Assembly: GCA_003233345.1 (NCBI GenBank) | Contig: QILK01000233.1 | Location: 1 to 41,133, forward strand | Origin: Gammaproteobacteria bacterium | GTDB lineage: Bacteria > Pseudomonadota > Gammaproteobacteria > SZUA-21 | DNA: 41,133 nt | Direction of reading: 5' to 3' | Shown here: positions 1 through 41,133 of the stretch, piece by piece | Numbering within the stretch: position 1 is the stretch's first letter | Layout: each line of letters opens with the position of its first letter | Notes under the pieces: model-generated | What the model saw: the letters and a program-made list of their open reading frames with translations, nothing else | Database searches by the model: none | Told to the model about the DNA's origin: nothing | Made by a program: the position numbers and the translations under genes

Positions 1-42
1 GCCGGGGTAAATTAACTTAGGGTGGTTATGCTTTTAAACAGC

Positions 43-139
43 GCCCCTCTTATAACCGTCAGCCACAAGATTTTTTCCAGGCCAACAACGTACCGTTGTA
101 ACTGTTCTGGAAAAAACTTCTGACTGCCGGTTGAGGGGC
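43..139. repeat. Long imperfect inverted repeat (stem-loop)
   Basis: A nested inverted repeat is visible. GCCCCTC (43-49) pairs with GAGGGGC (133-139), AACCG pairs with CGGTT, TTTTTTCCAG (71-80) pairs with CTGGAAAAAA (107-116), and at the tip ACAACG pairs with CGTTGT around TAC. Small bulges separate the blocks. The centre lies near 91-94. As RNA it would form a long hairpin. It could be the terminator or 3' structure of a gene lying before the window, or a small palindromic mobile repeat. I see no second full copy in the window. Confidence 0.6.
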
Positions 140-167
140 TTCCATTGAATTGCCAACTATAGGTCTT

Positions 168-336
168 GTAGCCCGGACTTCGCGTAGCGAACGCCGGGGA
201 AAAAGAATCGCCTTCTTAACCGTTAAATACAACTAAAATCCTATACCCCTTTGTCAGAGGACCCTTTGGCATATCCTGCTTTACTCTTGTCTTCCTGTAC
301 GTTTCCCCGGCGTTCGCTGCGCGAAGTCCGCGCTAC
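168..336. repeat. REP-paired element, copy 1
   Basis: Two 32-nt REP-like units face each other: 168-199 on the plus strand and 305-336 on the minus strand, the latter with one mismatch. Each unit starts with GTAG, ends with CCGGGG, and has two nested self-complementary blocks, CCCGG/CCGGG and TTCGC/GCGAA. A GTAG head is the hallmark of REPs associated with RAYT (TnpA-REP) transposases. The 105-nt interior resembles, in reverse orientation, the interior of the copy at 30216-30373. No RAYT gene is in the window. Confidence 0.8.
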
Positions 337-350
337 CTATTTTATACTCG

Positions 351-378
351 CCTAGTCTCTGGGCGAAGGCTAGGCTAC
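351..378 (-). repeat. Possible degenerate GTAG-headed hairpin repeat
   Basis: Read on the minus strand this begins GTAGCCTAG and closes with CTAGG, so CCTAG (351-355) and CTAGG (370-374) can pair. It lies just beyond REP copy 1 and has the same GTAG head but a different stem. The string GTAGCCTAG recurs at 21113-21121. It may be a second REP type or chance. Confidence 0.3.
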
Positions 379-490
379 TGGCTAACTGCTGGGTATACTA
401 ATAACAACAACATTTGTTGCTCGATGACTTTGCTTCGTGCCATGATAAGGGAATATTGTCTTTATCTATATTAATAACAGGAAACGTTGC

Positions 491-1612
491 ATGTCAGCAA
501 ACGAGAATTCGATAAAATATTCACTTGCACTAAACCGTATTACTAGCCTGGGCCCCCAGACCTATAAACTATTGATCAACCACTTTAAAGACAGCCCTTC
601 GGTATTTCGCGCGTCCGGCCAGGATTTGGACAAGCTCAATATTAATAAAAATATTCAACAGAAAATACTAAATCCTGAATGGGATTCTATTCAAACCGAT
701 CTTGAGTGGTTGACCTTGGAAAAAAACTTTATCGTTACCCTTGAGAGTGACCAGTATCCAACCTTGTTAAAGGCCATCGATAACCCACCGCCTGTTCTCT
801 ATATTCACGGAAATCCTGAATGCATTCATTCCATCCAGCTAGCCATTGTCGGTAGCAGAACGCCTTCGGCTACTGGAAAAGAAAATGCGTTCAGGTTTGC
901 ACAATCACTAGCACAATCGGCCATCACCATCACTAGCGGGCTGGCCTATGGGATAGATGGCGCAGCACATTCAGGCGCTTTGCATGTTGGTGGCTCGACT
1001 ATCGCGGTAATGGGTTCAGGGCTTGACCGGGTCTATCCTGGCAACCATAAAGCACTTGCTCACCAGATCGCAGAATCGGGCGCACTGGTTTCCGAATTCC
1101 CAATTAATACTCCCCCGGTCGCAGAAAATTTTCCCCGTCGTAACCGTATTATTAGCGGTCTAAGCACCGGTTGCCTGGTCGTTGAAGCAGCGCTAAAAAG
1201 CGGCTCACTGATTACCGCCCATCATGCATTGGAACAAGGCCGCGAAGTGTTTGCGCTACCCGGCTCTATCCACAACCCGTTAGCAAAGGGTTGTCACCGA
1301 CTCATAAAAGACGGTGCAAAACTTGTGGAAACATCTGCGGATATTATCGAAGAACTCGGTAATTTGTTAGGCGCACAAAAAATAAATGCAAGTACTGATG
1401 ATCCGGTTGATGTCGAACCGGCGCTGGCAGCGGATCACAAGCTAGTTCTCGATCAGATGGGTTATGATCGGGCGAGTATCGATATGCTGGTGTCGAGAAC
1501 GCCATACAATGCAGAAGAAATATCGTCTATGTTACTCATACTAGAACTGGACGGAAAAATAAAATCAGATAGAGGCGGTTACTATGTACGTATACCCCAA
1601 CAGTTAAACTAA
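491..1612 (+). CDS. dprA: DNA processing protein DprA (Smf)
   Basis: DprA binds incoming single-stranded DNA in the cytoplasm and loads RecA during natural transformation. The 373-aa product has an N-terminal helical (SAM/HhH-like) region, then the Rossmann-fold core starting around I119-VGSRT, with the family signatures TSGLAYGIDGAAH, FPRRNRIISGLS and ALPGS. A C-terminal winged-helix (DML1-like) domain covers roughly residues 305-370. Length is normal for the family. AGGAA at 479-483 sits 7 nt before the ATG. It heads the conserved dprA-smg-topA order. The gene usually found just before it, a LysM-domain protein in many gammaproteobacteria, is not in the window; REP-like repeats occupy the upstream DNA instead. 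Confidence 0.96.
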   Translation: MSANENSIKYSLALNRITSLGPQTYKLLINHFKDSPSVFRASGQDLDKLNINKNIQQKILNPEWDSIQTDLEWLTLEKNFIVTLESDQYPTLLKAIDNPPPVLYIHGNPECIHSIQLAIVGSRTPSATGKENAFRFAQSLAQSAITITSGLAYGIDGAAHSGALHVGGSTIAVMGSGLDRVYPGNHKALAHQIAESGALVSEFPINTPPVAENFPRRNRIISGLSTGCLVVEAALKSGSLITAHHALEQGREVFALPGSIHNPLAKGCHRLIKDGAKLVETSADIIEELGNLLGAQKINASTDDPVDVEPALAADHKLVLDQMGYDRASIDMLVSRTPYNAEEISSMLLILELDGKIKSDRGGYYVRIPQQLN

Positions 1613-1881
1613 TTTAAACTTTATTTAAAATCATTCAGGTTTAAAAACATTCGGGTAATTAGACATCAATAGCCATACTCATAATAACGGATTAGCAACA
1701 CCCAAGTGTATTCTTTTTTCGCTTAATTGTGGTAGCATAAAGTATAAATAATAATTATTGAAATGGCGCTTGAGATATAAGCTACATTTACACAATAAAA
1801 CTTTGATCGCCAAAAGATCGTTAAATTTGGTTGATTTTTATTTTAAGATTCAATAGTTTATATTAAACTGAAGGAATCTAT

Positions 1882-2358
1882 ATGAAAGAAAATGCGATAG
1901 ATGTTTTGATGTATTTGTTTAAAAACTATATTGATGGTGAGCTTGAATACATTCCTGATAGGGAGTCTTTGCAAGTAGAGTTGCAAGAAGCTGGCTTTGC
2001 AAATTCTGAGATCAACTCGGCTTTCAATTGGTTGGACGAACTCGCTAATGGCAAGCCTGCTGCTGGCGACTATCTATCGCAAAAAACGTCTATCCGCCTT
2101 TATACACAAGCAGAAATGGCTGTACTGGATAGCGAATGTCGAGGGTTTTTGCTCTATCTGGAGCAGGCTAATATTTTACCTGCTGAAGTCAGGGAAATCA
2201 TTATTGATCGAGTAATGGCTTTGGAAAACTCAGAAATTGATCTTGATGAATTAAAATGGGTCATTGTTATGGTGCTATTTAATCAGCCTGGCCAAAATAA
2301 CCACTATGATTGGCTCGAAAATCTGGTCTTCGAAGAAAATCAGCATATCGTGCACTAA
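1882..2358 (+). CDS. smg: Smg family protein (DUF494)
   Basis: This is a 158-aa acidic cytoplasmic protein of the Smg/DUF494 family. It is recognised by its N-terminus (MKENAIDVLMYLFKNY), the central block beginning RLYTQAEMAVLD and the C-terminal LDELKWVIVMVLFNQPG. The family is found almost always between dprA and topA in beta- and gammaproteobacteria, as here, and its biochemical role is unknown. AAGGA at about 1871-1875 lies just before the ATG. The 269-nt gap after dprA is AT-rich with no clear structure, so a separate promoter is possible. Confidence 0.93.
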   Translation: MKENAIDVLMYLFKNYIDGELEYIPDRESLQVELQEAGFANSEINSAFNWLDELANGKPAAGDYLSQKTSIRLYTQAEMAVLDSECRGFLLYLEQANILPAEVREIIIDRVMALENSEIDLDELKWVIVMVLFNQPGQNNHYDWLENLVFEENQHIVH

Positions 2359-2568
2359 ATAATTAACTCATTGAATATTATATTTATTTTTAAGAAATTC
2401 AGTCATCATTCTAAAGATATTTCAATCACTCAAATTCCAACTTGACCTAATATAATTTTATTTAGTTGAAAAACCCTATTAATTTCAGGATAGTATAACA
2501 CTAGTAAAATCATTGGCTGAAAGCTAATATTCAATTCTTATCTGGGGTAAATATAGTTACCAAATGTT

Positions 2569-4911
2569 ATGGAAAAAAGTCTGGTTATAGTTGAATCTCC
2601 CGCGAAAGCGAAAACCATCCAAAAATACTTGGGCAAAGGCTTCGAGGTATTGGCATCGTATGGACATATAAGAGACCTTCAGGCAAAAAATGGTGCGGTT
2701 GACCCGGAAAACAATTTTGAAATGCATTACGCGATATCCGACGAAAAGCATGAAGAGCAATTTAACAAAATTGCCAAAGCCGTCGCCAAAGTCGATAACC
2801 TATATCTGGCAACTGACCCTGACCGCGAAGGCGAAGCCATCGCTTGGCATCTCTATGAATTACTAAAAGAACGGGACTTATTAAAAGAAAAATATGTCAC
2901 CCGAGTAGTTTTTCATGAAATAACCAAACGTGCTATTCAGGATGCAGTCAAAAATCCGCGCGATATTTTGATGGATCTGGTCGATGCACAATTGGCAAGA
3001 CGTGCGCTTGATCATCTAATTGGCTTTAAACTATCACCGGTTCTATGGAGCAAAATACGCATTAGAAACCTTTCTGCCGGAAGGGTCCAAAGTCCCGCAT
3101 TAAGATTGATTGTCGAACGCGAACAGGAAATAGCCAAATTCCAGCCGAAAGAATACTGGAGCATCGAATCAGACTTACAGGTAGAAGGCCAGGATTTCAA
3201 GGCAAAGCTTAACCGTTATCAAGGCGAAAAGCTTAGCCAGTTTACCATTAACAATAGCAAACAAGCGCATGAAGTTGGTGATGATCTAACAGCAAAAGCC
3301 AATGGTAAACTGCTGATTGAAAAGATCGAAAAGAAAAAACGCAAACGTAATCCGCCGCCGCCATTTATCACCTCAACACTACAGCAGGAAGCTTCCCGAA
3401 AACTTGGGTTTGGTGCTCAGCGAACAATGATTACCGCACAACAGCTTTATGAAGGTATCGATATTGGTGGGGAAACCGTTGGTTTGATCTCTTATATGCG
3501 TACTGACTCTGTTAACCTCGCCCAGGAAGCACTGGACGAAATCCGTCGGCTTATCGCCGATAAATACGGTGCTGAGAATGTACCAGCTGATATTCGCACA
3601 TTTAAAAATAAAACTAAAAATGCTCAGGAAGCTCACGAAGCCATTCGCCCAACATCGGTGGAGCGGATTCCGGTAGATTTAAAAAAGGCATTATCCCGCG
3701 ACCAGCTCAAGTTATATGAGTTAATATGGAAACGAACGATTGCCTGTCAAATGATTCACGCGACGATTGATACCGTGGGTATTGACCTGTCGGCAGGAGA
3801 TGACTCGAATTTGTTTAGAGCAAACGGCTCTACTATCGCGATTCCAGGTTTTATGACAGTCTATCAAGAATCCTTTGATGATTCTGACAAAAAAGGCAAA
3901 GAGGCCAGTAACGAAAACAAGGGCTTGCTACCCCCCATGGAAGAAGGCCAGCTAATTGATCTGCTAAAAATCAGGCCCGAGCAACATTTTACCGAGCCCC
4001 CTCCCCGATACTCAGAAGCCAGTCTGGTTAAGGCGCTTGAAGAATATGGTATTGGACGACCGTCCACCTACGCACAAATTATTAATACATTGCAGTCGCG
4101 CAATTATGCAAAACAGGAAAAAAAGCGGTTCCATCCAACCATGGTTGGAAAAATGGTTATTAAATTTCTGACGGAGCATTTTACCAAGTATGTTGATTAT
4201 GATTTTACCGCACATCTCGAAGAAGAGCTTAACGAAATATCGCGCGGGGAACGTAAATGGATCCCGGTGATGGAAGATTTTTGGAATCCGCTAAAAGAAT
4301 TAATCGAAACTAAAACCGAAACTGTCAAGGACGCAACGCTTGATGAAAAATGTCCAAAGTGCGATACACCCTTGACGATCAAGAATGGTAAAAATGGTTT
4401 GTTTATTGGCTGCACAGGGTATCCCGATTGTAGCTATACCCGTAATATCAACTTGACCGAACACCAGGAAAATGAAACCCAGGTGCTCGAAGGCCAGAAG
4501 TGTCCTCAATGTGAGTCCAATCTGATAATCCGACAAGGTCCCTATGGAAAATTTATCGGTTGCAGTAGCTATCCTGAATGTAAATACTTGAAACCCATTC
4601 AAGAACCGGGTGATGAAACAGATGTTAAGTGTCCCGAATGCAAAAAAGGTGACATGCTAAAAAGAAGATCAAAAAAAGGTAAGATATTTTTTTCCTGTTC
4701 CCGCTATCCTGATTGCAAATATGCCGTGTGGAACAAGCCTATTAACGAACCCTGCCCTGAATGTAAATGGCCAATGATGACGGTGAAAAAAACGAAACGT
4801 TCTGGCAGCAAAAAATTATGCGAAAAATGCAAATACTCTGAACCTTATGACCCAGATGAAGAAGATAGCGATGGTAACGAGAACGAAGTAAACACGCTAG
4901 CTTCAAAATAA
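2569..4911 (+). CDS. topA: DNA topoisomerase I
   Basis: This type IA topoisomerase relaxes negative supercoils behind transcribing polymerase. The 780-aa product starts with a Toprim domain (LVIVESPAKAKTIQKYLG, then the acidic triad TDPDREGEA), followed by the type IA core. The catalytic tyrosine is Y309 in ISYMRTDS. The C-terminus from about residue 590 carries four Cys clusters: three topoisomerase zinc ribbons of the form CPxC...GCxxYPxC, and a fourth, shorter CPEC...CEKC. The protein is shorter than the 865-aa E. coli enzyme, as in many relatives. The ATG at 2569 is followed at once by the Toprim strand, so the start is well supported. The gene is complete. Confidence 0.97.
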   Translation: MEKSLVIVESPAKAKTIQKYLGKGFEVLASYGHIRDLQAKNGAVDPENNFEMHYAISDEKHEEQFNKIAKAVAKVDNLYLATDPDREGEAIAWHLYELLKERDLLKEKYVTRVVFHEITKRAIQDAVKNPRDILMDLVDAQLARRALDHLIGFKLSPVLWSKIRIRNLSAGRVQSPALRLIVEREQEIAKFQPKEYWSIESDLQVEGQDFKAKLNRYQGEKLSQFTINNSKQAHEVGDDLTAKANGKLLIEKIEKKKRKRNPPPPFITSTLQQEASRKLGFGAQRTMITAQQLYEGIDIGGETVGLISYMRTDSVNLAQEALDEIRRLIADKYGAENVPADIRTFKNKTKNAQEAHEAIRPTSVERIPVDLKKALSRDQLKLYELIWKRTIACQMIHATIDTVGIDLSAGDDSNLFRANGSTIAIPGFMTVYQESFDDSDKKGKEASNENKGLLPPMEEGQLIDLLKIRPEQHFTEPPPRYSEASLVKALEEYGIGRPSTYAQIINTLQSRNYAKQEKKRFHPTMVGKMVIKFLTEHFTKYVDYDFTAHLEEELNEISRGERKWIPVMEDFWNPLKELIETKTETVKDATLDEKCPKCDTPLTIKNGKNGLFIGCTGYPDCSYTRNINLTEHQENETQVLEGQKCPQCESNLIIRQGPYGKFIGCSSYPECKYLKPIQEPGDETDVKCPECKKGDMLKRRSKKGKIFFSCSRYPDCKYAVWNKPINEPCPECKWPMMTVKKTKRSGSKKLCEKCKYSEPYDPDEEDSDGNENEVNTLASK

Positions 4912-4975
4912 CCGATAAAAATCATTTTTTAATTATTCATTTACACTTTAATCTATACATTTTACGGAATTTTTT

Positions 4976-5494
4976 ATGACTAATACTTTTGTAGCAGTAT
5001 TGATGGGCTCTGATTCTGATTTGCCTGTTATGCAAAACACACTGGATATACTCGGCCAGCTCGATATCCCTTATGAAGTCAGGGTCACCTCTGCACATCG
5101 CACACCGAATGAAACACACCATTATGTTCGTGATGCTGATCAACGAGGTTGTCAAGTATTCATAGCCGCCGCTGGCTTGGCCGCTCATCTGGCTGGAACG
5201 GTCGCGGGCTTAACGCTAAAACCGGTTATCGGTATCCCCCTAAACGCCGCATTACAAGGCTTAGACTCACTATTGGCAACAGTACAAATGCCAGGCGGCA
5301 TACCCGTTGCCTGTGTCGCGATCGGAAAACCCGGGGCCGTTAATGCCGCTTATCTGGCGGCACAAATTATGGCAACGGCAAACCCGGCGATAATGGATCG
5401 CCTACGCAAAGACAGACAACAGAAAGCAGATAATGTCATCGCTAAAAACAAGGCGCTTCAGGAGAGTCTTGCGCGAGACTCACGACAAGATTAG
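4976..5494 (+). CDS. purE: N5-carboxyaminoimidazole ribonucleotide mutase (PurE class I)
   Basis: PurE moves the carboxyl group of N5-CAIR to give CAIR in de novo purine synthesis. The 172-aa protein shows the class I signatures MGSDSDLPVM near the N-terminus, TSAHRTP with the active-site histidine, and the glycine-rich block AAAGLAAHLAGTVAG. The start follows a short AT-rich leader after topA (64 nt). Its usual partner purK, which makes N5-CAIR, is not next to it; tsaC follows after 6 nt, so purE and tsaC are probably co-transcribed. Confidence 0.95.
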   Translation: MTNTFVAVLMGSDSDLPVMQNTLDILGQLDIPYEVRVTSAHRTPNETHHYVRDADQRGCQVFIAAAGLAAHLAGTVAGLTLKPVIGIPLNAALQGLDSLLATVQMPGGIPVACVAIGKPGAVNAAYLAAQIMATANPAIMDRLRKDRQQKADNVIAKNKALQESLARDSRQD

Positions 5495-5500
5495 ATTGTT

Positions 5501-6058
5501 GTGCAAAACCATGTTTTCCGTTTAACGGCTTATTTATTAAAAATGAGCAGCGTCATTGCCTACCCGACTGAATCAGTATACGGGCTCGGCTGTGACCCGT
5601 TTAACGCGACCGCTGTTGCCAGAATACTGGATCTAAAACAGCGCTCCATTGATAAAGGCTTTATTGTCATTGGCAGCAAAATCGAACATTTGTTGCCCTT
5701 TGTTAACAACCCGGAAACAGCCTTTACCGCGACCGTTTTAGCAAGCTGGCCGGGGCCCTATACCTGGATATGTAACGCTCATCCGAAACTGCCTGGCTGG
5801 ATCTCGGGCTATCGATCAACAGTCGCGTTGCGTTTAACTTCACACCCCATCGCCAAGGCAATATGCGATGAGTACAATTCAGCCATTATTTCAACCAGCG
5901 CTAATAAAACTGGGCAACGTAGTGCCAGGGATGCTTTGCAAACGCAGCTGATTTTTGGCAACAACCTGGACGTTATAATAAAAGGCGATACCGGCGGACA
6001 GGATAATCCAACTGAAATCAGGTCGGCCGCAACGGGTGAGCTGATGCGTTTATCATAA
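5501..6058 (+). CDS. tsaC: Threonylcarbamoyl-AMP synthase TsaC (YrdC family)
   Basis: TsaC makes threonylcarbamoyl-AMP from threonine, bicarbonate and ATP, the first step of the t6A37 modification of ANN-reading tRNAs. The 185-aa protein has the YrdC-fold signatures IAYPTESVYGLGCDP, KQRSIDKGFIVI, WPGPYTWI, VALRLTSHP and ISTSANKTG. It ends after a single domain, like short TsaC and unlike Sua5, which has an extra domain. The start is a GTG at 5501; the first in-frame ATG (about residue 15, MSSVIAYPTE) would cut into the conserved fold, so GTG is preferred. It sits 6 nt after purE. Confidence 0.93.
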   Translation: MQNHVFRLTAYLLKMSSVIAYPTESVYGLGCDPFNATAVARILDLKQRSIDKGFIVIGSKIEHLLPFVNNPETAFTATVLASWPGPYTWICNAHPKLPGWISGYRSTVALRLTSHPIAKAICDEYNSAIISTSANKTGQRSARDALQTQLIFGNNLDVIIKGDTGGQDNPTEIRSAATGELMRLS

Positions 6059-6152
6059 GCGGGCAATCGTCACGATTCTATTTTTTGCCATTGCCTGAAT
6101 CAGGTAAGACCAAGCAGGCAAAAATAGAAAAATTAAACAGGATCTTAAGTTT

Positions 6153-7067
6153 ATGTCAGAGCAAAAAACAGCCTTAATTGAACACTACCTCTTGTCGCTT
6201 CAGGACAATATCTGCAAAGCAATAGAAACTGAAGATACACAGACAGTGTTTACCGAAGAAAACTGGGATCGAGAATCCGGTGGTGGTGGCGGCCGAACCC
6301 GGGTTTTAAGCAATGGCAAATACTTTGAACAAGCGGGAATCAATTTTTCACATGTCACTGGTGCAGCGTTACCGGCATCTGCCACGGCTCACCGGCCCGA
6401 ACTCGCTGGCCGAAATTTTGATGCACTGGGTGTATCGTTAGTGATCCATCCGCACAACCCGTATGTGCCAACGACACACGCGAATATTCGTTACTTTCAA
6501 GCCAGTAAACCCGGAGAGTCCCCAATTTGGTGGTTTGGTGGTGGTTTCGACCTCACGCCTTATTATCCGTTTGAGGAGGACTGCATACACTGGCACAGCA
6601 TTGCCAAGCAAGCTTGCGACCCGTTTGGAAACGACGTCTATACACGTTATAAAAAGTGGTGCGACGAGTATTTTTATTTAAAGCATCGTAAAGAAGCCCG
6701 AGGTATCGGTGGCCTTTTTTTTGACGACCTTAATGAATGGGGTTTTGACAAATGTTTTGAATTTATGCAAAGCATTGGCAACCATTTTGTTAACGCTTAC
6801 ACGCCAATCGTTAAAAAAAGGAAAGACATGGCTTATACCGATCGAGAAAGGCAGTTTCAACTCTACCGACGTGGACGATATGTCGAATTTAATTTAATCT
6901 ATGATCGCGGGACGCTGTTTGGATTGCAGACGGGTGGGCGTACTGAGTCCATTTTAATGTCACTACCACCATTGACTGCCTGGCGATATAACTGGAAACC
7001 TGAATCGGATTCGGCGGAGTCAAAAATTTATGATGCGATAAAACCACGTGACTGGCTATCGGCCTAG
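6153..7067 (+). CDS. hemF: Oxygen-dependent coproporphyrinogen III oxidase
   Basis: HemF oxidatively decarboxylates coproporphyrinogen III to protoporphyrinogen IX using O2, in the cytoplasm. The 304-aa length is typical. Family blocks visible include [59 protein letters not shown] and [16 protein letters not shown]. The gene indicates a capacity for aerobic haem synthesis; hemB of the same pathway is about 10 kb away at 17698. Downstream, the methyltransferase gene begins after 15 nt, which suggests co-transcription. Confidence 0.97.
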
Positions 7068-7082
7068 TGATATAACTTTATC

Positions 7083-8072
7083 ATGCCTGAGTTACCCGCA
7101 CTATTTATCGAACGACTAAAACAGCTTATTCCGCCCAATGATTTCGACAGCTGCCTCGCTTCATTTTTTTTACCTAAAGCTGTTTGCTTTCGTGTCCATC
7201 ATATCCTCGGCAACACAGCAGACACCATTCGCAACCTTGAGCAATCAGACTATGCCTATACAAATATCAGCGGATTTACCGATGTATTTACCCTTCACGA
7301 CGATCAAAAAACCGCGTTGACCCAATCGGCGCTACTGGAATCTGGGAAAATCTATATTCAAAATGTTTCCAGTATGCTGCCTGTTCTTGCCCTCGATGGT
7401 TCAGATCAAGATTGGATTCTAGATATGACCGCCGCGCCAGGTGGTAAGACGATCTTAATCGCAGACATTCTCAAAAACAGAGGACGCATATCTGCTGTCG
7501 AAGCTGTCAAACATCGGTTTCACCGTTTACAATCGATGCTAAAAAAATACAGTGTCAACAATGTCACCTGCTATTTAAAAGACAGCAAACGGTTATGGCA
7601 TTCTTGTAAAGAAAAATTTGATAAAATTCTACTCGACGCACCCTGCTCTTCAGAATCGCGCTTCCGGGCTGACCAACCCAAAACCTATCGGTATTGGAGT
7701 ATAAAAAAAATTAACGAGATGAACCGAAAGCAAAAGCAACTACTCTATTCAGCAGTCCAGTGTCTAAAACCGGGGGGTGAGATAATTTATTGCACCTGCT
7801 CATTTGCACCGGAGGAAAATGAAATGGTTATCGATCACGTGTTAAAAAAATTTCCAGGCACATTAACTGTCAGTAAAATTAATGAAAAACTGGTAACATG
7901 CGGCAATTTTTCCCTGCAAAAAGGAATCACCCACTGGGCGAATCGTGATCTCAATCCGTTAGTATCACGTGCGTGGCGCATTCTACCCGATACTGTCGCT
8001 AACGGTTTTTTTCTATGCAAACTTAAAAAAACCGCAAAAGAAGCGCCAGATCAAACATTATTCAGCGAGTAG
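7083..8072 (+). CDS. RsmB/RsmF-type (NOL1/NOP2/Sun) RNA cytosine-C5 methyltransferase
   Basis: This is an SAM-dependent m5C methyltransferase acting on rRNA or tRNA. In the 329-aa protein, the SAM-binding motif DMTAAPGGKT is followed by DAPCSSESRF (Cys188 in motif IV) and CTCSFAPEENE (Cys237/Cys239 in motif VI), the two cysteine motifs that define the family. The N-terminus resembles RsmF (YebU), but the C-terminal RNA-binding extension of E. coli RsmF (479 aa) is missing and there is no NusB-like domain as in RsmB. I therefore do not assign the exact target base. Its 3' end overlaps the convergent hydrolase-TlpA gene by 15 bp. Confidence 0.88.
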   Translation: MPELPALFIERLKQLIPPNDFDSCLASFFLPKAVCFRVHHILGNTADTIRNLEQSDYAYTNISGFTDVFTLHDDQKTALTQSALLESGKIYIQNVSSMLPVLALDGSDQDWILDMTAAPGGKTILIADILKNRGRISAVEAVKHRFHRLQSMLKKYSVNNVTCYLKDSKRLWHSCKEKFDKILLDAPCSSESRFRADQPKTYRYWSIKKINEMNRKQKQLLYSAVQCLKPGGEIIYCTCSFAPEENEMVIDHVLKKFPGTLTVSKINEKLVTCGNFSLQKGITHWANRDLNPLVSRAWRILPDTVANGFFLCKLKKTAKEAPDQTLFSE

Positions 8073-9413
8073 CTTATTGACAATTCGCAATACTGATTTT
8101 GATGACCAGTCAATCGCCCCAAAAACGGCATAGCGAATTTTGCCATTCTTATCTAAAATATAGCTGGTAGGAAAAGCATAAACTTTCCAACGAGTGAGTG
8201 CCGCTCCGTCCAAGTCAAGTAAAATAGTAAAATCCACTGATACACTTTCTTTTAAAAACTTTCTAATGATTGCCGGTTTCTCGCCCATATTGACCGCTAG
8301 AATTTTAAAGGGTTGACCTATAAGCAAATCACTTAGTTTTTGCATTGAGGGCATTTCATGTACACACGGAGGGCACCAGCTCGCCCAAAAATTAACTAAC
8401 AACACCTGCCCCTTTAACGACTTAATATTCACGTTTATGTTATCTAACGCCGGCAAATTCAACGGCAGCGTATCAAATTTTCCTTGATAGGGGATCAATA
8501 TTCTATCTTTATAGACGACTTCCTGACGACGACTGTTTTTTGGCGGCCGTTCTTTTTTGACTGCTTTTTTTACCTCCAGCTTTTTATCTATCTGGTACCG
8601 ACTGAGGATTTGTACCGTTTTGGTTACCAGGGTTGCCATTTTTGCTGCCACCCTGATTTCAGTTTCAGTTGCATCCGGTCGATAGTAGAAGCGGTCTCGA
8701 ATACCGGGTATCACCCAGGTGAAAATATTGCTGCCGTTGCTGCTCAATGCCTTTACCGCCGATTTTAATTTCCAGAACCAGGGTGAGTTCTTTGGCTGCA
8801 CCATCATGATGACAAGATTAGTTTGCTTAACGATCTCTTCAAATACACCATCTGCACCGGGTTCAGGGGTTTTTGAATAATACTTGCCGCTTATCAGAAT
8901 GGCGCCAAGCAGCTTACGATCCGTTTTAGCGTTTACACGCTTCGCTGATTGTTGTTGCCATTGGCGCGCCCCCTTTAATAAAGCGATGACACCTAGACCG
9001 CTTGAAATCAACACTATTTTTTTTCCGGAATCCACCTGAATTTTTTCGATTAACAAGGCAACGTGTTGCGGCAAAAACTGTTTGATACTACTAGATGTTT
9101 TGGCAACAAAATAAGCGCTATGCAAGTCTGCCAAATACACATCCGTACCCATAGAAGCGATATTGGCCGCGATCTCTTTTTGCTGCCTGTCGAGGCCATT
9201 TTCCGATGGAAGCCAGATAATCGCAATACCAGTACCGGGCTTGCGGGCAGGTGATTTATACCCTTCCACCGATACCTCGACATCCGCGCTCAACTCATAG
9301 ACCTTATCCAGTTTTTTGGCACAAACCAGTCCGGCAATAGAAAACACGCCCAGAAACACCACTAGACACCAAAGCAAGCGCAACCGACAATTAGGATTAT
9401 TAGTACAATTCAT
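8058..9413 (-). CDS. Secreted fusion: alpha/beta-hydrolase-like (DUF3530-like) domain + TlpA-type thioredoxin
   Basis: This 451-aa exported protein has a hydrophobic segment at about residues 11-32 (signal peptide or anchor). Residues about 50-275 look like an alpha/beta-hydrolase of the DUF3530 kind (IAIIWLPSENG, KKIVLISSGLGVIALL). Its nucleophile elbow reads ISSGLG rather than GxSxG, so catalysis is uncertain. Residues about 310-450 form a TlpA/ResA-like thioredoxin domain with the motif WCPPC (Cys347, Cys350), the cis-Pro region AFPTSYILDKNG and a C-terminal helix. The thioredoxin part should act as a periplasmic thiol-disulfide reductase, for example in cytochrome c maturation or envelope repair; the partner of the hydrolase part is unknown. 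The gene is monocistronic and convergent with the methyltransferase gene. Confidence 0.85.
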   Translation of the reverse strand: MNCTNNPNCRLRLLWCLVVFLGVFSIAGLVCAKKLDKVYELSADVEVSVEGYKSPARKPGTGIAIIWLPSENGLDRQQKEIAANIASMGTDVYLADLHSAYFVAKTSSSIKQFLPQHVALLIEKIQVDSGKKIVLISSGLGVIALLKGARQWQQQSAKRVNAKTDRKLLGAILISGKYYSKTPEPGADGVFEEIVKQTNLVIMMVQPKNSPWFWKLKSAVKALSSNGSNIFTWVIPGIRDRFYYRPDATETEIRVAAKMATLVTKTVQILSRYQIDKKLEVKKAVKKERPPKNSRRQEVVYKDRILIPYQGKFDTLPLNLPALDNINVNIKSLKGQVLLVNFWASWCPPCVHEMPSMQKLSDLLIGQPFKILAVNMGEKPAIIRKFLKESVSVDFTILLDLDGAALTRWKVYAFPTSYILDKNGKIRYAVFGAIDWSSKSVLRIVNKLLAE

Positions 9414-9500
9414 TGATTTTTAAATATTCTTTCATTGTTAAACTTATTGTACCTGATAGAACCGTATATCGAGCAGCAAAACCCGTTTTATTATAATCAA

Positions 9501-9656
9501 GTAGCCCGGACTTCGCGCAGCGAACGCCGGGGGAAAGAAATATAGTTCGAAATTCAATTAAAATAGGCGTATGCGCAAGGCGGTCGGTCGCTAACTAAGA
9601 CACGGAAGAATAGGATGTTCGTTCTCCCGGCGTTCGCTACGCGAAGTCCGGGCTAC
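9501..9656. repeat. REP-paired element, copy 2
   Basis: A plus-strand REP unit at 9501-9532 (GTAG head, CCGGGG end, inner TTCGC/GCGAA) faces an inverted unit at 9625-9656, which carries one base change near its inner end. The 92-nt interior is only loosely similar to copies 1 and 3: the shared GAACGAACAT-like start and TTTTAATTGAATTT-like block are seen on the minus strand. It sits in the gap between the hydrolase-TlpA gene and the terminator of the lipid-transport operon. Confidence 0.78.
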
Positions 9657-9795
9657 TCGAAAAATGATAGCATTTTTCGGGGTCAGTTTTTTGGCTAACG
9701 ATGTCAATTTAATAGACTCAATTCACGGCAAATCCGCTTTGGCAGGTACTAACTGGATAGTCTATGTCGATTATCGACTGTGGTTTGAGCTAGGC

Positions 9796-9825
9796 AAAAA
9801 AAAACCCTGCCGGTGGGCGGCAGGG
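9796..9825 (-). terminator. Rho-independent terminator of the partner-switch/MCE operon
   Basis: CCCTGCCG (9805-9812) and CGGCAGGG (9818-9825) form a perfect 8-bp GC-rich stem with a 5-nt loop. On the minus strand the stem is followed by nine T residues (9796-9804). This is the right place and direction to end the minus-strand operon whose last gene stops at 10040. Confidence 0.88.
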
Positions 9826-9831
9826 ATAAAT

Positions 9832-10039
9832 AGCGCTTGTTAGCGCCGGAGGAGTCATAAAAGCATGAAAATGGTCACGTTCTTTTATATTGGTAATGCA
9901 AAAAATAAAACAACGCTAAATCCTATTAACTCTAGCGACCAATTTCATATATTCTTGAGTAAATAAATAAAAAGAATTGTTTATAATAATGCAAGGCGTA
10001 TGCCAAACGCAGACTGGTTCACGTTGGCGGGGGAATCAT
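9832..10039. other. Short gene-free gap with a possible 33-aa leader-like ORF
   Basis: After a small hairpin, GCGCT/AGCGC (9833-9846), there is a strong ribosome-binding-like GGAGGAG at 9848-9854, 10 nt before an ATG at 9865. This opens a 33-codon plus-strand frame ending at 9966. Its peptide resembles nothing I know and there is no downstream plus-strand gene for it to regulate. The remaining DNA is AT-rich with no visible gene. Confidence 0.25.
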
Positions 10040-10555
10040 CTAACCCAGTGTATCTGAGTGAATTATTTTTGGGTGGCCATGAATTTTTTGTGGATTAAAT
10101 TTTCGAATAACCCTTGCTTCGTTGACTAGTTGAGCCAGGGTTGCCGGGGGGAAGGGTTGCTTGTGTAGCGGTAAATACGACAAAACAGTGTGGCGTTTTA
10201 ATATGCGAAAATAGCCTGCATTAGTCAGATAAGGCGAGGTCAACTGCAATCCGGTTTGTAATTGTGATAACGCACCTGATATTTTCCTGCTCATCAATAA
10301 CTGACCATAGACCAAGCTTAACAATGCATAATGTTTTGCATCTTTTTCCGTTTTTAAGAGTAATTCCAACTCGTGGGTTAAGCCGCCTTTAGTAGAGAAT
10401 CGAACAACAACTTCAGCAAGATTTATATAAAATAAATTCTGATTGCTTAAAACCGCCTGCCGATGTTCTGATGTTATTTGTTCTAGAAGTTGATTGGCTT
10501 GTGTTTGAGTTAGTGGGTCAGCATGCCAGTCGGCCATATCAAATTTTATGAGCAC
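10040..10555 (-). CDS. Conserved-looking protein of unknown function at the end of the MCE operon
   Basis: The 171-aa protein has no recognisable domain. No signal peptide or membrane segment is visible. The middle (about residues 45-125) is rich in short amphipathic helices (ALLSLVYGQLLMSRKISGAL), reminiscent of a TPR-like helical repeat, which is only an impression. It overlaps the end of the lipoprotein gene by 10 bp, so it is probably translationally coupled as the last gene of the operon, just before the terminator at 9796-9825. It is not an MlaC, which would be exported and larger. It might be a cytoplasmic accessory factor of the transporter. Confidence 0.7.
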   Translation of the reverse strand: MLIKFDMADWHADPLTQTQANQLLEQITSEHRQAVLSNQNLFYINLAEVVVRFSTKGGLTHELELLLKTEKDAKHYALLSLVYGQLLMSRKISGALSQLQTGLQLTSPYLTNAGYFRILKRHTVLSYLPLHKQPFPPATLAQLVNEARVIRKFNPQKIHGHPKIIHSDTLG

Positions 10556-11235
10556 TGGCTAATATTTTCCACTTCGCTCGCCAACTTGATAATTTTGGTA
10601 GCTTTTGGCTTATTATCTTTGATAAACAAGACTAATATTTTTCTAACAGCCTCATCGAAAGCAATAACAGTCTTTTGAAAATCTCCGCGACCGTGCTTTA
10701 AACGAATATCATAGCGTTTTCGAGCAATGACTGTTTTTCCATTGTTTTTGGAAATATCCAATTCTAATGACACCAAGACTTCATCTTTTGCTGCACCGGA
10801 TTCATACACCAGACGTTCAAATTTTACTATGCGCCCTCTTAATATATAATCTACTTCACGGGAAGCATTATAACGAACAACCTTGGTCGCAAAGTTTGCC
10901 TGGCCCAGATAATTATAAATACGTTGTTGAACCAGTTCAGTTGGCGGTGCTGACCAGTAATGATAATGGTGCTTAATGATCTCTAGTGGCGTTTTAGCAT
11001 AGGACAATAGTATGTGCGTATCATTACGCAAGGCATTGGCATCAAGACGATCAATGCCCAGCACACCCTTTAAAACAGGCGTGTTAAGCTTAAAGGCCGG
11101 AGGCGTCTCCGGCAAATTATAATAGCGGTCAGTGGTTTTTTCCCGCTGATCGCGGGTCTCTGAAGACCCAATACAGCCATTTAAACCGATTGATATACCC
11201 ACAACAATAATTAATTTTGTCAAGTTAGTCTTCAT
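10546..11235 (-). CDS. PqiC-like ABC-transport auxiliary lipoprotein
   Basis: This 229-aa lipoprotein has a signal sequence ending in the lipobox LNGC (around residue 21). The mature part resembles the ABC-type transport auxiliary lipoprotein family (PqiC/YmbA; PF03886), with a YYNLPETPP opening followed by LKGVLGIDRLDA and a long alpha/beta domain (RYNASREVDYILRGRIVKFE). In PqiABC-type systems such a lipoprotein sits in the outer membrane and caps the MCE tube. It is encoded 1 bp from the MCE gene (shared base 11235), which fits that role. The family assignment is by overall pattern and position, so moderate. Confidence 0.78.
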   Translation of the reverse strand: MKTNLTKLIIVVGISIGLNGCIGSSETRDQREKTTDRYYNLPETPPAFKLNTPVLKGVLGIDRLDANALRNDTHILLSYAKTPLEIIKHHYHYWSAPPTELVQQRIYNYLGQANFATKVVRYNASREVDYILRGRIVKFERLVYESGAAKDEVLVSLELDISKNNGKTVIARKRYDIRLKHGRGDFQKTVIAFDEAVRKILVLFIKDNKPKATKIIKLASEVENISQCS

Positions 11236-12182
11236 TACCGTTTATATACACCACGCTCTTTGGGCGACTTTCCACCTATGAGTAGTCCTGGATTCTGCCG
11301 TATTTTATGACTGAATTCATTAAAATTCCTAGTTGTCTGCTCAATATTATACACGATGGAATTGATTCGGCTGGAAATCGTTTCCAGTGATTTTCGCATA
11401 GAAATAACCGATTGCTTGATGCCTCTTTTGTTTTCAGTGACTAATTCATCCATTTTTTTCATCAAACTGGCCAATTTTCCACTAAATTGCTTTAGATCGG
11501 AAGAAGCGGTATTGATGTTTCCTAATAGTTCTTTAACGCTCGCCTGATTATCCTTTCCCAAAAAGACCTTCATGTCTTCAACACCTTGATTCAAATTTAA
11601 TATCAATTTATTAGTGTTTTCTGCCAGCATAGGAATTTGTACCGACAATCCGTCGCCAATTTTATCAATTTGCTTGTTTAAGTTTTCCAGTAACGGTCGT
11701 ATCTTTTCGTTCGAAACTAATTTAACTTCCTTGGCCACATCGTTCATCATGGTCATAAAACTGGTTTCACTTTGACCTTCTTGCAAATATTCAGAATTCG
11801 CTTTGAGGTTGGTCTTGCTTTTGACCTCTTTGATATCTATTTGTTGCTCGGCAAGCATATTAGGGGCAACGATTTGCGGTATGCTTTTACTGGGAATCAC
11901 CCAGCCTTTTTTTATTTCGGCACGTATACGGAACCGGGTTTCTTTATTCGGATAAATAGGATCAATTGCCTTGACGGTACCAATTCGGTAACCACCGTAA
12001 GTGATTTTTGTTCCCACCTTTATACCGGTTATATTCTTGAAGACAAAATAATACTGGTCTGTATCTTCCTGGTCTGCTGCTAAAGAATATAAAATAAACA
12101 GCAAAAAGAGTCCAACCGAAGAAACAAATATTCCCACGACTAGATAATTAACATTTTCACGTCTCATAACATAACCAACCAC
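11235..12182 (-). CDS. MCE-domain (MlaD-like) lipid transport protein
   Basis: The 315-aa protein is anchored by one N-terminal membrane helix (VNYLVVGIFVSSVGLFLLFI) and carries a single MCE domain at about residues 38-125 (FVFKNITGIKVGTKITYGGYRIGTV). A long helical, partly coiled-coil tail covers about residues 130-300. E. coli MlaD is only 183 aa, so the long tail is more like PqiB or mycobacterial Mce proteins, where helices form a tube across the periplasm. It would bind and conduct phospholipids between membranes. Two nearby Met codons (1 and 6) could be the start. It is in one operon with the permease, ATPase and auxiliary lipoprotein. Confidence 0.93.
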   Translation of the reverse strand: MVGYVMRRENVNYLVVGIFVSSVGLFLLFILYSLAADQEDTDQYYFVFKNITGIKVGTKITYGGYRIGTVKAIDPIYPNKETRFRIRAEIKKGWVIPSKSIPQIVAPNMLAEQQIDIKEVKSKTNLKANSEYLQEGQSETSFMTMMNDVAKEVKLVSNEKIRPLLENLNKQIDKIGDGLSVQIPMLAENTNKLILNLNQGVEDMKVFLGKDNQASVKELLGNINTASSDLKQFSGKLASLMKKMDELVTENKRGIKQSVISMRKSLETISSRINSIVYNIEQTTRNFNEFSHKIRQNPGLLIGGKSPKERGVYKR

Positions 12183-12248
12183 ATTGTGACTTTTTGATTC
12201 CGCATACCCCGTAGTTTGCCACAGGGTAATTGATTTATGTACCTCAAC

Positions 12249-13085
12249 CTAGTAACCGAAAGCATCAGGATCGTCATCTTTTTCTCCCAGCAAGCGTCGC
12301 AAATAAGCCTCTGGGTCAATCTCTTCCTGACGTGGTCGTCGATTTAACAGATCCTGAATTCTTTTGTTTGTGGACTGCTTAACTTCGTCAACCGTACCCG
12401 TCATCAGTATCTCGCCCTGATCCAGAATAGTAATTCTGTCAGCAATTTTAAATGCACTTTCCAATTCATGGGTGACCACAACAATCGTCATACCCATATC
12501 AGCCCGCATGTTTAAAATCAGATCATCCAATTCTGCAGCGACCACCGGATCCAGACCTGCCGATGGTTCATCAAAAAACAACAGCTTTGGATCCATGACA
12601 ATCGCCCGCGCCAATGCCGCCCTTTTTATCATACCACCGGATAGTTCTGATGGCATCAAATCCTCAAAATTGGCCAAGTTAACAACTTCAAGTTTCATCC
12701 TGGCCATAATACGCATGGTATTTTCGTCTAATTTGGTATGCTCTTTTAATGGCATACACACATTTTCTCCAACCGTCAAAGACCGGAGTAATGCACCACT
12801 TTGAAATGAAACACCCATATCCTTACGTAAATCATACATCTCAATCTCTGACAATGTGGTTATATCCCGACCCAGTATTTCAATCGTTCCTGAGGTCGGC
12901 GGGTTTAAGCCGAGTATATATCGCATTAACGTACTTTTACCGGATCCACTGCCACCCATAATCACCATGATTTCTTCAGGCACGATATCGAGACTGACAT
13001 TATTCAATATCTGCTTTTTGCCATAGTGGGTGACCAGATTTTTGACGCTGACCGCCGGACCCGTGTGACTTCCACGACTGCTCAT
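12249..13085 (-). CDS. mlaF: MlaF-like ABC transporter ATP-binding protein
   Basis: This 278-aa ABC ATPase energises lipid transport with the MlaE-like permease at the inner membrane. Walker A is GGSGSGKST (residues 44-52), the signature is LSGGM, Walker B is LLFFDEPSAGLDP and the switch His is in VVTHEL. The LSGGMIKRAALARAI block and the DLILNMRADMGMTIVVVTHELESAF block are typical of MlaF/Ttg2A. A short C-terminal extension (LLNRRPRQEEIDPEAYLRR) resembles the MlaF tail that reaches the neighbouring subunit. The start overlaps the permease stop by 4 bp (13082-13085), a sign of translational coupling. Confidence 0.95.
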   Translation of the reverse strand: MSSRGSHTGPAVSVKNLVTHYGKKQILNNVSLDIVPEEIMVIMGGSGSGKSTLMRYILGLNPPTSGTIEILGRDITTLSEIEMYDLRKDMGVSFQSGALLRSLTVGENVCMPLKEHTKLDENTMRIMARMKLEVVNLANFEDLMPSELSGGMIKRAALARAIVMDPKLLFFDEPSAGLDPVVAAELDDLILNMRADMGMTIVVVTHELESAFKIADRITILDQGEILMTGTVDEVKQSTNKRIQDLLNRRPRQEEIDPEAYLRRLLGEKDDDPDAFGY

Positions 13086-13936
13086 GTCAGCGTACCGATA
13101 TTTAAAAAATAGGTGAAAATCATATCAGCGACAACGATACAACTGATCGAAAGTACGACCGATCTTGTTGTTGAGCGACCAACACCCTCGGCACCACTAC
13201 CAACCTGGAAACCGTTACTGACACCGACCAGTGCAATGATAATAGCAAATACCGATGCCTTAATTAGCCCCTGATGAATATCATCAGGTTTTAGCGCTTC
13301 GAATGTACGCTGTATATAAACATCCAGCGGCATATCAATTTCAGTACCAGTGAATAGAGCACTACCCATTATCCCCATAAAATCACCGACGATGGTCAGC
13401 AACGGCACAGAAATCATCATCCCCACTAACACCGGTGCGGCCAGATGGCGTACCGGGTTAATACCGATTACTCGCAGCGCATCCAGTTCCTGCGATTCAT
13501 TCATGGTACCAATGCGCGCGGTAATGGCTGAGCCAGAACGTCCGGCAACCAAAATACCAACGATTAGCGGCGCAAACTCCCGAGTAACCGATTGTGCCAC
13601 CAGGTCGACTACCCATAATTCCTGCCCAAACTGTTTTAAAGTAGCGATCCCCTGAATAGACAACATAACACCAACGGCCAAACACAACACCGAAACGATC
13701 AGTAAGGCATTGACACCAATTTCACGCACTTCCTTAAAAACCGCAGCGACACGTACAGGTTGCTTGCGCCTGAATCCGGTTAGCACCCAATAGACGCATT
13801 CAACAAACAACACCATCACATAGCCTAACTCTTCGATACCAGCAGCAAAACGTTTGCCAATATTTTCTAAAAATATTGCACTGCGTTGTATTATGTTGCC
13901 TGAAAGTTTTTCTTTAGCTGCCATTAAGGTACTCAT
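13082..13936 (-). CDS. mlaE: MlaE-like ABC transporter permease
   Basis: This 284-aa polytopic membrane protein of the MlaE/YrbE family (PF02405) forms the inner-membrane core of MCE lipid transporters. Family signatures include FGQELWVVDLVAQSVTREFA, ILVAGRSGSAITARIGTMN with the elbow-like MNESQELDALRVIGINP, and four to five hydrophobic segments. An N-terminal extension of about 20 residues makes it a little longer than E. coli MlaE (260 aa). The ATG at 13936 lies inside the STAS gene, an overlap of 23 bp; a second Met 12 nt later would overlap by 11 bp. Either way it is coupled to the STAS gene. Confidence 0.95.
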   Translation of the reverse strand: MSTLMAAKEKLSGNIIQRSAIFLENIGKRFAAGIEELGYVMVLFVECVYWVLTGFRRKQPVRVAAVFKEVREIGVNALLIVSVLCLAVGVMLSIQGIATLKQFGQELWVVDLVAQSVTREFAPLIVGILVAGRSGSAITARIGTMNESQELDALRVIGINPVRHLAAPVLVGMMISVPLLTIVGDFMGIMGSALFTGTEIDMPLDVYIQRTFEALKPDDIHQGLIKASVFAIIIALVGVSNGFQVGSGAEGVGRSTTRSVVLSISCIVVADMIFTYFLNIGTLT

Positions 13937-14246
13937 TGATAGACAAATACATTGGGAAGATCTGGTCGAGGTGGGCCAATTTCAATACCCTGACAGCGGC
14001 GTCACTTGAATTAAGCAAACAGAAGTCAAGCCCATTCGTTCTGGCCAGCTTATACCCTTCTACCAGACTAGCTACGCCGGAACTATCAATATATTCAACC
14101 TGTGACAGATCAACGAGCACATTGTGCTTTTTACCTAAAAATTTTAATATCTGTTTGCGTGCAGCGGGTGAAAAGTGCAAGTCCACTTCACCTTTTAAGG
14201 TGATAATTGTATATTTCTCTTCAGTTGTTACTTCATATTCCATCAC
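13914..14246 (-). CDS. STAS-domain protein (anti-anti-sigma / MlaB-like)
   Basis: The 110-aa single STAS domain resembles SpoIIAA/RsbV and also MlaB, the STAS subunit that binds MlaF in E. coli. The key block is VEYIDSSGVASLVEGYK. Ser55 in DSSG matches the residue phosphorylated by the SpoIIAB/RsbW kinases (SpoIIAA Ser58). MlaB proteins lie in Mla operons but are not known to be phosphorylated. Here the gene overlaps the kinase gene upstream (4 bp) and the MlaE gene downstream (23 bp), so it physically joins the regulatory and transport halves of the operon. Its target could be the ATPase, a sigma factor or both. Confidence 0.9.
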   Translation of the reverse strand: MMEYEVTTEEKYTIITLKGEVDLHFSPAARKQILKFLGKKHNVLVDLSQVEYIDSSGVASLVEGYKLARTNGLDFCLLNSSDAAVRVLKLAHLDQIFPMYLSINEYLNGS

Positions 14247-14689
14247 ACACCTTCCCGATGAGGTAGCTTTTTACTCATTTCAACAATGTTACCCTTTTTA
14301 TCAGGTCTTTCGATATACTCGACCGTATCCATTACTTGCTGCATTAAATGTACACCTAAACCACCTGGGCGAATATCCGACAAATCGCGTGATTTGATTA
14401 AACTTCTATCACAAGGTGGCGCAGAATCTGTCAACCTAAAAACCAGGCGATCCGATCTATCCAATACTTCCAGAATGACTTCGCCAACACATTCTTGGCC
14501 ATAGGCATGCTGAATAATATTCATACAGGCTTCATTAACGGCGAGAACCATGCCCTCTACATCTTGAGTAGTATAGCCATACATACCCGCCACTGAACAG
14601 ATAACGGCTCTGATTAATTTCAACCGATCTGAGCACGATGGAAACCGAAGCTCTATGACTTTGGTATCAATATTCATTGTTGTCCACAA
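14243..14689 (-). CDS. RsbW/SpoIIAB-like ATP-binding anti-sigma kinase
   Basis: This 148-aa GHKL-fold protein shows an N-box AVNEACMNIIQHAY (Glu53, Asn57) and a G2 box PGGLGVHLMQQVMD. The G1 region LTDSAPPCD is degenerate compared with the usual DxGxG, although the ATP-contacting Asp is present. Proteins of this kind bind and phosphorylate STAS antagonists and may sequester a partner, classically a sigma factor. The gene overlaps its upstream phosphatase gene by 16 bp and the downstream STAS gene by 4 bp, which forms a complete partner-switching set. No sigma-factor gene is present in the window, so the sequestered partner is unknown. Confidence 0.88.
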   Translation of the reverse strand: MWTTMNIDTKVIELRFPSCSDRLKLIRAVICSVAGMYGYTTQDVEGMVLAVNEACMNIIQHAYGQECVGEVILEVLDRSDRLVFRLTDSAPPCDRSLIKSRDLSDIRPGGLGVHLMQQVMDTVEYIERPDKKGNIVEMSKKLPHREGV

Positions 14690-16377
14690 TCCATCAATAT
14701 AAACGTAATATCATCGTCGACGACTAATTCCTTACCTGCTAAAACGGCATTAAGGATCGCATCCAAGCGATTTTCAGCGCTTATCGTATGTTTGTCAGCG
14801 ATAATCCTTTTTAACTTTTCCAGACCCAGCATCGTGCCATCTTCCAACTTGTATTCGGATATGCCATCGGTAAACGCGTACAACGACATTCCATCTAATT
14901 TAAAGCTAAATTGCTTGAATTTCCAGTCAGAAACGATGCCTAATGGCAACGCCTGCGCCGGTAGTTCAATTATTTTACTGTTGTTAACCAAAAATGCGGG
15001 TAAATGTCCGGCATTAATGATATCAACCCGATCTGATTCCGGATCATAGACCCCAGCCACCATAGTGACAAACATGCCGCGAACCGCGTTTTCACATATC
15101 TCGCTGTTAAGAATAGTCATTAGCTTGGCAAGCGAATCAACCTGTTTTGCCATACAATGAAACAGGCTACATGTTTTTGCCATCAATAACGCCGCTGTAA
15201 TGCCTTTTCCAGACACATCGGCAATATTAAAAAACACTTTTCCATTAGCAACCCGGAAAAAATCGTAAAAATCTCCGGATAACGTTTTAGCTGGAATATT
15301 AAACCCGTATACCGGTACCGATACCGATACCCTGTCAGCTTGCGGCAACAAACTTTGCTGAACCTCTTGGGCAATGGTCATCTCCTGGTTTAATTTTTCT
15401 GCGTATCGATTACGGTCTTCCAGTGCCTTGTTAAGCTCCCAGGTTAATTGCTGATATGTCTGGTTTTCGTCAGCAAGGGTCACCTGGCATTGTCGCAATA
15501 CTTCTTCATAATCAACTTCCGATTTAACGCGCAACCCCAGTGCCTGACCCGCAACTTCGACTTCATTGGGTAAATTTTCCAGGACGTCATTAACAACATC
15601 TTGTTGCAAACCCAGATTTTCTTTGGCCAACCGCCGGGTATTTTCCAGTACTAATTTTTTATCGTCTGCAGTATACACAGCGGTTATCCAGTCAGCACAT
15701 TCTAGGAGTTGGCAAATTTTGATAATTTCCGGTTCAATTTCATCCATTGCGTGGTAATGATGATGCCCCAGCGGGATACTCAGCTCCTTTGGAAGTTTCC
15801 AGGAATCCGCCAATATTCTGTTAACTTCATCATGCGTTTGACCGAAGTGCAGCTTTTCCATTTCAATGCGTTTTAGTGGATCAGCCACACGAAGTTCTTG
15901 CCAATGTTTGCCCTTGTCTTGGTAATAGTGCAGTAGTACAAGTAAACCAAAATCCTGCAATAAACCTGCGGTAAAGCACTGGTCGGGATCAACCTTGCAT
16001 AGCGGTGCCAGCATTTTTGCCGCCACCGCTCTCCTTAATGCATCTTCCCAATAAGCAGTCGTATCCAAACCTTCGATGCGCTTTTTACCCAGCATGTTTT
16101 TGACCGAGACACATAACACCAGATTCCGAAGTGCATCAAAACCAACGATAACCAGCGCGTGTTTGATACTGGAAATTTCTTTTGCCAATCCATAAAAAGG
16201 TGAATTGACGATTCGAATCAACTCTGCGGATAATACCGGGTGAGTATTAATAATCTGGCCTAGCTGGTTTGGTTTCACTCCCGGTTTTGAGCAGAGATCC
16301 ATTATATCCAGCGCCGCTTTGGGTGGAGAGGGTAAATCTGCTAATCTGATTGTGGAAATTGCTCGCTCAGCTGTCAT
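14674..16377 (-). CDS. HDOD-domain PP2C (SpoIIE/RsbU-type) phosphatase
   Basis: This 567-aa soluble signalling protein combines an N-terminal HDOD domain (about residues 12-205, with NSPFYG and SIKHALVIVGFDALRN) with a PP2C-type phosphatase domain (about 345-565). A coiled-coil linker (about 295-345) ending in the EVQQSLLP motif typical of RsbU-like enzymes joins them. Metal-binding aspartates are visible at Asp369 (SGDFYDF), Asp387 (ADVSGKG) and in the terminal VDDDITFI. It should dephosphorylate the STAS protein encoded two genes on. The HDOD part may sense a signal or second messenger. It heads the minus-strand operon. Confidence 0.92.
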   Translation of the reverse strand: MTAERAISTIRLADLPSPPKAALDIMDLCSKPGVKPNQLGQIINTHPVLSAELIRIVNSPFYGLAKEISSIKHALVIVGFDALRNLVLCVSVKNMLGKKRIEGLDTTAYWEDALRRAVAAKMLAPLCKVDPDQCFTAGLLQDFGLLVLLHYYQDKGKHWQELRVADPLKRIEMEKLHFGQTHDEVNRILADSWKLPKELSIPLGHHHYHAMDEIEPEIIKICQLLECADWITAVYTADDKKLVLENTRRLAKENLGLQQDVVNDVLENLPNEVEVAGQALGLRVKSEVDYEEVLRQCQVTLADENQTYQQLTWELNKALEDRNRYAEKLNQEMTIAQEVQQSLLPQADRVSVSVPVYGFNIPAKTLSGDFYDFFRVANGKVFFNIADVSGKGITAALLMAKTCSLFHCMAKQVDSLAKLMTILNSEICENAVRGMFVTMVAGVYDPESDRVDIINAGHLPAFLVNNSKIIELPAQALPLGIVSDWKFKQFSFKLDGMSLYAFTDGISEYKLEDGTMLGLEKLKRIIADKHTISAENRLDAILNAVLAGKELVVDDDITFILMDCGQQ

Positions 16378-16487
16378 TTTTTTCTACCGGTTATTTTAAT
16401 CAATCGTTACGGAATAACCTGATATTAGAAGCAAAAATTGGGCAAACTAATGCTGCTTTAGTAATAAATCTCTGTCTGCAAAGCCGA
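16378..16487 (-). promoter_or_regulatory. Likely promoter region of the partner-switch/MCE operon
   Basis: This 110-bp AT-rich gap separates the ArsS-like gene from the HDOD-PP2C gene on the same strand. It is the only sizeable gap before the tightly overlapped cluster, so a promoter is expected here, although read-through from the ArsS-like gene is possible. I find no convincing -35/-10 pair by eye. Confidence 0.3.
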
Positions 16488-17447
16488 TCACAATGCGCCG
16501 CCGCAGCTGCTGCCGGCCCCAGCCGTGCAAGCAAAGCAATGACCGGCGGTACGAATTGGGTGATTGTCCAACTGAGAAATATCCAGATCAGAAATATGCC
16601 ATTTTATATTCGCAGAAGTTTTCAGTGCCAACCCCAGCATCTGATTAAAATCACAGTCGTAGACATAGCCATTCCAATCAATACTAATCATATTACGACA
16701 CATCACCTTGGTAAGGTTACTCTGATGGTGATTTTTTTTAAGTAAATCCATATAATCGTCAAACTGATTTTTTGAAACTAAAAGACTACCGAAACGTTGA
16801 ATAGGCATATTCGCCAAAGTATAAAGATGATTGAAAACGATACCCCACTCTTGCATAAGATGTGCTTTGTAGGTTTTTTCCAGTTCAATTTGCTCTGGCG
16901 GTAACGCCGGATCCTGCGGATTATACATTAGGTTAAGCACCAATCCTGAACCCGGTTTACCATATCCAAGCTGATTTAATCTTTTAAGTGCTTTGATACT
17001 TTTTTCAAAAACACCGCTACCACGTTGCTTATCGACATTTGATTTTAAGTAACACGGTAATGAAGCGACAATCTCGACACCCTGTTCGCGCAAAAAATCG
17101 GCTAGATTTTCTTGCCCATCCTCTTCGAGCACGGTCAGGTTACAACGATCGATAATATGTACATCAAGTGCTTTTGCTGCGCTGACCAGATAGCGAAAAT
17201 CAGGATTTAATTCGGGGGCACCGCCGGTTAGATCCAATACGCCAATGCCTGTTCGTTCCAATATTTGCAATAAAAGGTCGATATGCTCGCGCGCCATAAT
17301 CTCCTTGCGATTTGGGCCGGCATTGACGTGACAGTGTATACACTGCTGATTGCATAAATAACCCAGGTTAACCTGTAAAATTTCCACTGCCTTACGTTTT
17401 AACGATGGAAATTCGATTTTTTTTAATAATGGAAATGTATCTCGCAT
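16488..17447 (-). CDS. arsS: ArsS-like radical SAM protein (arsenosugar biosynthesis type)
   Basis: This 319-aa radical SAM enzyme has the cluster-binding motif CNQQCIHCH (Cys32, Cys36, Cys39) followed by VNAGP. The C-terminal Cys-rich domain (DUF3641-like) includes VMCRNMISIDWNGYVYDCDFN and ends CFACTAGAGSSCGG. This layout matches the radical SAM/Cys-rich family that includes ArsS, which couples an adenosyl/ribosyl group to methylated arsenic. The usual partner, an arsenite methyltransferase (ArsM), is not in the window, and no ars regulator or transporter is nearby. The function could therefore be arsenosugar synthesis with distant partners or a related modification. It is divergent from hemB. 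Confidence 0.85.
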   Translation of the reverse strand: MRDTFPLLKKIEFPSLKRKAVEILQVNLGYLCNQQCIHCHVNAGPNRKEIMAREHIDLLLQILERTGIGVLDLTGGAPELNPDFRYLVSAAKALDVHIIDRCNLTVLEEDGQENLADFLREQGVEIVASLPCYLKSNVDKQRGSGVFEKSIKALKRLNQLGYGKPGSGLVLNLMYNPQDPALPPEQIELEKTYKAHLMQEWGIVFNHLYTLANMPIQRFGSLLVSKNQFDDYMDLLKKNHHQSNLTKVMCRNMISIDWNGYVYDCDFNQMLGLALKTSANIKWHISDLDISQLDNHPIRTAGHCFACTAGAGSSCGGAL

Positions 17448-18720
<1,273 letters not shown>

Positions 18721-18822
18721 TCGATTAATATTGATCAGTGACTGAATACTTAATCGATAAGTGGATACCAACAATCGCCAATAATACCGGCGTCCTACTA
18801 ATTTAAACTACAGAATCAGGTA

Positions 18823-20439
18823 ATGAAAAAATATAAACACAAGGCAGCGATTGCCGTCATAATTATTATATCGATCAGTTATAGTCAACCAGAAGTCACT
18901 AGCGCAGCCAGCTTACCCATAGCCAGCAGCAAGCTTAGTGCAGCACCCGCTCTGAGAAAACCAACCGCCCCCAAAGCAACCTTTTTTAGGGCACGCCGAT
19001 TAAAAAATGGTGCACGTATAGTATGGGAAAAAAAATGCTGGTTCAGTAACAGCAATGTTATTAAAACCCACTGCGCCCACTACTATCCACCCGTTAAAAA
19101 TAAAACACATCCGCCACACAGAATCCCTATTGTCTATTTCCAGACAAAAAAACAGCTGGATCCTGAACCGATACTCTATATAGCCGGCGGCCCAGGTTAT
19201 TCTACTGGCTTACGGCAAAAAAATATCCCCGGCTGGATTCGCTGGATCAATGACGCCAAATGGGGGCACGACCTGATTTTATTCGACCAGCGTGGAACGG
19301 GGCTAAGCAAACCCTCTATCGCCTGCCCTAATTTAATAGAAACAAATATTAAGCAACTGGCAGCGAATATAAGTCCACAGGAAGAATCTATTTCATGGCA
19401 AAAATTTAGCCAAGGATGCTTTAATCTATTAACTAAAAAAGGGCTTGATTTAAACCAGTACACGACCTTATCAACCGTAGAAGACATAAAAAATATTATT
19501 CAATTAATTAAAGCTAAGCAGTGGAATATTTATGCAGTATCTTATGGCACCCGCGTCGCCCTGCAATTACTAAAAGAAGACAACGCCTTAATTAAGGCCG
19601 TTATTCTTGACTCAGTTTATCCTACTGATATAAACGAACTAATCGTTGTACCGGAGCTAATGGCCTATTCATTCAAGAAACTATTGGCGACCTGCCGCCT
19701 AAAATATTTTTGTGGTAAGTTTGCGCCTAACCTTGAAAAAAATATAAGCCAGATGGTAAAAGAGCTGAATTCAAAACCTTATGCCTTTAAGGTCCAGCCA
19801 GAAAATTATAATAAAGAGATCACGGTGACCATAAATGGATACCGTTTTGCATGGATGTTATATATGTCAATGTATCACTGGGATCTGATCGAAAAAATGC
19901 CAGCAGCAATAGCCACCGCCGCCAAGCACGGGCCAGCGGCATTAAAACCGATGGTAGCAAAATATGCCCAATGGTCTCTGGACAAGACCTTTAGTCCAGC
20001 AGCCTATTACTCCGTAGAGTGTCATGACCGGGATAAAATAGTTTCTAGAGAAATGTATCAAACCGAAGTTGATAAATACCCTTATGTAAAGCAGTTTGTA
20101 GGCTTCCAATGGCAGTATGATGTTTGCAAATTCTGGAAATCAGGGCGTGCGCCTAAGGAATTTTTTCAACCGACAAAAAGCAGTGCTCCAATACTGCTGC
20201 TCAACGGTGAATTGGATCCCGTTACACCCTGGTACTGGGCGGCTCGTGTCGCTAAAGAACTTAAAAATAGTTACTTTATAAAGATACCGGGTGTCGGCCA
20301 TGGTGCCGTTGATAGTGATCAATGCGCCACCAAGATTGCTATTGCCTTTTTTAACACACCCCATAAGCGCCCAACACTGGACTGCGAGCAAAAGTGGCAT
20401 CAACCGGATTTTAAATTTGACAAAAAGGCACTCAACTAA
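18823..20439 (+). CDS. Exported alpha/beta-hydrolase of the TAP/proline iminopeptidase type
   Basis: The 538-aa product begins with a signal-like sequence (KYKHKAAIAVIIIISISYS) followed by an Ala/Ser/Pro-rich linker. The hydrolase domain shows GGPGYSTG (oxyanion loop), DQRGTGLSKPS, a nucleophile elbow AVSYGT (Ser240, with Ala in place of the first Gly), the Asp region NGELDPVTPW and the His region GVGHGAV. A TAP-like C-terminal domain is typical of tripeptidyl or proline aminopeptidases of this family. It probably acts on short peptides in the periplasm or outside. A lipoprotein gene follows after 2 nt, so the two are co-transcribed. Confidence 0.86.
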   Translation: MKKYKHKAAIAVIIIISISYSQPEVTSAASLPIASSKLSAAPALRKPTAPKATFFRARRLKNGARIVWEKKCWFSNSNVIKTHCAHYYPPVKNKTHPPHRIPIVYFQTKKQLDPEPILYIAGGPGYSTGLRQKNIPGWIRWINDAKWGHDLILFDQRGTGLSKPSIACPNLIETNIKQLAANISPQEESISWQKFSQGCFNLLTKKGLDLNQYTTLSTVEDIKNIIQLIKAKQWNIYAVSYGTRVALQLLKEDNALIKAVILDSVYPTDINELIVVPELMAYSFKKLLATCRLKYFCGKFAPNLEKNISQMVKELNSKPYAFKVQPENYNKEITVTINGYRFAWMLYMSMYHWDLIEKMPAAIATAAKHGPAALKPMVAKYAQWSLDKTFSPAAYYSVECHDRDKIVSREMYQTEVDKYPYVKQFVGFQWQYDVCKFWKSGRAPKEFFQPTKSSAPILLLNGELDPVTPWYWAARVAKELKNSYFIKIPGVGHGAVDSDQCATKIAIAFFNTPHKRPTLDCEQKWHQPDFKFDKKALN

Positions 20440-20441
20440 AT

Positions 20442-20966
20442 ATGAAAACTATAAAACTCTTTACTATTTTGTTAGTCACGTTTTTTATTGCTGCATGCTC
20501 CGGGATAGCGCACATAAAGAATAGTGGCGTTAAACTACCTGCTAAAAAATATACTTTCAATGATATCAATATTACGCTGTCTAAATCCGCCAAAAAAATG
20601 CTTGCCAAAAATAAACTTTTTAACAAAGACATTATGAGAAAAAGCGTATTGTTTGCGCTCAAAAAAGAAAAACTTATCAATAAAAACTCTGCCAACACCT
20701 TGCATATCAATATAACCAAAATTAAAACCCGCTCAAATTTTGTCGCCATCGTATTAGCCATTGTTGGTACCGATAAAATCTCAGCTGAAGTCACTGTCGA
20801 AGACCGGGCTGGCCATATTAAGGAAAAATTCAAACTTAACTCAACATTTTCATTAGGTGGAACACTCACCGGGCATTCCGCTGTGCGTTTGCGTTTTTTG
20901 TATTACAACATCGGTATTATTATTAGCAACGTATTTACTGGAAATGATAAGCTAACTGATTTTTAG
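20442..20966 (+). CDS. Small lipoprotein of unknown function
   Basis: This 174-aa protein has a clear lipoprotein signal sequence with lipobox IAAC at about residue 19. The mature part is lysine-rich and beta-strand-like (YTFNDINITLSKSAKK), with a repeated strand-helix pattern and a short hydrophobic stretch FVAIVLAIVG near the middle. It may belong to a DUF4410-like group, but I am not certain. It begins 2 nt after the stop of the TAP-type hydrolase gene and is probably translated from the same message. Confidence 0.75.
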   Translation: MKTIKLFTILLVTFFIAACSGIAHIKNSGVKLPAKKYTFNDINITLSKSAKKMLAKNKLFNKDIMRKSVLFALKKEKLINKNSANTLHINITKIKTRSNFVAIVLAIVGTDKISAEVTVEDRAGHIKEKFKLNSTFSLGGTLTGHSAVRLRFLYYNIGIIISNVFTGNDKLTDF

Positions 20967-21059
20967 TGCCATATTATTGTCATAATTGATCCTGCCTTTG
21001 CCATAGTTACCCCTCAACTAGTGCATTTCCCTCCGCTAGTATTCAAACTGTCTTAAGCG

Positions 21060-21208
21060 TTAACTCCTCCACTCCTTCGTGAGCCTGAGGTGCCCCTCGC
21101 GCGGGAGTTCTCGTAGCCTAGACGGTCAGCACATGCCAGGCTAACCGTCAGGGTGCCTCTTTAAAGCAGTACTCCGAGTAGTGCGGTGCACGGAAGCACC
21201 GCTTTTTT
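21060..21208 (+). ncRNA. Candidate structured RNA ending in an intrinsic terminator
   Basis: In this gene-free stretch several paired elements occur in series. GAGGTGCCC (21087-21095) pairs with GGGTGCCTC (21151-21159) through two G-U wobbles, which fits RNA made from the plus strand. Inside, GACGGTCAGC (21121-21130) pairs with GCTAACCGTC (21140-21149), while TAGCCT (21114-21119) can instead pair with AGGCTA (21138-21143). Next comes GCAGTACT/AGTAGTGC (21166-21184), then the terminator. The alternating pairings look like a riboswitch or attenuator, or an independent sRNA. It matches no RNA family I know. Confidence 0.45.
21183..21208 (+). terminator. Rho-independent terminator
   Basis: GCGGTGC (21183-21189) and GCACCGC (21196-21202) form a 7-bp stem with loop ACGGAA, followed by six T residues. 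It ends either the upstream hydrolase-lipoprotein transcript or the candidate structured RNA. Its left arm overlaps the preceding hairpin by two bases. Confidence 0.85.
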
Positions 21209-21318
21209 AACGGCTGCCACCATAAAATTTCTATATCTTGCTGATTTAAAACATTTTTAATACTTTTTTTGACACTAATCCAGTTAAATCCAAACTAAAA
21301 CAGGCGTTATACTTGACC

Positions 21319-21346
21319 TTGTTTATGGCCCCAATACGTTTATAGT
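21319..21346 (+). promoter_or_regulatory. Possible sigma-70 promoter for the alpha-2-macroglobulin gene
   Basis: TTGTTT at 21319-21324 and TATAGT at 21341-21346 are separated by 16 bp and lie about 70 bp before the start at 21414. It comes after the terminator at 21183-21208, so an own promoter is expected here. The -35 box is weak. Confidence 0.4.
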
Positions 21347-21413
21347 ACGGATAAATTACTCTTAACGGATAGTGGTGACCATTAATTTCAAAACCGATAG
21401 TACCAATTAACAG

Positions 21414-24400
21414 ATGGGAGTTAGAATTGTGAAGACCAACACGCGGCTGCTTTTACCAATATTTCTGATCCTTGGGTTTTCCGTTGCATTGATAGCCTGG
21501 GCACTGATAAAAATCGCCCTTGCACCATCAGATGATAACAAGAACCAACAGGTAACCGTTACACCCAATAATTTTTCCGTCGAAGTCATCAAAATATCGG
21601 AACAGACTTTTGATGATAAACCAACACTGGCCATTCTTTTCTCAACCCCACTTGATCCCAAAATTCGCTATGATAATTTTATAGAAACGTATCATGTCAA
21701 AAAGGGATTGCATAACAAACTGAATGGAAGCTGGGTGTTAAGCGATAACCGCCGCGTATTGTATTTTCCCCATATAAAGGCACAAACACATTATTACATC
21801 AAAGTGCTACAGGGTTTGCCTGCCAGCAATGGCAAAAAAAGCAAACTCAATACCGCGAAAACAATCAAAACCAAGAAAGTCACTGCCATCGCCAGTTTTG
21901 CCAGCCGTGGTAATATTTTACCGGCGCGTTTAAACGGTGGGCTTCCCATTGTTACGGTGAATACACCTGAAGTCGATATCCAGTTTTTACGTGTCAAGCC
22001 TAATAATACCAGTAAATTTCTATCGCAATTTTCATCATCAAAAAACTTTAATGAGTGGCAACTCGATCAGATGAAGAATGTTGCTGATAGTGTTTACCAA
22101 AATCGGTTTGTCACCCGCGCGCAAAAAAATAAACGAACCATCACCCATATCCCGGTAAAAAATATTAAAGAATTATCCAAACCGGGAATGTATATCGCAG
22201 TAATGACTATCCCTGGAAAATTTGATTATTACAAATTTAAAACATCACTATTCCTGGTGACCGATATTGGTTTGCACGCCCGGGTATATAAAGAAAATTT
22301 TACCGTGTATGCCTCCTCCCTGGCCACCGGTGCATCCATCAGCAATTTAAAATTACAAATGATCGATAAAAAGGGCAAGCAACTGGAAGAAGTCACCAGT
22401 GATGCCGACGGTGTTGCTACCTTTTCCTCCAAACCTGCTGAACAGGGTGCGATAATCGCAATAAGAGGCAAAGAATTCTCGTTATTATCATTTAAAGACC
22501 CGGCGCTTGATCTGTCAGAATTTAATGTAAAAGGTTCCGAGCAAAACCCAACCGAGGCGTTTGTTTACAGCAATCGCGACTTGTTTCGTCCCGGTGACCG
22601 TGCCGATTTTTCGGTGGTATTACGCGATTACGACGGCCACAGCGTCAAGGCACAACCGTTAAAAATAAAAGTAAAACGCCCCGACGGCCGAGTGATACGT
22701 AATTTGACACTGAAACCCGGCGATAAGGACAAGCTTGGCTATTATTATTATCGATTTAATATTCCTGGAAATGCACAAACCGGCAAATGGTCGTTGGAAG
22801 TCATTACCGATCCGGCATTAAAAAAACCGGCTTCAATACACAAGTTTAACGTCGAAGAGTTTCTTCCCGAACGTATGAAGCTCGACCTGGCGTCCGCAAA
22901 AAAATATTTGACCTTATCCGAATTGTTTGTCATACAAACCACCGGTGCTTATCTCTACGGTGCACCGGCAGCGGGCAACCGGGTTAAAGCTGTTTTGAAT
23001 CGCTATATGGAAAAACACCCGGTCAAAAAATATAAGGACTACTTTTTTGGCGATATCGCCGATGAAAAAAACCGCGAGCGCGATGAAATAACCGACGATA
23101 AGCTCGATAAACGCGGTCAATTTACCATAACGGTCGCGGCGCCCAAGGGCAAAACAAAATCGCAAAACTCGGCCATGACCGTCAGAGTCACGACCAGCAT
23201 CTTTGAGTCCGGTGGTCGCCCGGTAACCCGGTCAATCAAACGTGTTGTCTGGCCAGCAAAAACGCTTATCGGTGTCAGACCGCTGTTCACTGGTAAAAAT
23301 GCCAGCGACAATTCCAATGTTGAATTTGAAGTGATCAAGGTTAATCCCGAGGGACGTCGGCTCGCGGCTTCCAACCTTGAAGTCAAACTTATCCGTGAAG
23401 ACCGGAATTATCACTGGGAACATACCGATCAACGCGGTTGGCACTATGAGTTCACCCAGGATGAGTATCCGGTTGTTGTGCAAAACCTGAATATTAACGC
23501 CAATAATAAAGCTAAAGTTTCAGTCCCCGTCGAATGGGGAAGTTACCGTCTTGAAATCACTGACCCGGACACACAACGTAAATTAAGTCACCGTTTTTCT
23601 GCCGGTTATGGCTGGGAGCAAAAACAGCAATCAGCAAACGCACGACCAGACATGATTAATATCACCCTGGACTATAAAGGTGGCGATACGGCTGACGTTA
23701 AACTGGTACCGCCCAAAGCAGGCAAAGGTATTCTTTTTATTGAATCTGACAAGCTACTCTATACCCAGCGAATCGATTTGCCGGCAAAAGGTAAAACTTT
23801 CAAATTAAAAATTCCAAACGAATGGAAGGCGCGGCACGACATTTATATAAGTGCTATTGTCTTTAGACCGGGTGCAAATAAAAATCATATCACCCCCAAT
23901 CGCTCTGTCGGCACTGTCCACTTGCCCTTTGCTCGTGATGATCGCAAGCTTAGTATCAGCATGGACCTACCAGAGAAAATGCAGCCCGACCGACCGCTAA
24001 AAGTAAAAATCAAAATAGCTAACCTCAAAAATAAAAAGGCAATGGTAACGGTCTCCGCTGTCGATATGGGTATTTTAAATATTACTGACTATAAGACACC
24101 CGATCCGTTTAAATATTTTTTCGCGAAAAGACGTTACGGTGTACAACAATATGACCTATATGGCAAAGTAATCGAAAACCTTAAAGGCGTCGAAGGTAAA
24201 CTTCGTTTTGGTGGCGATGGCGTTGCAAACAAGCAAAACAAGCGCCCGGATGCAAAAGTAAAAACCGTTGCCCTGTTTAGTGGGGCGGTCATGCTCGATA
24301 AGCACGGCGAAGCCACCGTCGAACTAAAAGTACCTGACTATAATGGCAGTTTGCGGGTCATGGCCGTCGCATTTACCAATGATAAATATGGGTCCAGCGA

Positions 24401-26327
24401 ACGAGAAATCATAGTCGCTGCCCCTATCATTGCAGAAATATCAATGCCCCGATTTATCAGCCCGGGAGACAAGTCCAGACTAACGCTGGATTTACATAAT
24501 CTAAGCGGCAAAACCCAAACTATATCCGTCGATGTTAGCGCCAGTTTTCCGCTCAAGATGGAGAAAAGCGAGCAAAAAATAACACTGACCGACAAGGAAA
24601 AGAAAATATTAACGTTTGATTTACACGGCGGCGAGGATTTCGGCGTCGGAAAAATCCAGGTTAATGTCAACGGTAGTGGTATTAAACTAGAACGACAATG
24701 GGAGTTAGGTGTCCGTCCCGCTTACCCTGGTGTCCGACGTGTGGTCAACAAGGTTATTCAACCGGGAGAAGATCTGGTTATCGACAAAGAGCAACTGGAA
24801 AACCTGATGTCTTCAACCGTCGATGGAACGCTGGTTGTTTCCACCACACCACCATTAAACATTCGCGGTGCCGTTAAAGGCTTGTTGTCTTACCCTTATG
24901 GCTGCCTGGAGCAAACCACGAGCAAAGCGTTTCCGCTGGTCTATATTAACAAGCAAAAAGCCCTGCAATATGGTTTAAAAGCATTTAGCGACAAGCAAAG
25001 AGCGGAAATGATTGCCAAGAGTATTAATCGCATTCGCTCTATGCAGCGATCCAGCGGTGGATTTGGTCTTTGGAATAACCGCAGTCCAGAAGAACCCTGG
25101 TTAACACCCTATGTCACTCATTTTTTACTCGAAGCCAAAGACAACGGGTTCTCCGTACCCGCCGACATGTTGCAATCGGCTCTTAAGAATTTGGAAAAAC
25201 GCATTTCCACCCGGCGAATTAATCTTGCTCGCCATTTTCACACAGAGAAGATAAGACATCTTGCCTTTGCCTCTAATGCTTATGCGGGCTATGCGCTGGC
25301 GAGAGTTCAACGTGCACCACTGGGAACGCTCAGAACACTATTCAAACTTCATCATAAAGAATCGGAATCGGGTCTGCCATTGATACACCTTGGGCTGGCG
25401 CTTAAGCTACAGGGGGATACAGCGCTTGGAATGAAGTCGATCAAACTGGGCTTAAAAAAAACGCGTGAGTCCAAACGTTATTTAGGCGACTATGGTTCAC
25501 CCGCACGTGATATGGCCATGAGCTATGCCCTGCTCGCCAAACATGGCATTAAAGATCCGGGCGCCGATAAGCTGGTCTTCAGTCTGGGTAAAAAAATCCA
25601 GAGCAGCAATTACCTAAGCACGCAAGAACAACTGGCTATTTTCCTGGCCGGAAATGCGCTCAGCAAGAATAAGGGCAAGCAATGGAATGCGACGTTAGTC
25701 AAGGGAGACAAATCCACTGCGCTTGATTATAGCGGTCGAATGGTAAAGCGGTTTGACTTTAAAGATATCAATAACGGGTTACAGCTAAAATCGACAACGC
25801 AGGAGCCTTTATATGCGATGTTTGTTACCACTGGCTATCCAAAAAAAGCGCCAAAACTGCAAAATAAATATATCGATGTGGTTCGAACCCTTTATGATAT
25901 GCAAGGTAAAAAAATCGAACGCAAGCAATATAGGGTTGGTGAGTTATTCATAGCTCATCTATCCGTTCGCGGTGACAAGCGGACCGATAATGCCTTGGTC
26001 GTCGATTTGCTACCCGCAGGATTTGAGATTGAAAATCTGAATATCAGTAAGGGTGAAAATTTCGAAAATATTAAAATTAATGGCAAGCACCCGAAAACCG
26101 TTATGAATAATGCTTATATTCTACATCAGGAATATCGCGATGATCGCTTTGCCGCCGCCATTAAAATACACCGACATCGCTCGGTCGATCTCTTTTATCT
26201 AGTACGCGTGGTCTCACCCGGTATCTATAAGGTACCGCCGACACTGGTGGAAGATATGTATAGTCCGGAATGGCGTGGCATTGGCAGCCCCAGTGAGGAT
26301 ATCACTGTCGTCAACAAAGCATTATAA
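21414..26327 (+). CDS. yfhM: Bacterial alpha-2-macroglobulin (YfhM-type)
   Basis: This 1637-aa periplasmic protease trap resembles eukaryotic alpha-2-macroglobulin. An N-terminal membrane segment (LLLPIFLILGFSVALIAWAL) has no lipobox Cys, so the protein is probably anchored by a helix rather than by lipid as in E. coli YfhM. MG-type beta domains follow, including an MG2-like block (FVYSNRDLFRPGDRADF). The thioester motif CLEQ is Cys1164-Gln1167 in YPYGCLEQTTS, inside the thioester domain. A C-terminal receptor-binding-like domain ends the protein. It would trap incoming proteases after cell-wall damage. pbpC begins 2 nt later, the conserved pairing with PBP1C, which repairs peptidoglycan. Confidence 0.95.
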   Translation: MGVRIVKTNTRLLLPIFLILGFSVALIAWALIKIALAPSDDNKNQQVTVTPNNFSVEVIKISEQTFDDKPTLAILFSTPLDPKIRYDNFIETYHVKKGLHNKLNGSWVLSDNRRVLYFPHIKAQTHYYIKVLQGLPASNGKKSKLNTAKTIKTKKVTAIASFASRGNILPARLNGGLPIVTVNTPEVDIQFLRVKPNNTSKFLSQFSSSKNFNEWQLDQMKNVADSVYQNRFVTRAQKNKRTITHIPVKNIKELSKPGMYIAVMTIPGKFDYYKFKTSLFLVTDIGLHARVYKENFTVYASSLATGASISNLKLQMIDKKGKQLEEVTSDADGVATFSSKPAEQGAIIAIRGKEFSLLSFKDPALDLSEFNVKGSEQNPTEAFVYSNRDLFRPGDRADFSVVLRDYDGHSVKAQPLKIKVKRPDGRVIRNLTLKPGDKDKLGYYYYRFNIPGNAQTGKWSLEVITDPALKKPASIHKFNVEEFLPERMKLDLASAKKYLTLSELFVIQTTGAYLYGAPAAGNRVKAVLNRYMEKHPVKKYKDYFFGDIADEKNRERDEITDDKLDKRGQFTITVAAPKGKTKSQNSAMTVRVTTSIFESGGRPVTRSIKRVVWPAKTLIGVRPLFTGKNASDNSNVEFEVIKVNPEGRRLAASNLEVKLIREDRNYHWEHTDQRGWHYEFTQDEYPVVVQNLNINANNKAKVSVPVEWGSYRLEITDPDTQRKLSHRFSAGYGWEQKQQSANARPDMINITLDYKGGDTADVKLVPPKAGKGILFIESDKLLYTQRIDLPAKGKTFKLKIPNEWKARHDIYISAIVFRPGANKNHITPNRSVGTVHLPFARDDRKLSISMDLPEKMQPDRPLKVKIKIANLKNKKAMVTVSAVDMGILNITDYKTPDPFKYFFAKRRYGVQQYDLYGKVIENLKGVEGKLRFGGDGVANKQNKRPDAKVKTVALFSGAVMLDKHGEATVELKVPDYNGSLRVMAVAFTNDKYGSSEREIIVAAPIIAEISMPRFISPGDKSRLTLDLHNLSGKTQTISVDVSASFPLKMEKSEQKITLTDKEKKILTFDLHGGEDFGVGKIQVNVNGSGIKLERQWELGVRPAYPGVRRVVNKVIQPGEDLVIDKEQLENLMSSTVDGTLVVSTTPPLNIRGAVKGLLSYPYGCLEQTTSKAFPLVYINKQKALQYGLKAFSDKQRAEMIAKSINRIRSMQRSSGGFGLWNNRSPEEPWLTPYVTHFLLEAKDNGFSVPADMLQSALKNLEKRISTRRINLARHFHTEKIRHLAFASNAYAGYALARVQRAPLGTLRTLFKLHHKESESGLPLIHLGLALKLQGDTALGMKSIKLGLKKTRESKRYLGDYGSPARDMAMSYALLAKHGIKDPGADKLVFSLGKKIQSSNYLSTQEQLAIFLAGNALSKNKGKQWNATLVKGDKSTALDYSGRMVKRFDFKDINNGLQLKSTTQEPLYAMFVTTGYPKKAPKLQNKYIDVVRTLYDMQGKKIERKQYRVGELFIAHLSVRGDKRTDNALVVDLLPAGFEIENLNISKGENFENIKINGKHPKTVMNNAYILHQEYRDDRFAAAIKIHRHRSVDLFYLVRVVSPGIYKVPPTLVEDMYSPEWRGIGSPSEDITVVNKAL

Positions 26328-26329
26328 AG

Positions 26330-28711
26330 ATGTCCGCAAACGCCACTAAGAAACCCTTGTGGAAACGGCTATTCAGGTTTTTTCTATATACACCTGTAGC
26401 ACTCTTAATGGCGTTTGCACTATTTATCGCGCTCGATTATTTCTTCCCGCTACCCATTGAACAGACCCGGAACAAGCAACAACAAAGCGCGATAGTTGTT
26501 GCCAGTGATGGTGAGCCCTTGCGCGCATTTGCAAGTGATAAAGGGGTATGGCGTTATCCAATCAATATCGACGATGTTTCACCGCTTTATTTTGAAACAT
26601 TACTCTCTTATGAAGACCGCTGGTTTTACCAGCACCCGGGCATTAATCCCTATGCACTGCTGCGCGCCATGTGGCAACGAATCAGTAACGGCAAGGTTAT
26701 CTCAGGAGGATCAACGCTGACGATGCAAGTTGCCCGCATCATTGACCCGCATTCAAGAAGTATCAGCGGGAAAATAAAACAGATGTTTCGGGCAACGCAG
26801 TTGGAATGGCATTATTCCAAAAAAGAAATACTGACGTTTTATATTAATCTGGCACCGTTTGGTGGCGCGATCGAAGGCGTTGAAGCAGCCAGTCGCGCGT
26901 ATTTAGGAAAATCGGCCAAAGAATTAACGCGTGCCGAGGCGGCCCTACTCACGGTATTACCCCAAGCCCCGACCCGCTTTCGACCTGACCGGCAATCAGC
27001 GCGCGCGGAAAACGCTCGAAACAAAGTGATCAACCGAATGGTTAGCTTTAAAATATGGACACCGGAACAAGCCAAACAGGCAAAAATTGAAAAAGTGATG
27101 CGACGCCATTACCGGCAACCCATGCTAGCCCCGCTCTTTGCCCGACGCATGAAAAAACGCGCAAGAAAAACCGGTATTGTAAAAACCACGCTTGATTCTT
27201 CCTTGCAAATTACCCTCGAAGATAAAATCAAGGATTATGTGACCCGATTTCCGGCTCGAACTTCAGCGGCAGTGCTGGTAGTGGATAACAAATCGCTGGA
27301 AGTCCGCGCCTATGTCGGCTCGGCAGACTTTGTCAATAACGCACGTTTTGGCCATATTGATATGGTACAAGCATCACGCTCACCCGGTTCTACATTGAAA
27401 CCATTTCTATATGGTCTGGCTATCGAAGACGGGCTATTACATTCGGCCAGCCTGCTCTCCGACGCGCCAATCGAATATGATGGCTATCGTCCCAGTAACT
27501 TTAGCCGCGGATTTCGCGGACCTGTCAGTATGAGCCAAGCGCTACAATTATCACTTAACCTGCCGGCTGTACAAACGATGTATCATTATACGCCACAAAA
27601 ATTTATGGCCCGAGTACGCAATGGTGGGCTTAAGTTAACGATTCCTAACCATGGAAAACCAAATCTCGCGGTTATTCTTGGGGGGACTGGTACCAGTCTG
27701 GAATCGCTGGTATCAGCCTATACTGCATTTGGACGTCAGGGCTTAAGCGGTCGACTGCGATTCCAGCCATCAGATCCGCTGGTGGAACGGCGTATGCTTG
27801 ATTCCGGTGCAGCCTGGATTATCCGCAATATCCTCGAAGCCAATAGCCGGCCCGGCGTACCCCAGGATTATTTAAGCTGGTCCAATTCCAGGCTCGTGGC
27901 ATGGAAGACCGGCACCAGTTACGGTTTTCGTGATGCTTGGGCAATTGGTGTGACGGATCAATATACCATTGGTGTCTGGGTGGGGCGTCCTGATAGTACA
28001 CCCGTACCCGGCCACTATGGTGCAGTGACCGCAGCACCAATATTATTTGATATCGTTGATTCACTCCCCACTAGAGATCTGATCGCCAACAATAACGCCA
28101 GACCGTCTAAAGTCAAACGCGTAAAAATATGCTGGCCACTGGGCAGTCAGTACAATGAGAAAAATAAAGACTTGTGCCATGAACGTCGTAGCGCCTGGAT
28201 ACTAAGCAATACCATTCCCGGTACACTTCCCGATATTGGCGTTAAAGCATGGGAAAGTCGCATCGTTAAATATTGGGTCAACGCGGCCACAAACAAACTT
28301 GTCACAGCCGAATGCGGGGTTGCCAAGCGGGTACCACGCACACTCGCCCGCTGGCCCTACGCGCTGGAACCGTGGCTTCCACCTTCGACCTTAGCAGTTT
28401 CAAAATTACCAAAAACCGATAAAGGTTGTCCACAACATTCTGTCAACATGCTTGGCCATTTAAAAATCACTGGCCTGGCCGCACAAACAGTTGTGCGAAA
28501 ATCGGGGCCCAATGCTGACCATCCTTTGATACATCTGGCGGCACTTGGTGGCAAGGGAAGACTATTTTGGCTTATTAATGGCAATCTAAAAGCCCGGACA
28601 AAACCCAGCCAGCATTTTAACTACCAGTTCAAGAAACCAGGCCTATATAAAATCACCGTCATGGATAATAAAGGCCAATATGATAGCGTTGAAATCAAGG
28701 TCATTCAGTAA
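26330..28711 (+). CDS. pbpC: Penicillin-binding protein 1C
   Basis: This is a bifunctional class A PBP of 793 aa, anchored by a membrane helix at about residues 17-38. The glycosyltransferase domain (GT51) has the catalytic Glu95 in SYEDRWFYQHPG and the block SGGSTLTMQVAR. The transpeptidase domain shows the motifs Ser354-TLK (SPGSTLKP), SLN (LSLNLPAV) and Lys526-TG (WKTGTSYG). A BiPBP_C domain forms the last 90 or so residues. The start at 26330 is 2 nt after the alpha-2-macroglobulin stop, so the two are translationally linked. It synthesises peptidoglycan in the periplasm, probably at damage sites. Confidence 0.96.
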   Translation: MSANATKKPLWKRLFRFFLYTPVALLMAFALFIALDYFFPLPIEQTRNKQQQSAIVVASDGEPLRAFASDKGVWRYPINIDDVSPLYFETLLSYEDRWFYQHPGINPYALLRAMWQRISNGKVISGGSTLTMQVARIIDPHSRSISGKIKQMFRATQLEWHYSKKEILTFYINLAPFGGAIEGVEAASRAYLGKSAKELTRAEAALLTVLPQAPTRFRPDRQSARAENARNKVINRMVSFKIWTPEQAKQAKIEKVMRRHYRQPMLAPLFARRMKKRARKTGIVKTTLDSSLQITLEDKIKDYVTRFPARTSAAVLVVDNKSLEVRAYVGSADFVNNARFGHIDMVQASRSPGSTLKPFLYGLAIEDGLLHSASLLSDAPIEYDGYRPSNFSRGFRGPVSMSQALQLSLNLPAVQTMYHYTPQKFMARVRNGGLKLTIPNHGKPNLAVILGGTGTSLESLVSAYTAFGRQGLSGRLRFQPSDPLVERRMLDSGAAWIIRNILEANSRPGVPQDYLSWSNSRLVAWKTGTSYGFRDAWAIGVTDQYTIGVWVGRPDSTPVPGHYGAVTAAPILFDIVDSLPTRDLIANNNARPSKVKRVKICWPLGSQYNEKNKDLCHERRSAWILSNTIPGTLPDIGVKAWESRIVKYWVNAATNKLVTAECGVAKRVPRTLARWPYALEPWLPPSTLAVSKLPKTDKGCPQHSVNMLGHLKITGLAAQTVVRKSGPNADHPLIHLAALGGKGRLFWLINGNLKARTKPSQHFNYQFKKPGLYKITVMDNKGQYDSVEIKVIQ

Positions 28712-28777
28712 CCTCCCTCACCAGACTGGCAGTTTTACTGCGCTATACTTAAAAAATCGGTACAAAGCTAGAAACGT

Positions 28778-28796
28778 AAAGCAAATCTGCTTTTTT
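28778..28796 (+). terminator. Weak candidate terminator after pbpC
   Basis: AAAGCA (28778-28783) and TGCTTT (28788-28793) form a 6-bp stem with a 4-nt loop and run into T residues to 28796. The stem is AT-rich, so it may be a weak stop between pbpC and the M23 peptidase gene. Confidence 0.4.
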
Positions 28797-28890
28797 CCAG
28801 GATCAACAGTGACGCTTCCTATTCTGCTTAAATATTTGCTACTATAGTAAATGGGATAAGAGATAAATGGGATAGAAGGTAATCGGGAAT

Positions 28891-29538
28891 ATGAAATCAA
28901 TTCTTAGCACTATTATTTTTCAGATGTCAATAATATCGATGGGCGCAGTGTCTGACAAACCTGACAATTATGCGTTTGATGGCCCAGGTATATCCCAATA
29001 TTTATTTGAAAAATGTCCAGTCGCCGATGGATTTGATTTTCCGGTTGGCAAGCCTAACGCGCGGGGATACTACAATGCCCAGAAATTTGGCAAAAATCTT
29101 CATTTAGGTGACGATTGGAATGGCAACGGCGGTGGTAATTCTGACTTAAAAGACCCGGTATATTCAATAGCACATGGTATTGTCATCTCGGCCAAACGCG
29201 AACCGCAAAATTGGGGAAACGTGGTTAGGATACTGCATAATACCGGCACACGTCAGAAACCAGTTTATATCGAATCCGTATATGCGCATCTTGACAAAAT
29301 TCATGTTAGACGTGGAAAAGCAGTTCGTCGTGGTCAAAAGATAGGGACTATTGGTAATGTCGGTGGCGTCTATCTTGCGCATTTGCATTTGGAGATTCGC
29401 GATACGATTAACAAAGCAATTGGTGACGGCTACGATAGAATCACCACGGGTTACCTTAACCCCACCCGGTTTATTAAAAAATCCCGTCCCCGTTATAGAA
29501 AACGAAAAAAAACCCGTCGCGCAAAAATTCGAAAATAA
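28891..29538 (+). CDS. M23 family metallopeptidase (LytM-like)
   Basis: This 215-aa exported zinc peptidase has a hydrophobic N-terminus of about 20 residues. The zinc ligands are visible as His71 and Asp75 in HLGDDWN and His166 in the HLH motif (His164-Leu-His166) of AHLHLEIRD. It should cut peptide bonds in peptidoglycan cross-links or stems. The C-terminus (about 25 residues) is strongly basic (SRPRYRKRKKTRRAKIRK), which may help binding to wall polymers. It lies next to other cell-wall genes and is followed 66 nt later by the DUF1287 gene. Confidence 0.88.
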   Translation: MKSILSTIIFQMSIISMGAVSDKPDNYAFDGPGISQYLFEKCPVADGFDFPVGKPNARGYYNAQKFGKNLHLGDDWNGNGGGNSDLKDPVYSIAHGIVISAKREPQNWGNVVRILHNTGTRQKPVYIESVYAHLDKIHVRRGKAVRRGQKIGTIGNVGGVYLAHLHLEIRDTINKAIGDGYDRITTGYLNPTRFIKKSRPRYRKRKKTRRAKIRK

Positions 29539-29604
29539 AGATGAAACATTGTACATTTTCTTTCGTTAATAATATTAATAAAGACAACTTTGTATAGTCT
29601 CATC

Positions 29605-30219
29605 ATGAAAACCAATAGATTACTTATACTTATATTTTTTTTACTCTTCAATACAACTCTAGTATTGGCCGACAAATCCGATAATAAAATTCTATCGAAC
29701 CTGGTCAATGCCGCCTTGGAACGCACTAAAAACCTGGTTATTTACGATGGTTCGTATAAAAGAATAAAATACCCTATGGGTGATGTATCGCCTTTGAAAG
29801 GGGTTTGCACTGACGTTGTCATCCGTAGCTACCGAAAACTGGGTATCGATTTACAAAGAGAAGTACACCTGGATATTCGCTCGAATTTCAAAAAATACCC
29901 TGCTAATTGGGGACTAAAAAAACCCGACACCAATATTGATCACCGCCGCGTACCCAACTTACGTGTCTTTCTTAGTCGACATGGAAAAAGCCTCTCTGTC
30001 ACCAAAAACAGCAAAGACTATAAACCCGGCGACCTGGTTACCTGGAAGCTCGATAATAACCTTCCGCATATCGGCATAGTCGTCAATAAAAGATCAGCCG
30101 ATGGCAAACGCCCGCTTATCGTTCATAATATTGGACTTGGACCAAGACTGGAAGATATGCTTTTTCGCTACAAAATCACCGGACACTATCGTTACTACGG
30201 CCCTAAAAAAATAAAGTAG
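29605..30219 (+). CDS. DUF1287 family exported protein (papain-like fold)
   Basis: The DUF1287 family includes E. coli YijF. I place the start at the ATG at 29605 (204 aa), which begins a good signal sequence (MKTNRLLILIFFLLFNTTL); an in-frame Met 15 nt earlier lacks support. Cys68 in GVCTDVVIRSY, His155 in LPHIGIV and the following VHNIG resemble the Cys-His-polar triad of NlpC/P60-type amidases, so a role in cell-wall turnover is plausible but unproven. The stop codon lies inside the GTAG head of a REP unit (30216-30219). Confidence 0.85.
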   Translation: MKTNRLLILIFFLLFNTTLVLADKSDNKILSNLVNAALERTKNLVIYDGSYKRIKYPMGDVSPLKGVCTDVVIRSYRKLGIDLQREVHLDIRSNFKKYPANWGLKKPDTNIDHRRVPNLRVFLSRHGKSLSVTKNSKDYKPGDLVTWKLDNNLPHIGIVVNKRSADGKRPLIVHNIGLGPRLEDMLFRYKITGHYRYYGPKKIK

Positions 30220-30373
30220 CCCGGACTTCGCGCAGCGAACGCCGGGGAAACGAACATGGTCACAACAGTAAAGTAAGATATGTCCGGTATACTTTTGACC
30301 GGTTGTAGAATTTGGGTTAAATTTAAGAAGATTATTGTTTTCCCCGGCGTTCGCTACGCGAAGTCCGGGCTAC
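30216..30373. repeat. REP-paired element, copy 3
   Basis: A plus-strand REP unit at 30216-30247 and an inverted unit at 30342-30373 share all 32 positions except the central loop bases. The 94-nt interior aligns along most of its length with the reverse complement of the copy 1 interior: it starts AAACGAACATGG, then AGTAAAGTAAGATATG, with copy 1 giving AGTAAAGCAGGATATG. The left unit supplies the stop codon of the DUF1287 gene. The region separates convergent genes. Confidence 0.82.
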
Positions 30374-30408
30374 GCATGCCCAGGCATTATTAATAATTTG
30401 AAGTTTGA

Positions 30409-31479
30409 TTAAGGTATCGGTGTAATGGTCACGGGCGGCTGTGAGACATTATTACCACTCGTCGCCTTATTCGTTACTTTGCTAGCAGGCGGCTTTGCAG
30501 AGACAGGCGTTTTGTTTGGGGCAATCGGGGGGGTAGTTGACGGTGCCACTTTTGCAGCAGTCTGGCTAACCTTACTGGGTTGAGCAATAGGTGGCTTAAT
30601 AGCGGAATAACTGCCATCAGGATTTTTTCGAAATTTCGGTGCATTAGGTTTTTTAGATGTACTGGTTATCACGGTTTTTGCCGGACGTTTACCAGCACTT
30701 TTGCTTACATACTTGGATTTTGCTTTTTTTCTAACAGACTTTCGATGACCACGATTTTTTTTACGCTGCCTTTTTGCCAACAAGGTTGTTCCTCGCGATC
30801 GCCCGTTTTTCCTTAATGCCAATTCAACATGTAAATGGTCTGCCGTTCCGACATGACGCAATGTCTTAAAACCCATCATTTGCATCGCTACATTAGTCGT
30901 CCAGTTATGAACCTTACTGCGTCCCGTTGTACGTAAGTCAATCGCGTGTACATAGCCATTTGGCTGAGTAAAGTGTAGGGATTTTCGATAGGTACGCAAA
31001 CCCATTTTGCGATAGTCCCTGATGTTTCTACTCATATCTGTTATTAAGATAGAGCGATCAAATAGCGCCCAGGTGCGAATACCCAACCGTAAAACCGGAT
31101 GCACCTGCGTATATTCAGCTGCTGTTTTTTTGTCTTTTACGTTTTCATCCTGAATAACAAACAGTGCCCACACAAGATAAGCGATCACTGTCACTATCGA
31201 TAAAGCAGACCTGTATTTAAGGCTAAAAGAAATTCTTTTAAAAAAAGCCCGGTCAATTGCAGTTAAATAAGCCAGCAAAACCAAAAACACGATAACCGAA
31301 CATGCAAGTAACGTAGCCCATATAGGGAAGTCATAAAAATAGAACATAACCGCTACTTTGGTTAATATAATAAAAGGCAAAATAACAAGCATGCCTAGGC
31401 CAATCAGCCCCAATGGCAATAATAATAAAAACTTTAATAGTGAATTAAATTGCATAATATTATTTAGTAAAAATAACAA
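30409..31479 (-). CDS. Membrane-anchored M15-like peptidase domain protein
   Basis: This 356-aa protein has three predicted membrane segments in the first 110 residues, then a domain at about 118-235 resembling M15/LAS-type peptidoglycan peptidases. The block SLHFTQPNGYVHAIDLRT holds a candidate His and Asp, and ADHLHVEL holds the HxH metal site. The remainder is first strongly basic (RQRKKNRGHRKSVRKKAKSK) and then Pro/Ala/Thr-rich, probably a disordered wall-spanning tail. It could be a D,D- or L,D-peptidase, or a binding protein if ligands are incomplete. A second Met (residue 9) is an alternative start. It lies convergent with the DUF1287 gene. Confidence 0.68.
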   Translation of the reverse strand: MLFLLNNIMQFNSLLKFLLLLPLGLIGLGMLVILPFIILTKVAVMFYFYDFPIWATLLACSVIVFLVLLAYLTAIDRAFFKRISFSLKYRSALSIVTVIAYLVWALFVIQDENVKDKKTAAEYTQVHPVLRLGIRTWALFDRSILITDMSRNIRDYRKMGLRTYRKSLHFTQPNGYVHAIDLRTTGRSKVHNWTTNVAMQMMGFKTLRHVGTADHLHVELALRKNGRSRGTTLLAKRQRKKNRGHRKSVRKKAKSKYVSKSAGKRPAKTVITSTSKKPNAPKFRKNPDGSYSAIKPPIAQPSKVSQTAAKVAPSTTPPIAPNKTPVSAKPPASKVTNKATSGNNVSQPPVTITPIP

Positions 31480-31836
31480 CGACTATCTTTCAATTATATT
31501 AATATTAGTATACTGCCAAGACCGGGTTCTTATAAACCTTATCTGGCGACCAAACTGACTATATCGCTTCCCCTATTAATCGTGCCTGAATGACCCTGGT
31601 TGAATTAAGGCAGCCGCTGCTCATTGATATAGTAGTGTATAAAGATATATCGACTTGCCACTATTAACAAGCGTTAACACAACTTTTTTTGGAAAATCAC
31701 GTCAAATTAGCCAGTTAAGCCTAATTCAGCTAAGGTTATAAAGGAATTCCGTACTATGACTCAATGGTAAAATAACTTATGCAAAGTGGCTAATTGAGGA
31801 CAAAAATTAGAAACTATCTGCCCGTCGAAGACCCAC

Positions 31837-31876
31837 CAAAAGAAAGGCCGCTGACAGAATTTTTCTGTCAGCGGCC
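31837..31876 (-). terminator. Strong hairpin, probable terminator of the sucrose synthase transcript
   Basis: GGCCGCTGACAGAA (31846-31859) and TTCTGTCAGCGGCC (31863-31876) form a perfect 14-bp stem with a 3-nt loop. On the minus strand it is followed by TTTCTTTT, the expected direction for ending the sucrose synthase message, whose gene stops 300 bp upstream at 32176. The plus-strand side has no T run. Confidence 0.7.
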
Positions 31877-31995
31877 CTGTCATTACTTATTTCGGATCTG
31901 ACAAACACGTTGTTATATATTTTTTTAACTATTTGCTGATTATTTCCTTACCCAGCCTCACTCCTTGTGTTTTCATAGTGTGGAGATCTTGTTTA

Positions 31996-32028
31996 CTGTC
32001 CCTGTTCTGTCCCTGTTCTATCCCTGAC
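31996..32028. repeat. Three-copy 11-bp tandem repeat
   Basis: CTGTCCCTGTT occurs at 31996-32006 and exactly again at 32007-32017, with a degenerate third copy, CTATCCCTGAC, at 32018-32028. No function is evident; it lies downstream of sucrose synthase. Confidence 0.6.
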
Positions 32029-32175
32029 TATCAATCCATGACCGCTTGCATAGCGCTACGCATTGGTCTATCCATGACAATACATAAAACACTGATAACA
32101 AGACGCGTATGACACACAATGAGAATACACAATTTAAAAAGGTGATAACGTGAACCAATTCTGGTTTTATCGCTT

Positions 32176-34626
32176 TTATATAGATAATTTAATACGGGAA
32201 TTTTTTAACGACGGTTTTAATTGCGATTTTTTTTCTATGGCGGCAGCCAAAGGTCGGTATTGCAAGCCATAAAACATTTGCAGGTAACGGTCCATCTCTA
32301 TTTTTTCCAGGCCAGTCATTGCTTTCCAGAACCCATAGGTGTGCGAAAGGGTCATTAGTCTTTCTGCATATTGCCCCCAGGTATAATTCTTGGCCACTCT
32401 ATCGATCGCTTCAGTGGAAATATTATTCCAGTATTTTGGATCTTGATCACAAGTTTTAAAAAACCTTTCTATTATCTGACCACAAATAAATCCGTTATGC
32501 GGATCAATATGAAAACCTGATATTCCATCGACAACGATTTCTGAGGGCCCGCCATACTCAGTAGCAAACGTGGGCAACCCACAAGCCATTGCCTCGATCA
32601 CGGTTAAACCGAAAGCTTCAAAAATTGCCGGTTGAACAAAGACCCCCTTCATATCAGCCACATAGCGATAGAGTTCACCGACCATATTTTTATCTAGTCG
32701 GCGACCGATCCAGCGCATAGAGCTATCGAGCTGAAAATGATCCATCAACTTTTGTATCTTTTTAATTTCGTCGTGTTCCTCCCTGTCCGTGTTTACCGAT
32801 CCATGTACATGGCCTGCGATCACCAGTAAGTTGGCTTTTTCCTGTAATTTTTTGTTGTTACCATACCACTCAACCAGCCCAGCGATGTTCTTGATGCCGT
32901 CCAGCCTGGATATCGTAAAAATAATACGCTTGTTACAATCCAAAAAACAGCCTCGGGAAGTCTTATCTGCTTCGCCAAAGATTAAAGAAGTAATTTCATT
33001 TTCAAGCCCTTGCAAACGTTTCTTTTTATCATAAAAAGGGAAATATATATCAGCGTTAATGCCAGGAGAAACGATATTAAATTTAGGATCATGTAAATTC
33101 ACACCATTGATTACTCGATACAAACCCGGCAGTGTATAGCTCTGATAAGACTCGTACTGGCCCACACTGTCATCTCTACCGGCTATTTCCTGGTAACTAC
33201 TCGCAATAATTAAATCTGCCGCATTCATCGAAATGAGGTCTGCGGTATACTGGCAAGCAAAATGATACTTTTCATCGTGCTGCTTCCAATAGAGATCCGA
33301 ATAGCTGTATTTGGCTTTTTCAAGTGCGTGAGCGATATTACACTGTGTCACATTAAGATTCTCTGATAAAATTGTAGCCACCAGGTTTCCGTCTGAGTAA
33401 TTACCAATAATTAAATCCGGGCGGCCTTCTAACGCAATCAGAATTTCTTTTTGCGCATCCATGGCAAACTTCTCTAAGTATGGCCAGATTTCAAAGCGGG
33501 ATACCCAATGCGGAATCACCTCTCCTTCGCAGTTATAAAACGGCACTCTTAGTATTTTGGTATGCTTTGTTCCAATCACTTTTTCATGTTGCTGATTACA
33601 AGTTGTGTGCTGCGCCTCAGGAATCAAACGGGTAACGATAAGAATTTTGGGTTCAATGTCAATCCCTTGTGCGCGGATTTTTTTGCGCATTTCATTTTCG
33701 ATCGCTCGCACCTGATCCAGAATATAAACCAGTTGTCCGCCGGTATCTGGCATTCCCAACACATTAGACTGTCCAAAAAACCCATGTGGCGACACAATAA
33801 CAATATTGAATATCATTGGCAGCTGGCTAATAAATTTTTCCAAATTACTTGCGTTGGGCGCCTCCAGTAAATCCGTTAGCAAACGGAAATTTTCGCGAAT
33901 CTGTGCAACGGTGGCACCCCACCCTGGCTCCAAACCAAACGCCTGTAACTGAAAAGCCACTTGTTTCCAGGCTAAACCCTGCTCCTGTTGGGATAAATAC
34001 TCTTCAGAGAATTTTAAGCCAGTCCGTAACGCATCTAAATCCTTCACTCTTTCATTGAGCATAAGCGGCTTGCCCTGAACCTGGTGGTCGCGTAAAAACG
34101 CCAATAGCTTCTGGTTTCCCAAACTTATGTTTTCATAGAGGCTGCTGGAAAGCGCCTTATTTAGAAACTTCACCCCGTGGCCTATCGAGCCAATGTCCTG
34201 AAGTTTAGGAGACGCTGGCTTAAAGGCGGAAAAATCGACCTCGAGCAGCCATGGCGAACTTTCGCCATTAACATTAACAATATGCTCCTTAAACTTTAAG
34301 TATGCCCTTAAATTAATTTCCTCATGCTCCATGCTTTCAACATGGAACCGCAAATAGTTCCAGGTCGTTCGTCGCGGACGCGTTGCCAAATAAATCCAGG
34401 GCGATTCTATGACCGCTTCCTGGGCGATATTAATTGTATTTGCCAAACTGGATTTGCTGACAGATTCCGAATTAGCACTGCTATTACAGTACTCTGTAAA
34501 TACGTTTTGAATATCCGATCTTGTCAAAAAGGACTTATTTAAAGCCAGATATTTGTGGAGTAAAGGATAAACTGATTCACGATTACTTTTAATATATTCG
34601 TATAGTGATCCCATTTCTGTCATCAA
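32176..34626 (-). CDS. Sucrose synthase
   Basis: This GT4-family enzyme reversibly converts sucrose and a nucleoside diphosphate into fructose and NDP-glucose. The 816-aa length matches plant and bacterial sucrose synthases. Recognised blocks include the N-terminal regulatory region, IVIVSPHGFFGQSNVLGMPD, VTRLIPEAQHTTCNQ, GNYSDGNLVATILS, the region IAHALEKAKYSYSDLYW, and the C-terminal EAFGLTVIEAMACGLPTFAT with the E-x7-E motif. There is no phosphatase, sucrose-phosphate synthase or fructokinase next to it, unlike in many bacteria with this enzyme. It is monocistronic, ended by a hairpin at 31837-31876, and preceded by a long gene-free region. Confidence 0.95.
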   Translation of the reverse strand: MMTEMGSLYEYIKSNRESVYPLLHKYLALNKSFLTRSDIQNVFTEYCNSSANSESVSKSSLANTINIAQEAVIESPWIYLATRPRRTTWNYLRFHVESMEHEEINLRAYLKFKEHIVNVNGESSPWLLEVDFSAFKPASPKLQDIGSIGHGVKFLNKALSSSLYENISLGNQKLLAFLRDHQVQGKPLMLNERVKDLDALRTGLKFSEEYLSQQEQGLAWKQVAFQLQAFGLEPGWGATVAQIRENFRLLTDLLEAPNASNLEKFISQLPMIFNIVIVSPHGFFGQSNVLGMPDTGGQLVYILDQVRAIENEMRKKIRAQGIDIEPKILIVTRLIPEAQHTTCNQQHEKVIGTKHTKILRVPFYNCEGEVIPHWVSRFEIWPYLEKFAMDAQKEILIALEGRPDLIIGNYSDGNLVATILSENLNVTQCNIAHALEKAKYSYSDLYWKQHDEKYHFACQYTADLISMNAADLIIASSYQEIAGRDDSVGQYESYQSYTLPGLYRVINGVNLHDPKFNIVSPGINADIYFPFYDKKKRLQGLENEITSLIFGEADKTSRGCFLDCNKRIIFTISRLDGIKNIAGLVEWYGNNKKLQEKANLLVIAGHVHGSVNTDREEHDEIKKIQKLMDHFQLDSSMRWIGRRLDKNMVGELYRYVADMKGVFVQPAIFEAFGLTVIEAMACGLPTFATEYGGPSEIVVDGISGFHIDPHNGFICGQIIERFFKTCDQDPKYWNNISTEAIDRVAKNYTWGQYAERLMTLSHTYGFWKAMTGLEKIEMDRYLQMFYGLQYRPLAAAIEKKSQLKPSLKNSRIKLSI

Positions 34627-35467
34627 TTCTCTTCTAGGCTTATAAATTCGTAGCAGGTGGATTTAAACTATAAAATATTTTTGTAGCAAGCCTTACCAAA
34701 GCGCAATACTGCATTCAATACACTTCTACAGACTGCTGTAGCCTGCAGAATATAAACGGATTATGTAATCATTACTGTAAAAGTAGTCTATATGGTTTCA
34801 ATATTCAAACAACGGATCACCGCTAATACTTAATTCCCTTTTGCAAACGATAATCGTCACATCCTCCCGCCGTTAATACGCTGACAAACACATGACGTAA
34901 GAAAATAATAGAATAAGTCCGCCAATATTGGCGACTCAATGATCAAAAAAGTTTATGGCGATTGCGAATAACTTTAAATTTAACCAGTTGCTTAACAAAT
35001 AGAAAGCGGCAATCAATGAATTTAGCACTATTTACTGTTTAACGGTCAAATAGGTAAATTAATATCATTAAAAAGGACAAATATAACCGTTAAAATATAT
35101 TCGCTCATAATATATCTTATTGTTTTTACACATAATTAATTCTAATTTTTAAATTTTATTGGCATATATCTATACATACTGCCTATTTGTCTAATAGACA
35201 ACTATAATGTGGGAAAAATAGACCTTTTTTTTACTGTGAAATTATAGTTTTTGCATCATGTTATATCTCTAAATTACTGTTTATTAGTATTATTAATAAT
35301 GGTCATAGAATCCATGTGGTCATTGTAATTTCTATATTAATTACAGATGTATTATAGAAAATTTTAATTTATGCATAATGTTGCACCATAGATAAAAAAT
35401 GGATATAGCTAAATTAATATCCCGGTAAGGTATGGCCATATTATTTAAAACCATGGACACAAGTTTT
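34627..35467. other. Long gene-free AT-rich region with palindromes
   Basis: No gene is visible in these 840 bp; stops are dense in all frames. Three palindromes lie upstream of sucrose synthase: CTACAG-actg-CTGTAG (34726-34741), GATTATGTAATC (34759-34770) and the perfect 14-mer CGCCAATATTGGCG (34920-34933). They may be operators or hairpins. The rest, 35050-35400, is extremely AT-rich. Confidence 0.45.
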
Positions 35468-35496
35468 GTTGAAACTAGCAAATACAGCCCCCATAT
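35468..35496 (+). promoter_or_regulatory. Sigma-32 (heat-shock) promoter of the hsp20 gene
   Basis: GTTGAAA (35468-35474) and CCCCATAT (35489-35496) are separated by 14 bp. This closely matches the sigma-32 consensus CTTGAAA / CCCCATnT. Transcription would start near 35503 and give a leader of about 95 nt before the start codon at 35597. Confidence 0.82.
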
Positions 35497-35504
35497 TTTT
35501 ATCA

Positions 35505-35599
35505 GAGACAAAGGCTTTTTAAAAAGGTTTGTCTTTTCACCGTCTGGTTTTCTAAACAGACACGATTAACATATTGCTCAATTGGAGGATATGCACATG
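35505..35599 (+). promoter_or_regulatory. ROSE-like RNA thermometer in the hsp20 leader
   Basis: The ribosome-binding arm GAGGATAT (35585-35592) pairs fully, through one G-U wobble, with ATATTGCTC (35571-35579) if the G of the TTGCT motif (35576) is bulged or paired with G. A UUGCU anti-SD strand facing the Shine-Dalgarno is the hallmark of ROSE thermometers, which open on heating. A further hairpin, GTCTG/CAGAC, lies upstream (about 35542-35561). Leader length (about 95 nt) and the small heat-shock target are as expected. Confidence 0.72.
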
Positions 35600-36061
35600 A
35601 GAACTTTAGACTTAACACCCTTATTCCGTTCATCTGTTGGATTCGATCATTTGGCTTCACTAGTTGATACAGCCATGCAAACCGATAAAAACTATGGCGG
35701 CTACCCACCTTACAATATCGAACTGTGTTCTGAAGATAAATATAAGATCACAATGGCCGTCGCTGGGTTTACCGATGACGATATTTCAATTATTTCTGAA
35801 AGTAATAACTTGACTATCACCGGCAAACAAAAGCAATCGGATGCCAAAAACTTCTTGCACCAAGGTATTGCATCGCGCAACTTTGAGCGTAAATTTCAGC
35901 TAGCTGATCACGTCAAGGTCGTAGATGCTCGCCTGGAAAATGGTTTGTTACACCTAAACCTGGAACGAGAACTTCCTGAAGAAATGAAACCAAAAAAGAT
36001 CGAAATTAGTACCACACGAGACGACAAACTGCTCGAGAATAGACAAAAGAAAATCGCGTAG
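35597..36061 (+). CDS. ibpA: Small heat-shock protein Hsp20 (IbpA-type)
   Basis: This ATP-independent holdase keeps denatured proteins in a refoldable state. I choose the ATG at 35597 (154 aa): MRTLDLTPLFRSSVGFDHL matches the N-terminus of IbpA, and GGAGG at 35584-35588 lies 8 nt upstream. The in-frame ATG at 35591 is too close to the ribosome-binding site. The alpha-crystallin domain spans about residues 35-125 (YNIELCSEDKYKITMAVAGF, with IASRNFERKFQLADHV). The C-terminal I-x-I-like element is KKIEIS. Expression is likely controlled twice, by a sigma-32 promoter and by the ROSE-like leader. Confidence 0.95.
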   Translation: MRTLDLTPLFRSSVGFDHLASLVDTAMQTDKNYGGYPPYNIELCSEDKYKITMAVAGFTDDDISIISESNNLTITGKQKQSDAKNFLHQGIASRNFERKFQLADHVKVVDARLENGLLHLNLERELPEEMKPKKIEISTTRDDKLLENRQKKIA

Positions 36062-36084
36062 TAATCACCAATTTTTCCTTTGTC

Positions 36085-36112
36085 AAAAGGAGGCTTCGCG
36101 GCCTCCTTTTTT
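36085..36112 (+). terminator. Rho-independent terminator of hsp20
   Basis: AAAAGGAGGC (36085-36094) and GCCTCCTTTT (36101-36110) form a 10-bp stem with loop TTCGCG, ending in a T run to 36112. It lies 24 bp after the hsp20 stop. Confidence 0.92.
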
Positions 36113-36293
36113 AGATCAACATTCCCCATAGCATAACATCATAATGTTTACGTGTGACGCGTTGTAAAAGTCTGGTATAGTAAATGTTTACTCTGAGTAT
36201 TGTTTATGAAACCTATCGAGCACTACAAAAAAAGCTACTACATTGGCGAAAATCTATCGATATAACTTTGTCGTATTATACAGGATAACGCTG

Positions 36294-36914
36294 TTGAAAA
36301 TTCAAGGCATAACAATTGTAATTGCTTTATTATCATTACTATCCTGTACTCCTAGTGTTAAAAAAACAGACAATAGAAGTCTAGCAGCCAATCGCAACTA
36401 TGATGCATCCTGCTTCTATAATGGGCTTGTTTTACAGTCACTTGCTGAAGCCTATCGGGCAGACCTAAAAACAGAAGTGATCACTAACATCAAAACATCG
36501 CTCGATAAAATAATTCACAACAACCCACACTTTATGAAATTGAATTCAGACGCATACACTGAGATGGCCAATAACCAAAACGTGAGCCCTCTTCGTTTAG
36601 GCACCAAATATTACTTACGCTGCGCAAAAAAATATAGACGCCTGGACCGACGCGCTTCCAACCGATGCATGAAAGTTTCATATATTCAAAGACTTTCATA
36701 TATTGCAAAAAAAACTGGCGTCTCTAAAAACAGGTTTATGTCAGAAATTATCACCCAAACTGGTTATACCAACACCAGAGGAATAGAAAATCTATCTAGA
36801 TTGGTAGGCATAATTTACAACACACCCAGTAACACTTCAGTATTCAGTCAAATATATGCGACATTCAATTTATGCAGAGAAAGCGTCTCCTCTCAGCAAT
36901 TTGAAACAAGCTGA
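36294..36914 (+). CDS. Lipoprotein of unknown function
   Basis: I place the start at the TTG at 36294 (206 aa), with AGGA at 36282-36285, because it gives a compact lipoprotein signal (KIQGITIVIALLSLLSC) whose lipobox Cys is near residue 18. A longer frame opens at 36243. The mature protein is basic and mostly helical, with several Cys residues (ASCFYNG, LRCAKKYRR, NRCMKVSY, NLCRES) that could form disulfides. I recognise no family. It stands alone between the hsp20 terminator and the cupin gene. Confidence 0.62.
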   Translation: MKIQGITIVIALLSLLSCTPSVKKTDNRSLAANRNYDASCFYNGLVLQSLAEAYRADLKTEVITNIKTSLDKIIHNNPHFMKLNSDAYTEMANNQNVSPLRLGTKYYLRCAKKYRRLDRRASNRCMKVSYIQRLSYIAKKTGVSKNRFMSEIITQTGYTNTRGIENLSRLVGIIYNTPSNTSVFSQIYATFNLCRESVSSQQFETS

Positions 36915-37011
36915 TGGCGCAACAAGATTAACCCCGGAAGGCTTAGCAATGTATCCCCGCGTCCACCTGTGGTTTACCCTCTTTTTGCACAACCTTGCAT
37001 CTCTGAATATC

Positions 37012-37344
37012 TCAACCTTCGGGATAAGTCACTAGAACCACACACCCTTGTCGTGACTGGGGAACATGAGCCGAACCAATAGGGTTGAAGATAAAAGATC
37101 CTTCAGTATAATCTTTCCACCCATCATTAAATATACCTGAAATAACAAATATTTGTTCGGGTCCGAACTTATGAACCTCAATACCAGGAAATTTAGCGCC
37201 TGCTTTGAATTCAAAAACAATGGCTCTTTTTCCTTTATCGCCGTTCCAAAGAACGTGTTCAAGTATGCCTGTTGCAACTTCTTTACCTGGCAAATCCTTC
37301 CAGTTAGCGGATGTTACGCCATCAAAATTCATTTCATTGCTCAT
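37012..37344 (-). CDS. Cupin-domain protein (ChrR-like)
   Basis: The 110-aa single cupin resembles the C-terminal cupin of ChrR-type anti-sigma factors (cupin_7). The barrel motifs include FKAGAKFPGIEVHKFGPEQIFVISG and the second block EGSFIFNPIGSAHVPQSRQG, with conserved His and Glu as possible metal ligands. It could be a small oxygenase or a sensor of oxidised compounds. It is transcribed away from the OhrR-type regulator gene, and two copies of a TTTTGCGCGCA site lie between them, so it is very likely a target of that regulator. Confidence 0.82.
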   Translation of the reverse strand: MSNEMNFDGVTSANWKDLPGKEVATGILEHVLWNGDKGKRAIVFEFKAGAKFPGIEVHKFGPEQIFVISGIFNDGWKDYTEGSFIFNPIGSAHVPQSRQGCVVLVTYPEG

Positions 37345-37375
37345 TATGCATTCCTAGGTAGTTCGTTACAAAATA

Positions 37376-37444
37376 TATATTTTGCGCGCAAAGTAATTAT
37401 GCGACATCGAATATGGACTGTCAACTATTTTGCGCGCATAATAA
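37376..37444. promoter_or_regulatory. Two operator-like palindromes between cupin and OhrR-type genes
   Basis: The perfect palindrome TTTGCGCGCAAA (37381-37392) and TTTTGCGCGCATAA (about 37428-37441, core TGCGCGCA at 37431-37438) share TATTTTGCGCGCA. Their centres are 48 bp apart. Such paired sites fit binding of the MarR-family regulator to its own and the cupin promoter. Confidence 0.7.
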
Positions 37445-37473
37445 ATAATTAGACACTTATAAGGATATGATCA

Positions 37474-37935
37474 TTGGCGTCTCAACAATATAACTTTGCT
37501 GAAATGGTTTGTTTTTCATTGTATTCAACATCGAATGCGATGATTCGTGAATACAGACCACAGTTAGATGAATTTAATCTAACATATCCTCAATTTTTAG
37601 TAATGATGAGTCTATGGAATAAAGACGGCGTTTTTATCAAAGAGCTTTGTGAACAAATATTTCTTGATGCAGGCACATTAACGCCACTCTTAAAACGTCT
37701 GGAAAAAAAAGGATTTATTCTACGCACTAAATCGTCATTAGATGAAAGGGCAATTGTCATTAAGCTGACAAAATCAGGATTATCTTTGAAAAGAAAAACA
37801 TCTCATATTTTTAAAAACATGGAATGTAAAATTAAGCTAACCAGAATGGAGCAAGAACAAATTACGACTATTTGCAATAATATATTATCTCGCCTAACGG
37901 CCAAAAACCGGTCAAATCCAGCCAAAACCGCATGA
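37474..37935 (+). CDS. ohrR: OhrR-type MarR family regulator
   Basis: OhrR proteins repress genes for organic hydroperoxide defence and release DNA when a conserved cysteine near the N-terminus is oxidised. That Cys is Cys13 here (EMVCFSLYSTSNAM), followed by REYRPQLDEFNLTYPQFLVMMSLW and a winged helix (LTPLLKRLEKKGFILRTKSSLDERA). The start is TTG at 37474 with AAGGA 8 nt before it; a nearby ATG at 37467 is out of frame. The usual partner Ohr (OsmC family) is absent; the divergent gene encodes a cupin instead. Confidence 0.88.
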   Translation: MASQQYNFAEMVCFSLYSTSNAMIREYRPQLDEFNLTYPQFLVMMSLWNKDGVFIKELCEQIFLDAGTLTPLLKRLEKKGFILRTKSSLDERAIVIKLTKSGLSLKRKTSHIFKNMECKIKLTRMEQEQITTICNNILSRLTAKNRSNPAKTA

Positions 37936-38000
37936 GAAAATTAAATTTAGCGCATATTATTGAAAATAATAAGTTAAATCTTAATAATTGAAAAATAGAG

Positions 38001-38052
38001 TTGACATACTAAGACGATTGTCCTATTTTTAACTATAAATTGGACGGTCGTC
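38001..38052 (+). promoter_or_regulatory. Promoter of the nemA-like gene with two operator-like sites
   Basis: TTGACA (38001-38006), 17 bp, then TATTTT (38024-38029) makes a good sigma-70 promoter. Inside the spacer lies GACGATTGTC (38013-38022), and downstream lies GACGGTCGTC (38043-38052). Each is close to a palindrome and they form an inverted pair with centres 30 bp apart. They fit binding by the TetR-type protein encoded after nemA. Confidence 0.7.
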
Positions 38053-38091
38053 TTATTATTCAGATAATTATCAATTTTAAGGAAATAAATA

Positions 38092-39186
38092 ATGCCTACA
38101 ACAAAACTACTTTTTACATCACTGAAGCTAGGGTCCTTGACGATTCCAAATCGAATTGTAATGGCACCATTAACGAGAAATAGAGCCAATCAGGATAATG
38201 CTCCCCACCAACTTCATGCTAAATATTATGGGCAACGTGCTAGTGCAGGTTTAATTATTACGGAAGCTTCACAAATATCTGAGCAAGGTATTGGTTATCC
38301 GTCTACACCGGGAATCCATAATCCGACCCAGGTTAGTGGCTGGCGTGCAGTAACCGATGCTGTACATGAAAAAGGTGGACGAATATTCTTGCAATTATGG
38401 CATGTCGGACGGATTTCTCATCCTTCTTTACAACCGAATAATGAATTACCCGTTGCACCATCAGCGATTAAACCTGAAGGTGAATGTGTTACCTACGATG
38501 GGCCGCAAGCCTTCGTAGAACCTCGGGCTTTAAAGTTGGACGAAATCAAGGACATTGTTCAGCAATTTCGCTCAGCAGCACACAATGCAAAAATTGCCGG
38601 ATTTGATGGCGTTGAAATTCACGCTGCTAATGGCTATTTACTAGATCAGTTTTTACGTGATGGCACTAATCATCGTAACGATACTTATGGTGGGAATTTA
38701 AAAAATCGAAGTCGATTAATATTTGACGTGATTGAAACGGTATTGGAAGAGTGGGACGCGGGTCGAGTCGGCATACGGATATCACCGGAAAATTCTTTTA
38801 ATGACATAAGAGACTCTGCCCCACAAGTCACCTTTAATTTTGTAACAGAAAAACTTAATACCTATAAGCTGGCATATTTACATGTACTTGAGGGTGATAT
38901 GGTCGGTGCGCCCAAATCTATTGATTATAGTCAAATAAGATCACGCTTTGATGGGGCCTATATGGCAAATTCTGGCTACACAAAAGAGTCGTCACAAAAA
39001 AGCCTAGAGCAGAACTATTCTGACCTTATCTCTTTTGGTGCTTTATATATAGCGAATCCCGATCTGGTTGAACGTTTTTCTGAAGATAGCCATTTAAATA
39101 CACCCAATCCGGAAACGTTTTATGGCGGTGATGAAAAAGGGTATACGGATTACCCCTTCAGAACACCCGCTGACGCTACTGTTTAG
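38092..39186 (+). CDS. nemA: Alkene reductase of the old yellow enzyme family (NemA-like)
   Basis: This FMN- and NAD(P)H-dependent enzyme reduces activated C=C bonds and nitro compounds, detoxifying electrophiles such as N-ethylmaleimide. The 364-aa length is typical. Blocks visible are PNRIVMAPLTRNRA, LQLWHVGRISHPSL, GFDGVEIHAANGYLLDQFLRDGTNHRND and the C-terminal FGALYIANPDLVERF. AAGGAAAT lies before the ATG. The TetR-type gene follows by about 50-75 nt, resembling the E. coli nemR-nemA pair but in the opposite order. Confidence 0.95.
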   Translation: MPTTKLLFTSLKLGSLTIPNRIVMAPLTRNRANQDNAPHQLHAKYYGQRASAGLIITEASQISEQGIGYPSTPGIHNPTQVSGWRAVTDAVHEKGGRIFLQLWHVGRISHPSLQPNNELPVAPSAIKPEGECVTYDGPQAFVEPRALKLDEIKDIVQQFRSAAHNAKIAGFDGVEIHAANGYLLDQFLRDGTNHRNDTYGGNLKNRSRLIFDVIETVLEEWDAGRVGIRISPENSFNDIRDSAPQVTFNFVTEKLNTYKLAYLHVLEGDMVGAPKSIDYSQIRSRFDGAYMANSGYTKESSQKSLEQNYSDLISFGALYIANPDLVERFSEDSHLNTPNPETFYGGDEKGYTDYPFRTPADATV

Positions 39187-39238
39187 TTATTTTGGCAATA
39201 CCGAATACTGATCGTAAAATATTTATCGGCGAGCAAGG

Positions 39239-39829
39239 ATGAATAGTTGTATAATTCTACTAATGGGTACAAAAGGCGAAAAAAATAGAAACCGTATTGT
39301 CAGTATAGCAGACGATCTTTTTTATAAAAAGGGATACGAGCATACTTCGTTTACCGATATCGCGGACGCCTCGGGCATTGCCCGAGGTAATTTTTATTAC
39401 TATTTTAAAACTAAAGATGATATTTTATGCGCCGTTCTTGATAAGCGACGTGAGGATATTGATTCCATGCTAGTTGAATGGGATAAAAAATACCCTGACC
39501 CAAAAGCACGTCTTAAAAACTACATGTTAATGCTTGTGAAAAGTCAAAGTAATATTGAAAATTTTGGATGCCCCATGGGTTCACTGTGTTTGGAGTTAAA
39601 CAAATTACGACATGTTTTACAACACGATGCCAATAGTATGTTTGAGGTGTTTCGTTTTTGGTTAGAAAAACAATTTACCGCTCTTAGTCATAAGAAAGAT
39701 GCGCGATTTTTATCGATGCACATAATGGGGCGTTGTCAAGGCATTAGCTTGTTAGCTAGCACTTCGTCTGATGTCAGTTATTTAAATCGAGAAGTAAAAT
39801 TGTTGCAACAGTGGGTTGATGAATTATAA
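39239..39829 (+). CDS. nemR: TetR family regulator (NemR-like)
   Basis: The 196-aa protein has a TetR helix-turn-helix at about residues 10-65 (FTDIADASGIARGNFYYYFKTKDDIL). The ligand-binding domain contains GCPMGSLCLEL; a GCP-type cysteine motif is seen in NemR-like sensors, where a cysteine reacts with electrophiles or HOCl. The first Met (39239) sits almost on an AAGG and is too close to it; the Met at 39263 (MGTKGEKNRN) matches the family better but has no clear ribosome-binding site. It probably represses nemA through the sites at 38013-38052. Confidence 0.85.
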   Translation: MNSCIILLMGTKGEKNRNRIVSIADDLFYKKGYEHTSFTDIADASGIARGNFYYYFKTKDDILCAVLDKRREDIDSMLVEWDKKYPDPKARLKNYMLMLVKSQSNIENFGCPMGSLCLELNKLRHVLQHDANSMFEVFRFWLEKQFTALSHKKDARFLSMHIMGRCQGISLLASTSSDVSYLNREVKLLQQWVDEL

Positions 39830-39973
39830 ATTTCAACATTGATTGACCGAAAAAGCTTAATATAAGGTGTGACGCACTTCGATATTTGACTCCCTCTTCA
39901 CTTAAACTACTAGCTTCTAAAACGATTCTGAATTAGATTAGCAGATGAATCTAGCGACTTGGATCTTATTCTG

Positions 39974-41133
39974 ATGATTGTAAAAAATTTTGTAATTGTA
40001 TTCCTGGTTCTTGCATGGGTCATCTCCTGCTCATCTAAAAATACTACCCGCAATGCGCCGAGTAAACATTCACGAGAAACAGCTCAATCGAAACCAGCTC
40101 ACCACATGCAAGATTCCGAGTCGCTCACCAGAACCATTCGCTCTGCGAAACAAAAGTTTACGAAACTATTTCAGGCACACAAGAAAAATGTTGCACGGCG
40201 CTGGGGTAAAAACGAGGTAAAGATGTCCTCCAGCCATATATTCGTAAAATACACACAAAATTATAAAAGCAGGGCCATTGTCAAATTCGACCCTGGTTTG
40301 ATCTCCATTGAAACACTCGATAAAAGCAATAGCACTCAAAGTTTGAAAGATACGATTGTCGCTACCCTGTTAACCCCAAGTGATCCACGTTCTATCGAAA
40401 TGTTTTCTGCAAAAACCAATCGCCTAAGCGGACGACCTTTTTTTTACGGATTGATTAAAGATCAGCGCAAAAAAAACATTAATACAAAGCAGTCTGCGCT
40501 AAAGTATGCTTCATATCTGGTTAAAAATAAGTTGAAAAACCGCTCTATTTCTATAAATGGGTCAAAATCTACTGTTTATTATGTTAAAATTCGTATGACT
40601 AACGACCACCAACACGTGCGAGCACGACGTTATACGCGGTATATTAATAAATATGCTAGCCGTTACCGCGTCAACCGAAGTCTGGTTTATGCCATTATCG
40701 AAACCGAAAGCAATTTTAATCCCTACGCTATCAGTAGTGCCCCTGCATATGGCTTAATGCAAATTGTACCGCGCAGTGCAGGTCGCGACGCCTACAAAAA
40801 AATATATGGCACCAATAAGACCCCGAGCAGCGCCTTTTTGCTAAATGATAAAAATAATATTCAAATGGGAATTGCCTATATAAATATTCTCTCTTACCAG
40901 TATTTAGCTAAAATTCGTAATCCAGTATCGAGAGAATATTGTCTTATCGCCGCCTATAATACCGGAATTGGTAATGTTTTATCAATATTTTCAAAAAAAC
41001 AAAGTCAGGCAATCAATCAAATTAACCAACTGAGCTCTCTACACTTATACCAATACTTAAGAAAAAACCTTCGTTATAAAGAAGCAAGAGACTATTTATA
41101 CAAAGTTGTAAAAGAAAAACCTCATTACGCTAA
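39974..41133 (+). CDS. mltC: Membrane-bound lytic transglycosylase, MltC-like (3' end outside window)
   Basis: The gene is open to the end of the window, so it is partial at the 3' end; 386 codons are present. The start at 39974 gives a lipoprotein signal (VIVFLVLAWVISC, lipidated Cys19). The N-terminal half resembles the MltC-specific DUF3393 domain (TRTIRSAKQKFTKLF, then VKFDPGLISIETL). The C-terminal half is an SLT domain, with catalytic Glu245 in AIIETESNFNPYAIS, then GLMQIVP and AAYNTGIGNVL. The enzyme cleaves the MurNAc-GlcNAc bond in peptidoglycan at the outer membrane. No stop or strong ribosome-binding site is seen. Confidence 0.85.
   Translation, partial: MIVKNFVIVFLVLAWVISCSSKNTTRNAPSKHSRETAQSKPAHHMQDSESLTRTIRSAKQKFTKLFQAHKKNVARRWGKNEVKMSSSHIFVKYTQNYKSRAIVKFDPGLISIETLDKSNSTQSLKDTIVATLLTPSDPRSIEMFSAKTNRLSGRPFFYGLIKDQRKKNINTKQSALKYASYLVKNKLKNRSISINGSKSTVYYVKIRMTNDHQHVRARRYTRYINKYASRYRVNRSLVYAIIETESNFNPYAISSAPAYGLMQIVPRSAGRDAYKKIYGTNKTPSSAFLLNDKNNIQMGIAYINILSYQYLAKIRNPVSREYCLIAAYNTGIGNVLSIFSKKQSQAINQINQLSSLHLYQYLRKNLRYKEARDYLYKVVKEKPHYA

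Follow-up and report, generated by a model that had tools for sequence, protein, structure and literature searches.

A putative partner switch encoded beside an Mla-type lipid ABC transporter across gammaproteobacterial families

What is controlled by a PP2C phosphatase, an RsbW-type kinase, and a STAS protein when the genes encoding them are followed by those of a lipid transporter? This question is raised by an operon in a contig of 41,133 nucleotides (QILK01000233.1; the window hereafter denotes this whole stretch of DNA) from a gammaproteobacterium of the SZUA-21 lineage. We examined the operon, the recurrence of its gene order in other genomes, and the residues of the proteins encoded in it. 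No earlier description of an Mla-linked partner switch was found in the literature searched, in which subscription journals were mostly missing.

Layout of the operon

The operon comprises eight co-oriented ORFs running from 16377 to 10040 on the minus strand (Table 1), all of which lie where an earlier note on this DNA had placed them. The gene order read in that note, namely phosphatase, kinase, STAS, MlaE, MlaF, MCE, PqiC-type lipoprotein, and an unknown protein followed by a terminator, agreed with the Pfam domains and with the hairpin found downstream, the last ORF being left familyless. Most of the gene junctions are overlaps of a few bases (ATGA/GTGA type), and the sole real gap in the operon is the 66 bases separating the MlaF and MCE genes. 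The comparison with homologues suggested that the kinase likely starts at the ATG at 14677 and the MCE protein at the ATG near 12167, both later than the starts of the longest ORFs.

Table 1. Genes and terminator of the operon, with positions in the window and the supporting matches
Feature	Position	Strand	Evidence
HDOD-PP2C (SpoIIE-type) phosphatase, 567 aa	14674..16377	-	Pfam HDOD 15-207 (1.5e-51), SpoIIE/PP2C 378-563 (9e-40)
RsbW/SpoIIAB-type serine kinase, 148 aa as longest ORF	14243..14689	-	HATPase_c_2 7e-25; RsbW models
STAS protein, 110 aa, RsbV-like with MlaB-like alpha-2	13914..14246	-	Pfam STAS 3e-19
MlaE permease, 284 aa, without fused STAS domain	13082..13936	-	Pfam MlaE 2.5e-68
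MlaF ATPase, 278 aa	12249..13085	-	Pfam ABC_tran 6.6e-32; MlaF model
MCE (MlaD-type) protein, 315 aa, single MCE domain and long C-terminal part	11235..12182	-	Pfam MlaD 5.5e-12
PqiC/YmbA-type lipoprotein (ABC_trans_aux), 229 aa	10546..11235	-	Pfam ABC_trans_aux 1.5e-8
Unknown protein, 171 aa	10040..10555	-	Neither Pfam nor NCBIfam family
Intrinsic terminator-like hairpin, 8 pairs, then T9	9825-9805	-	About 215 bases past the last stop

The MlaE permease, the MlaF-type ATPase, and the MCE protein occur together as in the Mla (MlaFEDB) transporter. MlaE and the MCE protein each had a single match in the whole genome, which was the operon's own, and the kinase was the genome's only match above the family cut-off with an ORF of single-domain size. 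The best specific NCBIfam match of the ATPase was MlaF, though under the curated cut-off, and the signature ELSGGM was seen in the alignment. The last ORF was rejected as a core member of the operon, as it was present in only three loci; of the loci searched, L022 and L221 were the only ones with homologues, indicating a narrow distribution.

Recurrence of the switch genes beside Mla genes

Among the 369 genomes of the class searched, 45 possess this MlaE subfamily. The kinase and STAS genes adjoin the MlaE gene in 42 of the 45 genomes, usually together with the PP2C gene; these 42 genomes represent 26 families. The same adjacency was found in two genomes of another class. Such recurrence of the gene order across 26 families far exceeds chance. 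The order is thus not specific to a single strain, a case that would have refuted the reading of the earlier note, and the cross-family survey rules out a local accident or artefact. The PP2C gene lies directly upstream on the same strand in 38 of the 43 loci, and the phosphatase and kinase are fused into a single protein in 11 loci. The sensor domain of the phosphatase is HDOD in the window but GAF in other genomes. Neither a kinase nor a phosphatase was found near any of the 22 canonical or STAS-fused Mla loci, and a search of plasmids recovered distant MlaE relatives only (<60% identity).

Locally, the switch was missing from three MlaE-subfamily members whose surroundings could be read (G067, G301, and G084); the first two belong to one genus, and in G084 the switch is located at another MlaE locus. 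Besides, G044 (L221) has kept the switch while the transporter genes are gone from the locus, and G120 (L215) bears the trio without any Mla gene in the 6.5 kb of sequence read there.

The kinase phylogeny united all of the 51 Mla-linked kinases in one clade with an SH-aLRT of 97. In this clade, 51 of the 53 members with readable context sit by Mla genes, and none of the 21 kinases outside the clade is located beside Mla.

Catalytic residues and the probable partner of the STAS protein

The trio carries the sequence features of RsbU/RsbW/RsbV-type partner switching, namely an intact PP2C, intact kinase boxes, and an acceptor serine in the STAS protein. The N-box residues E53 and N57, D88, and the G-box GGLG (109-112) of the kinase were each retained in 43 of 43 homologues, and the acidic/metal motifs of the PP2C (D369, D387, D504, D555, and D556) in 38 of 38. 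The HDOD-PP2C protein is predicted both to sense the signal and to dephosphorylate the STAS protein. In the latter, the DSSG motif spans residues 54-57 and contains the predicted phospho-acceptor Ser55, which was kept in all of the 43 homologues. In E. coli MlaB, the equivalent position is Thr52, a residue near the centre of the MlaF interface. The T52E substitution weakened MlaF binding, while T52A abolished ATPase activity (PMC7367683, PMC5016091), with binding being retained (PMC7367683).

The earlier note regarded the STAS protein as an MlaB equivalent with an MlaF-binding surface, and the residues of helix alpha-2, on which the interface between MlaB and MlaF is centred, are in keeping with this idea and do not refute it. 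Ala59 and Glu63 are present in 54 of 54 switch STAS sequences but in none of the 18 control STAS proteins, which are linked to RsbW; their equivalents occur in 10 and 7 of 11 MlaB sequences, respectively. Overall, the sequence scores higher against anti-sigma antagonists (TM1442, 74 bits) than against MlaB (25 bits), and it missed the curated MlaB orthology (NCBIfam mlaB_1, 24.7 bits against a cut-off of 90). The fold predicted for the STAS protein modelled alone (pLDDT 74) was nearest to RsbV, and MlaB was matched too.

As for MlaF, the C-terminal extension with Y261...L265 L266, which forms the "handshake," is retained; Tyr261 was found in 45 and Leu265 in 46 of the 46 homologues, and both are the same as in E. 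coli. The switch accompanies two types of transporter, the MlaE sequences of which split into two subfamilies (support 95), whereas their MlaF sequences fall on one side of a branch (support 82) in a quick tree with moderate branch support. In L194 and L198, the MlaF gene directly follows the STAS gene. That the switch tracks one MlaF subfamily over two MlaE types points to MlaF as the partner. Suggestively, MlaF of L072, a locus without the switch, deviates at 10 conserved positions versus 2 in MlaE; L102 and L127 showed no MlaF deviation of this kind.

Output of the switch

The present operon can be compared with several known systems. With RsbU/RsbW/RsbV and SpoIIE/SpoIIAB/SpoIIAA, it shares a PP2C, an RsbW-type kinase, and a DSSG-bearing STAS protein encoded together, but a lipid ABC transporter replaces the sigma factor, and alpha-2 of the STAS protein is MlaB-like. 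With E. coli MlaFEDB, it shares MlaE, MlaF with the C-terminal handshake, an MCE protein, and a separate STAS protein; it differs in having an RsbV-like STAS protein of greater length (110 versus 97 aa), and in encoding a PqiC-type lipoprotein, the kinase, and the phosphatase but no MlaC. HsbR-HsbA of Pseudomonas, CrsR-CrsA of Shewanella, and SypE-SypA of Vibrio are likewise gammaproteobacterial kinase/phosphatase-STAS switches, some having outputs beyond a cognate sigma factor. The outputs known or suspected for them, namely RpoS, FlgM, or biofilm control, include no transporter, whereas the proposed target of the present switch is encoded within its own operon. In STAS-MlaE fusion permeases, the STAS domain resides at the MlaE N-terminus, matching the place of the free STAS gene here; however, the 15 loci examined, most with an STAS-sized N-terminal extension of MlaE, lack the kinase and phosphatase, and the C-terminal tail of their MlaF is of a different type.

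We regard it as likely that the trio is a partner switch acting on the MlaB-equivalent subunit of the lipid ABC transporter, with the phosphorylated STAS protein being the "off" and the dephosphorylated one the "on" state. The main rival is that the trio controls a sigma factor encoded elsewhere, such as RpoS, in the manner of HsbR-HsbA and CrsR-CrsA, its link with the transporter being no more than co-transcription. The trios of P. aeruginosa and Shewanella indeed act on RpoS and FlgM (PMC6482189), sigma factors are encoded elsewhere in this genome, RpoS beside an NlpD-like gene, and G044 retains the switch in the absence of transporter genes at the locus. The earlier note took the lack of a nearby sigma factor as favouring the transporter. 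Pfam found none among the eight genes, whereas a classical partner switch would have one in the same operon, but this is the weakest of the note's arguments. The transporter as the target has better grounds in the link of the kinase clade to Mla loci and in the way the switch accompanies MlaF even with a different permease. These two points, the MlaB-like alpha-2 residues missing from the control STAS proteins, and the operon being devoid of a conserved sigma or anti-sigma gene render an exclusive sigma output unlikely.

In a dual output, MlaF would be switched by the STAS protein while the freed kinase also sequestered a sigma factor, so that lipid traffic would be coupled to a stress regulon. 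Anti-sigma activity is common among RsbW-type kinases, two targets are known for HsbA (PMC6482189), and RpoS is at hand in the genome, but with no conserved sigma gene nearby we consider such dual control quite unlikely. It is very improbable that the STAS protein plays a constitutive structural part as the MlaB subunit, with a kinase that is vestigial or acts on another target. E. coli MlaB is required for the stable MlaFEDB complex, and experimental support for its phosphorylation in that bacterium is lacking (PMC7367683), yet Ser55 and the catalytic residues of the kinase and phosphatase are invariant over 26 families, the two enzymes are fused in 11 loci, and ordinary Mla loci manage without them.

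For the switch acting on the transporter, we infer the following cycle, including its polarity and its signal. The RsbW-type kinase would phosphorylate Ser55, and the phosphorylated STAS protein would fail to hold MlaF in the active complex, turning transport off, because the equivalent Thr52 is centrally placed on the face that binds MlaF. A signal reaching the HDOD domain (GAF elsewhere) would let the PP2C strip the phosphate, and the dephosphorylated STAS protein would dock onto MlaF and its C-terminal handshake. MlaF bound in this way would stay on MlaE and hydrolyse ATP, turning transport on, and the kinase and MlaF would compete for one face of the STAS protein. Control of binding alone may be too simple, given that the T52A variant binds but lacks ATPase activity. 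It also seems fairly likely that this is a family-wide, dedicated serine-phosphorylation switch, the output of which is an ABC transporter and not transcription, with the STAS protein alternating between the kinase and MlaF, exchangeable HDOD or GAF sensors, and one switched MlaF possibly serving two permease/MCE pairs in some genomes.

How MlaB is regulated in the cell is an acknowledged open question; phosphorylation was raised as a possibility in both of the papers on MlaB, with no kinase known (PMC7367683, PMC5016091). Beside the transporter, the operon encodes a candidate for each of the two enzymes, kinase and phosphatase, and both are conserved over 26 families; the question therefore becomes directly testable. 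The arrangement recurring over these families suggests that lipid traffic is switched by phosphorylating the regulatory subunit of the transporter. If true, the lipid balance of the outer membrane would be controlled rapidly and post-translationally, and the gating of an ABC transporter would join the known outputs of partner switching.

Gene order of the operon and its recurrence

An ORF check and a domain search recovered the eight minus-strand ORFs of the operon with exactly the positions and domains described in the earlier note. The gene junctions were mostly ATGA-type overlaps, and the single gap (66 bases) lay between the MlaF and MCE genes. The draft assembly of the source genome is fragmented, with 3.9 Mb in 274 contigs and about 91% completeness, and genome-wide searches found one MlaE and one MCE protein, both encoded within the operon. 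Thus, the operon is the only Mla-type transporter detected in this genome. Genome-wide, the operon kinase alone was a strong RsbW-type match (88 bits), with the next two matches over the cut-off scoring 37 and 32 bits in longer ORFs.

Five MlaE queries were searched against 369 genomes of the class, and the MlaE subfamily, of which the members scored >290 bits, was found in 45 genomes; five further matches near 210 bits were of another type. The gene order reported in the earlier note recurs beyond the window, as reading of the loci placed kinase and STAS genes next to MlaE in 42 genomes of 26 families (including G094, in which the locus is split over two contigs). MlaE of this subfamily lacked an adjoining switch (PP2C phosphatase, RsbW-type kinase, and STAS protein) in G067 and G301, which belong to one genus, and in G084, the switch of which was located next to a different MlaE gene (L210). 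The kinase and STAS genes also stood beside MlaE at L128 and L129, loci from two genomes of another class in the same phylum; in G447 and G407 of that class, MlaE was present and neither gene was found adjoining it, the G407 locus lying at a contig start. PP2C was encoded directly upstream on the same strand at 38 of 43 loci. The HDOD-PP2C gene was divergent at L089, and at L129 the contig ended. The N-terminal sensor of PP2C was HDOD in 20 of the 38, all four non-HDOD proteins tested bore GAF, and PP2C and kinase were fused in one polypeptide at 11 loci. A sensor that varies while the core stays constant would fit the expectation for a signalling module.

Coordinates of features in the window and of MlaB-like genes in the three genomes of its family
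Feature	Location	Strand	Remark
Terminator-like hairpin and nine T	window 9825-9805	minus	downstream of operon
Inverted repeat, arms of about 34 bases	window 9502-9535 and 9624-9658		GCCCGGACTTCGCG...CGAACGCCGGG, read by eye; downstream of operon, with about 90 bases between the arms; resembles a small MITE or REP element
Bacterial alpha-2-macroglobulin gene, then PBP1C-type penicillin-binding protein gene	window 21414-28711		known gene pairing
Sucrose synthase gene	window 32176-34626		Pfam SUS domains
Orphan MlaB-like STAS gene	L134:4711-5010 (G000:C23)		source genome
Orphan MlaB-like STAS gene	L153:3883-4227
Orphan MlaB-like STAS gene	L154:1624-1998

Association of the switch with MlaF

Among the 61 strong RsbW-type kinases in 229 genomes of the class, 35 adjoined MlaE or MlaF by our own count. 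In the kinase phylogeny (n = 76), all 51 Mla-linked kinases and four others formed one clade with an SH-aLRT of 97, and two of the four (L199 and L205) were at loci cut by contig ends. None of the 21 kinases outside the clade was linked to Mla (Fisher 2e-16 for clade membership versus Mla linkage, relatedness ignored). Neither kinase nor PP2C was present at 22 loci of the canonical mlaFEDCB or STAS-fused type.

The same kinase/STAS clade was also found beside a second transporter type (L196, L202, L209, L210, and L214), in which the MlaE differs and the MCE protein is short, distinct from the MlaE-MlaF-MCE-PqiC type of the window. A branch of length 0.60 (support 82) separated the MlaF sequences of both switch-bearing types from the remainder, while the MlaE sequences of these types split into two subfamilies (95 each). 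MlaF directly followed STAS at L194 and L198. At L066, L067, and L068, the switch module was directly followed by an additional MlaE gene and one for a short MCE protein, with no second MlaF in the annotated stretch, and one ATPase may serve two permeases there. Altogether, these arrangements and phylogenies suggest that the switch follows MlaF, which is the binding partner of MlaB in E. coli. In the C-terminal extension of MlaF, Y261 and L265 were kept in 45 and 46 of 46 sequences, respectively; the tail was also kept in L102 and L127, both without an adjacent STAS gene.

Residues of the STAS protein and the orphan MlaB

G19, D22, R30, Y52-I53-D54-S55-S56-G57, A59, L61, V62, and E63 were invariant in 43 STAS sequences. 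S55, the first Ser of DSSG, aligned with residues that we take to be MlaB Thr52 and SpoIIAA Ser58. MlaB Thr52 and the SpoIIAA serine are corresponding positions (PMC5016091). We compared 11 MlaB sequences and 18 controls (16 STAS near RsbW-type kinases without Mla, the anti-sigma antagonist TM1442, and RsbV). A59 was found in 54/54 switch STAS, 10/11 MlaB, and 0/18 controls (mostly Arg there), and E63 in 54/54, 7/11, and 0/18. On the other hand, D22 and Y52 of the switch STAS resembled the controls, unlike MlaB. The nearest profile match was TM1442 (74 bits), with MlaB weak (25 bits), and a single-sequence structure model (pLDDT 74) best matched RsbV of the RsbV/RsbW complex, MlaB ranking 19. 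Judged from its sequence, the STAS protein looks like RsbV with an MlaB-like alpha-2, a mixture that would be expected of a protein required to bind both kinase and MlaF. By their spacing, S55, A59, E63, and Q66 (replaced by Lys in the window protein) would share one face of the alpha-2 helix.

In all three genomes of the window's family, the canonical murA locus has lost mlaFED and kept an MlaB-like STAS gene (54-63% identity to the source-genome copy), which lies beside ibaG/bolA and murA at the two loci with a longer contig (L134 and L154). Because the sole MlaE of each genome is encoded in the switched operon, the orphan MlaB is possibly used by the switched MlaF; we speculate that it is an unregulated alternative subunit.

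Output of the switch

Instead of the transporter, the trio could act on a sigma factor encoded elsewhere, such as RpoS. HsbR-HsbA and CrsR-CrsA, partner switches of Pseudomonas and Shewanella, illustrate that such trios are able to act on RpoS and FlgM (PMC6482189), and the source genome encodes RpoS (named from its sequence and an NlpD-like neighbour). Moreover, L221 (G044:C2:6500-13000), which is the same locus as the operon with the same radical SAM/DUF3641 gene upstream, encodes an HDOD-PP2C-RsbW fusion, a STAS protein, and an unknown protein of the 171-aa type but has no MlaE, MlaF, MCE, or PqiC genes. As the trio persists there without transporter genes, another output or another MlaF has to be considered in G044. 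L215 (G120:C3:217500-224000) is a second switch-clade locus, at which the 6.5 kb read contained no Mla genes; its switch adjoins divergent PP2C and FHA-domain genes. We regard the sigma-factor output as unlikely for the window. Nevertheless, because RpoS-type outputs are known, RpoS is present, and L221 and L215 exist, we conclude only that a partner switch probably acts on the STAS protein as an MlaB-equivalent subunit of the transporter.

MlaB Thr52 lies near the middle of the MlaF interface, T52E weakens binding, T52A abolishes ATPase activity, and phosphoregulation of MlaB has been suggested without a kinase (PMC7367683, PMC5016091). The operon encodes a kinase and a phosphatase together with the transporter. 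The operon kinase would phosphorylate STAS and compete with MlaF for one STAS face; in the likeliest scheme, phosphorylated STAS would be the off state and dephosphorylated STAS the on state, the polarity and signal being presumed. In the literature searched, mostly outside subscription journals, we found no partner switch described at an Mla operon. The component parts are of known kinds and the proposed output, a transporter, is new to the extent that this could be checked.
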